A DNA stretch of 64,000 nt from Negativicutes bacterium (GTDB lineage: Bacteria > Bacillota > Negativicutes > Veillonellales > Veillonellaceae): contig SAAC01000005.1 of NCBI GenBank assembly GCA_009929605.1, forward strand, positions 1 to 64,000, in the 5' to 3' direction. Numbering within the stretch: position 1 is the first letter of the stretch; each line of letters starts with the position of its first letter. Of this stretch, positions 1-64,000 are shown one piece after another. The notes under the pieces were generated by a model. It did no database searches and was not told where the DNA came from. It saw only the letters and a program-made list of their open reading frames with translations. Made by a program: the position numbers and the translations under genes.

Positions 1-70
1 ATACTAGTGATTTAAAAAGTATAGATAAATACTGGAATCTAAGGGGATTAACAGGAGATATTCTTTTTCT

Positions 71-1441
71 CTATTTCATGGCAGGCAATTCAATTATGAA
101 GGATGTGGCCACATTAGGTTCACTTTCGGCTTTCACTTGACCGTGATGGAGTCCCACGACCTTGCTAACGAAATAGAGTCCCAAGCCAATGCCTTTATTG
201 CTATTACGGTTACGAGATTTATCTGTTTGATACAAACGATCCCAAATGCGGGATAGGTTTTCTTGTTCAATACCTTCACCATTGTCTGTGACTTTCACAA
301 AGATGGATGGCCCCTCACGATAGGCACTAAGGTGAATGGTGGAGTTGGTGAATTTAATGGCGTTATCGATAATGTTGCCAATGGCGCGGCGCAATGATAC
401 GGCGTGCCCGTGAACCATCAGGTTTGGTGCGATATCAGCGGTAAACGTCACATTAGTTTCCGTACAGAGTCGTGTATAGTCCTGTGCCACACCTTGGAGC
501 ATATCTGTTGCGTCTAGCGTATCCATTACCACATTATGAGCTTGATCAAGGCGGGTAATGTCTAATAATTGAGATACGAGGGCTGTCATGAATTTTGCCT
601 GCGTTAGGATGTGTGTCAATTCCTCCTTAGCCGTGTCTAGGTCCTTTGCATGTTTAAGGGCAAATTCACTAGATGCTTGAATGACGGCTATAGGTGTACG
701 CAATTCATGAGACACGTCTGAGTTAAATCGTTTTTCGCGGTTGGATGAATTTTCTAAGCTATCCAGCATACCATTGAAGGTTGTGGTCAATTCATAAAGC
801 TCGTCACGACCGCCATCGGGAATATTTAGCCGTTGGCTGAGGTCATTGTTTTTACCGATGAGGCGGGCAGCGTTCGTAATATTCCGCAGAGGCTTGAGCC
901 CTCGTTTGATAAGAATATAGGCGCCGATAGAGGCAATCATGAGGAATGCTACGGTACCCAGCAATAGACCATACATCATACTGAGTGTACGGGTATCGGT
1001 ATTACGAATTGGCGCAATGGCCCGGAACCAACCGCTAAATTCAGGGGAGTGGATAGGCGTATCATAATAGTAATACGTGGAGTTCTCCGTTAAAATTTCA
1101 CTCACTTGGTTCGGTGACATCGGCGTTTGTGTTGGGAATCCATCAGGTAGAGCACCGCGCGTAATCAAGCCCTCTTGCGTGTAGGTAATAAAGAATACCC
1201 CTTCTCGATATGGTTTGAAACTGCGTAAGTCGGAAGCTGCGGTTATGGTAATGCGTTGGAGACGATCGCGAACCTCGGAGGTCTCCCAACGATGACTGAA
1301 CTGGAACACGAAGGTGGCCAACATCAAGAGCATTAAGGTGAGGAAAATACTGTACCATGCCATGATGCGGAATGTAATGGGCCAGCGGTTGAATAGCTGT
1401 TCTATATTAATTTTCAGTTTTGAGAACATAGCCGACCCCAC
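71..1441 (-). CDS. Two-component sensor histidine kinase
   Basis: Membrane sensor kinase that should phosphorylate the response regulator encoded just upstream; its stimulus is not evident. Seen: TM helix at about residues 25-48, an extracytoplasmic stretch of about 105 residues, a second TM at about 155-178, a HAMP-like linker, the HisKA motif DVSHELRTPI with phospho-acceptor His245, and HATPase boxes NIIDNAIKFTN, DNGEGI and GIGLGLYFV. 456 aa is usual for the family. The frame overlaps the end of the regulator gene by 35 bp. The start is either GTG at 1441 or ATG at 1429; neither has a strong ribosome-binding site, which suggests translational coupling. Confidence 0.95.
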   Translation of the reverse strand: MGSAMFSKLKINIEQLFNRWPITFRIMAWYSIFLTLMLLMLATFVFQFSHRWETSEVRDRLQRITITAASDLRSFKPYREGVFFITYTQEGLITRGALPDGFPTQTPMSPNQVSEILTENSTYYYYDTPIHSPEFSGWFRAIAPIRNTDTRTLSMMYGLLLGTVAFLMIASIGAYILIKRGLKPLRNITNAARLIGKNNDLSQRLNIPDGGRDELYELTTTFNGMLDSLENSSNREKRFNSDVSHELRTPIAVIQASSEFALKHAKDLDTAKEELTHILTQAKFMTALVSQLLDITRLDQAHNVVMDTLDATDMLQGVAQDYTRLCTETNVTFTADIAPNLMVHGHAVSLRRAIGNIIDNAIKFTNSTIHLSAYREGPSIFVKVTDNGEGIEQENLSRIWDRLYQTDKSRNRNSNKGIGLGLYFVSKVVGLHHGQVKAESEPNVATSFIIELPAMK

Positions 1442-2081
1442 GTACAGTTTGAATGAGTTTTACTTTATCATCTGTATCAATTTTCTTGCGGAGATCTTTG
1501 ATATATACGTCGATGAGGTTTGAGTAGCTTTCATAATCATATTCCCATACATGATCGAGAATTTGTTGACGAGACAGCACAATATTTTCGTTGCTGGCTA
1601 AATAGTAGAGCAAATCGAATTCCTTCGCTGTCAGGTTCACGGCCACACCATCGCGTTTTACGGAACGTTGAGGCACATTAATTACCAATGGCCCCACGAT
1701 GAGGTCATTTTGAGCATGGTTGGCACCACGACGCGCGAGGGCGTAAATGCGCGCAATGAGTTCCTCAAATTCAAATGGTTTTACCAGATAATCATCAGCA
1801 CCAGTGTTGAGGCCACTCACCTTATCTTGTAGGGAGTCCTTTGCTGTTAATAACAATACTGGCGTTGTATTGCCATCGGCACGCAATTGTTTCAATGTTT
1901 GGATACCGTCCAGTACAGGCATCATAATATCCATAACGATTACGTCATAGCTAGAGGTACTGATATAATCGAGGGCTTGCTGACCATCAAAGCAGCTGTC
2001 TACAGTCATGCTTTCGGCATGTAAATATTTGGCTGTTATATTATTTAACATTTCTTCGTCTTCGACGAGGAGAATTTTCAT
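1407..2081 (-). CDS. OmpR-family response regulator
   Basis: DNA-binding regulator paired with the kinase that follows it. Seen: receiver domain with the acidic pair in VEDEE, phospho-acceptor Asp51 in VMDIMMP, conserved Lys in VKPFEF, and a C-terminal winged helix ending RGVGYVLKTEN. 224 aa is standard for OmpR/PhoB proteins. The ATG at 2081 was chosen because AAGGATCCT precedes it; a longer in-frame extension upstream has no homologous look. A TATAAT-like -10 lies on the minus strand near 2158-2163. The regulated genes cannot be told from the sequence. Confidence 0.96.
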   Translation of the reverse strand: MKILLVEDEEMLNNITAKYLHAESMTVDSCFDGQQALDYISTSSYDVIVMDIMMPVLDGIQTLKQLRADGNTTPVLLLTAKDSLQDKVSGLNTGADDYLVKPFEFEELIARIYALARRGANHAQNDLIVGPLVINVPQRSVKRDGVAVNLTAKEFDLLYYLASNENIVLSRQQILDHVWEYDYESYSNLIDVYIKDLRKKIDTDDKVKLIQTVRGVGYVLKTEN

Positions 2082-2447
2082 AGGATCCTTCCATTCTGCC
2101 GGTGGCGGCGAAATACAATTCATCGTAGATCTAGGGGACCTACTTTATCTTATATATATTATACCTTATTTAATTCTCATGAGTAGAACATGAATTTAAC
2201 CAGTCTGGGTTTTTCCTATTATGCTTATTTATTAATTTCGATGATATCGGTAATGGTAAAAGTACGGTCTTTTTTAGAGTTGTAGTTTTATTCAATGGAT
2301 GAAAGCCAAAAAAAACTATATCGATAATTGCCGTATCTGCATAATACAAGGGGGATTTGCTAATTTTGGAAATATACATAAAATTCTTATGATAATGATT
2401 TTCAAGTAATGATATCCTAGTAAATATACAGTGGATTTAGTTGGTGA

Positions 2448-2689
2448 ATCGTCATTGCTGTTGATAGTAATAGTTTTAAATTCTTTACTGATTTAGTGGG
2501 AATTAGATCATATCATTTTAGCCTAAGGGGGATAAAATCAGTAACTATAGGATTAGATGGAGGTTATTTTAAAGTGGAAATTTTAAATTTGAGGGAACTG
2601 AATTATTCTATATGGCTATGAAATATGTCACAAGTTATGAAACACTAGGAGTAAATCTTTGTCCCTTACCAATGAATAAATATAAGTAA
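2448..2689 (+). pseudogene. Decayed small gene, frameshifted
   Basis: Inside the 860-bp AT-rich gap between the two-component system and the fumarate reductase operon, an open frame from 2448 (IAVDSNSFKF, then IGLDGGYFKVE) continues after a +/-1 shift near 2575-2580 into GNFKFEGTELFY and KYVTSYETLG, ending at TAA 2687-2689. There is no start codon or ribosome-binding site. The two pieces join sensibly (GGYFK followed by EGTELFY), so a broken gene is more likely than chance. The family is unknown. The rest of 2124-2980 shows only short open stretches and no intact gene. Confidence 0.4.
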
Positions 2690-2861
2690 TGATATGGATT
2701 TTCATTTATAGAGCTAGAAATTAATTATGCTAAATAAGGTTTAGACATACAAGAAAATGACAACTATAATTATATGTAAAGCTATAGGAGAAAGCCTTGC
2801 AAGTGCTAGGTTTTCGTTAAGAAAATTTAATCAGGTTATCAAAAGTATTTATATACGATGT

Positions 2862-2893
2862 CGAATAAATGAATGGTAGTCCAAATTTATTCG
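2862..2893. promoter_or_regulatory. 9-bp inverted repeat upstream of frdA
   Basis: Perfect arms CGAATAAAT and ATTTATTCG are separated by 14 bases, about 90 bp before the frdA start. There is no T-tract after it, so it looks more like a protein-binding site or a leader hairpin than a terminator. Its role is inferred from position only. Confidence 0.35.
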
Positions 2894-2982
2894 TTAATCT
2901 ATAAAGTGATGGTAGAGTCGGGTACAAATATTTTATGCCAATTCAGTTTTCTTAAGTAATAGGTAGTTATGAGGAGGTAATT

Positions 2983-4701
2983 ATGGAACAGTTTGATGTT
3001 CTAGTAGTAGGTAGCGGCGGCGCAGGTATGCGTGCGGCTTTAGAAGTAGGTCGTCGTAAAGGCTTGAATGTTGCGCTTATTACAAAAATTTTCCCAACAC
3101 GTTCTGCAACAGCAATGGCACAAGGTGGCGTTAATGCTTGCTTGAACAATGTGGCACCAGAAGACACTATCGAAACACATACTTTCGATACAGTAAAAGG
3201 GTCTGACTATCTTGGTGACCAAGATGCGATCGAATTCTTCTGCTCTAAATGTCCAGAAGGCGTTCTTGAAATGGACCATATGGGTGCTCCATTCTCTCGT
3301 ACAGCAGAAAACAAAATTGCACAACGTAATTTCGGTGGTCAATCTTACCCACGTACTAGCTACAGTGCGGATAAAACTGGTCACGTTATTCTTCACACAA
3401 CTTATGAACAATGCCTAAAAGAAGGCGTACACTTCTTACAAGAATGGTACTTATTGGATTTAATCCAAGTTGATGGTGTTCTTGGTGGCGCAGTTATCTG
3501 GAACATGAAAAAAGGCAAAGTAGAAACTATCAAAGCAAAAGCTATTGTAATGTCTACTGGCGGTGCTGGTCGTATATTCTGGACTCGTACAACTAACCCA
3601 TTCCTTTCCACAGGCGATGGTATGGCAGCAGCATTCCGTGCAGGTTGTGGTTTGAAAGATATGGAAATGATTCAATTCCATCCAACTGGCCTTGGTAAAA
3701 CTGGTATCTTGATGTCCGAAGCCGTTCGTGGTGAAGGTGGGTACCTTCTTAATTCCGAAGGCGAACGTTTCATGAAAAAATATGCGCCAAACAAAATGGA
3801 ATTAGCATCTCGTGACGTTGTTGCGAAAGCTATCGAAGTAGAAATCGCTGAAGGCCGTGGCTTTGGTGGTACAGGTCTTGATGCGTATGTAGTGGCTGAC
3901 CTTCGTCACTTGGGACCAGAAGTTATCATCGAAAAACTTCATGGTATCCGCGACCTTGCTATGTGTTTCGAACATTGTGATCCATTGGTACAACCAGTAC
4001 CTATTCGTCCTACAAATCACTACATCATGGGTGGTATCGACGTTGTGGACTACAAAACTTGTGCTACTGAAATCAATGGTTTGTTCGCATCTGGCGAATG
4101 TTCCAATATCTCCATCCACGGTGCCAACCGTTTAGGTGGTAACTCCCTAGCTGACGGCGTTGTATTCGGTAAAGTATCTGGTGCTGGTGCAGCAGACTAT
4201 GCTGAAAAACATGACCAAATCAACTGTGATGCTGAATTACAAGCATGTGCAGAGGCTTGGGAAGGTAAATTCAAAGAAGTAACTGGCCGTACAGCTGGTC
4301 GTCCAGTAGTAGAAATTCGTGATGCTTTGGCTAATGCAATGTGGAATAAATGTGGTATCTTCCGTGATGAAGCACGTATGACAGAAGCATTGAACGAAGT
4401 TAACGCATTAATCGAAGACTACAAAACTTGCTATGTAGGTGATACTGATCGCAATTACAACATGGCATTCGTAAACTACTGTGAAATCGGTTCCATGTTA
4501 ACAGTAGCGAAAGCTATCGTTTCTGGTGCGCTTTGGCGTAAAGAATCCCGCGGTGCTCATACTCGTGATGATTATACTAAACGTGATGACGAAAATTATC
4601 TCGTTCATTCCATCCAAAAATTACGCGAAGATGGCGAATATGAAATGTCTACACGTCCTGTAGTGTTCACTAAATACCAACCAGAAGAAAGGAAGTACTA
4701 A
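2983..4701 (+). CDS. frdA: Fumarate reductase/succinate dehydrogenase flavoprotein subunit
   Basis: FAD subunit that interconverts fumarate and succinate; in a lactate fermenter the reductive direction, toward propionate, is likely. Seen: N-terminal dinucleotide fold VVGSGGAGMRAAL, substrate-site motifs RGEGGYLLN, SRDVVAKA, HYIMGGI and HGANRLGGNSLADG, and C-terminal ESRGAHTRDDY. 572 aa is normal. Odd: the covalent-flavin motif RSHT of E. coli SdhA/FrdA reads R40-S-A42-T here, so the FAD-linking His is replaced by Ala and FAD is probably held non-covalently. The start follows GAGGAGGT. It is first in an operon with frdB (1-bp gap) and an HdrB-like gene. Confidence 0.96.
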   Translation: MEQFDVLVVGSGGAGMRAALEVGRRKGLNVALITKIFPTRSATAMAQGGVNACLNNVAPEDTIETHTFDTVKGSDYLGDQDAIEFFCSKCPEGVLEMDHMGAPFSRTAENKIAQRNFGGQSYPRTSYSADKTGHVILHTTYEQCLKEGVHFLQEWYLLDLIQVDGVLGGAVIWNMKKGKVETIKAKAIVMSTGGAGRIFWTRTTNPFLSTGDGMAAAFRAGCGLKDMEMIQFHPTGLGKTGILMSEAVRGEGGYLLNSEGERFMKKYAPNKMELASRDVVAKAIEVEIAEGRGFGGTGLDAYVVADLRHLGPEVIIEKLHGIRDLAMCFEHCDPLVQPVPIRPTNHYIMGGIDVVDYKTCATEINGLFASGECSNISIHGANRLGGNSLADGVVFGKVSGAGAADYAEKHDQINCDAELQACAEAWEGKFKEVTGRTAGRPVVEIRDALANAMWNKCGIFRDEARMTEALNEVNALIEDYKTCYVGDTDRNYNMAFVNYCEIGSMLTVAKAIVSGALWRKESRGAHTRDDYTKRDDENYLVHSIQKLREDGEYEMSTRPVVFTKYQPEERKY

Positions 4702-4702
4702 G

Positions 4703-5665
4703 ATGAGACAAATCACCTATCATATCCACCGTTACCAACAAGGCCGCGCATATGTACAGTCCTTCTCTTTTGATTATGAACCAGACCGTACTCTTTTATG
4801 GGGCTTACAAAAAATTAAAGATGAACAAGATCCTACATTGACTTTCTTGGCAGCTTGTCGTTCCGCAGTTTGCGGCGCTTGCTCCATCCGTGTAAACGGC
4901 GAAGCAATGCTTGGCTGTGAATCTAAAATCGACGAAATCACAGAACGTTTTGGCTCTGATGAAATCGAAATTGCTCCTATTGGCAACTTTAAGGTTCTTC
5001 GTGACTTAGTTGTTGACTGGGAATCCAAAGTTGATCGTCTCCGTACGGTTGCTCCTTGGATCTTCTTGAAAGCTGAGTTTAACGAAGGCGACAAAATCGT
5101 TCGTCAAACTCCAAAAGACTTCAAAAAATTCGTGGCTGGTACAGAATGTATCCTTTGCGGTTGCTGTGTTTCCGAATGTAATAAATTGACTGCACGTCAA
5201 GATGACTTCTTAGAACCATATGTATTCACAAAAGCTAACCGTTTCGTATTGGATAGCCGCGATGATGCTCCTATGGCTCACATCAAACCTGCATTCGATA
5301 ATGGCTTATGGAATTGCGTTCATTGCATGAACTGTATCTCCCGTTGCCCTAAACATTTAAAACCTGCTCAAGATATTTCTAACTTGCGTAAAGAAGCTAC
5401 AAAAGCTGGCTTGACAGACAGCAAAGGTGTACGCCATGCAGTAGCTTTCAAAGAGGACTTGATGAAAACTGGTCGTTTGAAAGAAGTTTCTATGAGCTTG
5501 AAATCTGATGGTGTTGTAGATTCCGCTAAACAAGCAGTGTATGCATTGCGTTTGTGGAAACACAGCAAAATCAATCCATTCGAACTTATCGTTCCACAAA
5601 AACCAGTTAATGGTATCGATGGCGTTCGTACACTTGTGAAAGCAGCAGAGGAGGCAAGTAAATAA
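4703..5665 (+). CDS. frdB: Fumarate reductase/succinate dehydrogenase iron-sulfur subunit
   Basis: Electron-transfer subunit between the flavoprotein and the third subunit. Seen: N-terminal plant-type [2Fe-2S] ferredoxin domain with cysteines in CRSAVCGACSIRVNGEAMLGC, and a C-terminal domain with two cysteine sets, CILCGCCVSEC and CVHCMNCISRCPKH. 320 aa is longer than the roughly 240 aa of E. coli FrdB; the extra length is a C-terminal tail after the cysteine clusters. It starts one base after the frdA stop and its stop overlaps the next start at 5665. Confidence 0.95.
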   Translation: MRQITYHIHRYQQGRAYVQSFSFDYEPDRTLLWGLQKIKDEQDPTLTFLAACRSAVCGACSIRVNGEAMLGCESKIDEITERFGSDEIEIAPIGNFKVLRDLVVDWESKVDRLRTVAPWIFLKAEFNEGDKIVRQTPKDFKKFVAGTECILCGCCVSECNKLTARQDDFLEPYVFTKANRFVLDSRDDAPMAHIKPAFDNGLWNCVHCMNCISRCPKHLKPAQDISNLRKEATKAGLTDSKGVRHAVAFKEDLMKTGRLKEVSMSLKSDGVVDSAKQAVYALRLWKHSKINPFELIVPQKPVNGIDGVRTLVKAAEEASK

Positions 5666-6540
5666 TGAAATACGCATTTTTCCCAGGTTGCGTACTTGAA
5701 AGCGCAGCGAAAGAAGATTACTTAGCAACCGTTGCAGTCGCTCGTAAATTAGGTATCGAAATAGAAGAACTTGATGGTTGGACTTGCTGTGGCGCATCTC
5801 ATGTACAAGACATCGCTCCAGAAGTTACACTTGCTACTAATGCTCGTAATATTGCATTGGCAGAAGAAAAAGGTTTGAACCTTTTAACTGTATGTAATAC
5901 TTGTACTTTGATGCTTCGCGAAGCTAAAAACGAATTAGACAAAGACGCAGCTAAAAAAGAAGAAGTTAACAAACAATTAGCACAAATCGGTAAACAATAC
6001 CGCGGTACTATTGATGTAACTCATTTCTTGTGGGTGTTGATCCGCGATTACGGTTTGGACAAATTGAAAGCTAAAATCGTAAAACCTTTAACTGGTTTGC
6101 GTGTAGCTGAATACTATGGTTGCCACATTCTTCGTCCACAAGAAGAATTAGGCTTTGAAGATTATCAAGTGCCTACATCCTTAGCAGATTTAATTACTGC
6201 TATCGGTGCAACCCCAATCGATTTCTCCCGTAAATTAGATTGCTGCGGTTTCCATGCTGTATACCCTGCACATGATTCCGTAATGCAAATGACTGGCTCC
6301 ATCAATAACGATGCAGCTAAAGAAGGCGCTGATTGCGTGGTAACTCCATGCCCATTGTGCCAAATGCAATTGGATATGTTCCAAAAAGAAGCTAAAGCAG
6401 TTGTGGGTGGCGACAAAGATATGCCTATCTTACACATGTCCCAATTAATTGGCTTGGCTCTTGGCATCACTCCTGAAGAAATGGGTATGCCTGCACGTCA
6501 TTTGACTAGCACTGCACCAGTACAAAAATTTGTTGGCTAA
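5665..6540 (+). CDS. HdrB-like CCG-domain subunit of the fumarate reductase operon
   Basis: Related to heterodisulfide reductase subunit B and to the E subunit of non-classical succinate dehydrogenases. Seen: two cysteine-rich CCG modules, the first with FFPGC, TCCGASH and CNTC, the second with YYGCH, DCCGFH and TPCPLC. No membrane helix is visible. It shares an operon with frdAB and takes the place where a cytochrome b gene would normally be. In thiol:fumarate reductase (TfrB) such a module is fused to the FrdB-like part; here it is separate. The electron donor is unknown. A strong terminator follows 75 bp downstream. Confidence 0.88.
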   Translation: MKYAFFPGCVLESAAKEDYLATVAVARKLGIEIEELDGWTCCGASHVQDIAPEVTLATNARNIALAEEKGLNLLTVCNTCTLMLREAKNELDKDAAKKEEVNKQLAQIGKQYRGTIDVTHFLWVLIRDYGLDKLKAKIVKPLTGLRVAEYYGCHILRPQEELGFEDYQVPTSLADLITAIGATPIDFSRKLDCCGFHAVYPAHDSVMQMTGSINNDAAKEGADCVVTPCPLCQMQLDMFQKEAKAVVGGDKDMPILHMSQLIGLALGITPEEMGMPARHLTSTAPVQKFVG

Positions 6541-6614
6541 TGGTAGCTGAATTAGACATTAGGCCTGAGTAGGTCGTACTAGGTTCTAATATCACACCAT
6601 ACCATAATTACCTG

Positions 6615-6642
6615 AAAGCCCCCGGCTCTGCCGGGGGCTTTT
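6615..6642 (+). terminator. Rho-independent terminator of the frd operon
   Basis: Stem AAAGCCCCCGG / CCGGGGGCTTT with 5-base loop CTCTG, followed by TT. Confidence 0.93.
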
Positions 6643-6708
6643 CCTATACATAATTTTTTTTACATTAATCATCTCCTGGAATATATGAGTATGAAAGGAG
6701 GTGATACG

Positions 6709-6924
6709 ATGGATCGAGTAGTAAAAGAATCCAAATTGGTGTTGCGTTTCGCTAATGGTTTCAATGAACAGAATGAACCGCTCTATAAAGATGTGACGTA
6801 TTCTCGTGTTATTGAAAGTGCCACTGATGAAGCCATCAAGGCCGTTGGTATGGCTCTTGCACCATTGTTCAGCATGGAATTGGCTGATGTGGTTCGCGTG
6901 AATGAAGTGTCCTTAGGTAAATAG
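6709..6924 (+). CDS. DUF1659 family small protein
   Basis: 71-aa protein of a Firmicutes family with no established function. Seen: an LRFANGFNEQNEPLYKDVTYS N-terminus and a conserved ALAPLF segment. The ATG at 6709 was chosen because AAAGGAGGTGA (6694-6704) sits just before it; an ATG at 6685 lies upstream of that site. It pairs with the DUF2922 gene downstream, an arrangement that recurs in Firmicutes genomes. Confidence 0.85.
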   Translation: MDRVVKESKLVLRFANGFNEQNEPLYKDVTYSRVIESATDEAIKAVGMALAPLFSMELADVVRVNEVSLGK

Positions 6925-7068
6925 GGATATTTCGTAATCCTAGTTGGTTGTCGCTGAATATATCGGCTATAGGCGAAGTGTCGAATTAGTTGCAGTAAGC
7001 CGAACACAGCCGATACGGCGATGACTAGTATCAAATTTGTGTGTGTAATTGTGGAAAGGAGGATTTTC

Positions 7069-7290
7069 ATGGCTGATAAAGTAGTGGTATATCTTAAATT
7101 TGCTACAGCAGGTGGTAAAACATCTTCTGTTACCATCAATAACCCGCGTGAAAATGTGACGCTAGCAGATGCGAAAGCAGCAGCTGATGTACTGGTGGCA
7201 CAACAAGTCATCGAAGGTAGTGACAGTACAGCATTGACTGGATTTAAAGAAGCTACCAAAGTGACTACAAGTACTGTAGAACTTGCATAA
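7069..7290 (+). CDS. DUF2922 family small protein
   Basis: 73-aa protein of unknown function, typical of DUF2922: VYLKFATAGGKTSSVTINNPR, then LADAKAAADVLVA and a Thr/Val-rich end. The start at 7069 follows GGAAAGGAGG. It lies 144 bp after the DUF1659 gene and probably shares its transcript; the intervening bases show no clear terminator. A hairpin terminator follows. Confidence 0.85.
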   Translation: MADKVVVYLKFATAGGKTSSVTINNPRENVTLADAKAAADVLVAQQVIEGSDSTALTGFKEATKVTTSTVELA

Positions 7291-7327
7291 TCTTTTAATT
7301 TAATAGATAGTCCTAAACCCTCTAACA

Positions 7328-7370
7328 GGCCCTGGATCGCAATGTCGATGCAGGGCTTTGTTTTTATTTT
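7328..7370 (+). terminator. Terminator after DUF2922
   Basis: GGCCCTG ... CAGGGC outer stem with an inner ATCG/CGAT pairing, followed by TTTGTTTTTATTTTT. Confidence 0.85.
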
Positions 7371-7561
7371 TGTCCTATCAGTTGAATGTATGATAGAATA
7401 TATATTATATAGATAAATTTAAATGGGCGAGTCTGCACTATTGGGTGGCTTTCACCATGATATCTAATAGAAGGTGTTGCAATAGGCAACATGGCAACAT
7501 TTAGTGTTATATGATTTGACAGAATTACCTCGCAAGAGGTTTTATTTATGAGGTGCAATAC

Positions 7562-8164
7562 ATGGATTATATTATTACGTTTATGGAGCAGTATGGATAT
7601 TGGGCATTGTTTATTACGATGACCCTAGAAAATGCGAATGTTCCGATTCCTAGTGAAATCGTGCTAGGGTTTGCAGGGTATTTAATTGCTCGTGGTGTAT
7701 TTGATACTACTACAACTATTATTGTAGGCATATTAGCAGGCATAGTAGGTTCCGTTTTGTCCTATTGGATGGGCGAGTATGGTGGGCGTCCTTTACTGCT
7801 CAAATATGGTAAATATATTTTCTTTAATGAGCATAAATTTGAACTGGCAGAAAAATTATTTAATAAATATGGTGGTGCTGCTGTATTTATCGGTCGTTTG
7901 CTACCTGGTGTACGTACATTTATTTCTTTCCCTGCAGGGATGGCAAGATATTCGATGACACCGTTCTTTATCTGGACCGTACTAGGAACAATTCCTTGGA
8001 CGATTTTACTCGTTTGGTTAGGTAAAAAGCTCGGTGAAAACTGGAAAGATCTCATTGAATATAATCATGAGTTTTTGATTATTATGATTGCTATATTTGT
8101 AATCATTGGCGTTGTATTTGGTGTGAAATATTATCGTAGCAAGTCATCAAATCGTAATCAATAA
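7562..8164 (+). CDS. DedA-family membrane protein
   Basis: Polytopic inner-membrane protein of the DedA/SNARE-associated family, some members of which translocate undecaprenyl phosphate or phospholipids. Seen: NANVPIPSEIVLGFAGYL, the family motif FIGRLLPGVRTFISFPAGMA, several hydrophobic spans and a basic C-terminus. 200 aa is typical. The ATG at 7562 follows GAGGTG with six bases between; a GTG at 7553 overlaps that site. It is 13 bp upstream of the ArnT-like gene, so the pair probably acts together in envelope lipid-carrier chemistry. Confidence 0.93.
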   Translation: MDYIITFMEQYGYWALFITMTLENANVPIPSEIVLGFAGYLIARGVFDTTTTIIVGILAGIVGSVLSYWMGEYGGRPLLLKYGKYIFFNEHKFELAEKLFNKYGGAAVFIGRLLPGVRTFISFPAGMARYSMTPFFIWTVLGTIPWTILLVWLGKKLGENWKDLIEYNHEFLIIMIAIFVIIGVVFGVKYYRSKSSNRNQ

Positions 8165-8177
8165 TAGGAGAGATGAG

Positions 8178-9812
8178 ATGAAATTACAACGATTAACACC
8201 GATTCTGTTTTTTGTGAGTATGCTATTCTTCGTGGGTGGCAATACATTTCTCCCATTAACAGATCCAGTGGAATCTAATTACGCCTTGACGGCGAAGGAA
8301 ATGGTAGAATCCGGTAACTGGTTATCACCTCAGATTTATGGTCAATTTTGGTATGATAAACCAATTATGATTTATTGGCTCATCGCTTTGTGCTATAAAA
8401 TATTTGGTATAGTGGATTGGGCAGCACGCCTTCCGAGTGCCTTTTTTGGGGCTTTGTCAGTGGCTACATTGTACCAAGTGATTGCATCTAGCTCTGGTCG
8501 TTGGTTGATAGGTTTAATTTCAGCGACTATCATGGGTACATCCTTGATGTTTTGGGCGGTGGCGCACGGTATTATTACCGACATGGTACTCTTGTACATG
8601 ACCTTGGGGACTATGGTATATGCCTACAAGGGCATGGTAATGGGCACAAAATATGGCATGACCATTGCCTATGTGTTTGCTGCATTGGGGGTGCTTACAA
8701 AGGGGCCCGTGGCTATCGTATTGCCAGGATTGATTTTACTCATTTATGCAGGGCTCATCATGCGTTCTTGGACGATGGTGAAACGCATCTTTGATTGGAA
8801 AGGTATTGTGCTGTTTTTTGCGGTGGCAGCGCCTTGGTACATCTATATGTACAGTACTCATGGGCAAGCTTTCATCGATGGATTTTTAGGCCTACATAAT
8901 GTGACGCGAGCTACACAATCTGAACACCCAGAGGATAATCATTGGTGGTACTACATAGCTATATTCTTGGGTGCTCAATTACCTTGGACTGGGGTCATTA
9001 TTTATGGCATGGTGAAAGGTTGGAAACGCCAGCATCCAGGATATTTATATAACATGGTTTGGGGCATCGGTACCGTTGTATTTTATACATTAATGGCTAC
9101 GAAATACCCATTATATACATTTATTAGTTTAATCCCTTTCAGTATTCTTGGCGCCATCGGTGTTATGAAGTGTATTCGACCAGGTTTGCCTCGTCGATAT
9201 GGCTGGATTATAGCGGGACCAACAATTTTGTTGTGGATTGCCTATTGCGTGGGTAGTTTCTTTGTACCATGGGGATTCTGGTTGCTGTTATATGTACTAG
9301 TAGTTATGCTGATTATCGGCCTGGTATATGCATTGTATAACAATAACCGATATATGATGCCCGCGTTGGCCGCAGTAGGTACATTGCTCGTGTCTGCCCT
9401 TGTTATTAATGAAGGAATTGGGCCATTAGTGGTACAGCGTAGTGCAGTGATGATTACACCTATTGTGGATCAATTCAATGGTAAGGTGTATTACTATGAT
9501 GGCTATAGTACGAGCCTTGTATTCTACACAGGCAAAGATGTTGTGAAGATTAATGCAGAATCACATATCCCGGATAAGAAAATAAAACGTAGCGCCGAAT
9601 GGGATAAGAAATATCTTATGGAACAAGTGGATGAGCAAGAGTTCATGAAAGCCATGGAACGGGGTGAGCAAATGATGCTCATCGTAGGCAAGCGAAACGT
9701 ACCGAACTTTGAGGCTTCACCAATTTTTGGAAAGGTAACATTGTTCTCTGTAGAAGGGGCCAATCACGTATATATCATCAATGGTAAGACATCCATTAGT
9801 GGTACAAATTAA
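8178..9812 (+). CDS. ArnT-like/PMT-family glycosyltransferase
   Basis: Integral-membrane transferase that would move a sugar from an undecaprenyl-phosphate donor to lipid A, another glycan or protein. Seen: the N-terminal PMT-2 pattern TDPVESNYALTAKEM with acidic residues in the first outer loop, FWYDKPIMIYWL, about 11-12 hydrophobic spans, and a roughly 100-residue soluble C-terminal end. 544 aa is close to ArnT. No genes for making aminoarabinose are nearby, so the sugar is unknown. It lies in an operon with dedA upstream and a UDG-like gene 27 bp downstream. Confidence 0.88.
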   Translation: MKLQRLTPILFFVSMLFFVGGNTFLPLTDPVESNYALTAKEMVESGNWLSPQIYGQFWYDKPIMIYWLIALCYKIFGIVDWAARLPSAFFGALSVATLYQVIASSSGRWLIGLISATIMGTSLMFWAVAHGIITDMVLLYMTLGTMVYAYKGMVMGTKYGMTIAYVFAALGVLTKGPVAIVLPGLILLIYAGLIMRSWTMVKRIFDWKGIVLFFAVAAPWYIYMYSTHGQAFIDGFLGLHNVTRATQSEHPEDNHWWYYIAIFLGAQLPWTGVIIYGMVKGWKRQHPGYLYNMVWGIGTVVFYTLMATKYPLYTFISLIPFSILGAIGVMKCIRPGLPRRYGWIIAGPTILLWIAYCVGSFFVPWGFWLLLYVLVVMLIIGLVYALYNNNRYMMPALAAVGTLLVSALVINEGIGPLVVQRSAVMITPIVDQFNGKVYYYDGYSTSLVFYTGKDVVKINAESHIPDKKIKRSAEWDKKYLMEQVDEQEFMKAMERGEQMMLIVGKRNVPNFEASPIFGKVTLFSVEGANHVYIINGKTSISGTN

Positions 9813-9839
9813 AGTGATGGTTCTGTCAGTGAGGTGGAT

Positions 9840-10682
9840 ATGTCTGGTTTGTTTTCTGCAGAGGTTCTCTTAGAGGCTCAGCAAGTAACGTATGAAAAAT
9901 ACATAGCTCAATTTGAGGCTCATAAGGTTCAACTTATTACTGAGTTTGTAGATGAACTAGGCCTTTATGAAGGTGTTAATGTGTATAATCCCTGGTCTGA
10001 CGTGGATTTGAATTACGATAATTCCCTTGAGGCCTCCCGGTGGCGCCGGCAAAATTTTATTGCGTATGCGTTACCTCGATTGGGGCGTGCTAATACATTT
10101 GTAGTCGCTGAGGCTGTGGGCTATCAAGGTGGTCGATATTCCGGCATTGCCATCACTTGTGAAAGAATGCTCTTAGGCCTTCATAGTACGGTTGATGCTA
10201 ATCAATTGGCTGAAATTCCCCTGTGGCGTACTAGCTCACAAATGAGTGAGCACATCAAATCCATTCAACGGGAAAAAGGATTTAATGAACCGACAGATAC
10301 GGTAGTATGGAATGCTATTATTGAAAATGGTATTAATCCGTATGATATATTTCTGTGGAATATTTTTCCATTTCATCCTTATAAGTCTGGTGAGCCTATG
10401 ACAAATCGGACACCGACGGATGAGGAACAACAATTAGGTTGGGAGTATACCAAAAAATTGTTGGACCTTAATGCTATACTTGGTGGTGGTGATAGGCCAC
10501 TTATATTGGCGGTAGGTCAAAAATCCGCGGATACTATGGGAAAATTTGGTATTATCCCCCTTGCGTTACGACATCCTGCTAATGGGGGGGCCAATAAGTA
10601 TCGTGAGGGATTTAAAGAAGCTATGAACATCCGTCAAAATCTCCTGTTAGAACAGCATGGACTAGGAGAAATTATTAATTAG
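9840..10682 (+). CDS. Uracil-DNA glycosylase-like protein
   Basis: Member of the UDG superfamily, probably in base-excision repair or a related nucleic-acid role. Seen: EAVGYQGGRYSGIAITCERML, where family-1 enzymes have the water-activating loop, WNIFPFHPYKSGEP, NRTPT, and the C-terminal RHPANGGANKYREGF that matches the family's HP motif. 280 aa. The ATG at 9840 follows GAGGTG by a few bases; a GTG at 9834 overlaps that site. Substrate specificity cannot be read from the sequence. It ends just before a strong terminator. Confidence 0.8.
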   Translation: MSGLFSAEVLLEAQQVTYEKYIAQFEAHKVQLITEFVDELGLYEGVNVYNPWSDVDLNYDNSLEASRWRRQNFIAYALPRLGRANTFVVAEAVGYQGGRYSGIAITCERMLLGLHSTVDANQLAEIPLWRTSSQMSEHIKSIQREKGFNEPTDTVVWNAIIENGINPYDIFLWNIFPFHPYKSGEPMTNRTPTDEEQQLGWEYTKKLLDLNAILGGGDRPLILAVGQKSADTMGKFGIIPLALRHPANGGANKYREGFKEAMNIRQNLLLEQHGLGEIIN

Positions 10683-10695
10683 TATATATCGTTAC

Positions 10696-10724
10696 AAGGC
10701 CCTTGACCTCGTCAAGGGCCTTTT
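10696..10724 (+). terminator. Terminator after the dedA-arnT-like-UDG operon
   Basis: Perfect 12-bp stem AAGGCCCTTGAC / GTCAAGGGCCTT with 3-base loop, then TTTT. Confidence 0.94.
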
Positions 10725-10761
10725 GCTTTCATAAATCGAAGTTATATGATATACTAGACGT

Positions 10762-11050
10762 AGCGTATGAAAGTAATTAGCTTTCATCAAAAACGATCGG
10801 ATTATATTGCTATGGTAAATGAATAGTGTATCAGAACGGATACACGCGGCTGAACATTTACGGAAACGGCATTATACTCATTTGTCCCAAGGCAAATGGA
10901 ATGATACTAAGAGCGGCAAACAACTCTATAGCTATGCACAAACATGTACAGGGTGTTCCACCTTATAAATAGTATAGGGATACTAGGTATATAGCATATT
11001 GATGTTATGACGCTGTTAAACGATTGAGGGTATAGTTGCGCCCTTTTTGT
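10762..11050 (+). ncRNA. Structured leader RNA of RNase J (candidate)
   Basis: The 370-bp stretch before the RNase J gene has a TATACT -10 box at 10750-10755 and a dense set of pairings. A closing stem GCTATG (10809-10814) / TATAGC (10827... partner 10927-10932) encloses two arms: GTAAATG/CATTTAC (10815-10821/10855-10861) carrying GTGTATC/GATACAC, and ATTAT/ATGAT carrying CATTTG/CAAATG (10879-10898). A second domain holds GGTG-ttc-CACC and AGTAT-aggg-ATACT. A weak GGG/CCC hairpin with CCCTTTTTG lies near 11027-11048. It matches no riboswitch I recognise; it may be an autoregulatory leader or a separate RNA. Confidence 0.5.
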
Positions 11051-11111
11051 TTGTTGTGATATTCCTAGGACAAGATCAATACAAGTGATATTAGAAAGAT
11101 GAAGAACTATT

Positions 11112-13190
11112 ATGATTACAAAAATTATCGACAAAATTTTAGGAGGAACAGTGGAATCTACTGAAACTAAGGCTCCTGCACAAGTGACTGCAGCGCCTAC
11201 AACTCAACATATTGCGGCTGTAACAGAACGTGTAGCCGGTGAAAAAACAGCGACTGGTGAAGCAAAACCAGCGCAACGACGTACACGGAGTAATACAAAA
11301 CGCACAGAAGGTGAACAAGGCGAATGCAGAACACGCCAAAATAATGGTGAAAATCGTCGCCCTCGTAATACACGCTCTGAAAACGGTGAACAAGGTGACC
11401 GTCCGCAACGTCCTCGCCAACAGCGTAATGGCGAAGGTTCACAACGCAATAATGACCGTCCACAACGTAATACACGTCCTAATAATCGCAACGAAGAACA
11501 AGTGGAATTAATCGGCAAGGTAAAACGCGGTAGCAATAAAGGTAAATTGCAAATTATCCCATTAGGTGGTTTAGGGGAAATCGGTAAAAATATGACCGTA
11601 TTTCAATACGAAGATGATATTGTTGTATTGGATGCTGGTTTAGCATTCCCTAGCGAAGATATGCTCGGCGTAGATCTCGTAATCCCTGATATTAGCTATT
11701 TGGTAGAAAATCGCGATAAAGTGCGCGCTGTTTGTATCACTCATGGTCATGAGGATCACATCGGTTCCTTGGCGTATTTATTGAAAGAAATCAATGTACC
11801 TGTATATGCGACAAATCTTGTTTGTGGCTTGATTGAAGGGAAATTGAAAGAGCATCGCGTGAGCAACAAGGGGCTTCGCGTTGTACAGGCTGGCGATGAA
11901 ATTGAAATCGGTAAATTTAAAATTGGTTTCATTCAAACAAATCACTCTATTCCTGATGCGTGTGGTATGTACTTTGAAACACCAATTGGGACTATTGTTC
12001 ACACCGGTGACTTTAAAATTGATCAAACACCAGTAGATGGAAAATTGATTGACATTCATAAATTTGCAGAGCTTGGTAATAAAGGCGTATTGGCATTGAT
12101 GTCTGACTCCACTAACGTTGAAAAACCTGGCTTTACTGGTTCTGAAAGCTCTGTTGGACCAGCTATTAAACAAGCCGTTAGCGAAGCACAAGGTCGCGTC
12201 ATTTTAGCTACATTTGCGTCCAATGTATCCCGTATTCAACAGGCCATTGATGCGGCTGTTGAGAACAAACGTAAGGTAGTTGTCATGGGCCGTAGTATGG
12301 TTAACGTTTCTGAAATTGCTGAAGCTCGTGGCTATTTGAATGTACCTAAAGGGACTTTCATCGACGTAGATGAAATGAAAAACTATACAGATAATCAAAT
12401 TATGGTGTTAACAACTGGTAGCCAAGGGGAACCTATGGCGGGCCTATCTCGTATGGCGATGAATAATCACCGTACTGTAGAAATCGCACCGAATGATACT
12501 GTTATTATCTCTGCTACACCAATTCCAGGTAATGAAGGCGCCGTAGGTCGTACCATCGATAATTTGCTTCGTCTTGGTTGTAATGTAGTATATGGCAAAG
12601 ATCGTGGTATCCACGTATCTGGTCATGCGAGCCAAGAAGAGTTGAAAACTATGTTGAACTTGATTCGCCCAGAATATTTCATCCCTGTCCATGGAGAATA
12701 CCGCATGCTTCGCAAACACGGCGAAGTGGGCGTATCCATGGGTGTGGATCCTAAAAAGGTTCTTGTAGGCGACAATGGTCAAATTTTTGAATTCACAAAA
12801 GATGGCGGTCGCAAAGGCGGTCGCGTTCAATCTGGTGCCGTATTCGTAGATGGTCTTGGCGTTGGTGACGTTGGTAACATCGTTATCCGCGATCGTCAAC
12901 AATTGGCCCAAGAAGGTATGGTTATCGTTGTTATGGCTATGGATCGTGCCTCTGGTACTATCGTAGGTGGCCCTGATATCGTATCTCGCGGTTTCGTATA
13001 CGTTCGTGATGCAGAAGAATTAATGGATGAAGCGCAAAATCGCGTGGACGCTGTTATTGAAAAATGCGAGTTAGAACGTATTAAAGATTGGACAACCATC
13101 AAAACAAACGTTCGCGATGCATTAGGAAAATATTTCTATGAAAAAACACGTCGCCGTCCAATGATTTTACCAATCATTCAGGATGTATAA
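11112..13190 (+). CDS. rnj: Ribonuclease J
   Basis: Metallo-beta-lactamase/beta-CASP 5' exo- and endoribonuclease central to mRNA decay and rRNA maturation. Seen: IPLGGLGEIGKNMT at the domain start, metal motif HGHEDHIG, further ligands in HTGDFKID, beta-CASP region with SDSTNVEKPG and TTGSQGEPM, SGHAS and PVHGEYRM, and the C-terminal RNase J domain. 692 aa against about 555 usually: an Arg/Asn/Gln/Gly-rich, probably disordered extension of about 130 residues precedes the catalytic domain. ATG at 11112 has a weak ribosome site; an in-frame GTG at 11151 follows AGGAGG and may be the true start. Confidence 0.95.
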   Translation: MITKIIDKILGGTVESTETKAPAQVTAAPTTQHIAAVTERVAGEKTATGEAKPAQRRTRSNTKRTEGEQGECRTRQNNGENRRPRNTRSENGEQGDRPQRPRQQRNGEGSQRNNDRPQRNTRPNNRNEEQVELIGKVKRGSNKGKLQIIPLGGLGEIGKNMTVFQYEDDIVVLDAGLAFPSEDMLGVDLVIPDISYLVENRDKVRAVCITHGHEDHIGSLAYLLKEINVPVYATNLVCGLIEGKLKEHRVSNKGLRVVQAGDEIEIGKFKIGFIQTNHSIPDACGMYFETPIGTIVHTGDFKIDQTPVDGKLIDIHKFAELGNKGVLALMSDSTNVEKPGFTGSESSVGPAIKQAVSEAQGRVILATFASNVSRIQQAIDAAVENKRKVVVMGRSMVNVSEIAEARGYLNVPKGTFIDVDEMKNYTDNQIMVLTTGSQGEPMAGLSRMAMNNHRTVEIAPNDTVIISATPIPGNEGAVGRTIDNLLRLGCNVVYGKDRGIHVSGHASQEELKTMLNLIRPEYFIPVHGEYRMLRKHGEVGVSMGVDPKKVLVGDNGQIFEFTKDGGRKGGRVQSGAVFVDGLGVGDVGNIVIRDRQQLAQEGMVIVVMAMDRASGTIVGGPDIVSRGFVYVRDAEELMDEAQNRVDAVIEKCELERIKDWTTIKTNVRDALGKYFYEKTRRRPMILPIIQDV

Positions 13191-13217
13191 TTGGAATTTC
13201 TTGAATCTATACTGTAT

Positions 13218-13253
13218 AATAAGCGTATGAGCAATCATACGCTTATTTCTTTT
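13218..13253 (+). terminator. Terminator of RNase J
   Basis: Perfect 13-bp stem AATAAGCGTATGA / TCATACGCTTATT with loop GCAA, followed by TCTTTT. Confidence 0.93.
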
Positions 13254-13350
13254 ATGACTGTTTTGTCGTACCTTACTAATACAGTAGACTAAGGTATGGA
13301 ATGAGTACATTTTAACGAATCGTTGAATATGCTCAATATTATGGAGATTT

Positions 13351-14316
13351 ATGAGACAATCAAATACACGAGCCATGGTGGAAACCGGCTTTTTAACAGC
13401 AATCATTGTGGTGCTCACTATCATTGGCAGTAATGTTCCAATGTTAGGTTTTTTAGCCACAATTGTAGGTCCAGCAACACTGGCGGTAGTTGGTGTTCGT
13501 TGGGGGAGCAAGTACAGTTGTTCCGCCGCAGTTGGCACATTTTTCTTACTGTCCTTTATCTATGGCCCTTTGATGGCTTTGCTAGAGACAGTAACTTTTT
13601 CTCTTATGGGGATTTGCATTGGTGAAGGTTATCGAGCACAGTGGAATGGGGTTAAGAAAATCCTGATTCCTGCCTCAGCCTTTGTAGTGGCCGCCATATT
13701 GGTGTTCTTCATCTCTTATGTGGTGATGAATGTTGATTATATGAGCTTATATACGCAGTTTGAAACAGAATTTAACACATCCTTGCGTGAGACGTATAGT
13801 CAGCAGGATATGGATGCTGCACAACAACTAGCGATACAACAGCAAGTAGAGTCTAGCTTGACGTTTATGAAATATGCCTTTGCTACTATGGTTTTCTTCT
13901 CCGCATCGGTTATTACATTTATGACCTCTAAATTGGCGGCGATTATTTTGCGCCGTGTAGGGATGCCAGTAGAGGAGTTACCTCCTTGTGGAAAATGGCA
14001 GATGCCAAAATGGGCACCTTTTCTACTAGCTATTGGAATTATTCTGAATTACTGGGCCAATGTAAAAGGTATTGAAATTGCTATGTGGATAGGGCCAAAT
14101 TTAGTTCTTGCTGGTGCAGTATTATGTGCCATTCAAGGTGTGGCCTGTGTATGGTCTATTTTTGAAAGCTATCGAGTTGGCAAGAGCTGGCGCACCATTG
14201 TGCTAGCAGTGCTACTATTAATGTTCCCACAGACGATTGTTGTTCTGGGTATTATTGATAGTATTTTTGATTTACGAAGACATTTTAGCGAACGTTCTAA
14301 TCAAACCAAATACTAG
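13351..14316 (+). CDS. DUF2232 (YybS-like) membrane protein
   Basis: Polytopic membrane protein of unknown function, usually found upstream of gdpP-rplI in Firmicutes, as here. Seen: about eight hydrophobic spans, beginning with TGFLTAIIVVLTIIGSNVP, and a charged middle loop rich in Gln at about residues 150-175. 321 aa is typical. The start follows GGAG. The gene ends 23 bp before gdpP, suggesting one operon; whether it affects GdpP is not known from sequence. Confidence 0.88.
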   Translation: MRQSNTRAMVETGFLTAIIVVLTIIGSNVPMLGFLATIVGPATLAVVGVRWGSKYSCSAAVGTFFLLSFIYGPLMALLETVTFSLMGICIGEGYRAQWNGVKKILIPASAFVVAAILVFFISYVVMNVDYMSLYTQFETEFNTSLRETYSQQDMDAAQQLAIQQQVESSLTFMKYAFATMVFFSASVITFMTSKLAAIILRRVGMPVEELPPCGKWQMPKWAPFLLAIGIILNYWANVKGIEIAMWIGPNLVLAGAVLCAIQGVACVWSIFESYRVGKSWRTIVLAVLLLMFPQTIVVLGIIDSIFDLRRHFSERSNQTKY

Positions 14317-14339
14317 CTGTGGCTAGATTGGAGGAGAGT

Positions 14340-16355
14340 ATGAAATCCTTTAAACGCAGATGGCAGACCATTGAGATTACCATCGTTGGCGTGATAGCAG
14401 CGTTACTTTTAATTATTGCATGGCTTAACTGGCCTGTTGCGATATTAGCGCTCATCATTGTGCTGGCAGGGTATTTTATCAATTACAATGTCATCCATAA
14501 TCGGCGTCGCCTCGCGATTGAGCAATTCGATGCGATGAGCAAGGGCGTCACTCAGGCATCAAATTATGCATTGCAAAATTTGCCGATAGCCATCACTATT
14601 GTTAATAAGGATGGCACATTGGTGTGGAATAACAGTGTATTTCGCGATTGGATGCCGGTAGATTGGAATAAAACACAGAAATTATCAGCTATGATTCCTG
14701 GGTTCCGGATTGATAAAATCTGGGGTAAATCTGGTTTTATGAAAGCTGCTATTGGTGAAAAGACATTCCAAATTATATACAAATTTATAGATACTCAAGA
14801 TTCTCATGGCGATATGGATGATGAATTTGCTGAACATGCGTGCATGGCTCTCTATTTTGAGGATGTAACCAAGGCTGAGGTTGCACGTGAAAAGGCAGAA
14901 TTAGCGCAACCAATTTGGGGTATGATTCAAATCGACAATATAGAAGATTTGACGAAAGGTCTTAGTGATCGCGAATATACTACTTTGTGGGCTGAAATTA
15001 ACAATATTGTAGTAGATGAAATCGATAACCGCGATGGATTTATTCGCAATTTCCAAGATGATATGTATACATTTGCCATTTCTAGAGGCGCGCTTGCTGA
15101 TATGGAGGCAGAAGGATTTAAGATTTTAGAGAAAATCCGTAAAATCCCAACTCCACGCCAATTGCCGGCTACGATTAGTATGGGGATTGCCCAAGATATG
15201 TCGTCTGTAAAATCTGCAACGGCTAAATCGAGAGCAGCCCTTGAGGTCGCTCTTGCTCGTGGCGGTGACCAAGTTTGTATCATGGATGGCGATGACACTC
15301 GGTTCTTTGGCGGTAAGGTGCAAGGCTCTGAAAAGAATACACGTGTACGTGCCCGTGTAGTATCTCAAGCGATTCGTGAGTTGATGAATGATTCTGACAA
15401 AATTCTTGTGATGGGACACCAACGTGAGGATTATGATGCGCTTGGTGGTGCTATTGGGGTGGTAACTATTGCTCGTGCCCTTGGTAAAGAGGTCCGTTTA
15501 GTTGTCAGCAATGAGCCAATGGCTATCCAAAAAGTATTGAATGTATTGAATGAAGATGAATTTTGGCAATCTATTATCATCACTCCCGCAGTAGCTAAGC
15601 AGTGGGTAGATGCCAATACATTAGTATTTGTTTGTGATGTTCATCGTCCAGATTTAGTGGCGGCTCCAGAAGCACTGGGAATTACGAAACGACGGGTTGT
15701 TATTGATCATCATCGTCGTGGCACTGATTTTGTGGAAGGGCCGTTGTTAACGTATTTAGAACCGGCTGCTTCTTCTACGAGTGAACTTGTTGCTGAACTG
15801 ATTCAGTACGCAGGAGCTACGGTTCCTGTAAAATTAACAAAAGCAGAAGCTACAGGTATCTATGCTGGTATCGTTCTTGATACGAAGAACTTTAATATTC
15901 AAACGGGGGCTCGAACCTTTGAGGCCGCAGCTTTCTTGCGACGTAGTGGTGCAGATATTGAACGAGCACGTCAACTATTTATTGATAGTTTTGATGATAT
16001 TCAATTGCGTGCTAAAATGCTGTTTAGTGCAGAGCGTACAGAGAGTATTGCTATTACAGAGGCCCCAGCAGGGTTGACTGATATGATGGTTGTCAGTGCA
16101 CAAACTGCAGATATGCTTATTACTATTGAGGATATCGAGGCAGCCTTTGTATTGTATCAATTGAATGATGGTGGCATCGGTGTCAGCGCTCGTTCTAAAG
16201 GCCAATTAAATGTACAAGTGGTTATGGAATCTCTCGGCGGTGGTGGGCACAGAACCGTAGCCGGTGCCCAATTACATGATATGACGGTAGAAGATGCGAA
16301 AAAAGCTATTTTAACAATAGCGTTGCAGCAACTTCATGACCTACAGGAGGTATAA
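14340..16355 (+). CDS. gdpP: Cyclic-di-AMP phosphodiesterase GdpP
   Basis: Membrane enzyme that hydrolyses c-di-AMP and so influences osmotic and wall homeostasis. Seen: two N-terminal TM helices (about residues 10-55), a PAS-like segment, a degenerate GGDEF domain, then the DHH phosphoesterase domain with MGHQREDYDALG, VCDVHRPD and IDHHRRG, and DHHA1 with GGGGHRTVAGAQL. 671 aa matches GdpP. The ATG at 14340 follows GGAGGAG; a GTG at 14319 is upstream of this site. It is two bases upstream of rplI, the conserved gdpP-rplI-dnaB order. Confidence 0.95.
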   Translation: MKSFKRRWQTIEITIVGVIAALLLIIAWLNWPVAILALIIVLAGYFINYNVIHNRRRLAIEQFDAMSKGVTQASNYALQNLPIAITIVNKDGTLVWNNSVFRDWMPVDWNKTQKLSAMIPGFRIDKIWGKSGFMKAAIGEKTFQIIYKFIDTQDSHGDMDDEFAEHACMALYFEDVTKAEVAREKAELAQPIWGMIQIDNIEDLTKGLSDREYTTLWAEINNIVVDEIDNRDGFIRNFQDDMYTFAISRGALADMEAEGFKILEKIRKIPTPRQLPATISMGIAQDMSSVKSATAKSRAALEVALARGGDQVCIMDGDDTRFFGGKVQGSEKNTRVRARVVSQAIRELMNDSDKILVMGHQREDYDALGGAIGVVTIARALGKEVRLVVSNEPMAIQKVLNVLNEDEFWQSIIITPAVAKQWVDANTLVFVCDVHRPDLVAAPEALGITKRRVVIDHHRRGTDFVEGPLLTYLEPAASSTSELVAELIQYAGATVPVKLTKAEATGIYAGIVLDTKNFNIQTGARTFEAAAFLRRSGADIERARQLFIDSFDDIQLRAKMLFSAERTESIAITEAPAGLTDMMVVSAQTADMLITIEDIEAAFVLYQLNDGGIGVSARSKGQLNVQVVMESLGGGGHRTVAGAQLHDMTVEDAKKAILTIALQQLHDLQEV

Positions 16356-16357
16356 GG

Positions 16358-16804
16358 ATGAAAGTAGTATTGTTAGAAGACGTAAAAAAAGTTGGTAAAA
16401 AAGGTGAAATCGTAGAACTTAGCGAAGCCTATGCTCGTAATGTTATTATTAAAAAAGGTTTAGGCCTTGAAGGTACTGCTACCAATATCAACAATGCAAA
16501 ACAAAAACAAGCATCTACAGAACATAAAAAAGCGGTAGCTAATGATGAAGCAAAAATTTTGGCTAGCCAATTAACAAAAGTAGAAGCTACTGTAAAAGTA
16601 AAAATGGGCGATGGTGGCCGTGTGTTCGGTTCCGTTACTGCTAAAGATATTTCTGAAGCCGTATTGGCTCAATATAAAGTAGAGCTTGATAAAAAGAAAA
16701 TTGAAATTAAAGAACCATTGAAAACATTGGGCGTTCATGACGTATTAGTACGCGTACATCCTGAAATCACAACTACAATTAAGGTAAATGTAGTTGCTGA
16801 ATAA
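16358..16804 (+). CDS. rplI: 50S ribosomal protein L9
   Basis: Ribosomal large-subunit protein. Seen: N-terminal MKVVLLEDVKKVGKKGE and the L9 signature with Gly/Lys repeats (EIVELSEAYARNVIIKKGL), central helix, and C-terminal domain with GGRVFGSVT. 148 aa is standard. CAGGAGG precedes the ATG, and the gene starts two bases after the gdpP stop. Confidence 0.98.
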   Translation: MKVVLLEDVKKVGKKGEIVELSEAYARNVIIKKGLGLEGTATNINNAKQKQASTEHKKAVANDEAKILASQLTKVEATVKVKMGDGGRVFGSVTAKDISEAVLAQYKVELDKKKIEIKEPLKTLGVHDVLVRVHPEITTTIKVNVVAE

Positions 16805-16896
16805 TCGGTACTCATTTAGTATATGGTAATTATTGAGGCATCAAAACTTGCACCATTTATAAATTTTATGAGATAGTTTTGGTATATTTAGGTTGC

Positions 16897-16957
16897 TATA
16901 ATACATACATAGGTAGTTACTTTCACCATACTGAGTCTACGGACCTAGTATGGTGAA
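16897..16957 (+). promoter_or_regulatory. dnaB promoter element and leader hairpin
   Basis: A TATAAT at 16897-16902 (weak -35 near 16874) is followed by a stem TTCACCATACT / AGTATGGTGAA (16922-16957) whose 14-base loop contains a further GTC/GAC pairing. The hairpin ends a few bases before the AAGGAG site of dnaB and has no T-tract, so it looks like a leader structure rather than a terminator. Confidence 0.5.
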
Positions 16958-16977
16958 TTATTATAAGGAGAAGGATT

Positions 16978-18342
16978 ATGAGTACTGATGTTCGCATTCC
17001 ACCACACCTCATCGAGGCGGAGCAGGCCGTTCTCGGTGCATTGTTGACGCAAGGTCCTAGCACGGAGGGGCTCGCTGATTTGGTGTCTAGTCTGGTGAAA
17101 GTTGAGGATTTCTATCGTGATGCGCATCGCGTGATTTATGATGCTATCTTGGTTATTCATCGTGATCACAAACCTATCGATTTTATTACGGTAAGCGAAG
17201 AATTGACGCGTCGTAAAAAATTAGAACAAGTGGGTGGCATTTCCTATATTACCTCTCTCGCAAACGAGTCTACAGGGGCCTATAATGTGGAGGAACATGC
17301 ACGCATTATTGCTGAAAAGGCACAATTGCGTCGCCTCATTGATGCGGGGAACAAAATTGTGGGTATGAGCTATGCCAACGAAGATGAACCGCTTGAAATC
17401 ATGAATAAGGCAGAGCAACTCGTACTCGATGTGAGTGGTCAAACGAATTCCGAGTCTAGTTTTTCGCCTATTGGTGAAGTGGTTATCGCCAATATGGAAA
17501 AAATTAACGAATTACAGCAACATGATGGAACGCTCACTGGTGTGCCAACAGGATTCCGCGATTTAGACGAAGTAACGAATGGTTTACAACGTTCTGATTT
17601 GATTCTCGTAGCGGCTCGTCCAGCTATGGGTAAAACGGCATTTACGTTGAATATTGCGCAAAATGTAGCCATTAAAAATAAACAGACCGTAGCCTTTTTC
17701 TCCTTGGAAATGTCTAAGGAACAATTGGTAGGACGTATTTTGTCCTCCGTGTCTGGTGTTAGTTCTGAAAATTTGCGTAAAGCAAACCTAGATCAGGAAC
17801 AATGGGCCGCGGTGATTCAAGCAGCGGATGCCATGAGTCAGGCTCCACTTTATATCGATGATACACCAGGTCTTACCGTGCAGGATATGCGATCTAAATT
17901 GCGTCGCCTTAAGGTGGAACATGGCCTTGACCTCATCATTGTCGATTATATTCAGTTGATGCAAGGTCGTGTAGGCAATCGTGGTAGCGAAAATCGTCAA
18001 CAAGAAGTGTCTGAAATCTCTCGTAATCTAAAACTCATTGCCCGTGAAATGAATGTGCCTCTCATCGCTTTATCTCAGTTGAGCCGTAGCGTTGAGTCTC
18101 GTCCTGATAAGCGACCTGTATTGAGCGATTTACGTGAATCCGGGTCTCTAGAGCAAGATGCGGATATTGTAGCTTTCTTGTACCGCGACAAATATTATGA
18201 TGAAAACTCTGAAAAAGGCGATATTACGGAGGTCCTTATTCGTAAACATCGTAATGGTGCCGTTAAAACCGTGGAACTCGTATTCCGTGGCGAATTGACA
18301 CGTTTTATGGATGTGGAATATCGCTCTATGCCAGAACAATAA
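16978..18342 (+). CDS. dnaB: Replicative DNA helicase DnaB
   Basis: Hexameric 5'-3' helicase of the replication fork. Seen: N-terminal domain from PPHLIEAEQAVLGALL, Walker A AARPAMGKTAFTLN, Walker B region LIIVDYIQLM, and LSQLSRSVESR with DLRESGSLEQDAD. 454 aa is standard. It keeps the gdpP-rplI-dnaB synteny but has its own -10 element and leader hairpin. No intein is present. Confidence 0.97.
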   Translation: MSTDVRIPPHLIEAEQAVLGALLTQGPSTEGLADLVSSLVKVEDFYRDAHRVIYDAILVIHRDHKPIDFITVSEELTRRKKLEQVGGISYITSLANESTGAYNVEEHARIIAEKAQLRRLIDAGNKIVGMSYANEDEPLEIMNKAEQLVLDVSGQTNSESSFSPIGEVVIANMEKINELQQHDGTLTGVPTGFRDLDEVTNGLQRSDLILVAARPAMGKTAFTLNIAQNVAIKNKQTVAFFSLEMSKEQLVGRILSSVSGVSSENLRKANLDQEQWAAVIQAADAMSQAPLYIDDTPGLTVQDMRSKLRRLKVEHGLDLIIVDYIQLMQGRVGNRGSENRQQEVSEISRNLKLIAREMNVPLIALSQLSRSVESRPDKRPVLSDLRESGSLEQDADIVAFLYRDKYYDENSEKGDITEVLIRKHRNGAVKTVELVFRGELTRFMDVEYRSMPEQ

Positions 18343-18427
18343 TTGCTCTATAATATAGTGGTCCTATCCTGGGTTTTGAATACATGGATTCTATCATACA
18401 TGTTGAGGTAATATAGGTTCTATAATT

Positions 18428-18475
18428 AATGTTGGGGTGACACAGAATACTGTGTTACCTCAGCATTATTTTTTT
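18428..18475 (+). terminator. Terminator of dnaB
   Basis: Stem AATGTTGGGGTGACACAG pairs with TGTGTTACCTCAGCATT with a few mismatches, followed by ATTTTTTT. Confidence 0.85.
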
Positions 18476-18487
18476 ATATAATTAAAC

Positions 18488-18527
18488 AGAACGTATGTTT
18501 GAAAAATATACTAACTTTTGTTATACT
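18488..18527 (+). promoter_or_regulatory. LexA-like box overlapping the Y-family polymerase promoter
   Basis: AGAACGTATGTTTG (18488-18501) fits the Gram-positive LexA/DinR pattern CGAACNNNNGTTYG in its core. It overlaps the -35 TTGAAA (18499-18504), which is 17 bases from the -10 TATACT (18522-18527). Repression by LexA and SOS induction of the downstream operon are inferred. Confidence 0.7.
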
Positions 18528-18571
18528 GAAAGCATAAAAGTGGACTTGAAATTTTCTGAGGAGGTGAGGCT

Positions 18572-19969
18572 GTGAATACTAAACAATCTGTCTATATGTG
18601 TATCGATTTAAAGAGTTTTTATGCGTCTGTGGAATGTGCAGATTTAGGTTTGGATCCATTTACCACACCTCTTGTCGTGGCTGATGCTTCTCGTGGCAAA
18701 GGGGCTATTACGCTCGCCATATCACCAGCGTTGAAAAACATGGGTGTGAAAAATCGTAGCCGACTCTTTCAAATCCCACCGCATATAGAGTATCTCACCG
18801 TGAAACCTCATATGAAGCGATATATGGACGTATCTGCTTCTATTTATGGGGTTATTTTACACTTTGTTTCCCCTGAGGATGTGCATGTATACTCCATTGA
18901 TGAGTATTTTATTGATATTACATCATACCTTAATTTATATAATACGAGGGCTATACCATTAGCGGAAACAATATTAGCTGCTATTTTAGATAAAACCGGT
19001 ATTTATGCAACGGCTGGAATCGGAACGAATCTATTTTTGGCCAAAATAGCGCTAGATATATTGGCGAAACATGCACCTAATTTTATTGGATGGCTCGATG
19101 AACCTCGTTTTAAACAAACAATTTGGCATCATCAACCGATAACAGATATTTGGCAAATTGGGAAGGGCATCGCGGCTCGACTTAGAAAATATGGTGCCTT
19201 TGATCTCTATGGTGTAACACAGATTCCTGAGCAAAAACTATATAAGGAATTCGGTGTCAATGCAGAACTCATTATCGATCATTCCTGGGGGCGAGAAACT
19301 TGTACCATTGCAGATATTCATGCCTATCGTCCTAGCAAACATTCTATCTCAAATGGTCAGATTTTATTACGCGATTATGAAAGTGAAGAAGCTCGATTAC
19401 CATTGCGTGAAATGGTAGAAAATTTAACTCTTGAATTATTACAAATTAAGGCCGTTACTAAACGCATTAGCTTGCATATCGGTTATGCTGATGAATCAGT
19501 TCGCTCTAGTGGGGGGATGAAGTCTCTAGCTGAATATACGGATTCCTATCAGGCACTGGTATCAGCTATGTTGACCTATTACGACAAGGTAATTAAACCC
19601 GATGAACCCATACGACGGCTGACTATTGGATTTGAGGAATTGGGGATGAAAAATGCTGTTCCTAGAGAGGGAAATCTTTTTGATTTTTTAGAGAATTCTT
19701 CTGGTAATAGTATTCACGCTAATAATAATATTTACGCTAGTAATAGTAATAGTATTGACATTAGTGGGACCAATGGCATTGGTAGGGGAGAAGGTACGGC
19801 AAATGGTGTATTTCCCTATGGACTTTCAAAAGAGGAACATATGCAACAAGCCATGCTCAGTATTAAGGAACGGTTTGGTAAGAATGCTATTTTGAGGGCT
19901 GCTAGTTTACAAGAGGAAGGAACGGCACGACTTAGAAATTCTTTGGTAGGCGGTCATAATGGGGAATGA
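18572..19969 (+). CDS. Y-family DNA polymerase (UmuC/ImpB type)
   Basis: Error-prone translesion polymerase. Seen: catalytic CIDLKSFYASVEC near the N-terminus, VYSIDEYFIDIT with the two catalytic acids, a helix-hairpin-helix-like segment WQIGKGIAARLRKYG, and the little-finger region from about residue 240. 465 aa. The GTG start follows GAGGAGGTGAGG. Odd: residues about 370-405 form an Asn/Ser/Ile-rich low-complexity insert (about 30 residues), and the last codons lie in the first unit of a 24-bp tandem repeat. The neighbouring yolD-like gene and the LexA-like box agree with an SOS operon. Confidence 0.93.
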   Translation: MNTKQSVYMCIDLKSFYASVECADLGLDPFTTPLVVADASRGKGAITLAISPALKNMGVKNRSRLFQIPPHIEYLTVKPHMKRYMDVSASIYGVILHFVSPEDVHVYSIDEYFIDITSYLNLYNTRAIPLAETILAAILDKTGIYATAGIGTNLFLAKIALDILAKHAPNFIGWLDEPRFKQTIWHHQPITDIWQIGKGIAARLRKYGAFDLYGVTQIPEQKLYKEFGVNAELIIDHSWGRETCTIADIHAYRPSKHSISNGQILLRDYESEEARLPLREMVENLTLELLQIKAVTKRISLHIGYADESVRSSGGMKSLAEYTDSYQALVSAMLTYYDKVIKPDEPIRRLTIGFEELGMKNAVPREGNLFDFLENSSGNSIHANNNIYASNSNSIDISGTNGIGRGEGTANGVFPYGLSKEEHMQQAMLSIKERFGKNAILRAASLQEEGTARLRNSLVGGHNGE

Positions 19970-20050
19970 TATCTAAAGCATAATAGGGAATAATATCCAA
20001 AGCATAATAGGAAATGATATCCAAAGCATAATAGGAAATGATATCCAAAG
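19961..20050. repeat. 24-bp tandem repeat, 3.75 copies
   Basis: Units at 19961-19984, 19985-20008, 20009-20032 and a partial one at 20033-20050; each carries ATATC(T/C)AAAGCATAAT. The last two copies are identical over their shared length and the first two differ by a few bases. The first unit contains the stop codon of the Y-family polymerase gene, so copy-number change would alter only the 3' untranslated region. Confidence 0.93.
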
Positions 20051-20143
20051 ACAGTATTGGATATTTGCAGGCTCCTGAAGCCTATATATGGTGTATTGAT
20101 TGAGGTTGATTAGTGGCTTTCATAAAAAGAGTAGGTGATATAT

Positions 20144-20482
20144 ATGGGGCAAAAGTTGAGTAAAATGACGAATCTGCAACGGGCCAAGCAATTTATGCCC
20201 TTTGCAGCGCTGAAAGGATTTGAAGAGCGCCTAGCAGCGGTGGCAAAATATCGGGAACGGAGAAAGGTGTTGTCTGATGATCAGCTACAAGAACTGGATC
20301 AACAATGGTTGAAGTTGGAAGAGGGCAATTTGGTTCGGATTGTGTATTATTATCAAGATACACATCAGTCCACAGAAGGCATTGTTCAAAAAATTGATGA
20401 ACCGCGACATGTAATACTAGTACAAAATCGGGAGATTCGATTATCAAATATTATGTCCTTAGAGATTCTGGAGAATTTATAA
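20144..20482 (+). CDS. YolD-like family protein
   Basis: Small protein of the YolD family, commonly encoded with Y-family polymerases in Firmicutes; its role is not established. Seen: MTNLQRAKQFMPFAALKGFEE, a central charged helix, and the beta-rich end GIVQKIDEPRHVILVQNREI. 112 aa. The ATG at 20144 follows AGGTGA; a GTG at 20135 overlaps that site. It lies 175 bp downstream of the polymerase, after the tandem repeats, and no terminator separates them. Confidence 0.85.
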   Translation: MGQKLSKMTNLQRAKQFMPFAALKGFEERLAAVAKYRERRKVLSDDQLQELDQQWLKLEEGNLVRIVYYYQDTHQSTEGIVQKIDEPRHVILVQNREIRLSNIMSLEILENL

Positions 20483-20624
20483 TTCTCCTGCGATGGGGAT
20501 TATCTAGAGAATAGTGAATAGAATTTCTATGATAGAAAGGGTGGAATAATAGAGTTTGAGCGTGAGTATATCTTAGTCAGAGTTTAATATGCATAAATTT
20601 CGTACATGAATAACTGCTCGTATA

Positions 20625-20685
20625 TTGACAGCCGAATAGTGGTAGGGTACACTTAATATATGAACAATCACTCATATATTAAGTG
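20625..20685 (+). promoter_or_regulatory. Promoter with ArsR/SmtB-like operator for the metal ATPase
   Basis: TTGACA (20625-20630), 17 bases, TACACT (20648-20653). Overlapping the -10 and the expected start point is a perfect 14-bp inverted repeat, CACTTAATATATGA (20650-20663) and TCATATATTAAGTG (20672-20685), with an 8-base spacer. The core ATATGAACA...TCATAT resembles CadC/CzrA operators. The leader from there to the ATG is about 140 nt. No arsR-type gene lies in this window. Confidence 0.75.
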
Positions 20686-20803
20686 ATTAATGGGATGTAA
20701 GTTAAAGTAGCTTATTGAAAATGATTTATATATAATTATGGATAAAGGTTGTTTCTCTGCAGTGAGTGGATGAAGCAAAGCAGTAGAGCTTGACGAGGGA
20801 TAT

Positions 20804-22999
20804 ATGGAACAGACATATGTATTAAAGAATCTTTGCTGTGCGAATTGCGCGGCTAAAATTTCAGATCGTGTCAGCAAATTAGAGGGTATCGAGACGGCTG
20901 ATTTCACCTTGGCGACGCAACAATTCAAGGTTACTGGCGTGATTAATGATGTATCCGTGCTAGGTCAACAAATTCAAGATATCTGTGATGTTGTGGAAGA
21001 AGGCGTCGTGGTAGAGGTGTATAAACGGACCCCGAAAAAACGTCTAGCTGCTGTAACTGAATGTGGATGCTGTGGAGGCCATGATCATGCAAAGGGCGAT
21101 GACCACGGTCACGATCACGGCCTTGAACATGTAGGTGGTGATAAATCAGGTTTAGTGATTGTGGCGGGCCTTGCCTTTATGGCCTTTGAATTATTGACCA
21201 CCTTTGTGCCTTCCTTGTCGTTACCGGAACCAGTAGAATTGGCCTTGTTCGGAATCGCTTATATTTTCTTGGCATTCCCAGTGCTTCGTACAGCCGGCAA
21301 AAATATTTTAAAAGGTGAAATCTTCGACGAAAACTTTTTGATGTCCATAGCTACATTGGGCGCCATTGCTATTGGATCTATTACCGAGGCCGTAGGCGTT
21401 ATGTTATTCTATCGTATCGGTGTTTATTTCGAAGAACGCGCTACGGAACGCAGCCGTACAGAAATTTTAAACGCTATCGATATGCGTCCCCAGGAGGTAC
21501 GTGTCGTAGGGACGGATGGTGCCGTAACGATTGCCGATCCTGAGGACGTAGCGGTTGGTCAAATCATTGAGGTTCGCGCGGGCGATTCCATTCCTTTGGA
21601 TGGTACAGTCGTTGAAGGTACAACACGAATCAATACAGCACCTGTGACAGGTGAGCCCGTGCCTGTGAAAGCAGAACCTGGCACGGAATTATTATCTGGC
21701 TGTATCAATGAAAATAGCCGCATTACTATGCGCGTAGATAAACCACTGGATGAATCCATGGTTACAAAAATTCTTGATGCTGTAGAAAATGCAGCATCCT
21801 CTAAACCTAAAATTGACCGATTCATTACACGTTTTGCCAAGGTGTACACACCAATCGTGGTATTCTTGGCCTTGGCTGTAGCCATTATTCCATCCCTCAT
21901 CACAGGGGAATGGGAAAAATGGATTTACACCGCCCTCACTTTCCTTGTAATTTCCTGTCCATGTGCGTTAGTGCTTAGTGTACCATTGGCCTTCTTCTCT
22001 GGAATTGGTAATGCCTCTAAACAAGGCATCTTGTTGAAAGGTGGCCGCGTTATCGAGGCGTTGGCTAATATTACAGCGGTAGCCATGGATAAAACAGGCA
22101 CTATTACAACTGGTGAGTTCAAGGTTGTGGATGTGGCTACTAGCAGTACCGCTGTTACTACTGTAGACGTATTGCGCCTTGCTGGTGCTGTAGAAATTTC
22201 TTCTAGCCATCCAATCGCTAATAGCATTATGGCCGAGACAGATGCACAATACATTCCTGTTACACGAGCTGAATCCATTCAAGAATTCGCTGGTGAAGGT
22301 CTCGTGGGTACCCTTGTTGGTGAAAGCCTCGGCAACCAGGTGCTCGTAGGTAATCGTCGCTTGATGGATCGCTACGAAGTGCGAAATTATCCTAATGATG
22401 TTAACGAATATGGTACAGAGGTTCTTGTTGCAGTAGACGGCTATTATGTTGGTCGTATTGTGATTGCCGATACACCTCGTCATGATTCAGCGAAGGCTAT
22501 TCATCGCCTCAATGATATGGGGATTCAAACCGTTATGCTCACTGGCGATGGTGAGGCAAGTGCTCAATTTATCGCTAAATCTACTGGTGTTAGTGCTGTG
22601 AAAGCTCAATTATTGCCACAAGATAAATTATCTGCCGTTACAGATATCCGCAAGGAGTATGGTCCAACCATGTTCGTTGGTGATGGTATCAACGATGCTC
22701 CAGTACTTGCTGGCGCTGATGTAGGTAGTGCTATGGGTAGTGGCGCTGATGCGGCTATCGAAGCGGCCGATGTTGTGTTCATGAGACCATCCTTGGAATC
22801 CGTTGCTAAGGTGTTGAACCTTTCAAAAGCGACTGTGTCGATTGCATGGCAAAATGTAATCTTTGCCATCGCTGTAAAAATCCTAATCATGGGACTGGGC
22901 CTTGCAGGCTATGCCTCTATGTGGTGGGCTGTATTTGGAGATACAGGTGTTTCCATCCTTTGTATTTTGAATTCTGTGAGAATTCTTTATAAGAAGTAA
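20804..22999 (+). CDS. cadA: Heavy-metal P-type ATPase (Cd/Zn/Pb/Co exporter type)
   Basis: P1B-type ATPase exporting divalent soft metals. Seen: N-terminal HMA domain with CCANCAAK (Cys12 and Cys15), a Cys/His-rich linker (CGCCGGHDH then DHGHDHG, about residues 86-105), TGEPVP, the membrane ion motif SCPCALVLS, phosphorylation loop DKTGTIT, SSHPIA, and GDGINDAPVLA. 731 aa fits CadA/ZntA. CPC plus the His-rich linker favour Zn/Cd over Cu, but the ion is inferred. The start follows GAGGG. The operator upstream suggests metal-induced expression. Confidence 0.93.
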   Translation: MEQTYVLKNLCCANCAAKISDRVSKLEGIETADFTLATQQFKVTGVINDVSVLGQQIQDICDVVEEGVVVEVYKRTPKKRLAAVTECGCCGGHDHAKGDDHGHDHGLEHVGGDKSGLVIVAGLAFMAFELLTTFVPSLSLPEPVELALFGIAYIFLAFPVLRTAGKNILKGEIFDENFLMSIATLGAIAIGSITEAVGVMLFYRIGVYFEERATERSRTEILNAIDMRPQEVRVVGTDGAVTIADPEDVAVGQIIEVRAGDSIPLDGTVVEGTTRINTAPVTGEPVPVKAEPGTELLSGCINENSRITMRVDKPLDESMVTKILDAVENAASSKPKIDRFITRFAKVYTPIVVFLALAVAIIPSLITGEWEKWIYTALTFLVISCPCALVLSVPLAFFSGIGNASKQGILLKGGRVIEALANITAVAMDKTGTITTGEFKVVDVATSSTAVTTVDVLRLAGAVEISSSHPIANSIMAETDAQYIPVTRAESIQEFAGEGLVGTLVGESLGNQVLVGNRRLMDRYEVRNYPNDVNEYGTEVLVAVDGYYVGRIVIADTPRHDSAKAIHRLNDMGIQTVMLTGDGEASAQFIAKSTGVSAVKAQLLPQDKLSAVTDIRKEYGPTMFVGDGINDAPVLAGADVGSAMGSGADAAIEAADVVFMRPSLESVAKVLNLSKATVSIAWQNVIFAIAVKILIMGLGLAGYASMWWAVFGDTGVSILCILNSVRILYKK

Positions 23000-23100
23000 A
23001 TTGGAAAAACAAACTGAACAATCAAATAGTAAAATTAACTAGTCAAATAGCTAGTAAAATAATTAGTGAAAATAAATAGTTAATTTGGATAGTCTTTTAT

Positions 23101-23145
23101 AGGTACCTTTCTTGCTAACACTGTAGTAAGAAAGGTACTTTTATT
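23101..23145 (+). terminator. Terminator of the metal ATPase gene
   Basis: AGGTACCTTTCTT / AAGAAAGGTAC(T) stem with a 14-base loop and a following TTTTATTATT. Confidence 0.88.
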
Positions 23146-23146
23146 A

Positions 23147-23175
23147 TTGAGAGAAGGTACAACAGCTCGTATAAT
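23147..23175 (+). promoter_or_regulatory. Promoter of apt
   Basis: TTGAGA (23147-23152), 17 bases, TATAAT (23170-23175), 33 bp before the apt start. Confidence 0.8.
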
Positions 23176-23207
23176 AGAGATAGAATATATTACATAAGGA
23201 GTTTCCC

Positions 23208-23738
23208 ATGAATCAAGTAGAACAAGATCAAATAAAATCATTAATCAGAAGTATCCCTGATTTTCCAGAGGCAGGTGTTGTATTCCGAGATATTACGACA
23301 GCCTTGAAAGATGCTGAGGGATTACGTATTATTATGGATGATTTTGTAGAGCGTTATAAAGATAAGCATATTGATTACGTACTGGGTGCAGATGCGCGGG
23401 GCTTTATCTTTGGGGCCGCACTAGCATATGCTATTGGTGCAGGATTTGTGCCTGCACGTAAACCAGGTAAATTACCGGCAGAGGCCGTTAGCGTGTCCTA
23501 TGATCTCGAATATGGCAGTAATAGCATAGAGGTCCATAAGGATGCTTTCACCAAAGGGGATAATGTACTAGTGATTGATGATTTGTTAGCCACTGGTGGC
23601 ACGGCCAAGGCCATGACAGAATTGGTAGAGGCCTTGGGGGCTCATGTTTATGAACTGGCATTTATGATTGAGTTAGCCGATTTAGGTGGACGAGATATTT
23701 TGAAAGAATATGATGTGTATTCTCAATTAAAATATTGA
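23208..23738 (+). CDS. apt: Adenine phosphoribosyltransferase
   Basis: Purine salvage: adenine plus PRPP gives AMP. Seen: PDFPEAGVVFRDIT typical of Apt, GADARGFIFGAALAYAIG, FVPARKPGKLP, and the PRPP loop VLVIDDLLATGGTAKA. 176 aa is standard. The start follows AAGGAG. Monocistronic by its own promoter; no clear terminator follows, only a short duplication of its 3' end. Confidence 0.97.
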   Translation: MNQVEQDQIKSLIRSIPDFPEAGVVFRDITTALKDAEGLRIIMDDFVERYKDKHIDYVLGADARGFIFGAALAYAIGAGFVPARKPGKLPAEAVSVSYDLEYGSNSIEVHKDAFTKGDNVLVIDDLLATGGTAKAMTELVEALGAHVYELAFMIELADLGGRDILKEYDVYSQLKY

Positions 23739-23787
23739 GATGTGGTGTATGAAAAGGTAATAAAGGTTTTGATGTGTATTCTCAATT
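23711..23787. repeat. 18-bp direct repeat of the apt 3' end
   Basis: TGATGTGTATTCTCAATT at 23711-23728 (coding for the end of Apt) recurs at 23770-23787, 59 bp on. It is a small local duplication with no visible function. Confidence 0.8.
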
Positions 23788-23890
23788 TTGTGAGTTATTA
23801 TTTTGGAAATGCACATATGAGAAAGAATTTCACATAGACCTTGTTTTCAATTTGTTCTATAAAATCTCGGTAAAGTTTTGAAATATCATA

Positions 23891-23918
23891 TTGATATTTT
23901 TAAATATAGTGTTATAAT
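23891..23918 (+). promoter_or_regulatory. Promoter of the ferritin gene
   Basis: TTGATA (23891-23896), 16 bases, TATAAT (23913-23918). The flanking TTATAATGAGAATA has some likeness to Fur/PerR boxes but is not a clear match. Confidence 0.6.
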
Positions 23919-24007
23919 GAGAATAGATAAAGTTTTATATATTCTTTTAAGAGCAAGTATTCTTAATATTTCTAAAAATTGATTTTTAGAGAAACGAGGT
24001 AATTATA

Positions 24008-24493
24008 ATGAACAGTAAAATTGCAGCAGCTTTAAATGAACAAGTTATTTTTGAATTTAATGCATCCTATCTATATTTGGCAATGTCCATCGCTATGGCA
24101 GATGCTAAGATGAATGGTTATGCAGCTTGGTTGCAAGCACAGTACCAAGAAGAATTAGATCATGCTCATAAATTTATTACATACTTACAAGATTGTGATC
24201 AAACAATCACTCTTGGGGATATTAAAGGTGAAGCTTGCCAATTGGACAACCCACTTGAAGTAGCGAAAGCTGTATTGGCTCATGAACAAATGATTACATC
24301 TAAAATTCATGCACTATATGGTTTGGCACAAGAAGAAAAAGATTATGCAACAGTTGAATTCTTGAGCTGGTTCGTGAAAGAACAAGTGGAAGAAGAAGCG
24401 AGTGCTCGTGGTATTATCGATCAATTCACATTCGCTGGCGACAGCAAATCTTCTCAATTGTTTGTTGATGCAAAATTGGGTCAAAGACAATAA
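24008..24493 (+). CDS. ftnA: Ferritin
   Basis: Iron-storage protein with a ferroxidase centre. Seen: four-helix bundle sequence with metal residues in LNEQVIFEFNASYLYLAMS, QYQEELDHAHKF (EExxH-type), HEQMITSKIHAL and WFVKEQVEEEA. 161 aa is typical of bacterial non-heme ferritin. The start follows a GAGGTAATTATA stretch. It has its own promoter and a strong terminator. It likely lowers free iron together with the Sod found elsewhere in the window. Confidence 0.97.
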   Translation: MNSKIAAALNEQVIFEFNASYLYLAMSIAMADAKMNGYAAWLQAQYQEELDHAHKFITYLQDCDQTITLGDIKGEACQLDNPLEVAKAVLAHEQMITSKIHALYGLAQEEKDYATVEFLSWFVKEQVEEEASARGIIDQFTFAGDSKSSQLFVDAKLGQRQ

Positions 24494-24535
24494 AATCTTG
24501 ACGGCCTATGGGGTTACTTGATTAATACAATATAT

Positions 24536-24578
24536 AAACGCTCTCATGATACCTTTAGGGTAGAGTGAGAGCGTTTTT
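24536..24578 (+). terminator. Terminator of the ferritin gene
   Basis: Perfect stem AAACGCTCTCA / TGAGAGCGTTT followed by TT. The remaining DNA to 24819 holds a TATAAT at 24748-24753 for the next gene and nothing else recognised. Confidence 0.92.
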
Positions 24579-24819
24579 AGTTGGTTGATTATTGTGTTTT
24601 AGTGATGGGGGTATGGGGTTATTTTGTGTCAAGAGTTTTGGGTAATATGATTGGAGGCATTGTAAAATGTCTACAGTGAATGTAAATTTTAATGAAAATA
24701 GTTTTTCTTTCACCCTTTGAGGGGTAGTAAATAGCTCCTAAATAGTATATAATTTTAGAGATGAAATACGTAAAATAACGCATAATAACAGATAATGAGT
24801 CACAGAGAGGAGGGATAGC

Positions 24820-25773
24820 ATGCTGACGGTATATAAACACATTGATGAAGAATTAGTTGCCGATGCTACCGTATCAGATGCCACAAAAGGATCATGGGTA
24901 AATTTGGTGAACCCAGACCCCGATGAGCTATCCCTTATTAATATTTTGACAGAAATCCCTACAGACGTGCTCAAGACTGCTCTCGATATGGAAGAACGTT
25001 CTCACGTGGAGTTAGAGGATAATTATATATTTGTTGTTATTAATATTCCGGCCATTCGCGGTACGGATATGTATGATACAGTACCGCTTGGTATATTCTT
25101 AACGCCAGATTTCTTTATTACTATATGTTTAGAGGAATCAGAGGTTCTATATCCATTTATTAATAATCAAGTTTCTACGTTCTATACGTTCAAGAAAACT
25201 AGATTTTTATTCCAAATTTTGTATAGAACAGCTATTTTGTTCTTGCGCTATTTGCAACAAATCAATCGTCGTACTGATGATATCGAAGTGCAATTGCGCC
25301 ATACAACAAAGAATAAGGACTTCTTCCAATTGTTAGAATTGCAGACATCCATGACATACTTTAGCTCCGCCTTGCGTACAAATGGTACCGTAATGGAACG
25401 GTTACTTCGCATGCGCGGCCATAGTACTTATACACGTCTATTAAAGATGTATGAAGAGGACGAGGACTTGCTTGAGGACGTAATCATCGAAAACAAACAG
25501 GCCATCGAGATGGTTGAGATGTACTCCAATATCTTGATGAATATGATGAACGCCTTTACGTCCATTATTTCCAATAACCTTAATATGGTGATGAAAATGT
25601 TGGCAGCCTTAACAATTACCTTGGCTGTACCGACTATCATCTTTAGCTTGTGGGGGACAAATGTGGCCTTGCCATTCCAGGATAATCCGCATGGATTCTG
25701 GATCATTGTTCTTATTTCCATCGTAGCGTCTATCATTGCTATTATCGGCATGTGGAAAAAGGATTTGTTCTAA
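24820..25773 (+). CDS. corA: CorA-like divalent cation transporter
   Basis: Membrane channel of the CorA (2-TM-GxN) superfamily, normally for Mg2+ or Co2+. Seen: acidic N-terminal cytoplasmic domain, long helix with MYSNILMNMMNAFTSIISNNLN, TM1 MKMLAALTITLAVPTIIFSLW, the loop motif G-T-N in place of the usual GMN, TM2 FWIIVLISIVASIIAIIG, and the basic WKKDLF end. 317 aa is typical. The start follows GAGAGGAGGG. The GTN variant leaves the ion open. Confidence 0.9.
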   Translation: MLTVYKHIDEELVADATVSDATKGSWVNLVNPDPDELSLINILTEIPTDVLKTALDMEERSHVELEDNYIFVVINIPAIRGTDMYDTVPLGIFLTPDFFITICLEESEVLYPFINNQVSTFYTFKKTRFLFQILYRTAILFLRYLQQINRRTDDIEVQLRHTTKNKDFFQLLELQTSMTYFSSALRTNGTVMERLLRMRGHSTYTRLLKMYEEDEDLLEDVIIENKQAIEMVEMYSNILMNMMNAFTSIISNNLNMVMKMLAALTITLAVPTIIFSLWGTNVALPFQDNPHGFWIIVLISIVASIIAIIGMWKKDLF

Positions 25774-25879
25774 ATTAGATGGGCCTTCATTGGCTAATTT
25801 AGTCGTATTTTACAGTGAACTAATTTGGTGACTATCGATTGGGTGAAAGTTAGTTATCAACATTTCGAAATTCTACACC

Positions 25880-25909
25880 TTGCGTATATACGGGATTTTT
25901 TGATATAAT
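25880..25909 (+). promoter_or_regulatory. Promoter of tRNA-Ser
   Basis: TTGCGT (25880-25885), 18 bases, TATAAT (25904-25909), placing the start point a few bases before the tRNA. Confidence 0.75.
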
Positions 25910-25920
25910 TAATCCGCTAT

Positions 25921-26009
25921 GGAGAGGTGTCCGAGTGGTTTAAGGAGCTGGTCTTGAAAACCAGTGACTCCGCAAGGGGCCGTGGGTTCGAATCCCACCC
26001 TCTCCGCCA
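25921..26009 (+). tRNA. tRNA-Ser(UGA): tRNA-Ser (anticodon UGA), CCA encoded
   Basis: Acceptor stem GGAGAGG / CCTCTCC, anticodon stem CTGGT / ACCAG with loop CTTGAAA (anticodon TGA), a long variable arm typical of class II tRNAs (TGACTCCGCAAGGGGCC), T-arm GTGGGTTCGAATCCCAC, discriminator G and encoded CCA at 26007-26009. Confidence 0.97.
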
Positions 26010-26039
26010 CTAACTCTTAACTAAATAAAATAGCTGCGT

Positions 26040-26080
26040 AATGCTCTGAGTTCAGTTAAAATCTGACTTCGGGGCATTTC
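26040..26080 (+). terminator. Imperfect hairpin terminator after tRNA-Ser
   Basis: AATGCTCTGAGTTCAG pairs with CTGACTTCGGGGCATT in 15 of 16 positions counting G-T pairs, then TTCTTAAT. Confidence 0.7.
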
Positions 26081-26099
26081 TTAATATTCGCATTACAAC

Positions 26100-26265
26100 G
26101 CATTAGTGAGAAAATTTGCCCTATTTTTGCCCTATTGGAATTTTAGGGCAGCTATCCATGACGTTTGTTTAATTTAACAATAACATCTTGCTTTGCTGTT
26201 AGACGTGAAGACAAAGCAGGTCGTGCAAATAGTGATAGATTTATACGTTTAAATATATGTAAATT
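26100..26265 (-). pseudogene. Possible integration-site relic and gene tail
   Basis: Downstream of tRNA-Ser are two direct copies of TTTGCCCTA (26116-26124 and 26126-26135 region). On the minus strand a frame without a start codon reads FKRINLSLFARPALSSRL, then TAKQDVIVKLNKRHG, and stops at 26152-26154. A second minus-strand frame runs through NRAKIGQIFSLM, a phrase like the ends of some phage integrases. Both look like leftovers of an element that used the tRNA. No integrase gene remains, so this is a weak inference. Confidence 0.3.
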
Positions 26266-26267
26266 TA

Positions 26268-26309
26268 AAATACCCCGTCTCCAGACAATGTGTTGAAGGT
26301 GGGGTATTT
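26268..26309. terminator. Hairpin AAATACCCC/GGGGTATTT
   Basis: Perfect 9-bp stem with a 24-base loop that can pair further; A- and T-rich flanks on both sides make it a possible bidirectional terminator between the tRNA-side remnant and the secreted-protein gene. Confidence 0.55.
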
Positions 26310-26407
26310 GTGTTATAGTTTTTGTATCATGGCTGCAGTATGAATTTGAGCGTTATAGGTTAATCTTGTGCGTTAATAAGTATACTACTAGACCATTGTC
26401 ATTTGAG

Positions 26408-26890
26408 TTAATAATGTCTTAAATTTGGATAGTAAGTTCCTGTCATGGTATGCCATCCAATTGAGAAACCGCCAATAGCGCTTTGCATATATCCGTAAGG
26501 GCTACTCAAATCGACAGCTTTATAATTGCTTTTGCTGTAATCATATAAGTATGCTATATTCCAGGGGTCATCATAAACACGTATGAATACTTGTATAAAT
26601 TCTTTAGTATCTTTAGCTGGAACAACCCAGTCATTATTTCTATCAAGTACCAATCCAGAAACAGTTCTAACTGCAAAAACCACTCCTTTATTAGATTGAT
26701 CTAGTACTTTTACGGCTTTAGTATCAACATACGTCCCTACTCCCATATGTCCGTATGCGAGAGTATAATTCGGGTCTCCGTTTAAGTGTGGCGGGTAGGT
26801 ATATCCGCTAGCTGCTTGTACGGAAAACCCTACAAATGAGAAAATCCATAGTGCCAAAAAAGTTGTTAAGGATAAGAAAAACCGTTTCAT
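26408..26890 (-). CDS. Secreted protein of unknown function
   Basis: 160-aa protein not recognised as a known family. Seen: a clear Sec signal peptide (MKRFFLSLTTFLALWIFSFV, cleavage likely after VQAA), then a Tyr/Gly-rich mature part with YTLAYGHMGVGTYVD, and no cysteine or membrane segment after the signal. The start follows GGGGG. It lies in the accessory patch beyond tRNA-Ser and is transcribed toward it. An envelope or extracellular role is inferred from the signal only. Confidence 0.75.
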   Translation of the reverse strand: MKRFFLSLTTFLALWIFSFVGFSVQAASGYTYPPHLNGDPNYTLAYGHMGVGTYVDTKAVKVLDQSNKGVVFAVRTVSGLVLDRNNDWVVPAKDTKEFIQVFIRVYDDPWNIAYLYDYSKSNYKAVDLSSPYGYMQSAIGGFSIGWHTMTGTYYPNLRHY

Positions 26891-26943
26891 TTTAACATCC
26901 CCCTTGTATTAAAATTACTGCTATTATTAAACGGTATAATTAT

Positions 26944-27264
26944 TTATTCGTTACTAACGTCATAAACTCCTTTACGAGATATTTGATTGATTAAATTTTG
27001 AGTTTTACGATTATTTTTCTGGTCCATTTTGAAATTATTATTACTAATATATTTTTTATGGTCGAGGCCGTACTTTTCTGAAAAGTGGTGGGCGATGGAT
27101 GCTTTTAGTTTTTGCTCGAAATCAGTTAAATAGGGAAATAATAAATTTCTAAGCGTATTATCCGCTTTATCGATACAGGCTAATTCGTACATTGTGTCCA
27201 AACCTTGCCCGGTGAGCAGCAGAATTTGCTCATCGATGGATTGAAACGGTTTATCGTACAGCAT
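26944..27264 (-). pseudogene. Abi_2 (AbiD/F-like) gene with internal deletion
   Basis: 106-aa frame resembling the abortive-infection Abi_2 family: the N-terminus KPFQSIDEQILLLTGQGL is the family's usual opening, but it jumps straight into DTMYELACIDKADNTLRNLL, PYLTDFEQKLKASIAHHFSEKYG and HKKYISNNNF. The block with NYY(N/R)L..GY that normally lies between them (about 50 residues) is absent, and the C-terminal half is missing. The start follows AGGTG. Likely a non-functional remnant of a phage-defence gene; a shortened functional form is less likely. Confidence 0.65.
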
Positions 27265-27403
27265 AGCAACACCTACATGAGGCTATTTGACGTGCTTAGA
27301 CTTCAGAAAATTGATGGAAGATGTAGTTGAGGGGCTTTGCTTATTTGCGGTGTCTGTCGTATTTGTGGTTGCCGTCGTTGAAGATTCCGTCAAATTTTAA
27401 CTA

Positions 27404-27433
27404 CAAAAAAGCCCATGCGCGAGCATGGGCTTT
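27404..27433 (-). terminator. Terminator for the minus-strand remnant gene
   Basis: Stem AAAGCCCATG / CATGGGCTTT with 6-base loop; on the minus strand it is followed by a run of T (complement of 27405-27410). Confidence 0.85.
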
Positions 27434-27440
27434 CATCGTG

Positions 27441-27686
27441 CTATATGTTTTCTCTGATTTTGGGATCTTTTTTTATGTTAGCAATAGTTGTGGCTGTTTC
27501 CATGACGCAAGCACCGGTGGTAGAGCGAATATATTCTACCGCATCTGAGTGCTGAAAACTGCTTTTGTTTAGCAAATTGAAACGTCTAGCGATTTCGAGG
27601 GCATTATAATGTGAAATGGTCTGAATGCAGTAGTGATCTGTCTTTTCTATTTGGAGGTGCTGTTGTACAATGGTGCTATAGACGTG
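27441..27686 (-). pseudogene. Headless ORF, unknown family
   Basis: An open minus-strand frame of about 80 codons without ATG, GTG or TTG start reads HLQIEKTDHYCIQTISHY, NALEIARRFNLLNK, DAVEYIRSTTGACVME and NIKKDPKIRENI, ending at 27441-27443. Its composition looks coding and its own terminator follows, so it is probably a 5'-truncated gene. Across its upstream edge, GTGCT(G/A)TTGTACAATGG occurs twice 28 bp apart. The rest of 27265-27770 holds no other recognisable feature. Confidence 0.45.
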
Positions 27687-27791
27687 CTATTGTACAATGG
27701 AGGTATCGATCAGCCGATTGGCTGGAGTGGTTTCTCAACTTGTATGTGTATAGGATAAATAGTTAGCATTATGGTGAAAGTCGGTGATGGC

Positions 27792-28394
27792 ATGCAATTA
27801 CTTTGTTTTGGAGATAGTTTAACGAATGGCTATGATGTCCCTCGTGGCCTTGGTTGGGTTGAATTAGTGCAGAAGGAATTTCCAGATGTAGAAATTCAAA
27901 ATCATGGCATCGATGGAGATACATTACAAGGGATCTTGTATCGATTGGAACGAGTGAGTAGTTGTACAGGTAGTGCCAATAGTAAGGTGCCTTGCAGTGA
28001 TGGTGTCGCGGTTAGGAGAGCTGAAAATAAACGTTATATTTTCCTTATGGGCGGGTCCAATGATATTCTTATGGGGAGAGATGAAACGTATTGTTTTAAG
28101 AAAATGATAGAGCTCATCGCCTGTGCTCGTTCTAAAGGAGCTACACTGATAGTGGGACTGCCACCGCAAATCGATTTTGATATGGCTGGTCTCGATTTGA
28201 TCATGGTGCGATATATTGAATTACTTAAACAGTATTGTGCTGAACAACATATTGATACTATCGATTTTTACCGTGTAATCCATGATGCGGATATGCAAGG
28301 TAAACTCGTATTTGCCGGAGACGTGCACCCTAATGAGCCAGGTTACGCATTGATGGCTGAGAAAGCAAAAAAGGTACTCGCGCGATTGTTGTAG
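27792..28394 (+). CDS. SGNH/GDSL-family hydrolase
   Basis: Esterase or lipase of the SGNH fold; substrate unknown. Seen: block I LLCFGDSLTNGYDV with the catalytic Ser, block III GGSNDIL, and block V DVHPNEPGYALMA with the Asp-His pair. 200 aa, no signal peptide, so cytoplasmic. The ATG at 27792 was chosen since GGTGATGG precedes it and block I then begins as usual; an ATG at 27771 has no ribosome site. The terminator hairpin includes the last codons. Confidence 0.9.
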   Translation: MQLLCFGDSLTNGYDVPRGLGWVELVQKEFPDVEIQNHGIDGDTLQGILYRLERVSSCTGSANSKVPCSDGVAVRRAENKRYIFLMGGSNDILMGRDETYCFKKMIELIACARSKGATLIVGLPPQIDFDMAGLDLIMVRYIELLKQYCAEQHIDTIDFYRVIHDADMQGKLVFAGDVHPNEPGYALMAEKAKKVLARLL

Positions 28395-28412
28395 TCGCGT
28401 GAGTACCTTTTT
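28369..28412 (+). terminator. Terminator overlapping the end of the GDSL gene
   Basis: GGTACTCGCG / CGCG(T)GAGTACC stem begins inside the last codons of the hydrolase and is followed by TTTTT. Confidence 0.85.
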
Positions 28413-28430
28413 AAATGCCTTAATGCTTTA

Positions 28431-28796
28431 CTATTCTTTTAATCGCTTATAGTCCGATATAAGTGAATAAATATCTTCCTTGGCAATTGATGTGCCCCAT
28501 AATAGATAAGGGATCCCATAAAAGATTGTAATTAGGCTTAAATAATAAGGGCTAGATTCTTGAATACCCCAATAGGATAGAAGCGGAAATACAATACAGA
28601 AGGAATAAAGCATAAGTATTACAAGGAAGCCCATGATTATAAAAATAGGTAGAATGATACCACCTAATATTATACCTATAATAATGGAAGCTAGAGGTGC
28701 TATCAATATCAAAAGCAAAGTGCTTAGTGCACGAAAACATAATGATATCCAACTGACACCATACGGTTTAGTTTTGCTAGGCGTAGTCGTTGTCAT
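28431..28796 (-). CDS. Small membrane protein of unknown function
   Basis: 121 aa with about three hydrophobic spans (LCFRALSTLLLILIAPL, then IIIGIILGGIILPIFIIMGF and LVILMLYSFCIVFPLL) and a short charged tail. No family recognised. The ATG at 28796 follows AGGTGG; a GTG at 28805 overlaps that site. It sits 39 bp downstream of the secreted-protein gene on the same strand and may share its transcript. Confidence 0.65.
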   Translation of the reverse strand: MTTTTPSKTKPYGVSWISLCFRALSTLLLILIAPLASIIIGIILGGIILPIFIIMGFLVILMLYSFCIVFPLLSYWGIQESSPYYLSLITIFYGIPYLLWGTSIAKEDIYSLISDYKRLKE

Positions 28797-28835
28797 AGTT
28801 TCCACCTACCTTACTCGTAGCACTAATTTACTTTG

Positions 28836-29966
28836 CTAGTTTTTAGCTGTCGCAGATGCTAATACTGCGTAAGCCGTGCCTTTCACCAAGTCATAATCAG
28901 ATTCATTGTTGCTTGCCACAGTGACTGTTACCACAGTGTTATCGCTCAATGCTCCAATTGTTATAGCATATGGTCGTTGGTCTCCGTTAGGGGCAGATAC
29001 AAAGCCACTTTTGAGTCCGATGAATATATTTTTACTATCAATATATTCATAGTTAGCATCAGTTTTCACACCATCGTACATTTCGTTGTAGGCGAATAAT
29101 GTTTGCAATTCATTATCCGAGGCAAAGTGTTTTTGTTGTAAAGTTTTCAAGACGATAGCAGCATCAGCTGGTTGTTTCAATTGAATAGTCGTGCGCAATG
29201 CTTGGCCATTGACGATGGATTCGTTTACAACATTAGTGGTGAATGTGCTAGCAGTAGCGCCGTTCCCTGTGCTATAGGAATTCGATGTGCTCACATTATA
29301 ACCAGTTGTTTTTGCTGGCAATTTGAATGTATATGTGGAGTTGTTGAGTGTCACATCAAAGGCGTTTTGTGAATTTTCATCATACCGAGATTGCCATTTT
29401 GCTACTTCGCTACCCCGTATGGCTGTTGCGTCAGGAACGCGCATGATTGTAGACTGGCTCAATGAGGTGATAGCAGGCTTGTTTGCACTAGTTGTAGTTG
29501 CGGCTACTTTATTAGATGCTTCCTTGGTGACAGGCATGCTTTCAGAGAAACCGATGGAATCGTCCGCAATTGTTTCTGCATCCTCATCTACTACGATGGA
29601 GCTAAGGTTTACATTACCCACATCGGTGTTATCTAATACAGATGTGTAATTATTGGCGGTATTGCGAGTGGTAGTTGTGGTGTTTTTACCATTATTTAAA
29701 ATAATGCTGGATGTGGTGTAGGAACTAGAATCCATAGTGGTCATACGATTTGGATTACCAGTACCATTTTTGATATAACTAGGAGCTTCGACGGATGCTG
29801 CTTGGTCGAGTGCATTAGCGGAGGCCTCCATTTGTTGCTGAGATTGTTTTAATAGTGTTTGTAAATCCTTGAAGGATGCGCTAGTTGTATTGTCTGCGGC
29901 GAACGCAGCGAATGGTACTGTTGTCATAGCGATAACAGCGAGCGTTGTTAATACGTTTTTTTTCAT
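28836..29966 (-). CDS. Secreted Ser/Thr/Asn-rich protein of unknown function
   Basis: 376 aa. Seen: signal peptide MKKNVLTTLAVIAMTTVPFA with cleavage likely after AFA, a coiled-coil-like stretch (FKDLQTLLKQSQQQMEA), a long low-complexity Thr/Asn/Ser-rich middle, and a more ordered C-terminal part with a beta-rich pattern ending GTAYAVLASATAKN. The start at 29966 follows GGGAG. No family recognised; periplasmic or outer-membrane location is inferred. A minus-strand TATAAT lies near 30003-30008. Confidence 0.75.
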   Translation of the reverse strand: MKKNVLTTLAVIAMTTVPFAAFAADNTTSASFKDLQTLLKQSQQQMEASANALDQAASVEAPSYIKNGTGNPNRMTTMDSSSYTTSSIILNNGKNTTTTTRNTANNYTSVLDNTDVGNVNLSSIVVDEDAETIADDSIGFSESMPVTKEASNKVAATTTSANKPAITSLSQSTIMRVPDATAIRGSEVAKWQSRYDENSQNAFDVTLNNSTYTFKLPAKTTGYNVSTSNSYSTGNGATASTFTTNVVNESIVNGQALRTTIQLKQPADAAIVLKTLQQKHFASDNELQTLFAYNEMYDGVKTDANYEYIDSKNIFIGLKSGFVSAPNGDQRPYAITIGALSDNTVVTVTVASNNESDYDLVKGTAYAVLASATAKN

Positions 29967-30120
29967 TATGTTCATCTCCCAAAATTGTAATGTTATACGT
30001 CTATTATAGTACACGATGACTATGAAATTATTATGAAATATCCCGCTCGATGGGCATAAAATTCCTCATCAGGTGGTGTATAATAAATGTATATATATTT
30101 GTGAAAGCTAGGAGGCAACG

Positions 30121-33100
30121 ATGAACCTCACTATGTATATCGGACGGGCTGGCACGGGTAAAAGCTTCGCCTGTTATGAGCGTATCCGAGAAATAATTGA
30201 ACAAAACCCAGGGGAACCAATCATTTTACTCGTTCCAGAACCTGCTACATACAAGGTAGAGCGGGAGCTTGCTGAATTTATGCCAAATGGCGGTTTTACA
30301 ACGGTTCGTGTCGTTGGTTTTGGGCGCTTGGCGTATCAAGTATACCAATCCATTGGTACCGTTAAGGAACAATCGCGCAGTATTTCTGCAGTAGGCCGTA
30401 ATCTATTATTGCGCCTCATTATGAAGCGTTATAATGCAGAACTCGGTGTTCTGTCTCAAGCGGCGAAACGACCTGAGTTCTCTGACGTATTACAAGGGTT
30501 ATTTTCTGAATTCAAATCCTTCCGCGTTGAAGCTAGTGATTTAGCAAAGGGTGCCGAGCAGGTACATTCCGAGTCGTTGGCGAGAAAACTTGCTGAGCTA
30601 GCGAAACTCATGGAGGCTTACGAAACCGAATTAGCCAAACATGGTGAAAGCGATTTAGATCCACTTATCGAGCTTGTACAAGCCCTGCCAGAATCACCAT
30701 TAATGACAAATGCCCATGTATTCGTAGATGGTTTCCATTGGTTTACACCGGTTCACTATGAACTATTGTATACTTTGTTTGATTTGGCAAAGGAATCTGT
30801 CATAACAGTTAATCTTCCGGTAGACCCAAAGGAACGAATGAAACATCGAAATCGAGGGGCACTATTCAGCCGTCCTCGTGAAATTTATGATACCCTTCAT
30901 GAGCGCTATGGAAATCAGATTAATGAACGCACCTTCGATAGTGCAAAACGTTTTGAGGCGCCTGTTTTGACAGCCTTGGAACAGGAATTCTTTGCCAGTC
31001 CTGTGCGGTCCTCAAACAATACCGTTGGGCTCACACAAATTCCCCTTATAAAAGGCTATAACCGTGACTGTGAAGCCGATGAGGTGTGCCGACATATCCT
31101 CCACTACATGGAACAACCCCGTGCACGGTGGCGTGATGTAGGCATTATGCTGCGCGAATCCGAAACCTATGGGGATACCTTAGAAAAAGCGCTCACACGC
31201 TATGAAATTCCCCATTTCATCGACCGTCAACGACCTATGAAAACACATCCATTGTCTGAGTTTTTAGCAGATATATTCGAAATTGTTCGCTCTAATTATG
31301 GACATGATGTATTATTCCGTTGGTTAAAAACAGATTTATTGCCTGTTACTCGTGAAGAGGTAGATGAATTAGAAAATTATTGCTTGGAATTCGGTATACG
31401 TCATTACCAATGGGAAAAGGAATGGACCTATACACGAGGAGTCAATAGTGCCTTTCTGAAGGGGCCTCAATTGGATGAGGACGGAAATCCTATAAAATAC
31501 TCTGAGGAACTTAGGTTAGAGCGGGTCAATGCTACACATAAAAAAATTATGGACGCCTTGGAGCCTTGGTTTGAGTTTGCCCTTGAACCACATACAGGCC
31601 GCGAGTGGTGTTCTAAACTCTATGAAGTGTTAGAGAATTTTGAGGTGCCCACACAATTGTATCAATGGGCGCAAGAGGCAGAGCAGGCTAATGATTTAGA
31701 GGCGAAGGCTAGTCACGAGCAAATGTATAGTGCCGTGATGAGCTTCTTTGATGAAGTGATGGCTATTGCTGATGAGGACGAATTGACTCTAGATGAAATG
31801 GCCCTTCTCATGGAAGAAGGTCTAGAGGACGTAAATTACTCTATGATTCCACCGACCCTTGATCACGTGGTGGTAACGACGGTGGAACGTGGATATAGTC
31901 AGTCCTGGAAACAAGTGTTTGTCATGGGGCTCAATCAAGGTATATTCCCACAGAGTATGGGAGACGAAGGACTTATTAAGGACCGCGAGCGGGAAGAATT
32001 AGCTAGTGTTGGCATTACCCTCGCTGAAGGGGCATTGCCGAAGGCCTTCAACGAGAATTTCTTGTTTTATTTGGCTTGTACGCGGGCGAAACAGCAATTA
32101 ACATTATCCTTTGCTGGTGCCGGTACAGAGGGTGATGCCATGGAGAGTGCCCTCGCGGTGAAACGCTTGCAAAACATGGCGTACTGCTCCAAGGAAACCT
32201 TTGTGCCCCTCAGCATTCAAGAGGATACTGAGTCCGATTATTTATGGCGCCCTAATCAGAGCTTAGCGTTGTTATCTTCTCGTTGGGCGGAACTCCTAGG
32301 AGGAGAATCCGTATCTCCTGTATGGTGGGGGCTCTATAACTGGGCCTGTGAAAGCACCGTCTATCGTCCACGCCTCGCAGAGGTGACTCGTGGTATTCGA
32401 GATAATAATGCGGTACCGCTCATAGATCAAGACGTTATTAATGGATTATTCCTCAAGGATAATTACATGAGTGGCTCTGTGACGCGGTTGGAACGATTCC
32501 AACAATGTCCGTTTAGTTTCTATGCTCAATATGGACTCAAACTGGAGGAACGACCTATTCGGACCTTTGGGGCACCTGAAATTGGGACATTCTTGCATGA
32601 AAATTTGCGCCGTTTAGGGGAGCATCTATTAGAGCAAAATAGACAATGGCGTGACTTAGATGACGAGGAACGCAATACCCTATGTGAACAAGTGGCAACG
32701 GATCTTATCAACGAAGATGTATACATGAAGGAAGAAAGTGATGCGTACCAAAAACAAGTACAACAACGCTTGATTCAAACGTTAAAACGTACGGTGTACC
32801 GTCTTACAGACTGGTCGAAGAAAAGTGACTTTAATACGGTGTACCTGGAACAATCATTTGGTGGTTATGACGGTTGGCCGTCCATTGATGTAGCCTTGGG
32901 TAATAATCGGTTCTTGAAATTGCGTGGTCAAATCGACCGTGTTGATGAATATATGTATGATGGGCAAACTTATGGGGCTGTCATCGATTATAAATCAGGC
33001 GGTACAAGGATATCGGGACAAGAGGTGTACTATGGTCTCAAGCTACAGCTCATGACGTACTTGCTAGCCTTAAAATCATCGGGTAAAACGAAGGAAACTA

Positions 33101-33633
33101 ATTACTCTATCCTTCCCGCTGGTGCTATTTATACGTATGTGAAAAATCCACAAATCAAGGCGGATGGACCGGTAACAAAGGCTGAAGCCGCTGAACTATC
33201 CATGGTACAAGATGATATTAAAAATAGTGGTTATTTTGCTGATGATCCGGAAATTTTGATGCACATGGATGACATCCAACCTGGTGCGAAATCTTCACCA
33301 TATGTGCCTGTTCGTATTACTGCAAAAGGGGCCATTCATGGCAGCGATAAATATAAGGTTAAGAGTACTGATGAATTTAATCTCATGACTGAATATGCAT
33401 CTCACGTTATGGCTGAGGCAGGCCAAAAAATCGGTCATGGTGAATTTCCTATCAAACCTTACAATATAGATAAACGAATTCCTTGTACATATTGTGATTA
33501 CCGCACCGTATGTCGTTTCGATAGTACCCAAAATAGCTATAATTATTTACAAAAATTAGATGAAAGTACGGCATTGGATAAAATGCGTGAGGCCTTGGGA
33601 AAAGGAGGTGACAATGATGAAATGGACAGCTGA
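30121..33633 (+). CDS. addB: ATP-dependent helicase/deoxyribonuclease subunit B
   Basis: Subunit of the AddAB double-strand-break resection machine. Seen: N-terminal Walker A GRAGTGKSFACYERI, inactive-helicase-like body with LACTRAKQQLTLSFAG, C-terminal RecB-type nuclease with GTFLHE and VIDYKSGG, and the iron-sulfur cysteines in FQQCPFSF and CTYCDYRTVC. 1170 aa is the family length. The start follows AGGAGGCAACG. It overlaps addA by 20 bp. Confidence 0.97.
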   Translation: MNLTMYIGRAGTGKSFACYERIREIIEQNPGEPIILLVPEPATYKVERELAEFMPNGGFTTVRVVGFGRLAYQVYQSIGTVKEQSRSISAVGRNLLLRLIMKRYNAELGVLSQAAKRPEFSDVLQGLFSEFKSFRVEASDLAKGAEQVHSESLARKLAELAKLMEAYETELAKHGESDLDPLIELVQALPESPLMTNAHVFVDGFHWFTPVHYELLYTLFDLAKESVITVNLPVDPKERMKHRNRGALFSRPREIYDTLHERYGNQINERTFDSAKRFEAPVLTALEQEFFASPVRSSNNTVGLTQIPLIKGYNRDCEADEVCRHILHYMEQPRARWRDVGIMLRESETYGDTLEKALTRYEIPHFIDRQRPMKTHPLSEFLADIFEIVRSNYGHDVLFRWLKTDLLPVTREEVDELENYCLEFGIRHYQWEKEWTYTRGVNSAFLKGPQLDEDGNPIKYSEELRLERVNATHKKIMDALEPWFEFALEPHTGREWCSKLYEVLENFEVPTQLYQWAQEAEQANDLEAKASHEQMYSAVMSFFDEVMAIADEDELTLDEMALLMEEGLEDVNYSMIPPTLDHVVVTTVERGYSQSWKQVFVMGLNQGIFPQSMGDEGLIKDREREELASVGITLAEGALPKAFNENFLFYLACTRAKQQLTLSFAGAGTEGDAMESALAVKRLQNMAYCSKETFVPLSIQEDTESDYLWRPNQSLALLSSRWAELLGGESVSPVWWGLYNWACESTVYRPRLAEVTRGIRDNNAVPLIDQDVINGLFLKDNYMSGSVTRLERFQQCPFSFYAQYGLKLEERPIRTFGAPEIGTFLHENLRRLGEHLLEQNRQWRDLDDEERNTLCEQVATDLINEDVYMKEESDAYQKQVQQRLIQTLKRTVYRLTDWSKKSDFNTVYLEQSFGGYDGWPSIDVALGNNRFLKLRGQIDRVDEYMYDGQTYGAVIDYKSGGTRISGQEVYYGLKLQLMTYLLALKSSGKTKETNYSILPAGAIYTYVKNPQIKADGPVTKAEAAELSMVQDDIKNSGYFADDPEILMHMDDIQPGAKSSPYVPVRITAKGAIHGSDKYKVKSTDEFNLMTEYASHVMAEAGQKIGHGEFPIKPYNIDKRIPCTYCDYRTVCRFDSTQNSYNYLQKLDESTALDKMREALGKGGDNDEMDS

Positions 33634-36600
33634 TCAACAGGCAGCCATTGAGGCACCAAAGGATAGTGTCTTAGATGCACAGACCTTGCTCGTTGCAGCA
33701 GCGGCAGGTTCCGGTAAAACAGCGGTATTGGTTGAACGTATTATTTCTCGCTTGAAAGATACAACGAATCCTCTATCCATTCAAGAGTTATTGGTGGTGA
33801 CTTTCACCAAGGCGGCGGCCGCAGAAATGAGTGCTCGTATTGGTGTAGCCCTAGCAAAAGAACTAGAGGCTACGGGCGATGAAGAATTAGAAAAACAACT
33901 GAATCTATTGCCATCAGCCCATATTTCAACATTGCACTCCTTCTGCCAGTGGGTCATCAAAAGTTACTTTTACCATCTCGATATGAATCCATTGTTCCGC
34001 ATTGGGAATGAAGGGGAAATGCAGCTCATGAAGCAAGAGGTGCTCAGTGAAATTGTGACGAAGGCCTATGAGGAGGATACGTATCATATATTTGAATTGG
34101 CGGATATGTTTAGTAATGACAAGTCTGACGAACAGTTGTATGAACGTATTTTGCGGCTCTATCATTATGCGATGGCCCAAAGCAATCCAAATTTGTGGCT
34201 CCAGCAAATCGTAGAGCGCTATCGTGAGATCCAAACATTGCCTCTTGTGGAAACGATGTGGGGCAAACATTTTTGGGCTGAGCAAACAGAAACGATTGAA
34301 AATTTAGTGACCAATTGTAATACTATGCAAGAATTGCTGGAAATACCAGGCGCTCCTGAGCCATGGCAAAAATTATTGGATGCCATATTGCCGAGCGTAA
34401 AATCCTTGGTGGAGGCTACAGATTGGCAATCCATGCATGAGGCGGTACAGCAGGTGCAAACCATTAAGTACGGTACTGCATCCAAAACAAAGGCATTTAA
34501 GGATGGCACTATCGATGAGGCACTAGCGGCCAGGTTCCAAGCCTTGCGCAATCAGGCAAAGGATACGCTGACGGCTATGTCATCAGGTGTATTTACTCTC
34601 ACGGAAGACGATTGGAAATCCCAAATTGAATCTCAAATTCCTATCATTGAAGGCTTGGTAAATATTACTATACATTTTCGCAAGGCTTTTGAAGCGGCGA
34701 AACAAGCAGAGGGGTTACTAGATTTTTCTGACCTGGAACATTTATGTTTAAAACTCTTGATTGAGCCTGGTACAGAGGGCAATCCACAACCATCCTCAGT
34801 GGCCCTTGAATTGCAACAGGCTTTCAAAGAGGTCATGGTCGATGAATACCAGGATACGAATGGCGTTCAAGAGGCTATCGTTAACCTCGTGTCTCGTAAG
34901 GATAATCGGTTCTATGTGGGTGATGTGAAACAATCCATCTATGGTTTCCGTATGGCGGACTCTACGTTGTTCATGAATAAATATAAAACCTATGGCGGTG
35001 TGGACGACGTAGAACGGCGTATCGACTTGGCGCAGAACTTTCGTTCTGATGAAAATGTACTGCGCGTGACGAACTTTATTTTCTATCAAATCATGACCGA
35101 GTCGGCTGCTGAACTCACCTATGGTGAAAGAGAGTCCCTCGTACCAGGTCGTATTGTTGATGATGCTCCGGCTGAATGGATAGGCGGCGATGTGGAATTA
35201 CATCTCATTGATGTATCAAAAGAGGCCATGGAAAGTAGTAGTAATGCAATAGGCGCCAGTGAGGATGAAGGCGATGAGCCTGAAAATGAGGAGCGCGAGC
35301 TAGGTTTTATTATTGAAAAAATACTGGAGCTAAAACATAATGGGTCCCTAGTACAGGAAAAGGACGGCTCCTTCCGACCTCTTGAGTGGCGAGATATTGT
35401 TATATTGCGACGTTCTCTAGCAGGTAAGGGTAATCGCATGGTTGAAGCTATGCGTAATGCAGGAATCCCAGCCTATGTCAATGAGGCATCTGGTTATTTT
35501 GAGGCCTTAGAGATTCAAATGATGTTGTCTTTGCTATCCATCATCGATAATCCAGAACAGGATTTACCAATGGCGGCTATTTTGCATTCTGGACTGGTAG
35601 GTCTTGATGCCAATGAATTAGGTCATATTCGGTTGCTTGGCAAACAATTGCCTCCTAATTCGGCACCTAATCGAACTTCGTTGTGGTCGTTGTTACCAAT
35701 CTATGCTGAACAAACTGGTGATACTCGTATCACGCAATTTGTGGCGGATATCGAACGGTGGCGCACATTGTCTCGTCGCCAAGGTGTGGCTGAATTGCTG
35801 TGGGATATTTATGAATCTAAGGATTATGTAAACTATGTAGGGGCCATGCCGAATGGTTTGGTGCGCCGTGCTAATGTAATGGCTCTCTATGAAAGAGCCA
35901 AAGATTACGAAAATGGAGGTTTCCGAGGATTATTTAGATTCCTTCGCTTTATTGAAAGTCTTCGTGATGCGGGACAAGATTTGAGCGTTGCTAATGTGGT
36001 GAGTGAGGCGGATAATGTAGTTCGTATTATGACCATTCATAAATCCAAAGGTCTTGAATTCCCTGTAGTATTCCTATCGGGGATACAAAAACAGTTTAAT
36101 ATGCTCGATTTGCGTAGCAATATGCTGCTCCACAAAACAGCAGGTATGGGTTTACAAGGGTACTATCCAGAGTATCGTGTGGTCTATCCATCTATGCCTT
36201 GGCTCTATAGTAAACGTGTCTTAGAACTGGCTTTGAAAGCAGAGGAACAGCGTATTCTCTATGTAGCACTCACACGGGCACGGGATAAATTATTTCTTAC
36301 AGGCTTTGTGAAAGGATTAGACGGTCGTGCAGAATCCCTAGGGGCACCGGCTATCGCTTGTGAAGAACAATCACTACCGAAGGATTTAATTACCAAGGCA
36401 AACTCCTATCTAGATTGGATTATTATGGCCTTTGCTCGTCATCTCGATGGGGGTAATTTAATTCGCTCTATCGTGGAAGCTGAAACAGTGGGAAATCTAG
36501 ATTTGCTAGATAAGCGATGCAAAATCAAGGTAGAACTCCATAATGGTGCTGACTATGGTCAATTAGATCGTAAGGTAGATGTAGATGACGATGTGGTGAC

Positions 36601-37447
36601 ACGCGTGGGTGCATTAGAACCAGTAAATGCGGTCACATTGGATGAGACAATAGCCAAACGATTTGACTTCCACTATGAATACCAAGAGGCTACGCAACGG
36701 GTTGCTAAAATCTCTGTAAGTGAATTAAAACGAAGATTTGCAGAACGCGATTTGGAAGCGGTAGAGGCTACGGAGGTAGTGAGTACAGAAGTAGCAGTTA
36801 ATAAAACTATTCCAACAAATATTGAAGCTAATCAAACTATTTCCTCAAATGCTGAAAAGACTGATTTACCGAACTTTCACCAAGCTGTTCAAGATTCCAT
36901 ATTTGGCCGTAAGCCAGTGATCTTGGAACATGATGCGGAGCAGGTGACTGGAGCGCAATGGGGTACGTTGATGCATGAGGCGATGCAGTGGTTGCCAGTG
37001 CAAACGTATACAGTAGATTCTATGACAACGATGCTCGATAAATTGACTCGGAATGGTCGTTTTACGAAGGAGGAACGAGCCTTGCTCAATGACAAGGCCT
37101 TGTATGAATTTTTTCATTCTGATCTCGGACAGCGCTTGGTTTCATCAAATCGTGTGGAACGAGAATTACCATTCAGTATGCTCTTTGATGGACAACGGGT
37201 GTACAAAACATTGGAGTTCGGCGAGCAGCTGTTCCTGCAAGGGATTGTGGATACGGTGTTCCAAGAGGGCGATGCTTGGGTTCTGGTGGATTATAAAACG
37301 GACCGCGTCAAGAGCCCTGATGAACTCGTGAGTCGTTATAAAATACAAATGGAACTCTATAAAGAGGCCCTAGAACGATTAACGGGGATGAAAGTAAAAG
37401 AAAGCTATATTTATAGTTTCCGTTTGCGAGAGGCTGTTAAGATATAG
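33614..37447 (+). CDS. addA: ATP-dependent helicase/nuclease subunit A
   Basis: UvrD-like helicase and nuclease partner of AddB. Seen: Walker A AAAGSGKTAVLVERI, FTKAAAAEMSARI, DEYQDTN, GDVKQSIYGFR, AQNFRSDENVL, TIHKSKGLEFPVVFL, LYVALTRARDKL, and nuclease residues in GTLMHEAMQWL and WVLVDYKTDRV. 1277 aa. The ATG at 33614 follows AAAGGAGGTGA (ATG at 33617 also possible). Residues between the helicase and nuclease (about 1060-1100) form a Thr/Glu/Val-rich linker. Confidence 0.97.
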   Translation: MMKWTADQQAAIEAPKDSVLDAQTLLVAAAAGSGKTAVLVERIISRLKDTTNPLSIQELLVVTFTKAAAAEMSARIGVALAKELEATGDEELEKQLNLLPSAHISTLHSFCQWVIKSYFYHLDMNPLFRIGNEGEMQLMKQEVLSEIVTKAYEEDTYHIFELADMFSNDKSDEQLYERILRLYHYAMAQSNPNLWLQQIVERYREIQTLPLVETMWGKHFWAEQTETIENLVTNCNTMQELLEIPGAPEPWQKLLDAILPSVKSLVEATDWQSMHEAVQQVQTIKYGTASKTKAFKDGTIDEALAARFQALRNQAKDTLTAMSSGVFTLTEDDWKSQIESQIPIIEGLVNITIHFRKAFEAAKQAEGLLDFSDLEHLCLKLLIEPGTEGNPQPSSVALELQQAFKEVMVDEYQDTNGVQEAIVNLVSRKDNRFYVGDVKQSIYGFRMADSTLFMNKYKTYGGVDDVERRIDLAQNFRSDENVLRVTNFIFYQIMTESAAELTYGERESLVPGRIVDDAPAEWIGGDVELHLIDVSKEAMESSSNAIGASEDEGDEPENEERELGFIIEKILELKHNGSLVQEKDGSFRPLEWRDIVILRRSLAGKGNRMVEAMRNAGIPAYVNEASGYFEALEIQMMLSLLSIIDNPEQDLPMAAILHSGLVGLDANELGHIRLLGKQLPPNSAPNRTSLWSLLPIYAEQTGDTRITQFVADIERWRTLSRRQGVAELLWDIYESKDYVNYVGAMPNGLVRRANVMALYERAKDYENGGFRGLFRFLRFIESLRDAGQDLSVANVVSEADNVVRIMTIHKSKGLEFPVVFLSGIQKQFNMLDLRSNMLLHKTAGMGLQGYYPEYRVVYPSMPWLYSKRVLELALKAEEQRILYVALTRARDKLFLTGFVKGLDGRAESLGAPAIACEEQSLPKDLITKANSYLDWIIMAFARHLDGGNLIRSIVEAETVGNLDLLDKRCKIKVELHNGADYGQLDRKVDVDDDVVTRVGALEPVNAVTLDETIAKRFDFHYEYQEATQRVAKISVSELKRRFAERDLEAVEATEVVSTEVAVNKTIPTNIEANQTISSNAEKTDLPNFHQAVQDSIFGRKPVILEHDAEQVTGAQWGTLMHEAMQWLPVQTYTVDSMTTMLDKLTRNGRFTKEERALLNDKALYEFFHSDLGQRLVSSNRVERELPFSMLFDGQRVYKTLEFGEQLFLQGIVDTVFQEGDAWVLVDYKTDRVKSPDELVSRYKIQMELYKEALERLTGMKVKESYIYSFRLREAVKI

Positions 37448-37540
37448 AGTACTCAATCTGACTGGACATTAAATTAGCATTGCGTTGAATGCGGATTGCA
37501 TATAAATAGCAGATAGCTTGAATTTTCACAATTACATACA

Positions 37541-37580
37541 AAAACAAGGACGGCGTTGAGGAGAATGCAGTCCTTGTTTT
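37541..37580. terminator. Bidirectional terminator between addA and sod
   Basis: Stem AAAACAAGGAC / GTCCTTGTTTT with an 18-base loop; T-runs on both strands serve the converging addA and sod genes. Confidence 0.88.
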
Positions 37581-37601
37581 ATATTGAGGTTTTGTGAAGT
37601 T

Positions 37602-38210
37602 TTATTTTGCTGCTTCGTAGTGTTTGTTTACAACGTCCCAGTTAACAACGTTCCAGAACGCGGAGATGTAGTCTGGACGAACGTTTCTGTATTTCAAGTA
37701 GTAGGCATGTTCCCATACGTCTAATGCTAATACAGGTGTTTTTCCTTCGCTAGCAGGTGTATCTTGGTTAGCAGTGGATACGACTTCTAATTTGCCGTTG
37801 TTTACAACGAGCCAAGCCCAGCCGGAGCCGAAACGAGTAGCCGCAGCTTTGTTGAATTCAGCTTGGAATGCCTCAAAGCTACCGAAAGCTTCGTCAATAG
37901 CAGCAGCGATAGGACCAGTTGGTGCACCACCAGCATTAGGGCCCATTACTTCCCAGAAGAAAGTGTGGTTAGCATGACCGCCACCATTGTTGCGAACAGC
38001 TGTACGAATTGCTTCTGGAACTGCGTCGAGGTCTGCAACTAATTCATCAACAGATTTAGTTGCTAATTCAGGGTAATTCTCAACTGCAGCATTTAAATTT
38101 GTTACATATGCATTATGGTGTTTATCATGATGGATACGCATTGTTTCTTCATCAATATGCGGTTCTAGGGCATTATAATCATAAGGTAGTTCAGGTAATG
38201 TGTAAGCCAT
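37602..38210 (-). CDS. sodA: Fe/Mn superoxide dismutase
   Basis: Converts superoxide to peroxide and oxygen. Seen: N-terminal [18 protein letters not shown], metal ligands His in [13 protein letters not shown] and [11 protein letters not shown], and Asp/His in [12 protein letters not shown]. 202 aa is standard, no signal peptide. Gly-Gly in [11 protein letters not shown] is more like Mn/cambialistic enzymes; the metal cannot be settled by eye. It has its own promoter. In an anaerobe this indicates exposure to air. Confidence 0.97.
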
Positions 38211-38259
38211 GATAGCCTCCTTGTTAACTTTTGAAATGATAATTAATATCTTTAATAAA

Positions 38260-38288
38260 AGTATAGCAAAGATACATCTAATTGTCTA
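38260..38288 (-). promoter_or_regulatory. Promoter of sodA
   Basis: On the minus strand TAGACA (38288-38283), 17 bases, TATACT (38265-38260). Just downstream, GATAATTAATATC-like AT-rich near-palindrome (38238-38250) could bind a metal or redox regulator, which is a guess. Confidence 0.65.
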
Positions 38289-38367
38289 GAAGTGAATTTG
38301 TAAATTTCGATATAGAGTTTTGCAAGAGGTTATTATAGATTGTAACTATTGATTATATAGGTAATAT

Positions 38368-38412
38368 AAAAATCGGATCATTGCTGTGTTATGGCAATGA
38401 TCCGATTTTTTA
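38368..38412. terminator. Terminator of thiED (also usable from the other side)
   Basis: AAAAATCGGATCATTGC / GCAATGATCCGATTTTT, a 17-bp perfect stem with a 9-base loop, T-rich on both strands. Confidence 0.93.
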
Positions 38413-38421
38413 TGTTATCTT

Positions 38422-39888
38422 CTATAATTCATTTTTAATCTTTACCCCATGTTCCAACGGGCCACTGCCTTGGCCCAAATCAAGCATAGCACTCAATGTA
38501 AGGGAGATATAGCGTTTAGCACGTTCAATGGATTCGAGGAGGGGATATCCTTTGGCCAAGTTAGAGGCGATTGCACTAGATAATGTGCAGCCTGTGCCAT
38601 GGGTGTTAGGATTCTGAATACGTTGGCCTGTAATCCAGTGAATACCATTGGCATCATAGACTAAATCGTTAGCGTCATTGATTGTATGACCACCTTTTAG
38701 TAAGATGGTACAACCATATGTATCGAAAATAGTTTTTGCTGCGTGTTCCATATCGGTGGCTGTTTTTATACTTTCACGAGAAAGAATTTCTGCCTCTGGA
38801 ATGTTCGGAGTGATTACTGTGGCCAGTGGTAATAGATCATTTACCAACGCATCTAGGGCGTTTTCATCGATGAGGCGGGCCCCACTGGTGGCTACCATAA
38901 CTGGATCTAGAACCACAGGTTTTGCATCGTATTGGCGTAATTTTTCAGCAACCACTTGGATGAGTTCTTTGGTGGATAGCATACCTATTTTTACTGCATC
39001 AGGGCGAATATCCGTGAATACTGCATCTAATTGTTCCCCTAGGAATTGAGGGGTTGTATTGAAAATAGATGTAACACCTGTAGTATTTTGGGCGGTTAAT
39101 GCTGTAATAGCACTCATGCCGTACACATGGTGGGCCATCATCGTTTTTAAATCTGCTTGAATGCCGGCACCACCGCTAGAATCACTGCCCGCAATGGTAA
39201 GGGCTGTGTGAGGGAGGACCATACGATTTGCTTTTTGGGCGATGCGAGATGTTTTTGTTTCGATATCCGCATCGTTGAAAATATCGCTGATAATGGCAAA
39301 TCCTGCAAGACCAGTTGTATCGAGTTGGTCCATATTGGACTCAGTGATACCGCCGATGGCTACGACAGGAATGGGGATACTGCGACAAATCGTTTCGAAT
39401 GCTTTGTGACTGAGTGGTGTGGCATCGTTTTTTGTACCTGTTGCGAATACGGCACCAGAACCTACATAATCGGCGCCTTCCTCGTAGGCACGAATAGCGT
39501 CGTCTAATTTATTAGCAGTGAGACCGATGATAACATCGTCGCCTAGAATTTTGCGGGCCTCCGCAATCGGCATATCGTCTTGGCCGATGTGAACGCCATC
39601 AGCCTTGATGTCTGCGGCGAGCTGTACATTATCGTCAATCAAAAAAGGCACATTGTATTGTTTACAAAGTGCCTGAATTAATAGGGCCTCTTCACGCATC
39701 AATTCAGGTGTTATGGTTATCGTTTTTGTTGAATCTTTCGGGTCAATGATGGATCCTTTGCGGCGCAATTGAATGATGGTAGCGCCACCCTTTAGTGATT
39801 GTTCTACTTGGTCGGCTAATTCTTGACCAGTTGGGTACGTTGGTGGTGTGATAACATAAACTGCTAATTGTGAACGTGTGAGTTTCAT
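38422..39888 (-). CDS. thiED: Fused thiamin-phosphate synthase and HMP(-P) kinase
   Basis: Two thiamin enzymes in one chain. Residues 1-222 are ThiE: PPTYPTGQELADQVEQSL, IIQLRRKG, FLIDDNVQLA, GVHIGQDD, YVGSGAVFATGTK and VVAIGGI. Residues from about 224 are ThiD: LTIAGSDSSGGAGIQADLK, AITALTAQNT, VLDPVMVATSG, TPNIPEAE, LLKGGH and THGTGCTLSSAIA. 488 aa. The ATG at 39888 follows GGAGGCC; the upstream extension of the frame runs through the riboswitch and is not coding. Regulated by the TPP riboswitch immediately upstream. Confidence 0.96.
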   Translation of the reverse strand: MKLTRSQLAVYVITPPTYPTGQELADQVEQSLKGGATIIQLRRKGSIIDPKDSTKTITITPELMREEALLIQALCKQYNVPFLIDDNVQLAADIKADGVHIGQDDMPIAEARKILGDDVIIGLTANKLDDAIRAYEEGADYVGSGAVFATGTKNDATPLSHKAFETICRSIPIPVVAIGGITESNMDQLDTTGLAGFAIISDIFNDADIETKTSRIAQKANRMVLPHTALTIAGSDSSGGAGIQADLKTMMAHHVYGMSAITALTAQNTTGVTSIFNTTPQFLGEQLDAVFTDIRPDAVKIGMLSTKELIQVVAEKLRQYDAKPVVLDPVMVATSGARLIDENALDALVNDLLPLATVITPNIPEAEILSRESIKTATDMEHAAKTIFDTYGCTILLKGGHTINDANDLVYDANGIHWITGQRIQNPNTHGTGCTLSSAIASNLAKGYPLLESIERAKRYISLTLSAMLDLGQGSGPLEHGVKIKNEL

Positions 39889-39893
39889 AGTGG

Positions 39894-39970
39894 CCTCCGT
39901 TGGCATTATCCAAATCAGGTTGCGGGTAAAAGCTTTGCTTACTCTCAGCTCGTTAGAGCTCCCCTCTATT
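39894..39970 (-). promoter_or_regulatory. TPP riboswitch (THI element) of thiED
   Basis: On the minus strand GGGGAGC, CTGAGAGTAAGC, ACCCGCAACCTGATTTGGAT and AATGCCAACGGAGG, the TPP-aptamer landmarks in order. The last GGAGG is also the ribosome-binding site of thiED, and ATAG at the 5' edge can pair with CTAT that runs into the ATG, so ligand binding should block translation. Confidence 0.93.
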
Positions 39971-40088
39971 GAATATGTAGTTTTAATAAATACGTATTTA
40001 CAGTTTGCAATTAAACTTGCTATATATCCCTTTTTGGTAGACAAAAAAAGTATGTAATTCATTATACCTTTAGTATATGCTTATATAA

Positions 40089-40988
40089 CTATTTTTTTGT
40101 TGGTGCATACACACGCAATACGCCAGGTAATACCTTCATATCTAGGGGCATACAAGGACCTTTGTCACCATCGATATTGGTTGGGAAATTTTCTACATCG
40201 GATAGTAATTCAATACGCGCTTGCTGGACTTTCAAAATCGTAGCATATCTAGAGTTATAAATGGAACCGCTCATGATGAGTGGTAAAACGCTTAAAATAT
40301 CCATGATGAAATATTCTTTAAATATGATGATACGCATGTAACCGTCATCGACGCTAGCACTAGGCATAAAGCGTTCAAAGCTGGATACTACATTGGTCAG
40401 TAATGCTAAGACGAGGGGAGATTTACAGACGAAATCATGATCCTCTGTAACAATATGATACGTATAGTCTTTGGTGGTAAACAGTGCTTGACCAGCTCGC
40501 AAGAAATAGGCGAGCGGCCCTAGAATTTGTTTTTCCTTTGGCGATACTTCTTCTACCACCTTAGGTATTACACCAGCAGCGACGTTATTACAGAAATAGC
40601 GATCGTTGCAATGGCCGATATCGATAGAGCGAATATTGTCATGTGAAAGTGCACGAATCGCCTCAAGAGGTCGTCTTGGGATATTTAGGGCCCGCGCCAT
40701 ATCATTTACAGTACCTACGGGAATGAAACCAAAGTTTGTATTGAACCCACCTTGGGCGATACCGTTGACAGTTTCGCTAACAGTACCATCACCACCCATA
40801 CAGAATACAGCGTTAAAACCAGCTTCCGTGGCCTCACGAGCGAATCGAGTGGCATCACCATTACCGGCGGTAAATTTTACTTCAATTGTGTCGAATAGAG
40901 TGCTTAACTTCCACTCTAATTCCATAACGTATCGACGCGCAGCACCGCCACCAGATACGGGATTTATGATGACCAAACAACGACTCAT
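40089..40988 (-). CDS. Diacylglycerol kinase-like lipid kinase (YegS/BmrU family)
   Basis: Soluble or peripheral enzyme that phosphorylates a lipid such as diacylglycerol. Seen: N-terminal VIINPVSGGGAARRY, the nucleotide motif FCMGGDGTVSETVNGI, GTVNDMARALNIPR, and FCNNVAAGV. 299 aa is typical of DAGK_cat proteins. The ATG at 40988 is followed directly by the conserved start. It lies upstream of the thiED leader but is likely a separate unit. The lipid substrate is unknown. Confidence 0.92.
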   Translation of the reverse strand: MSRCLVIINPVSGGGAARRYVMELEWKLSTLFDTIEVKFTAGNGDATRFAREATEAGFNAVFCMGGDGTVSETVNGIAQGGFNTNFGFIPVGTVNDMARALNIPRRPLEAIRALSHDNIRSIDIGHCNDRYFCNNVAAGVIPKVVEEVSPKEKQILGPLAYFLRAGQALFTTKDYTYHIVTEDHDFVCKSPLVLALLTNVVSSFERFMPSASVDDGYMRIIIFKEYFIMDILSVLPLIMSGSIYNSRYATILKVQQARIELLSDVENFPTNIDGDKGPCMPLDMKVLPGVLRVYAPTKK

Positions 40989-41029
40989 GGTGCAAACCTC
41001 TTCTAGATTGATGAGTAACTATCAAATAA

Positions 41030-41072
41030 AACTGTCTGTTAAATTGACAGTCAAACGTACAGTTCGTATAAT
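41030..41072 (+). promoter_or_regulatory. Consensus promoter with inverted repeat, GntR gene
   Basis: TTGACA (41044-41049), 17 bases, TATAAT (41067-41072): a perfect sigma-70 consensus. An inverted repeat ACTGTC / GACAGT (41030-41050 region) overlaps the -35 and ACAGT recurs in the spacer, so autorepression by the encoded regulator is plausible. Confidence 0.75.
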
Positions 41073-41216
41073 GAGATTGATGTGCACATATAGATGTTTT
41101 AGATATCCTCTAGCACATACTTACCCCTTATATTATACCTGTATTCCACATTTAGTGAAAGTGGAAAAGTATAGTAAATTTCATTTGTCTAGATTAGATA
41201 GAAGTGAGCGATTATT

Positions 41217-41924
41217 GTGGCTAAAAAAGAAGCGTATAAATTACAAGCAGTAGATTCTATTGAACGTTTACCATTAAGTGAGCAAGTATATATCACCTTA
41301 AAGCAAGCTATTTTACGAGGTGATCTTCAACCAACAGAAAAGTTGAACGAAGTAAAAATCGCAGAACAATTAAAAGTGAGTGCTACGCCAGTACGTGAAG
41401 CATTCCGTAAGTTGGCAAAGGATAACCTCGTTGTTATCGTGCCTTGGAAAGGTGTAACTGTAAAAGGTGATACCCCAGAAGAAATCGTTGCCTTGTACCA
41501 ATGCCGCGAAGTAATGGAAGGCTTAGGTGCGCGCCTTTGTGCTGAACGTGCTACAGAGGAACAAATTGAAGAGTTAAAAACATTAGCAATTGAGATGCAT
41601 AGTATCGAAGATGCAAGAGAACGTGTAGAAGTGAATAGTCGTTTCCACTCTATGATTTCTACATTCTCTGGAAATGATAGTGTAGTAGATTATCTAGCTG
41701 ATTTCCGCGAACGTGTAAACCGTGATATGTACATCAGCTCTTTTAATTCTGGCCGTACGCGCGAATGTGATGATGAGCATGATCACATTATCCAAGCTAT
41801 TGAAAATCATGATGGTGAAGCTGCAGAAGCAGCTATGCGTTTACATATTCGGAATGCCTTTGTGTTTAAGAAGGCGACTGCTGAAATTGCGGAAAGGGCT
41901 AAAGAAGCTAAAACCGAATTATAA
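41217..41924 (+). CDS. GntR-family regulator with FCD domain
   Basis: FadR-subfamily transcription factor. Seen: winged helix with LSEQVYITLKQAILRGDLQP, LNEVKIAEQLKVSATPVREA, and a C-terminal helical FCD ligand domain whose metal-binding residues fit CREVMEG, NSRFHSMI and DDEHDHIIQAI with RLHIRNAF. 235 aa. GTG start at 41217 with only a weak ribosome site. Such regulators often control lactate, gluconate or amino-acid genes; the target is unknown. Its 5' leader is about 140 nt. Confidence 0.92.
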   Translation: MAKKEAYKLQAVDSIERLPLSEQVYITLKQAILRGDLQPTEKLNEVKIAEQLKVSATPVREAFRKLAKDNLVVIVPWKGVTVKGDTPEEIVALYQCREVMEGLGARLCAERATEEQIEELKTLAIEMHSIEDARERVEVNSRFHSMISTFSGNDSVVDYLADFRERVNRDMYISSFNSGRTRECDDEHDHIIQAIENHDGEAAEAAMRLHIRNAFVFKKATAEIAERAKEAKTEL

Positions 41925-42210
41925 TTTTATGGGCTCCGCATTATATCCTCATTTATGGAGTCTAGATCTATTCTATAATTTGTAGTAGTTTTACAAAGAT
42001 ATTTTATGTTTAGTAAAATTTCTATAGAAAATCATTTTTATGTTTTTTAACAGTGGACAAATGTAGGTTTATGCAAAAATGTAATTAAATATAATTAAAA
42101 AGAATGATGTAGATTATATATAGTTTTATAAGTATAAAATTAGTTGTAAAAAACATGCATTAATTAGTTACATAAATATGTTCATTTGTAAAACTAATTA
42201 ATAAGTACTC

Positions 42211-42329
42211 TTTACAAGGACATTTTATTTGTGCTATACTCTCTTTGGATATACTTCCTAGTATATCTGGGGCAATCCCCCAAAGCCCCATGACATTTGA
42301 TTTGCATTCAAATGTTCTCTCTCTTTTTT
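42211..42329 (+). ncRNA. Candidate small RNA with own promoter and terminator
   Basis: Promoter TTTACA (42211-42216), 18 bases, TATACT (42235-42240). The predicted transcript (about 42247-42329, 83 nt) folds into three hairpins: GATATACT-tcct-AGTATATC, TGGGG-caatc-CCCCA, and ACATTTGA-tttgcat-TCAAATGT followed by TCTCTCTCTTTTTT. A C-rich single strand (CAAAGCCCCATG) separates the second and third. No open frame of note lies in it. The 41925-42210 stretch is AT-rich with nothing else seen. Confidence 0.7.
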
Positions 42330-42333
42330 CTCA

Positions 42334-42371
42334 AACATAAAAGCCCCGACTTTAGTCGGGGCTTTTATGTT
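42334..42371. terminator. Terminator of the XRE regulator gene
   Basis: Perfect 17-bp stem AACATAAAAGCCCCGAC / GTCGGGGCTTTTATGTT with loop TTTA; it includes the stop codon of the minus-strand gene. The terminator of the candidate small RNA lies just before it. Confidence 0.92.
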
Positions 42372-42708
42372 GTCTAGAATGTTTTGTATACTGAGCAATC
42401 ATATAGGTTTCACAGACTTTATAGTCACGGCTCTTAATCTGTAATAATTGACCGGGGTCTACATCGAGAGCATCAGCTAATTTAAATAATACTTCAATAG
42501 AAATTCCAGGTATACCAACACCTGACTCTAACTTGCTAAGATAGCTCCGGCTGATGCCTACTTGCTTAGCAAGTTCTTTTTGTGTAAGCGCTGCAGCCAT
42601 GCGGAGTGCAGAAATTTTACGAGCCAAGCAAAGGTATTTTAATTTCATTTCCGGTGTTTGATAGGTGGTTGTTTTTAAATATGGGCAAGATAAACTTGGT
42701 TTTGTCAT
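42352..42708 (-). CDS. XRE-family helix-turn-helix regulator
   Basis: 118-aa DNA-binding protein. Seen: central Cro/CI HTH with LRMAAALTQKELAKQVGIS and RSYLSKLESGVGIPGISIEV then LADALDVDPGQLL; short flanks with three Cys (CPYL, CLARK, CETY). The start follows AAGGAGG. It is divergent from crcB and the next gene; copies of ATGCAAAAAT lie in the shared intergenic region. Its targets are unknown. Confidence 0.88.
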   Translation of the reverse strand: MTKPSLSCPYLKTTTYQTPEMKLKYLCLARKISALRMAAALTQKELAKQVGISRSYLSKLESGVGIPGISIEVLFKLADALDVDPGQLLQIKSRDYKVCETYMIAQYTKHSRQHKSPD

Positions 42709-42870
42709 ACTGAACCTCCTTGGATCTAATAATGATTACATGGTGCGTTACAATTGTTTTGAATCATGCGTTGTTTTTTCTTTGTCATCTATATGCTTCT
42801 GTGTAAATATAGTATACTGAGATAGTGCGTTAGGGTCTAATCAGTAGTTTGTCTAAAATGAGCATATTTT

Positions 42871-42900
42871 ATGCAAAAATACCCCTAAAAATGCAAAAAT
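42871..42900. promoter_or_regulatory. Two ATGCAAAAAT copies, 20 bp apart
   Basis: ATGCAAAAAT at 42871-42880 and 42891-42900, in phase at two helical turns, between the XRE gene and crcB. A third copy is at 42071-42080 upstream of the small RNA. Candidate binding sites; the protein is a guess. Confidence 0.4.
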
Positions 42901-42942
42901 TTGATTTATTTGCAATACTTTTTGTGGAAAGTGTACAATTTT

Positions 42943-43320
42943 ATGGAAAAATTTTTAGCCATTGCTCTCGGTGGTGCATTAGGTGCTATACTTCGGGTCT
43001 ATGTTAGCGAAGGTGTGATGCACAAAATAGGCCTAGCATTTCCGTATGGAACGATGGTCGTTAATCTAATAGGATGTTTGCTCATTGGATTATGTTTAGG
43101 TGCTTATATATTGCGACCGGACTGGCCAGAATGGATTCGATTCTTGCTAGTAGCAGGTGGTCTAGGGGCGTTTACGACGTTCTCTACATTTGCCTTTGAA
43201 TTATTGGATTTATTATTAGGTGGTCAATATGGACAGGCGCTGATGTATGGTGGCATACAACTAATAGGTGGATTACTGCTCTGTTGGGTGGGGATTTTAA
43301 TCACCCGAGCAGTGTTATAG
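42943..43320 (+). CDS. crcB: Fluoride exporter CrcB/Fluc
   Basis: Small dual-topology membrane channel for F-. Seen: GGALGAILRVYVSEG, PYGTMVVNLIGCLLIG with the conserved Asn, and GGLGAFTTFSTFAFE. 125 aa from the ATG at 42943, the usual length; a longer frame from 42901 adds 14 residues without a ribosome site. No fluoride riboswitch is visible upstream. It ends 15 bp before the next gene. Confidence 0.92.
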   Translation: MEKFLAIALGGALGAILRVYVSEGVMHKIGLAFPYGTMVVNLIGCLLIGLCLGAYILRPDWPEWIRFLLVAGGLGAFTTFSTFAFELLDLLLGGQYGQALMYGGIQLIGGLLLCWVGILITRAVL

Positions 43321-43335
43321 AATAGCGAGGTTATT

Positions 43336-44316
43336 ATGAAACAAATTGCAGTGCAAGACGCAGTGGGGCAAACACTGTGCCATGATATTGTGCGTATTGT
43401 GATTGGCGAGGTGAAGGACACGCCGTTCCGTCGTGGTCATGTCATTACAGAACAAGATATTCCAGCCTTGCTTGATTTGGGTAAGGAGCATATTTATATT
43501 ATGGAACCAGAGGACGAGGGCTATCTCCATGAGGAGGACGTGGCTCGTGCTCTATTCGATATCGCTGCAGGATCTAATATGCATGCTAGCGATATGGCAC
43601 AAGGTAAACTCGAGGCCATTGCTGATGTGGACGGCTTGCTCAAGGTTGATGTGGACCGTTTGCATGCCATCAATAGCATCGGCGAATTGACGATAGTTAC
43701 AAAATTAAATAATTCTCCTGTGAAAGCCGGCGAAAAATTAGCTGGTATGCGTTGTATTCCTTTATTATTAGAGGAAGAACAAGTAGTAGATGCTCGTAAG
43801 ATTTGGAATCAAGAACCGATTTTAAATGTAAAATCTTTTGTTCGTAAAACAATGGGTATCGTCACCACCGGTTCTGAAGTATTTGAAGGACGTATTAAAG
43901 ATGCTTTCACGGCCATTATTGAAGAGCGTTGCGCCCCATACGGTGTAACAAAAATCGCCCACGAAATCGTAATGGATAATACGGATAATATCGTAGCGGC
44001 CATTGAAAAGGTGAAAGCCGCTGGAGCTGATATTATTTTTTGTACTGGAGGGATGAGTGTAGATCCTGATGATTTAACACCTGGCGCCATCTCCCGATAC
44101 GCTGAACGCGTTGTAACCTATGGATTGCCAGTATTGCCTGGTTCCATGGTGTGCATCGCTTACGCTGCAGATGGTACACCAATTCTAGGCGTACCTGGTG
44201 GCGTTCTGTTCAGCAAACCAAGTGCCTTTGATGCATTGGTGCCACGACTTATTGCTGATGATGAAATTACAAAAGAGGATTGCATTGCCATGGGACATGG
44301 CGGGTTCCTAGGATAA
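43336..44316 (+). CDS. Molybdopterin-binding (MoaB/Mog-domain) protein
   Basis: 326-aa protein related to the MoeA/CinA/MogA fold group. Seen: an N-terminal region AVGQTLCHDIVRIVIGE, then the molybdopterin-binding domain GIVTTGSEVFEGRIKDAF, FCTGGMSVDPDDLTP and GVPGGVLFSKPS. A role in molybdenum-cofactor metabolism or in sensing is possible; the partner genes are not nearby. The start follows GAGG. It is probably co-transcribed with crcB. Confidence 0.85.
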   Translation: MKQIAVQDAVGQTLCHDIVRIVIGEVKDTPFRRGHVITEQDIPALLDLGKEHIYIMEPEDEGYLHEEDVARALFDIAAGSNMHASDMAQGKLEAIADVDGLLKVDVDRLHAINSIGELTIVTKLNNSPVKAGEKLAGMRCIPLLLEEEQVVDARKIWNQEPILNVKSFVRKTMGIVTTGSEVFEGRIKDAFTAIIEERCAPYGVTKIAHEIVMDNTDNIVAAIEKVKAAGADIIFCTGGMSVDPDDLTPGAISRYAERVVTYGLPVLPGSMVCIAYAADGTPILGVPGGVLFSKPSAFDALVPRLIADDEITKEDCIAMGHGGFLG

Positions 44317-44403
44317 TAGTTTCCGTTTAGGTGAGTATCCGCTCATTGGGGTCATCATTAAATGAACGTAATAAATGCTTTGCATAACTTAAATATAATA
44401 CAT

Positions 44404-44442
44404 AAAGCCACTGACCGGATAAAACCGAATCAGTGGCTTTGT
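44404..44442. terminator. Terminator after the molybdopterin-domain gene
   Basis: AAAGCCACTGA / TCAGTGGCTTT perfect stem with 15-base loop; converging minus-strand gene ends 5 bp later. Confidence 0.88.
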
Positions 44443-44446
44443 TGTA

Positions 44447-44677
44447 TTAAAAGGATTTTTTCCCTAATGTAGGATGCTCACAGCGTTTTAGCGTGAGTTT
44501 ATCAATCATGTGAATAGCCTCAGGTAGTGTTAAGTCCACACGACCTTTTGGGGATTCCATAACGGCGAGAGGATTCTCCGCACTGACTTCGCCGGCAGGG
44601 AGGTAAATATATTCTTGGTTCGCTGGATCGCCAAAGATATAGCCAGCTTGTAGATGTTCTTGGTGAATGCGACTCAT
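44447..44677 (-). CDS. Small protein of unknown function
   Basis: 76 aa, soluble: MSRIHQEHLQAGYIFGDPAN then YIYLPAGEV, SPKGRVDLTLPEAIHMIDKL. No family recognised. It follows the metallophosphoesterase gene by 65 bp on the minus strand and may share its transcript. Coding composition and length support a real gene, but no strong ribosome site is seen. Confidence 0.6.
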   Translation of the reverse strand: MSRIHQEHLQAGYIFGDPANQEYIYLPAGEVSAENPLAVMESPKGRVDLTLPEAIHMIDKLTLKRCEHPTLGKKSF

Positions 44678-44742
44678 GGGGTCTCCTAGAATGTGTTTAA
44701 ATAGTAGTTTGCACTATGAATTTTAATCTAATAGCACAAGTG

Positions 44743-45528
44743 TTATAAAATCTGTTTCAATGTGAAATTCATATAATCGGCGGATACGAGATGTAACTGG
44801 GTATCACGCCAATTAGATACGATACGTTTAAAAGATATTTGGTCATGTAAATGGCCGAATATACAGTGCTTTACATTATATTTTTCAATTAATTCCGTAA
44901 AGCCAGAGGCTTCGTTACAATCATTGAATGGGGGATAGTGTAGTAAGAGAATCTTCATATCTGTATCTCCCATTTCTTGAAGAGCAGCCTCGGTACGCAT
45001 GAGTTCTCGTTCGTAAATGGAACGGTCCTCCTCCTCCTTGAAGGCAGAATCGTTAGGACAGAGATAACCACGAGAACCGCCAAAGGCAATAGTTCCTCCG
45101 CTTGAGATAGGTATGGAGAGCGTCTCTAAATTGTCAGGTACGCTAGCATCACTTGCGGAATTAGTGAATACACTAGCATTACTTGTAAATGGTACAATTA
45201 CGCTATGGCCTTGTAAAAATGTAATGCCCTTATTCGTAGCTGTGTCCATTTTTTTGACGCTAGACCACCAATAATCGTGATTACCACGAATCATATATTT
45301 TTGACCGGGAAGGGCCATGATTTCTTGTAAATCAAAGAGGGCTTGTTCTAGGCGAAGGGCCCAAGAAATATCGCCTACAATAAAGACGATATCTTCATCT
45401 GTCACTCGGCTACGCCAATCTTTCTGAATATTTTCCCAGTGATTGCTCCAATGGGGGCCGAACACATCCATCGGTTTTGCCGGCGGATTGCCAGATAAAT
45501 GAAGATCGCCGATGGCAAAAACTTTCAT
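44743..45528 (-). CDS. Cytoplasmic metallophosphoesterase
   Basis: Calcineurin-like phosphoesterase, 261 aa. Seen: FAIGDLHLSG, VGDISWAL, MIRGNHDYWW, LLHYPPF and FGHLHDQ, the five metal-ligand blocks. No signal peptide. Between the third and fourth blocks is a Ser/Asn-rich, low-complexity insert (TSNASVFTNSASDASVP). The start follows GAGG. The substrate is unknown. A 14-bp palindrome lies 44 bp upstream. Confidence 0.9.
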   Translation of the reverse strand: MKVFAIGDLHLSGNPPAKPMDVFGPHWSNHWENIQKDWRSRVTDEDIVFIVGDISWALRLEQALFDLQEIMALPGQKYMIRGNHDYWWSSVKKMDTATNKGITFLQGHSVIVPFTSNASVFTNSASDASVPDNLETLSIPISSGGTIAFGGSRGYLCPNDSAFKEEEDRSIYERELMRTEAALQEMGDTDMKILLLHYPPFNDCNEASGFTELIEKYNVKHCIFGHLHDQISFKRIVSNWRDTQLHLVSADYMNFTLKQIL

Positions 45529-45571
45529 AAAAAAACCTCGTAGGTAAATGACGTAATCTAGGTTGAACGCA

Positions 45572-45585
45572 GGTTAGCGCTAACC
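45572..45585. promoter_or_regulatory. Perfect 14-bp palindrome GGTTAGCGCTAACC
   Basis: Perfect palindrome with a central CG, 44 bp upstream of the metallophosphoesterase start; the form suits a LacI-family operator. No LacI-type gene is nearby. Confidence 0.45.
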
Positions 45586-45637
45586 AGATTTAGCATAAAA
45601 TAATATATTTATAATTTTGGAGCAAAAAGATATTCTG

Positions 45638-46402
45638 CTATTTTAAATAAGTATTGAGCTCTTGTTTGATGAGTTCCGCGCGCGCATCGTCGCAAGTTTG
45701 GACGATTTTGTAACCTACGTAGAGTGGTGTCGTTACATAGCGCGGTACAACCTTAATGTAATAATATCCATCTTCGATGTTGTAAAAGAAATAATTGTAT
45801 GATTGGGAACGCTTTGCCATGGTATTGAGCAAATATTGTAAGGTTTGCTGTAGGCGCAATGTAACTTGGCTACGAGAGGCAAGTGGTTTGAAGCGGATAT
45901 TATACTCAAAAAATCCAATTAATGGTTTTTGAGATAGTGTTATTGTAACATCCTGATCCTCGTACATAAGCCAGCCTTCAAAATGTTGGCTCATTACATC
46001 TTCACGATAATCATAATCGCGCAATCCTATAATTTGACTATGCGGATGGCGAATAGATCCACCGGACATAGGGCCGTGATTTTTGAAGTGTAAAACCGAT
46101 TTAAACTCCTTAGAACTCATGGTTTCTTGCCATTTTTTTATGCAATAGCTTAAAATTTTTGTCGCTTCTTGATGAGAATATAGGGAGAATTCACCTTGAT
46201 CATCATCGGTTTCAATGATTAGCGTGGGCCAAGTATTTTTTAGAACTGGGTATTTATTCATAAGCCAAATCATATGGCCTTTTTTATCCAATATATTTGT
46301 TAAATTTTCTACATCGCAAAAGGGACAGCGAATGGCAGAATTTGTCATACTAAAAGGTTTTGTACGTCCAAGAGCGATATCGAATATCAATGGTTCGTTC
46401 AT
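45638..46402 (-). CDS. GalT-like DUF4931 protein
   Basis: 254 aa, related to galactose-1-phosphate uridylyltransferase. Seen: N-terminal zinc-like CPFC, MNKYPVL, HFKNHGPMSGGSIRHPHSQI with the HxHxQ-type catalytic motif, and a C-terminal domain with GFFEYNIRF. It likely handles a nucleotide-linked phosphate; the substrate is unknown. The start follows GAGGT. It lies upstream of the metallophosphoesterase on the minus strand. Confidence 0.82.
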   Translation of the reverse strand: MNEPLIFDIALGRTKPFSMTNSAIRCPFCDVENLTNILDKKGHMIWLMNKYPVLKNTWPTLIIETDDDQGEFSLYSHQEATKILSYCIKKWQETMSSKEFKSVLHFKNHGPMSGGSIRHPHSQIIGLRDYDYREDVMSQHFEGWLMYEDQDVTITLSQKPLIGFFEYNIRFKPLASRSQVTLRLQQTLQYLLNTMAKRSQSYNYFFYNIEDGYYYIKVVPRYVTTPLYVGYKIVQTCDDARAELIKQELNTYLK

Positions 46403-46615
46403 AGTACCTCACAAATTTGTATCATAAAAAACTTAATGTATACCTTTAATAATACCATAAATAACTGCTTTCGCGGTGATGAAAGGCGAAATTTAGTATG
46501 AAATAAACTGAATAGTATTAGCTGAAATTGGAATACTAAATACTTTCTATTATGGATAGCGTATAGAAATAAATAGATATATAATGAATAGTAAGCATAA
46601 TTTTTAGGAGGCACT

Positions 46616-47152
46616 ATGAGACCTACAACCTTGGTTTTTCCGATAGATGAACATAATCGAATATTGTTAGGCTGTAAAAAGCGTGGATTTGGACAAGGGA
46701 AATATAATGGTTTTGGTGGTAAAATCGAGCCTGGAGAAACGTTCCGACAATGTGCAGTGCGTGAATTATATGAGGAATCTGGTCTCTTGGCGAACCCACA
46801 GGATTTAGAATGTGTAGCTCTTTTTGACTTCCAATTCCCTTTTGATGAGACGTTGACACATATTAGTTACACCTATGTGGTGCGGACTTTCACAGGAGAT
46901 GTGAAAGAAACAGATGAAATGGAATCACGATGGATTCTAATAGATGAAATTCCCTACGAGCATATGTGGTCCGGGGATCGCGAATGGATTCCACAGCTAC
47001 TCAAGGGTGATAAATTAGTGGGAATTATTGCGTTTGATCGCGATAATTCTGGCGTGGATTTGATGAAATTAAATATCGTCGATGAGGTCATGGAGAGCGA
47101 ACTCGTGGCCCGCATCGATGCGTATATAGAAGAAAATACAGAGGATTTATAG
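46616..47152 (+). CDS. MTH1-like Nudix hydrolase (8-oxo-dGTPase type)
   Basis: 178 aa. Seen: Nudix box GGKIEPGETFRQCAVRELYE continuing ESGL, preceded by LLGCKKRGFGQGKYNGFGG, which closely follows the LLGMKKRGFGAGRWNGFGG segment of human MTH1, and later ETDEMESRW. Cleans oxidised purine nucleotides by inference. The start follows AGGAGG. Its stop overlaps the mutY GTG start by one base, so the two are translationally coupled. Confidence 0.9.
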   Translation: MRPTTLVFPIDEHNRILLGCKKRGFGQGKYNGFGGKIEPGETFRQCAVRELYEESGLLANPQDLECVALFDFQFPFDETLTHISYTYVVRTFTGDVKETDEMESRWILIDEIPYEHMWSGDREWIPQLLKGDKLVGIIAFDRDNSGVDLMKLNIVDEVMESELVARIDAYIEENTEDL

Positions 47153-48255
47153 TGAGCAAAACTAACACTGCAACGCAGGAGCCCAAGTGGGTTCAGCAGT
47201 TGCTTGATTGGTATGATGTGAATAAACGCGATTTGCCTTGGCGTGGCGTGGGGGACCCCTATAAAATCTGGGTGTCCGAGGTTATGTCTCAGCAAACGCG
47301 CATTGAGGCGATGAAGCCCTATTATGATAATTGGATGCAGTTATTTCCTAATGTTGAGGCGTTGGCTGAGGCTAGCGAGGACGAGGTGGTTCATGCATGG
47401 CAAGGTCTAGGCTATTATAGCCGAGCTCGAAATTTGCGCCTTGGCGTGCAAGAGGTAGTGTCCAATTATGGTGGCGTGGTGCCCAAGGACCGCAAGTCTA
47501 TGGAATCCCTCAAGGGCGTCGGCGCCTATACGGCGGGCGCGGTATTGTCTATGGCCTATAATTTGCCAGAGGTGGCCGTAGATGGTAATGTACTTCGCAT
47601 CTACGCGCGATTGTACAATATTAATGACGATATTCTTGGCACGGTGGGCAAGAAAAAAATCACCGCTCTCGTGGAGGAAACATTGCCGCATGATCGACCA
47701 GGCGATTTTAACCAATCCTTGATGGACTTTGGTTCCTCTGTGTGTATTCCGAAATCTCCACGTTGCAGTGATTGTCCTATCAACTCCAGCTGTGAGGCCT
47801 ATGCCAATGGCACTACTGCTAATTTACCGGTGCGTATCAAGAAAACAAAATCCATTACCATTCCTCTCGTGGTGGGCTTGGTGCAGCTAGGTGATTACTA
47901 TTTGCTGCATAAACGGCCCAACACGGGTTTGCTCCGCTCCATGTGGGAATTCCCTTCTGCGGAGGCCTCTGATTTTTCTGCCGGTGAAAGTCAGTTAAAG
48001 GATTTATTAGGTGCATTAGGTTTTGAACTAAAACTAGATTCAACGATGGTTCGTGAATTAACCCATGTGTTCTCTCATCGGAAATGGGAGATGAAGACTT
48101 ATCGAGGGACTCTTATCTGGCGTGGTTCTGATGCGGAACAGATTGCTGCTATTCAAACAAAGCTGCCTGCTGATTACATGCTTTTACCACGATTAGAGTT
48201 TGCTACATATACTTGGGCGGGGCCGCACGGGAAGTTAACTGAATTATGTAAATAA
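47152..48255 (+). CDS. mutY: A/G-specific adenine glycosylase
   Basis: Removes adenine mispaired with 8-oxoguanine. Seen: VSEVMSQQTRIEAM, helix-hairpin-helix LKGVGAYTAGAVLSMAYN with the catalytic Asp in VDGNVLRIYAR, [4Fe-4S] ligands in CIPKSPRCSDCPINSSC, and a C-terminal MutT-like domain containing THVFSHRKWEM. 367 aa is standard. GTG start at 47152 overlapping the Nudix stop. Confidence 0.96.
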   Translation: MSKTNTATQEPKWVQQLLDWYDVNKRDLPWRGVGDPYKIWVSEVMSQQTRIEAMKPYYDNWMQLFPNVEALAEASEDEVVHAWQGLGYYSRARNLRLGVQEVVSNYGGVVPKDRKSMESLKGVGAYTAGAVLSMAYNLPEVAVDGNVLRIYARLYNINDDILGTVGKKKITALVEETLPHDRPGDFNQSLMDFGSSVCIPKSPRCSDCPINSSCEAYANGTTANLPVRIKKTKSITIPLVVGLVQLGDYYLLHKRPNTGLLRSMWEFPSAEASDFSAGESQLKDLLGALGFELKLDSTMVRELTHVFSHRKWEMKTYRGTLIWRGSDAEQIAAIQTKLPADYMLLPRLEFATYTWAGPHGKLTELCK

Positions 48256-48265
48256 AGGAAATAAA

Positions 48266-49474
48266 ATGACATTAGACGCAATGACGATCCGCATGATTTT
48301 TAATGTGGTCATCGTTTTGATAGTGGTAGGAGGATTGACAGGGTTTTGGTACTTGGTGTTAAAACTCCTGCAGCCTGAAAAGAAAATATGGTGGTGGCTT
48401 GGCTATATTGTAGTGGTGATTGGACTCGGTGTATCCATGCGACATTTTATTATCAATCAAGTGGAACTGTTTGGTACGAGCAGTTACTTACCATTACAAT
48501 TACTCCGTACGGAGACGTATGCTTTTATGATGGGGATATTGCTTGCTATACCTGTATTACTTGTAATGGTGGGTATACAATGGCTAGTTAATCGAAATAG
48601 TAAATCTGTCGAACCTGAGATGGGTTCTAGCCGTCGTAAATTCTTTCAAACCGCAGCAGTGGCTATTCCTGCAGCTACCATCGGGGGTGCCTCTTATGCC
48701 GCTTTCAGAGGGCAAAGTGAAATTAAGGTCACTCATGAAACGTTCAGGTACAAAAATTTGCCGAATGCGTTGCGACATTATAAAATCGCGCAAATTAGCG
48801 ATGTTCATTTAGGTCCATGTATCGATTTGGACGATTTTGACATCATTGTGAATCTCGTTTTGAAAGAAAAGCCGGACCGGGTTGTCATCACAGGTGATTT
48901 GATTGATAAAATTGACTGGCTCCCAGAATTGTCTGAAAAGATAAAAGATTTTGCTAAACAAGTCCCTGATGGTATCGATTATATTATCGGTAATCATGAA
49001 TATTTCCGCGATGCACCGCTCATTTTGGAAACATTCCGTACAAAAACGCCAATGCGTGTGCTCGTGAATCAGCATGTTAAAATTTTTGATGGTCCGCGCC
49101 CAGTTTATATTGCTGGCGTTGATTATGATTTGAAACGTAAAAAATCCAATCGTGAATTGATTCTCGATGAAACCTTGAATGGCATTCCAAAGGATGCTTT
49201 TGTCATTCTCTTGGCGCATCATCCTGAATTCTTTGAAGAAGCCTTTGCTCGTAAAATTCCATTGACCCTATCCGGTCATACTCATGGTGGTCAGATTGTT
49301 ATCGGTGGTCAAAGCTTAGTTCCCCTTGGTACGCCGTACTGGAAAGGGAGATACTCTGATGGCGAGTCTCAAGGTTATGTTAATAATGGCACCGGCCATT
49401 GGTACCCTGTTCGAGTAGACTGTCCTCGGGAAATTACCATTGTGCAGTTTAAAGATGCGGATCGAAAGTATTAA
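48266..49474 (+). CDS. Membrane metallophosphoesterase with internal Tat-like motif
   Basis: YkuE-like phosphoesterase, 402 aa. Seen: three TM helices (about residues 9-34, 42-58, 85-108), then GSSRRKFFQTA with Arg123-Arg124, a hydrophobic span (128-147), and a catalytic domain with QISDVHLG, VITGDLID, IIGNHEYF, LLAHHPEFF and SGHTHGGQ. Positive charges place the RR motif in the cytoplasm and the enzyme outside. B. subtilis YkuE is a Tat substrate. Lipid phosphate turnover is a possible role. The start is preceded by AAGGAA. Confidence 0.9.
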   Translation: MTLDAMTIRMIFNVVIVLIVVGGLTGFWYLVLKLLQPEKKIWWWLGYIVVVIGLGVSMRHFIINQVELFGTSSYLPLQLLRTETYAFMMGILLAIPVLLVMVGIQWLVNRNSKSVEPEMGSSRRKFFQTAAVAIPAATIGGASYAAFRGQSEIKVTHETFRYKNLPNALRHYKIAQISDVHLGPCIDLDDFDIIVNLVLKEKPDRVVITGDLIDKIDWLPELSEKIKDFAKQVPDGIDYIIGNHEYFRDAPLILETFRTKTPMRVLVNQHVKIFDGPRPVYIAGVDYDLKRKKSNRELILDETLNGIPKDAFVILLAHHPEFFEEAFARKIPLTLSGHTHGGQIVIGGQSLVPLGTPYWKGRYSDGESQGYVNNGTGHWYPVRVDCPREITIVQFKDADRKY

Positions 49475-49583
49475 GGCTGAATTAGAAACTCCTATCTCTG
49501 TTCCTGAAGCTGTAGAGGTAGTTGCAATGTGGTTTGCCATACGAGGCTTACTAAAAATCATTAAAAAGATGTATGGCGAATAA
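49455..49583 (+). CDS. 42-aa small protein overlapping the phosphoesterase gene
   Basis: ATG 49455 to TAA 49581-49583, overlapping the upstream stop by 20 bp. Sequence begins MRIESIKAELETPISVPEAV and ends with an amphipathic, basic helix WFAIRGLLKIIKKMYGE. No clear ribosome site, so coupling to the upstream gene would be needed. A long terminator follows 18 bp later. Unknown family. Confidence 0.45.
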   Translation: MRIESIKAELETPISVPEAVEVVAMWFAIRGLLKIIKKMYGE

Positions 49584-49600
49584 GAAATAATTGCATAATG

Positions 49601-49647
49601 AACAGAAAGCATCCTCGTACAAGGCCTGTACGAGGATGCTTTCTGTT
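49601..49647. terminator. Long terminator hairpin
   Basis: Perfect 21-bp stem from AACAGAAAGCATCC to GGATGCTTTCTGTT with a 5-base loop, followed by TGTTC. Confidence 0.9.
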
Positions 49648-49833
49648 TGTTCATCTGAAGTTTTAATAGGTATGTCTATCCTACTAGATATGATATATAG
49701 CGTGATAAGTCCTGTGAGTTGCACTATATGTATCAATGTAACGCTGCATCCTGTTTTCATATAATGCTTGCTTCATATGCAGATAGGTTATTAAAAAAGC
49801 AAATATATAAAATGTACACTACTGATGGATGTA

Positions 49834-49916
49834 TGTGTATACAATACAAATAAATAATTGTGTATACACAGAAAAGACAAAAATGTATTGTCAATTAACA
49901 TGCAGTGATATAAAAT
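49834..49916 (+). promoter_or_regulatory. Twin TGTGTATACA sites and promoter of the OPT gene
   Basis: TGTGTATACA at 49834-49843 and palindromic TGTGTATACACA at 49859-49870, 25 bp apart. Downstream are TTGTCA (49888-49893), 17 bases and TAAAAT (49911-49916). TGTATACA cores are common among GntR-family operators. The remaining 49660-49833 shows nothing recognisable. Confidence 0.6.
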
Positions 49917-49953
49917 TATAGTGTCCATATATTTATACGAGGAGGTAAGTTCT

Positions 49954-52029
49954 ATGAAACATGACTTTACGAGCCATGATCTTCATTTGCCGGAGCTTAC
50001 GATGCGTGGCATGCTATTAGGTGTATTGATTACAGTCATCTTTACAGCATCCAACGTATACTTAGGTTTGAAGGTAGGGTTGACGTTCTCGTCCTCTATT
50101 CCGGCAGCCATTATTTCAATGGCAATCCTTCGACTCTTCAAGGATTCTAACGTGTTAGAAAACAACATGGTGCAAACACAAGCATCAGCAGCGGGTACAC
50201 TGTCTGCGGTAATCTTTGTGTTACCAGGTCTATTAATGCTTGGTTACTGGCAAGGATTCCCATTCTGGCAAACCTTTATGCTTTGCGCGTGTGGTGGTTG
50301 TTTAGGGGTATTATTCACTATCCCATTGCGTCGTGCGATGGTAGTTAATAGTGATTTACCATATCCTGAAGGTCGTGCAGCAGCAGAAATTTTGAAAGTA
50401 GGTAGCCACAGCGACGAAGTAGACGGTAAATCTTCTTCTGGTATGCGTGATATCGTTAACGGTGGTTTAATTGCAGGTTTTATTAGTTTATGCGCGAACG
50501 GTTTCCGTATATTAGCTGCTGAAACAAGTTTCTGGTTTGCAGTAGGTAAAGGTACAACTCAATTCCCTATGGGCTTTTCTATGGCGTTATTGGGTGCTGG
50601 TTATTTGATCGGTATTGCCAGTGGTATCGCAATCTTGATTGGTATGATTATCGCATGGGGCGGTTTTGTACCATATTTAACAAATATCCTTCCTATGGAT
50701 GGTGATAGCGCAACAAAATTCGCTATGTCCGTATGGAAATCTAAAGTACGCTTTATTGGTGCTGGTACAATTGGTATTGCAGCGATTTGGACTTTGTTAA
50801 CATTAACTAAACCAATCGTAGAAGGCATGAGAATTTCTGTGAAAAACATGAATATGAGTGCTGAAGATCGCGATACACATCGTATGGATACAGACATGAC
50901 ACCAAAAACAGTTCTGGGTGTATTCATCGCAATTATTTTAGGATTAGTTGTATGTTTCTATTCCTTTGTTAGCGCAGTTCCAATTAGCGCAGGTTTAATG
51001 TGGACATTAGTAGTTGTTGGGATTATTATTGCTTTATTAATCGGTTTCTTCGTAGCTGCAGCTTGTGGTTACATGGCTGGCTTGATTGGTACAAGTGCGA
51101 GCCCAATTTCTGGTATCGGTATTCTTGGTATCATTATTTCTTCTTTGGTTGTATATGGTATTGCTACAGCAAATGATTTATTTGCTACACAAGCAGGTGT
51201 ACAATTTGCAACAGCTATGGCTTTGTTCATGACTAGCGTAGTTGTATGTATTGCGGCAATCTCTAACGACAACCTACAAGATTTGAAAACTGGTCAATTA
51301 GTTGGCGCTACTCCTTGGAGACAACAGGTAGCATTATTAATTGGTAGCGTTGTGGGCGCCGTTGCCATTGCTCCAGTTCTTAATTTGTTGTATCAAGCGT
51401 ATGGCTTTACAGGTGCTATGCCTCGTGCAGAAATGGATGCTGCTCAAGCATTATCTGCGCCTCAAGCTACATTGATGACAACAATCGCACAAGGTATCTT
51501 CAGCTCTAGTCTTGACTGGACATATATCTTGATTGGCGTTGGCGTTGGTATCGTTGCAATTATTGTAAACTTAATTCTAAAAAGCACTACAGCTACACTT
51601 TCCTTGCCACCATTAGCTATTGGCATGGGCATTTACTTGCCACCAACATTGGAAATGCCTCTAGTTATGGGTTCTGTAATCAGCTACTTCGTAGGTCGTT
51701 ACCTTGTACAACAAGCTCGTCAACGCAGTGGTGAATTAGCAGATCTTGATGTGGAACAATCTAACCGTCGTGGTGTATTGTTCGCGTCTGGCCTAATCGT
51801 TGGTGAAAGCTTGATTGGTGTTATTATTGCTGTTATTATTGTATTATCAGTTACTTCCGGCGGTAGCGAAGCACCTCTATCCTTAGTAGGTCCTGAATTT
51901 GAAAGCACTGCTGAATGGCTTGGCCTTGCAGCATTTGTTGCAGTGGCTATTTATATGATTCGCCTTGTAGTAACTCATAAATTCGATAAAGCAGAAGCTC
52001 TTGCTATGAAAGAAGAACAAGAGAAATAA
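49954..52029 (+). CDS. OPT-family oligopeptide transporter
   Basis: Large polytopic membrane transporter for small peptides or metal chelates, 691 aa. Seen: LPELTMRGMLLGVLITVIFTA, NVYLGLKVGLTFSSSIPAAI, NNMVQTQASAAGTLSAVIFV, PYPEGRAAAEILKVG, and about 14-16 hydrophobic spans. The ATG at 49954 follows GAGGAGGT; a GTG at 49921 lies upstream of that site. It is followed after 12 bp by a DUF3298 gene. The substrate is unknown. Confidence 0.93.
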   Translation: MKHDFTSHDLHLPELTMRGMLLGVLITVIFTASNVYLGLKVGLTFSSSIPAAIISMAILRLFKDSNVLENNMVQTQASAAGTLSAVIFVLPGLLMLGYWQGFPFWQTFMLCACGGCLGVLFTIPLRRAMVVNSDLPYPEGRAAAEILKVGSHSDEVDGKSSSGMRDIVNGGLIAGFISLCANGFRILAAETSFWFAVGKGTTQFPMGFSMALLGAGYLIGIASGIAILIGMIIAWGGFVPYLTNILPMDGDSATKFAMSVWKSKVRFIGAGTIGIAAIWTLLTLTKPIVEGMRISVKNMNMSAEDRDTHRMDTDMTPKTVLGVFIAIILGLVVCFYSFVSAVPISAGLMWTLVVVGIIIALLIGFFVAAACGYMAGLIGTSASPISGIGILGIIISSLVVYGIATANDLFATQAGVQFATAMALFMTSVVVCIAAISNDNLQDLKTGQLVGATPWRQQVALLIGSVVGAVAIAPVLNLLYQAYGFTGAMPRAEMDAAQALSAPQATLMTTIAQGIFSSSLDWTYILIGVGVGIVAIIVNLILKSTTATLSLPPLAIGMGIYLPPTLEMPLVMGSVISYFVGRYLVQQARQRSGELADLDVEQSNRRGVLFASGLIVGESLIGVIIAVIIVLSVTSGGSEAPLSLVGPEFESTAEWLGLAAFVAVAIYMIRLVVTHKFDKAEALAMKEEQEK

Positions 52030-52041
52030 TGAGGTAAAATC

Positions 52042-53094
52042 ATGAGATTAAAACAGACTGTTACATTATGCGTTCTAGCAGCGTTATCCGCTAGTGTGTT
52101 CGTTGCTAGTGCAGACACTGTGCCTGTTGCGAAAGATGGGTACATTATTCCAATTATTGACGGAAGTACCATTAATACAGAAGCATCTGGAAGTACTATT
52201 AATACTGATGCCTCTGTATCTAAAGGTACAGATACAGTAAAAAGTGTAAAAAAAAGTACTGCTAATTCTAAAGAACTAACCCCTGAGGAACAAGCAGAAC
52301 AAGATGCACAAGAGGCAGCGTTAAAAGCTTTAGCGCCAGCTGATGAAGGTACGTCCCAATATGCAGATCATAATTCTTTAGCATATCGGGTATCTAGTAC
52401 AGCTAGCCCTGAACAAAATCGTATGATGCGTGATGTGGCTGGTCGTGCGGTGCGTGATGTTAAATCAGTAGTGGCACCCGATGCAAATGCTTACTTTGAG
52501 CGTAAACAAGTTGGTATATCCTCTACTGAGGCCGTGACGGACCATTTGGATATCGTATTTCCTACAGTAACCTCTGTAAGTGGTATTGTGGAGAAAAACA
52601 TTAATGATACTATAAAAAAATATGTATCTAAAGTCCAAAATAATGTAGAAAAATTGAATAGTACTGAAGAAAATAAAACTAATGTTATCATGTACTATGA
52701 TGTAAAACGTGATAGCGATGGTATTTTGAGTCTATTGATTCACTCTTATATGATTCAAGATCAAGCGGCTAACGGTGTAAATTACGTGAAAGGTTTTACA
52801 TTCAATACTACAACTGGGCGTCAATTATCTCTCTATGATATGGGTGGTATTAACGCTACAGAGTTGAATCAAGCAATTGACAATAATGCTGATGTAAAAA
52901 CACAATTAGGCAGTGCTTTCACCGGCGTGGAAAAAGTGCCTAGTGAATTCTATGTGGTAGAAGGTAATCAAACTGTGATGATTCTGCAACAAGAAGATGT
53001 CACACCGCACAGCGCAGGTACAGTATATGTGCCAGTGGGAGATTTGCGTAATAAGGATGCTATTAGTGGTGTCACTGGGAAAACAGTGAAATAA
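52042..53094 (+). CDS. Secreted DUF3298-type (RsiV-like) protein
   Basis: 350 aa. Seen: signal peptide (LKQTVTLCVLAALSASVFVA, cleavage likely after ASA), a linker with the near-repeat GSTINTEAS / GSTINTDAS, an acidic helix, and a C-terminal DUF3298-like domain (DIVFPTVTSVSGIVEKNIND, YVKGFTFNTTTGRQLSLYDM). Related domains bind carbohydrates or lysozyme. The start follows GAGGT, 12 bp after the OPT gene, so they share a transcript. No TM anchor besides the signal. Confidence 0.8.
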   Translation: MRLKQTVTLCVLAALSASVFVASADTVPVAKDGYIIPIIDGSTINTEASGSTINTDASVSKGTDTVKSVKKSTANSKELTPEEQAEQDAQEAALKALAPADEGTSQYADHNSLAYRVSSTASPEQNRMMRDVAGRAVRDVKSVVAPDANAYFERKQVGISSTEAVTDHLDIVFPTVTSVSGIVEKNINDTIKKYVSKVQNNVEKLNSTEENKTNVIMYYDVKRDSDGILSLLIHSYMIQDQAANGVNYVKGFTFNTTTGRQLSLYDMGGINATELNQAIDNNADVKTQLGSAFTGVEKVPSEFYVVEGNQTVMILQQEDVTPHSAGTVYVPVGDLRNKDAISGVTGKTVK

Positions 53095-53227
53095 TTAACG
53101 TTGTTTATAACGGGTAATGGTATCGTTGTAGTGAATAATTGAATACTATCTTATTGATTGTGGGGAAACAGTCAGTGTAGATGTCTATCTGCAAGTGTTG
53201 TAACAGAACTGTTGTATGATTGTATGA

Positions 53228-53268
53228 AAAAGGGCGACCTCAGAGAATGTCTCTGGGGTCGCCCTTTA
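53228..53268. terminator. Bidirectional terminator
   Basis: AAAGGGCGACCTCAGAGA / TCTCTGGGGTCGCCCTTT stem with 3-base loop, A/T runs on both sides; shared by the DUF3298 gene and the converging SLH gene. Confidence 0.92.
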
Positions 53269-53278
53269 TTACGTTATA

Positions 53279-54493
53279 TTATTTTAGTAAATCTACACCA
53301 CGGTTTAATGGAAAATGGATTGGTTGGCTCCATTTAGATTGATCCATAGGTGGTAATTGAATTAATACTTGCTTGTTAAATTGTTTTGTTACGACACTTT
53401 CAGTATTGGAAGATAATTCGTCAACTGTAATAGTGAGGGTAGATGCCGTTAAATCAGGCACAACAGATAAAACCTTACCATTTGGTTCAAGGGATGAGTA
53501 CAAATCAGTTGCTTGGTTTTGTAATTCATCAAAATAAGCTTGTGTATGCTTGCCTTGGCTGACCACTGCTGTTTTTGAAAGCACGGAATCACCTGATAGT
53601 GCATCAGTCAATTTTTTTACGTCCTTCGTATTAGTAGCGGTGATATAGAGTTTTTCATTATTCCAGAACATAGCGCCATTATTACGGAATTTTGTAAAGT
53701 CCCCATCATAACCGAGAGCCTTATTAATCATTGTAACAGCATTATTTTCAGCTTTTTGTTTATATAGTGTGTTTTGGAAGGTTAAAGCCTGCTCTGTATG
53801 AGTCATACGGAATGTGATTTCTGTAGCTTCCGCACGAGTGATGTATTTTTCAGGATTGAATAAAGAGTGTTTATCATACATAAGGAATCCAAAACTAGCT
53901 AATTCACGCACCGCATCTTGTGCCCAAGGGGCAACGAATTTTTGGTCACCGTATGCATAGTCATCAAGAATAGTAGGGTCATCCGTAGTGTAGCCTAAAT
54001 AGTGTAAATAATTGTCAGCGACTACAGCAAATTCTTGGCGGGACATATATTTTTCGGGATGGTAGGTATTATCACCATAACCGCTGATAATATTTTTCTG
54101 GGCTACTGATTCGATAGCTAGAGCAGACCAACGGTCAGATGTGATGTCGTTAAAGGAACTAGATAACATTACTGTTGGTGTATCCCCTATGATATTGGCG
54201 AATAAGGCTGCCGCTTCTTCACGTGTTAACGGTTGATCTGGTTTGAATGTGCCATCGGAATAACCATTGATAGCATGTTCCTTTGTCATAACCGCAATAG
54301 AGGTAGCTGCCCAAAAATCAGCAGGAACATCAGAAAAAATATAGGGACGTACATCCTGAATCGAGTGACTTGGTGTGAGTGTAGTTTTTATATCACCGTA
54401 GGAACCTACTTGAGCCCCAATGGCAATAGACGTAGAACCGAGCAATACTAATGTGCATAGGATTGCTACTGTTTTATAGGAATATAACTTCAT
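53279..54493 (-). CDS. SLH-domain secreted protein (1)
   Basis: 404 aa. Seen: signal peptide (LYSYKTVAILCTLVLLGSTS), three SLH repeats (FSDVPADFWAATSI, ITSDRWSALAIESV, APWAQDAVRELASFG) at about residues 50-235, and a C-terminal domain of about 130 residues (AMFWNNEKLYITA, GKVLSVVPDL). In Negativicutes, SLH domains tether proteins to peptidoglycan. Its C-terminal domain matches that of the upstream SLH protein. It starts 12 bp after that gene on the minus strand. Confidence 0.88.
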   Translation of the reverse strand: MKLYSYKTVAILCTLVLLGSTSIAIGAQVGSYGDIKTTLTPSHSIQDVRPYIFSDVPADFWAATSIAVMTKEHAINGYSDGTFKPDQPLTREEAAALFANIIGDTPTVMLSSSFNDITSDRWSALAIESVAQKNIISGYGDNTYHPEKYMSRQEFAVVADNYLHYLGYTTDDPTILDDYAYGDQKFVAPWAQDAVRELASFGFLMYDKHSLFNPEKYITRAEATEITFRMTHTEQALTFQNTLYKQKAENNAVTMINKALGYDGDFTKFRNNGAMFWNNEKLYITATNTKDVKKLTDALSGDSVLSKTAVVSQGKHTQAYFDELQNQATDLYSSLEPNGKVLSVVPDLTASTLTITVDELSSNTESVVTKQFNKQVLIQLPPMDQSKWSQPIHFPLNRGVDLLK

Positions 54494-54505
54494 AGTTGAG
54501 CTCCA

Positions 54506-56065
54506 TTAATGTTTAACGGACATTTTTACTTTGTCCCCGAATGCTTTTACAACATTTTGTTGTGTAGTAGCAGTCGCTGTAGATACAACGGCGTATAATT
54601 GATTGTTTTCTACATCTGGGAACGTTGCTAAAATTTGACCGGTTTTTTCGTGTGTTGCATAGTATTTTCGGAAATTAGAATCGATAGTATCGTATTCTAA
54701 TTGACTATATTGGGATGGTTCAACGAAAACGTATTTGTTGATAGTGGAATCGTTGCGGCTTGCTAGGTTCGCTTGGGTTGTTGCGATATCTGTATCAGAT
54801 TTCAAGGCCACATGCAATGTGTTATCTCTCCAATACATTACGCCATATTTTTGGAAATCTTCAGGCGTTTTATATAATTTGTTGAGCTCAGTGAATACTT
54901 TGTCCTCTAATGATACTTGTTGTTTTTCTGTTAATGCAGCAACTGTGGTAGCTTTTGTGGATTTTGAAGTACTTTGTGTAGGGGTAGCAGTTGTGTTAGT
55001 TGAATCTGTCATATTATCAACTTTAGCTGGATTTGTCGTTTCTGCTACAGTTGCTGTGCTAGCGCCATCAGCGGTAGTTTTTTCGCTTACTTTGATTGGA
55101 TTATTGCTCACCATACGGTACAAGATGGCGCTGGCTTCAGCGCGAGAAATTTCACCAGTAGGACGGAACATTACGGAATCACCAGAAGCAATGAAACCTT
55201 CTCGGGCTAATGTATCGATGGACGCTTTAGCGGATTTATTGATACTAGCACCATCTTTGAATGTTACTTTATCAACTTTACTTTTACTTTTTAGGTTCAA
55301 CTCTTTTGCGAGATTTGCAGCAGTTACTGCAAATTCTTCACGAGTTAATGTTTCGGCTGGTTTAAAGTTTGTTTTAGAGGTACCTTCCATTATGCCTGCT
55401 GCGCTAACTAATGTGATAGGTTCTGCAGACCATTGATCATTAGTTACGTCAGAGTAAGTCACATCTTGTGCCTTTGTGGTTAGCTTGGATAATTCTTTTT
55501 CGGATACTTTTGATTTCAAGATTTTGCTATAAATAGCAGCTACTTGTTCACGTGTAATTGGTTCATTAGGTTGGAAAGAACCGTCAGAAAATCCAGAGAT
55601 ATACCCTTTATTACTCATGTATTGAACTGGTGTTCTAGACCAATGGGATAATGTGTCTGTATATACGCCAGCTGGTAGATCTTCTTTTTTGATAAGTGGT
55701 GCTGTAGCTTTTGCAGCTGTTTTAGTATCTGCTGTTACTTTTTCTGTAGTTGCTACAGTAGTTGAGTTTTCGTTAGCTATAGTGGATGTAGCTGTAGACG
55801 TTGCTGCTTGTGCAGCTATTAGAGTACTATTTTGGCTTTCATTAGAAACTGTTTCAGTAGAATTGTCTTGCATTGTTGTAGACGTAGGGTCTGCTTTGAT
55901 GCTGGACAATGTTACAGGTGTTGCTGTTTTTGCTATAGCATCAGTATCTTTAACGTAAGCATATGGCGTATTAGATGTACTTGCAGTTTCTGCATGGGCT
56001 ACTGTAAATGTAGTTCCTAAAGTAAGTGCAAGAGTAAGGGCTAGAGATAAATTGGAAATTTTCAT
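54506..56065 (-). CDS. SLH-domain secreted protein (2)
   Basis: 519 aa. Seen: signal peptide (MKISNLSLALTLALTLGTTF, cleavage after AHA), a Thr/Ala/Ser-rich linker of about 100 residues, three SLH repeats (LSHWSRTPVQYMSNKGYI, NDQWSAEPITLVSAAGIM, KASIDTLAREGFI), a second Thr-rich linker, and a C-terminal domain (VMYWRDNTLHVAL, GQILATFPDVENNQLYAVV). The start follows AAAGGAG. First gene of a two-gene minus-strand operon. The function is inferred as cell-wall or outer-membrane attachment. Confidence 0.88.
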   Translation of the reverse strand: MKISNLSLALTLALTLGTTFTVAHAETASTSNTPYAYVKDTDAIAKTATPVTLSSIKADPTSTTMQDNSTETVSNESQNSTLIAAQAATSTATSTIANENSTTVATTEKVTADTKTAAKATAPLIKKEDLPAGVYTDTLSHWSRTPVQYMSNKGYISGFSDGSFQPNEPITREQVAAIYSKILKSKVSEKELSKLTTKAQDVTYSDVTNDQWSAEPITLVSAAGIMEGTSKTNFKPAETLTREEFAVTAANLAKELNLKSKSKVDKVTFKDGASINKSAKASIDTLAREGFIASGDSVMFRPTGEISRAEASAILYRMVSNNPIKVSEKTTADGASTATVAETTNPAKVDNMTDSTNTTATPTQSTSKSTKATTVAALTEKQQVSLEDKVFTELNKLYKTPEDFQKYGVMYWRDNTLHVALKSDTDIATTQANLASRNDSTINKYVFVEPSQYSQLEYDTIDSNFRKYYATHEKTGQILATFPDVENNQLYAVVSTATATTQQNVVKAFGDKVKMSVKH

Positions 56066-56405
56066 GATAGGCTCCTTTCAAGCTGTATTAATATACTCTA
56101 AATTATATCACTTTTACAGGTATATCACTACTATAAGTAAAAGTAATATATAGGCAAATCTAATGTATTTTTTGACGGTTTAATAGTAGGCCCACTTTGA
56201 AATTATAAAAAAAATAAAAGTTATAGCCGTAATAAATAAAAATGGTTAAATGATATAAATTCTCAAAAATGCTTGCTTGTATTGAAATGGTGAAGTTATA
56301 AAGTGATATCAAAAAAAATGATATATATATATAATTACATTTATGAATGACTTTTTGTAATAACAATACATCATGAGCCTAGAGTTTTGCCAATATAGCA
56401 ATTGT

Positions 56406-56435
56406 TTGGACTTTTATGCGTATCTTTTTTATAAT
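56406..56435 (+). promoter_or_regulatory. Promoter of the lut operon
   Basis: TTGGAC (56406-56411), 18 bases, TATAAT (56430-56435), about 115 bp before lutA. The leader contains ACGGATTTTTCCGT. The rest of 56066-56400 is AT-rich; a minus-strand TATAAT at 56107-56102 may serve the SLH operon. Confidence 0.7.
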
Positions 56436-56552
56436 TATAAGCAAATAGTCTAGAGAAACAGTACTCTTTCTTTAGATGGTTAGAAGTCGGACGGATTTTT
56501 CCGTTTCAATTATATTTTTAAGTTAAGTACTAGAAAAGTTGAGGGTGTTAAA

Positions 56553-57290
56553 ATGAAAATTCATTTTTTCCAACAGTGTTTGATTGACATGTTCTACCCA
56601 CATGTTGGAATGGCTGGTGTACACGTACTTGAAAACTTAGGCTGTGAGTTAACAGTTCCTAAGAAACAAGTATGTTGTGGTCAGATGTTTACTAACTCTG
56701 GTTATAATGAAGCGGCTATGGGCGCTATCAAGAACACTATCGAATGCTTCGAAAATGCTGAGTATGTAGTTAGTATGTCTGGTTCTTGTGCATTTGCGAT
56801 TCGTGATGAATATCATCATTTCCTTAAAGATCAACCAGAATGGTTGGAACGCGCAGATCGTTTGAGCGGTAAAGTCTATGAATTTACAGATTTCATCGTT
56901 AACGTATTGGGTGTGGAAGATGTAGGCGCTCGTTTCAACGAGACAATTACATATCACACATCTTGTCATGTTACTCGTTTGATGGGGATTAAAGAACCTC
57001 CATTCAAATTACTGTCTAACGTAAAAGATTTGACTCTTATTGATCTTCCTCGCAAAGATCGTTGCTGCGGTTTCGGTGGTACTTTCTCCGTGAAAAATGC
57101 CGAATTGTCTGAAGCAATGAGTCGTGAAAAAGCAATGGAAATCGCTGGTACTGGTGCTAACGTTGTCGTTGGTTCTGACCAAGCTTGTTTGATGAACATG
57201 GCTGGTATGCTTGATCGTCTTCATAAAGAAGGAGTTATCAATCGTCGCATCAAGGCTATGCATATTGCTGAAATCTTGAACTGCCGTTAA
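56553..57290 (+). CDS. lutA: Lactate utilization protein A
   Basis: Iron-sulfur subunit of the LutABC L-lactate oxidation complex. Seen: HFFQQCLIDMFYP, CCGQMFTNSGYNEAA, and the second CCG motif DRCCGFGGTFSVK, the two cysteine-rich CCG modules. 245 aa is standard. The start follows GAGGGTG. It is first in the lutABC operon, 12 bp before lutB. Lactate is the main energy source of Veillonella. Confidence 0.96.
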   Translation: MKIHFFQQCLIDMFYPHVGMAGVHVLENLGCELTVPKKQVCCGQMFTNSGYNEAAMGAIKNTIECFENAEYVVSMSGSCAFAIRDEYHHFLKDQPEWLERADRLSGKVYEFTDFIVNVLGVEDVGARFNETITYHTSCHVTRLMGIKEPPFKLLSNVKDLTLIDLPRKDRCCGFGGTFSVKNAELSEAMSREKAMEIAGTGANVVVGSDQACLMNMAGMLDRLHKEGVINRRIKAMHIAEILNCR

Positions 57291-57302
57291 GGAGGAGACG
57301 AC

Positions 57303-58751
57303 ATGGCACTTATATATGACAATCGCCCCTACAAAACACGTATTAAAGAATGTTTAGCTAATGATTTTGCTCAAAAAGCAATCATGAAAGCACAAGACGT
57401 GTTTTATGAAAAACGTAATAATGTAGTTGGTTTAGTTCCTGAATGGTTAGATTTCCGTGCAGAAGCGGCATCTCTTCGTGACCATGTATTGAACAATTTG
57501 GACTACTATGTAAGTCAATTTGCTGAAAACGCAGAAAAAGCTGGTGCTCACGTATACTTTGCAGATGATGACAAGGATGCTACTAGCATTGCTCTCGAAA
57601 TCTTGAGAAAAAAAGAAGCTAAGATGATTGTTAAATCTAAAACAATCCTTACAGAAGAAATTGCTTTAAATGAAGTGCTTGAAGAAGCTGGCATTGAAGT
57701 AAATGAAACTGACTTAGCAGAATTTATTTTGCAAACAGCTGATTGCAATCCACCGTCTCATATCGTAGTTCCAGCATTGCACTTTGAACGTACAAGAATT
57801 CGTAAAACATTTGCAGAAAAATTGGGCTACACTGGCACAGAGGATCCAGAAGAAATGACTCATTTTGTACGTAAACTCGTACGTGAACGCTTCCTTAAAG
57901 CTGACGTTGGTGTTAATGGTTGTAACTTTGCCGTAGCTGCAAGTGGTACATGTACTATCGTTTCCAACGAAGGTAACGGTCGTATGTCTAGCTCTATTCC
58001 TAAAACTCAAATGATCTTTGTAGGTACAGAACGTATTGTTCCTGACTTCAAAGCTCTTGATATTATGATGGAAATGCTAACACGTTCTGCTACAGGTGCT
58101 AAAATTTCTAACTACTTCTCCATGATGACTGGTCCAGCTAAGTCTGGCGAAGCTGATGGTCCAGAAGAAACTCATATCATTATTGTTGATAATGGTCGCT
58201 CTGGTATTTTGGGTGGTGAATTCCAAGATATGTTACGTTGTATCCGTTGTGGTGCATGTATGAATATCTGCCCAGTATACCGTCATATTACAGGACATGG
58301 TTATGGCTCTGTATATCCAGGACCAATGGGTGCTGTATTGACTCCATTATTCGTAGGCTACGAAGTAGCTGGCGATCTTCCTTATGCATCTACTCTTTGT
58401 GGTGCATGTACTGAAAACTGTCCAGTAGCAATTCCACTTCACGAATTGTTAATGAAACATCGTGAAATTCAAGCTGACGTAATAAAAACTCGTCCAGCAG
58501 CGGAAAAAGCAGCTTATACAGCAGCAGCAAAAGTATTTAGCAATGCTACCTTGTTTGACCTTGGTACAAAAGCTGGTGCTATCGGCATGAAAATGATTGC
58601 TAATAATGAAGGTAATATGCCTGAATGGACAAAAGTATTACCAGTTCTTGGTGGTTGGACTCAAGCTAAAGAAATGGGTACATTATCCATTAAGAAATTC
58701 CGTGATGTCTATGCCGAACATGAAAAGAAACGTAATAAGGAGAAAAAATAA
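57303..58751 (+). CDS. lutB: Lactate utilization protein B
   Basis: Large iron-sulfur subunit of LutABC. Seen: LUD-domain-like N-terminal two-thirds with SEGNGRMSS-type loop (VSNEGNGRMSSSIPKTQM), then two [4Fe-4S] cysteine sets, CIRCGACMNICPVYRH and CGACTENCPVAIP. 482 aa is standard. The start follows AAGGAGGA. Its stop overlaps the lutC start by one base. Confidence 0.96.
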   Translation: MALIYDNRPYKTRIKECLANDFAQKAIMKAQDVFYEKRNNVVGLVPEWLDFRAEAASLRDHVLNNLDYYVSQFAENAEKAGAHVYFADDDKDATSIALEILRKKEAKMIVKSKTILTEEIALNEVLEEAGIEVNETDLAEFILQTADCNPPSHIVVPALHFERTRIRKTFAEKLGYTGTEDPEEMTHFVRKLVRERFLKADVGVNGCNFAVAASGTCTIVSNEGNGRMSSSIPKTQMIFVGTERIVPDFKALDIMMEMLTRSATGAKISNYFSMMTGPAKSGEADGPEETHIIIVDNGRSGILGGEFQDMLRCIRCGACMNICPVYRHITGHGYGSVYPGPMGAVLTPLFVGYEVAGDLPYASTLCGACTENCPVAIPLHELLMKHREIQADVIKTRPAAEKAAYTAAAKVFSNATLFDLGTKAGAIGMKMIANNEGNMPEWTKVLPVLGGWTQAKEMGTLSIKKFRDVYAEHEKKRNKEKK

Positions 58752-59467
58752 TGGATGCAGCTAAACGTAATGAATTCATCGGACGTTTATCTCGTGCATT
58801 AGGCCGAGATAACGGCGCTTGCCCTACTAGCGTACCTGACTTTGACTATAGTAAAGGTCCTCAAGAAACTATGTATAGTGATTTGAGTCGTGACCAAATC
58901 ATTACTATGTTTAAAGAAGAATGTGATCGCAATGGCACAAAATATGTAAATACAACACCAGATAAATTGGCTGAAACTGTTATTAAAACTATCGAAGACT
59001 GGGGAAATGGTCAAGTTATTTACCCTAATGTTCCAGAAGTTGAACAATATGGTTTAGATAAAGCCTTTGCTGCTGATAAGAGTGATGCTCGATCCTATGT
59101 ACAATGGGATGCGTCAAAAGGTCGTGAAGCTAATATTATGGCAGCACAAGATTCTGCAGTAGGTATTACATTTGCTATCGGTGGTTTAGCTGAAACAGCA
59201 TCCATCGTACAACCTAGTACAATCGACAGCGGTCGTGCTATCAGCTTGCTACCAAATACACATATTGCTATCTTGAAAACAGACAGCATTATGCCTCGTA
59301 CAACACAAGCTTTTGAAATGTTAGGCGCTATGCAAAAAGAAGATCCAGCAAACTTCCCTGCTAATGTGGTGTTGATTTCTGGTCCTTCCAATACCGCCGA
59401 TATCGAGTTGATTCGTGTAAACGGCGCTCATGGTCCACTTCAAGTAACATATATCTTGGTAGACTAA
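58751..59467 (+). CDS. lutC: Lactate utilization protein C
   Basis: LUD-domain subunit of LutABC. Seen: SVGITFAIGGLAETASIV, the family's conserved STID(S)GR loop and a C-terminal LISGPSNTADIELIRVNGAHG. 238 aa. Start at 58751 overlaps the lutB stop. A terminator follows about 40 bp on. Confidence 0.95.
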   Translation: MDAAKRNEFIGRLSRALGRDNGACPTSVPDFDYSKGPQETMYSDLSRDQIITMFKEECDRNGTKYVNTTPDKLAETVIKTIEDWGNGQVIYPNVPEVEQYGLDKAFAADKSDARSYVQWDASKGREANIMAAQDSAVGITFAIGGLAETASIVQPSTIDSGRAISLLPNTHIAILKTDSIMPRTTQAFEMLGAMQKEDPANFPANVVLISGPSNTADIELIRVNGAHGPLQVTYILVD

Positions 59468-59480
59468 TTACATAACCCTC

Positions 59481-59538
59481 AACAATTCTATGAATTGTTA
59501 TATAAAAAATGGCTCTAGCTATGCTAGGGCCATTTTTA
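59481..59538 (+). terminator. Terminator of lutABC, preceded by a palindrome
   Basis: AACAATTC / GAATTGTT inverted repeat (59481-59499), then the terminator AAAAATGGCTCTAGC / GCTAGGGCCATTTTT (59504-59538). Confidence 0.88.
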
Positions 59539-59689
59539 TTGACGGTATAATTGAAAATTGGCTCTATAATAAACGATGACCTCCTCTAACCTTTATTATA
59601 GAATATGAAAATTAGAGATTAAAATATATTATCGCATGAGAATATATTGAAAAATATCTATATCCGCTCTTGTATAATTAGGAATCTAT

Positions 59690-59706
59690 GCTATACTATG
59701 TATAGC
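59690..59706. promoter_or_regulatory. 7-bp inverted repeat GCTATAC-tat-GTATAGC
   Basis: Perfect repeat with 3-base spacer, about 60 bp upstream of the symporter start; a TATAAT lies at 59673-59678. Candidate operator for the symporter gene. Confidence 0.4.
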
Positions 59707-59766
59707 GTTAAATCCTATAATTAGAGTATGGATATAATAAATGTAATTTTGGAAGGAGTTTTAAAC

Positions 59767-61170
59767 ATGGATATTCCGTTTTTTAAAGAATTTCTAATGC
59801 TTAGTAATCCACTGTCAGTTGCTATTGTAATTGTATTTATTTTGGCATTGTTTGGCGTATATGCATTGCAACGTAAAGGTGTATCATTTGGTACATTAGT
59901 GGGCGCGGGTACAATTATTGGTGCTGTATTGGGGATTGCTATTCAAATCTTGGCTGGATTTCCTAATGATCCAATGAAGGTCATTTACATTCAAGAAAGC
60001 ACCAAATGGTTTTTGCTAGTAGGTGGTGGATTCATTGACTTGATCCGCATGCTTGTTATCCCATTGGTATTCATTTCTATTGTTCATGTTATTCTTAATA
60101 TGACTCAAGGAACAAATCTAAAAAAATTAGTGGTAGCGATGTTATCTACAAACCTTGGTATGGTAGCTGTAGCAGCTATTGTTGGTTTGGCATTAGGTAG
60201 CGCCTTTGGCCTTGGGACAGGTCTTGATCCTGTAGAAGGTAATGCTAAAATGCGTGAAGTAAAACCTGTTATCGATACATTCCGTGCATTGATTCCAAGT
60301 AATCCTGTGAAAGCAATGGCGGATACAAATGTTATCGCTGTGGTTGTGTTTGGCGTTATCATTGGCGGCATTGCACGTTTGATTAAACAAACTGGTACTA
60401 ATGAACTTGTTAACTTCACTAAATTGTTTGATGAATTACATCTCATTATTTCTTGGGTGGCAGATTTTGTTATTGGATTGATGCCATATGGCGTAGTTGC
60501 TTTGTTAGCTTCCACATTGGCACAACGAGGTTTACAAGCTGTTATTGATATGGGCTTGTTCGTAGTATTGCTTTATGTTGGTATCATCGTTATGTTGGTG
60601 GTACAAGCAATTTTGCTTACTGTATTTGGTGTAAATCCTATTACGTACTTTAAAAAAGCAAAAGCGCCATTGGTTTTGGCCTTTACATCTCGCTCCAGTA
60701 TGGGTGTGTTGCCATTAACAGTGGAAACTTTGACTACTAAATTGGGTGTTAATGCAACAACAGCTAATACAGTTGGTAGTTTTGGTACAACAGCTGGTAT
60801 GCAAGGTTGCGCCGGCGTATTCCCTGGTTTATGCGTAGTGTACATTGCTAATATCGCAGGAGTTCCTTTGGATGTAACAATGTACATCATGAGTGTTATC
60901 GTCATCGCTATCGGTTCTGTTGGTATCGCAGGCGTACCAGGTACTGCTACTATGGCAGCATCTGTTTCCCTTTCTGGTACAGGTCTTGGTGCATTCTTCA
61001 CTTCTATTTCTCCAGTATTGGCTATCGACCCAATTATCGACATGGGCCGTACAATGCTTAATGTTAGTGGTACTATGAGTAATGCTATCGTGGTAGATAA
61101 AATCATGGGAACCTTTGATGAAAGTGCCTTTAATGAACTTGATGCAGAAGAAATAAAACAAGGGGCATAA
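59767..61170 (+). CDS. Dicarboxylate/amino acid:cation symporter (TcyP-like)
   Basis: DAACS-family secondary transporter, 467 aa. Seen: about eight TM helices, DLIRMLVIPLVFISIVHVIL, FTSRSSMGVLPLTVETL (substrate-hairpin region), GTTAGMQGCAGVFPGLCV and GRTMLNVSGTMSNAIVV with the NVSG-like transport motif. The form is close to cystine/serine-type members. The ATG at 59767 follows GGAAGGAG; an upstream ATG at 59728 lacks that site. Substrate uncertain. Confidence 0.88.
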   Translation: MDIPFFKEFLMLSNPLSVAIVIVFILALFGVYALQRKGVSFGTLVGAGTIIGAVLGIAIQILAGFPNDPMKVIYIQESTKWFLLVGGGFIDLIRMLVIPLVFISIVHVILNMTQGTNLKKLVVAMLSTNLGMVAVAAIVGLALGSAFGLGTGLDPVEGNAKMREVKPVIDTFRALIPSNPVKAMADTNVIAVVVFGVIIGGIARLIKQTGTNELVNFTKLFDELHLIISWVADFVIGLMPYGVVALLASTLAQRGLQAVIDMGLFVVLLYVGIIVMLVVQAILLTVFGVNPITYFKKAKAPLVLAFTSRSSMGVLPLTVETLTTKLGVNATTANTVGSFGTTAGMQGCAGVFPGLCVVYIANIAGVPLDVTMYIMSVIVIAIGSVGIAGVPGTATMAASVSLSGTGLGAFFTSISPVLAIDPIIDMGRTMLNVSGTMSNAIVVDKIMGTFDESAFNELDAEEIKQGA

Positions 61171-61210
61171 ATATATGTATATACATATAGGTATATAAAT
61201 TAAATATGCA

Positions 61211-61246
61211 ACAAAAGCGACTAGTACATGCACTAGTCGCTTTTGT
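61211..61246. terminator. Terminator of the symporter gene
   Basis: Perfect 15-bp stem ACAAAAGCGACTAGT / ACTAGTCGCTTTTGT with 6-base loop, flanked by AT-rich DNA. Confidence 0.9.
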
Positions 61247-61408
61247 CGTAAGGTGCTCTATATCCAAATTGTTGGTCTATATGCGTAATAAAAAGTAAAA
61301 ATCATAGAATTGATGAAGAATATTTATAAAGTGTGATAAATTGCTTTCATCTATATTAAAAATTGTGATAGTATACTAATTATTACAGGGATAGACTAAG
61401 GAGTAAAT

Positions 61409-62965
61409 ATGATTTCTGAAGATATAAAATACAAGTTAATGTCCGATTTTTCGGACTTTCAAAATATCACAAGAAAATTTTATAACAAGGAAATATCTGT
61501 AGCGGAATATAAAGGTTTATCTGGTAAGTTTGGCAGTTATGCAGAGCGTGGTGGAAACTCTAGTATGTGTCGCTGGCGTTTTGAGGGCGGTCGCATTCTG
61601 CCAGATCAAATGAAATTCATGTTCGACATGATTCGTCGTTACAATTTGGGTCATATGCATTTTACAATGGGTCAATCCATTCAGTTCCATCGACTCAATG
61701 GGGAAACGGTATTAGCACTCTATGAAGCTTGTTCTGAACATGGCATTTATAATCGTGGTGCTGGTGGGGATAACCCAACGAATCTTGCTGCCAGTGTATT
61801 ACGAGGTATTGATCTGCACGAAACCTTTGATATCAGCCCTTATGTGTCGGCGTTGAGCGATTACATGATTGAACAAGTGCCATACTTGAAATTGCCACGC
61901 AAATTCAAGGTAGCCATCGACAATGGTATCGATGATGCGCCACATGCAACGATGAAAGATTTTGGATTCCACCTCACTGCTAATGGAACATTTGACGTGT
62001 ACGCTTGTGGTGGCATTGGTCCCAGCCCACAAATGGGGATTAAGGTAGGCGAAGACGTGGCGCCTGTGGATATTCTGTACTATGTGAAAGCTATGTTTAT
62101 GGTATTTATGAATTATGGTAACTATAAGCAACATAGCAAGGCGCGTAGCCGTTTCCTTCCAGAATTCATGGGAGGACAGGAGAAATTCCTATCCGTATAT
62201 CATGAAACGTTAGACATGGTGAAAGAAATGGAACAACTCACCATCAATCCGGCAGATTACGCCGTACCTATTACCAAGGTGGGTGTTGTAGATGATGCGG
62301 TCCTAAATTATCGCATCGGTAAACAAAAACAAGAGGGCTTATATTATGTGGAATATCATCCAGCAGCTGGTTTTGTAGAGGTACCACATTTCCTAGATGC
62401 TCTTGAATACGCTAGTGGACTACATCAAGTAGAAATGCGTTTAACCCCAGATCAAAGCGTGTATATCATTAATCTTACTGCTGACGAAGCACGCGAAATG
62501 GTAAAATTATTACCTATCAGCGCAGAAAATACCTTTGAAAGTTCCATTTCTTGCGTAGGTAATACAATTTGCCAAATTGGTATCCAAGATTCCAATGGTT
62601 TATTGAATTCTATTTTTAGACATTTGAAAGCAAATGATGTAGATACATCCAAATTACCTCGTTTGTATGTATCTGGGTGTCCCCATTCTTGTGGGGTCCA
62701 CCAAATCGGTACCATTGGATTCCATGGTTCTGTAAAAATGGTGGATAAGAAACCACAACCTGGTTTTGCTCTCATGGATGGTGGTTCTGATGAAATTGGG
62801 ACAGAGCAATTTGGTAAGATGATTGCTACCATTGAAGCCGTTCGGATTCCTCTGTTTATAGAAGAATTGGCAAATATACTAAATAGTAATGATGCTGTAG
62901 ATTATGCTACATGGCGTAAGGAGCATAATGATGAATACATGGCGCTGGTGGAAAAATATAACTAA
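61409..62965 (+). CDS. Sulfite/nitrite reductase (siroheme and [4Fe-4S])
   Basis: Single-chain assimilatory-type reductase, 518 aa. Seen: GGNSSMCRWRFEGGRI, GAGGDNPTNL, and the cofactor-ligand cysteines CVGNTIC (C-x5-C) and CPHSC (C-x3-C) near residues 390 and 430. It reduces sulfite to sulfide or nitrite to ammonium; sequence alone does not decide. The start follows AAGGAG. It lies downstream of the symporter but behind its own terminator. Confidence 0.9.
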   Translation: MISEDIKYKLMSDFSDFQNITRKFYNKEISVAEYKGLSGKFGSYAERGGNSSMCRWRFEGGRILPDQMKFMFDMIRRYNLGHMHFTMGQSIQFHRLNGETVLALYEACSEHGIYNRGAGGDNPTNLAASVLRGIDLHETFDISPYVSALSDYMIEQVPYLKLPRKFKVAIDNGIDDAPHATMKDFGFHLTANGTFDVYACGGIGPSPQMGIKVGEDVAPVDILYYVKAMFMVFMNYGNYKQHSKARSRFLPEFMGGQEKFLSVYHETLDMVKEMEQLTINPADYAVPITKVGVVDDAVLNYRIGKQKQEGLYYVEYHPAAGFVEVPHFLDALEYASGLHQVEMRLTPDQSVYIINLTADEAREMVKLLPISAENTFESSISCVGNTICQIGIQDSNGLLNSIFRHLKANDVDTSKLPRLYVSGCPHSCGVHQIGTIGFHGSVKMVDKKPQPGFALMDGGSDEIGTEQFGKMIATIEAVRIPLFIEELANILNSNDAVDYATWRKEHNDEYMALVEKYN

Positions 62966-63156
62966 TACATAAGGTTATATATCCGTAAATTTACATGGGT
63001 ATATACATGGCTATCTACATAGCTATATAGATAGCTATAAATTTGCTTGAAATACTGTTATCATTATGCATGATTTAATAACTAAGTGGCCTCTTAAATT
63101 CCTTGAATTTATGGGGCTTTCATAGTACAATAACACTTGTAACAATATTATATTGG

Positions 63157-63240
63157 ACGGGGAGCTGGTGGAAGTCGGCTGAGAGGAAACTGTATCGTTT
63201 TGACCCATAACCTGATTTGGATAATGCCAACGTAGGGACG
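63157..63240 (+). promoter_or_regulatory. TPP riboswitch (THI element) of thiC
   Basis: GGGGAGC, GGCTGAGAGG, GACCCATAACCTGATTTGGA and TAATGCCAACGTAGGGA in order, the standard TPP aptamer. A terminator follows at 63257, so control is by transcription attenuation. The preceding 62966-63150 contains short AT-rich hairpins (GCTATCTA/TAGATAGC) only. Confidence 0.95.
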
Positions 63241-63256
63241 AGATCAAAGAAATTTG

Positions 63257-63282
63257 GAGGCACCCTAGGGTGTCTCTTTTTT
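63257..63282 (+). terminator. Attenuator after the TPP riboswitch
   Basis: GAGGCACCC / GGGTGTCTC stem followed by TTTTTT; the expression platform of the thiC riboswitch. Confidence 0.88.
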
Positions 63283-63325
63283 ATTTCGAGATACAGTCTC
63301 TGCCCAAGTGGTAGTGGAGGTAAAT

Positions 63326-64000
63326 ATGTACACAACACAAATGCATGCAGCAAGACAAGGTATCATTACAAAAGAGATGGAGTGCGTGGCTCGCAAGGAG
63401 AATCAACAACCTGAGTATATTCGCCAACTCGTAGCGGAAGGGAAGGTAGCGATTCCTGCTAATAAGCATCATACTTGCATTAATCCAGAGGGGATTGGCA
63501 GTATGTTGCGGACAAAAATTAATGTAAACCTTGGTACGTCGCGAGATTGCAAGGATTACAACCTAGAGATGGATAAGGTGAACTCTGCCATTCAAATGGG
63601 GGCGGAGTCCATTATGGATTTATCCACACATGGTCATACAGAGATTTTTAGACGTAAGTTGACCAGTGAATGTACAGCCATGATTGGAACTGTGCCAATT
63701 TATGATAGCGTTATTCATCACCAAAAGGATTTAGGCGAATTGACGGCTCAAGATTTTCTTGATACTGTACGTCTACATGCAGAGGATGGTGTGGATTTTG
63801 TAACATTGCATTGTGGTATTACACGTAAAACTATTGATCAAATTAAACTACATAAACGTAAACTCAACATTGTGAGCCGTGGGGGCAGCCTTGTATTTGC
63901 ATGGATGTCTATGACGGGACAGGAAAACCCGTTTTATGAGTACTTTGATGAAATTTTAGATATTTGTGCAGAACATGACGTAACGATTTCTCTTGGCGAT
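63326..64000 (+). CDS. thiC: Phosphomethylpyrimidine synthase, 3' part outside window
   Basis: Radical-SAM enzyme that makes the HMP-P pyrimidine of thiamin from AIR. Seen in the first 225 residues: INPEGIGSMLRTKINVNLG, EMDKVNSAIQMGAESIMDLS, VPIYDSVIHHQKDL, FVTLHCGITRKTI, VSRGGS and AWM. The C-terminal radical-SAM cysteines lie beyond position 64000. ATG at 63326 follows GTGGAGGT. Controlled by the TPP riboswitch upstream. Open at the window edge. Confidence 0.95.
   Translation, partial: MYTTQMHAARQGIITKEMECVARKENQQPEYIRQLVAEGKVAIPANKHHTCINPEGIGSMLRTKINVNLGTSRDCKDYNLEMDKVNSAIQMGAESIMDLSTHGHTEIFRRKLTSECTAMIGTVPIYDSVIHHQKDLGELTAQDFLDTVRLHAEDGVDFVTLHCGITRKTIDQIKLHKRKLNIVSRGGSLVFAWMSMTGQENPFYEYFDEILDICAEHDVTISLGD

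Follow-up and report, generated by a model that had tools for sequence, protein, structure and literature searches.

An alanine-type, type-E fumarate reductase of Veillonella that lacks an export signal and is probably cytoplasmic

Given a fumarate reductase flavoprotein that lacks the histidine to which FAD is covalently linked, and that is accompanied by an HdrB-like protein with two CCG domains instead of a cytochrome b, we asked what kind of enzyme this locus encodes and from which donor it takes its electrons. The window, that is, the whole stretch of 64,000 nucleotides that was analysed, belongs to a Veillonella genome (2.01 Mb, 99.4% complete); among named FrdA proteins, that of V. montpellierensis is closest (86-87% identity). 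All three open reading frames lie where the first-pass annotation had placed them, at 2983-6540 (Table 1). A gap of a single base separates frdA from frdB, frdB and sdhE overlap by one base, and a GC-rich hairpin followed by a T run (~6617) closes the operon. A profile search finds two PF02754 CCG repeats in the third gene.

Table 1. Features of the frdA-frdB-sdhE operon in the window
Feature	Coordinates	Strand	Basis
frdA Shine-Dalgarno, AGGAGGT	2972..2978	+	read directly
frdA (sdhA/mfrA-like), type-E fumarate reductase flavoprotein, 572 aa, without Tat signal	2983..4701	+	ORF, family and structure-database matches
Codon gca, Ala42, replacing the FAD-linking His	3106..3108	+	alignment with E. 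coli FrdA and relatives
frdB (sdhB/mfrB-like), 320 aa: 2Fe-2S, 4Fe-4S and second 4Fe-4S (extra Cys208), type-E pattern	4703..5665	+	
sdhE/mfrE-like subunit, 291 aa: two CCG domains, ten conserved Cys, HdrB fold, without transmembrane segment	5665..6540	+	
Intrinsic-terminator-like hairpin, AGCCCCCGGC-TCT-GCCGGGGGCT-TTT, operon end	6617..6642	+	read directly, unscored

In FrdA, Ala42 of the motif FPTRSATAMAQGG aligns exactly with the FAD histidine of E. coli FrdA, which bears out the earlier reading of RSAT at this site. The catalytic residues H233, E246, R277, H346 and R383 are all retained in the alignment with E. coli FrdA; the fumarate site is thus intact, and the covalent FAD anchor alone is gone. 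A sequencing error can be ruled out as the source of Ala42, since every Veillonellaceae FrdA readable at this position has alanine. Across the aligned rows, 42 have alanine and 20 histidine, and the PDB chains aligned to FrdA, among the matches listed, have histidine. FrdA shares 49% identity with a bona fide Sulfurospirillaceae MfrA, and Ala42 is an MFR-type trait (MFR, 8-methylmenaquinol:fumarate reductase). In the purified W. succinogenes enzyme of Juhnke et al. (2009), alanine (Ala86) likewise occupies the histidine site and FAD is non-covalent, and the exchange A86H alone was sufficient for covalent FAD (PMC2680327). By analogy, the FAD of the Veillonella FrdA is likely to be non-covalently bound, as had been proposed at first pass, a probable consequence of the lost histidine.

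The two other subunits carry the cluster ligands. Besides the 2Fe-2S ligands and one 4Fe-4S set, FrdB contains a second set, CxxCxxCxxxC, that includes Cys208, a residue invariant in nine relatives; as classical SDHB proteins have a residue other than cysteine at the aligned position, a 4Fe-4S and not a 3Fe-4S centre is predicted as the third cluster. SdhE can be aligned with HdrB over its whole length with all ten cluster cysteines present, and these ten CCG cysteines are invariant across 21 type-E SdhE proteins. In an AlphaFold model of the subunit alone (pLDDT 89.4, pTM 0.89) the predicted fold is that of HdrB, with a TM score of 0.92 against HdrB chains; PDB searches found no solved type-E structure. 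None of the three subunits has a membrane-helix-like hydrophobic stretch (Kyte-Doolittle maximum over 19 residues, 1.05 in SdhE and 1.4 in FrdB), nor does the hydrophobic moment indicate a strong amphipathic helix in SdhE (best 0.49).

We then considered whether a conventional anchor or a competing enzyme is encoded elsewhere. The operon holds no cytochrome b gene; the first-pass annotation had already seen a two-CCG protein in its place, and the HdrB-like subunit indeed replaces the haem anchor. A search of the 99.4% complete genome for a cytochrome b-type anchor, run with PF01127 (Sdh_cyt) only, gave no match, and the same search was positive in 7 of 14 control genomes. A V. dispar paper names a "frdC, cytochrome b subunit" (PMC10100942), possibly a mislabelled sdhE-type gene. 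A second fumarate reductase was rejected because, FrdA aside, the genome has just one strong FAD_binding_2 protein, the alpha subunit of adenylylsulfate reductase (AprA), leaving FrdA as the sole strong fumarate reductase found. CCG domains occur in only one gene besides sdhE, a lactate-utilisation gene at 56553-57290.

Curated family models place the enzyme near MFR without making it one. The top NCBIfam models for FrdB and SdhE are MFR subunits, and for FrdA the MFR model ranks second (models NF042982, NF042952 and NF042965). All three scores stay below the MFR cut-offs (FrdA, 667 bits against 1100; FrdB, 329 against 600; SdhE, 363 against 500), which makes the enzyme a type-E member and not an MFR equivalog; a Sulfurospirillaceae homologue, taken as positive control, exceeds all three (1199, 612 and 579). 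As a means of separating Ala-type from His-type enzymes these scores were discarded, since no separation was seen, the window enzyme included. The other models fit SdhE less well, with 234 bits for HdrB (TIGR03288, cut-off 345) and 39 bits for TfrB, compared with 363 for the MFR anchor. The type-E pattern itself is complete: A and B subunits that belong to the SDH/FRD superfamily and retain their catalytic residues, a ten-cysteine HdrB-like SdhE without transmembrane segment in place of the hydrophobic anchor and haem b, and an extra B-subunit cysteine exchanging the 3Fe-4S for a second 4Fe-4S cluster. MFR is set apart by Tat-exported, periplasmic catalytic subunits, and TfrAB by a CCG module fused to the B subunit, in keeping with the weak TfrB score. 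HdrB proper is disfavoured by the operon partners FrdA and FrdB, the lack of HdrA in the operon and the TIGR03288 score, and a classical QFR (types A-D) by the missing anchor in the operon and the genome-wide absence of PF01127. Taken together, the enzyme is a member of the type-E ("non-classical") SQORs, with a familiar architecture and from a branch that is uncharacterised and probably cytoplasmic.

What distinguishes it from the characterised Ala-type enzymes is the missing export signal, the W. succinogenes enzyme being Tat-exported to the periplasm (PMC2680327). The frdA frame begins at the first start codon past a stop, at the Rossmann motif, and the absence of an earlier in-frame start leaves no room for an N-terminal Tat signal. 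The idea that Veillonella has no Tat system was rejected, since TatC is encoded in 10 of 10 genomes tested, the host genome included; the missing signal is thus a property of the enzyme. Judged from this sequence feature, the Veillonella FrdA is probably cytoplasmic, and the enzyme would work inside the cell.

Is this combination peculiar to the window? The third gene is present in all sampled Veillonellaceae genomes (in one, split over contig ends) and absent from the sampled genomes of families f2-f4 of the same order; in the class as a whole, 93 of 200 sampled genomes have a match, falling into two score groups. Matches above 300 bits whose neighbourhoods were read mostly lie behind frdA and frdB, and three weaker matches that were inspected (~170-190 bits) do not. 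Among 80 loci, named relatives included, with Tat calls made by a simple motif match, 26 combine Ala with no Tat signal (all Veillonella checked, Sporomusa malonica, Desulfosporosinus, Lucifera and Anaerospora), 26 combine Ala with Tat (Selenomonas, Mitsuokella, Propionispira, Sporomusa acidovorans and Sulfurospirillum), 20 combine His with no Tat (Neobacillus, Anaerobacillus, Robertmurraya, Sporolactobacillus and some Peptococcaceae MAGs) and none His with Tat; the rest are three FrdA fragments and five loci in which no FrdA was found. Runs of N account for two oddities: in V. montpellierensis, what looks like a second, truncated frdA, and in V. parvula, a frame of 2757 aa surrounding ubiE. 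In a tree from all columns, the Ala rows lie on one side of a branch (89/89), suggesting a single His-to-Ala change. That reading was dropped after a tree without the trait columns, the best version of which needs two changes, with a single Ala clade not rejected (p-AU 0.35); the alignments are thus compatible with one or two histidine losses within type E. The locus product is the everyday fumarate-reducing enzyme of mouth and gut Veillonella.

Concerning the electron donor, profile searches find MenF, MenD, MenH, MenB, MenE, MenC and a MenI-like thioesterase at C177:5152-13362. MenG lies on C232, and MenA, in L005, scores just below the TIGR00751 cut-off, its other best models all being the same enzyme. 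Going by these matches, the full menaquinone pathway is encoded in the host genome, and a review lists Veillonella as a maker of menaquinones (PMC8042841). The W. succinogenes enzyme reduces fumarate at 0.1 U/mg with a menaquinol analogue and at 0.9 U/mg with an 8-methylmenaquinol analogue (PMC2680327). The donor had initially been left wide open among a thiol, a quinol and a soluble carrier; with a quinol-driven Wolinella homologue and an encoded menaquinone pathway, a quinol becomes the default and, by analogy, the most likely donor. As for which quinol, the epsilonproteobacterial HemN-like model NF006385, the only MenK type modelled, is above its cut-off in none of three Veillonella genomes (best ≤138 bits) and in two Sulfurospirillum genomes (549, 543 and 513 bits). 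NF006385 is treated here as MenK-like on the strength of the grouping of C. jejuni CgdH2 with MenK (PMC10320005). With no Campylobacterota-type MenK found, plain menaquinol is favoured.

Our main reading, to which we assign a probability of roughly 80%, is a cytoplasm-facing, one-way type-E quinol:fumarate reductase with non-covalent FAD, in which the HdrB-like SdhE serves FrdAB as a monotopic anchor. A quinol, most likely menaquinol, would be oxidised at or beside SdhE, which would rest against the cytoplasmic side of the membrane and not span it. From the SdhE clusters, electrons would then pass through the 4Fe-4S, 4Fe-4S and 2Fe-2S clusters of FrdB to the non-covalent FAD in FrdA, where fumarate from cytoplasmic metabolism would be reduced to succinate as part of the succinate/propionate route. 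With alanine at position 42, the FAD is expected to remain at a low potential, which would make the enzyme essentially one-way, towards succinate. In this scheme the subunits, clusters, sidedness signal and quinone supply are read from the sequence, and the non-covalent FAD, quinol site and one-way action follow the Wolinella analogy; a literature search found no biochemistry of the Veillonella-type (Ala, no Tat) branch. The choice of quinol is the weak point, because the preferred quinol of the characterised enzyme is methylated, and the host genome may not make it. Since the Wolinella enzyme is poor with the menaquinol analogue and Veillonella seemingly lacks MenK, either the quinol preference has shifted or the donor differs. 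A bolder proposal, which we hold somewhat more readily than its negation, is that Veillonella and some other Negativicutes use plain menaquinol at the HdrB-like monotopic subunit of a cytoplasm-facing, one-way type-E fumarate reductase with non-covalent FAD; if true, this would be a functional class separate from both periplasmic MFR and the His-type type-E SDH. A still bolder form of the cytoplasm-facing reading would replace the quinol with a soluble or thiol donor.

HdrB-type subunits elsewhere take electrons from soluble partners. It is conceivable, though improbable, that FrdAB-SdhE is likewise a soluble complex that bypasses the quinone pool and is fed by ferredoxin, flavodoxin or a flavoprotein. 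Such a complex would agree with the lack of a transmembrane helix in any subunit and with the mismatch between the methylated quinol preferred by MFR and the quinone set predicted in the host. However, the operon has no gene for HdrA, a ferredoxin or an electron-transfer flavoprotein, the Wolinella homologue oxidises quinols, and the genome keeps a whole menaquinone pathway with FrdA as its one strong fumarate reductase. A thiol donor is, in our view, very unlikely; here the CCG subunit would take its electrons from a low-molecular-weight dithiol or a pair of thiols, in the way archaeal TfrAB uses CoM-SH and CoB-SH. The close structural match to HdrB, the ten retained cluster cysteines and the CCG module in common with TfrB fit that reading, but the MFR anchor model outscores HdrB and TfrB on SdhE, the loop at the second CCG reads CCGFH in SdhE and all type-E relatives where HdrB has CCGAGGG, the lactate-utilisation gene is the only other CCG gene in the genome, and the Wolinella enzyme showed <0.01 U/mg with CoB-SH/CoM-SH (PMC2680327). 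Least credible of all is that the enzyme runs oxidatively as a succinate dehydrogenase, the role presumed for its His-type type-E relatives in aerobic Bacillaceae. It does share their operon layout and ~55% FrdA identity. Against this, the window enzyme has Ala42; E. coli FrdA and yeast SDH no longer oxidised succinate once the FAD histidine was lost (reported in PMC2680327), nor does the Ala-type Wolinella enzyme oxidise it (PMC2680327); and every sampled His-type locus comes from Bacillaceae or from other Bacillota that are not Negativicutes.

The quinol:fumarate reductase reading matters for Veillonella because the succinate/propionate route cannot proceed without fumarate reduction, and no other strong fumarate reductase was found in the host genome. 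It also raises the question of how an HdrB-like two-CCG subunit without a membrane helix oxidises a quinol. In 2009, the enzymes of W. succinogenes and C. jejuni were described as the only SQORs without the histidine (PMC2680327); our sample extends its loss to many Bacillota. The natural series His/no Tat, Ala/Tat and Ala/no Tat provides matched enzymes in which covalent FAD loss can be set against direction, and membrane side against quinol choice.

Among known systems, the archaeal thiol:fumarate reductase, initially held to be the best comparison, gives way to the closer W. succinogenes MfrABE, the SdhE scores for the MFR anchor and TfrB pointing the same way, and for this homologue the central puzzle of the first-pass annotation has largely been answered. 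MfrABE of W. succinogenes and C. jejuni (formerly "SdhABE") shares the A-B-E order, alanine at the FAD-histidine site, the second 4Fe-4S in the B subunit and a separate ten-cysteine SdhE without transmembrane segment, and Sulfurospirillum MfrA-type proteins are 45-49% identical to the window FrdA; the window FrdA differs in lacking the Tat signal, the enzyme in scoring below the three MFR cut-offs, and the host in having no Campylobacterota-type MenK homologue found. TfrAB shares the FrdA/FrdB homology and the CCG module, which is fused to TfrB there; in the window it is a separate frame, as first noted, and the ten-cysteine subunit of W. succinogenes is likewise a separate gene (PMC2680327). 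Methanogen HdrB has the same fold and ten cluster cysteines, and differs from SdhE in the second-CCG loop, in its lower model score and in that SdhE partners FrdA and FrdB. The type-E SQORs of Bacillaceae (Neobacillus, Anaerobacillus, Robertmurraya) share the A-B-E operon and the absence of a Tat signal but keep the FAD histidine (RSHT). Finally, the FrdABE of Selenomonas, Mitsuokella and Propionispira, also Negativicutes, has alanine at the site and the same operon, whereas its SRRxFIK Tat signal should make it periplasmic.

Among 80 loci from named relatives (L111-L190), the FAD histidine is kept in type-E FrdABE widely among Bacillaceae and their relatives, and a natural series of His, Ala and Tat-signal variants is thus available inside this single operon type. 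The frdABE operon occurs twice in the genome of V. montpellierensis DSM 17217 (L133 and L137); in its second frdA masked N positions break the reading and leave residue 42 illegible. A “frdC, cytochrome b subunit” is named in a V. dispar transcriptome figure (PMC10100942), a label that may be inherited annotation, because our genome search returned no Sdh_cyt (PF01127) protein in the window's Veillonella genome.

The OmpR-type system lies 860 bases from frdA. The lactate-oxidation cluster comprises three genes: one for a CCG protein, one for an iron-sulfur protein of the LutB/LldF type, and another without an NCBIfam match.

Features of the window and of L010, a separate DNA stretch
Feature	Stretch	Position	Context
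OmpR-type two-component system	window	71-2123	divergent, 5' of frdA
LutA/LutB-type lactate-oxidation genes	window	56553-59467	
Dicarboxylate-transporter-like gene	window	59728-61170	after LutA/LutB-type genes
NirA/sulfite-reductase-type protein, first	window	61409-62965	
NirA/sulfite-reductase-type protein, second	L010	788-2338	

On another stretch, L194 1480-2800 (G000:C94), gene pieces form a patchwork, among them DUF454 and part of a HutW/ChuW radical-SAM gene; this is either a misassembly or a pseudogene mosaic. The two NirA/sulfite-reductase-type proteins are alike in appearance. Near the L010 gene lie AprA and apparent genes for sulfate activation and ABC transport, a neighborhood that suggests sulfate assimilation through an AprA-type enzyme.
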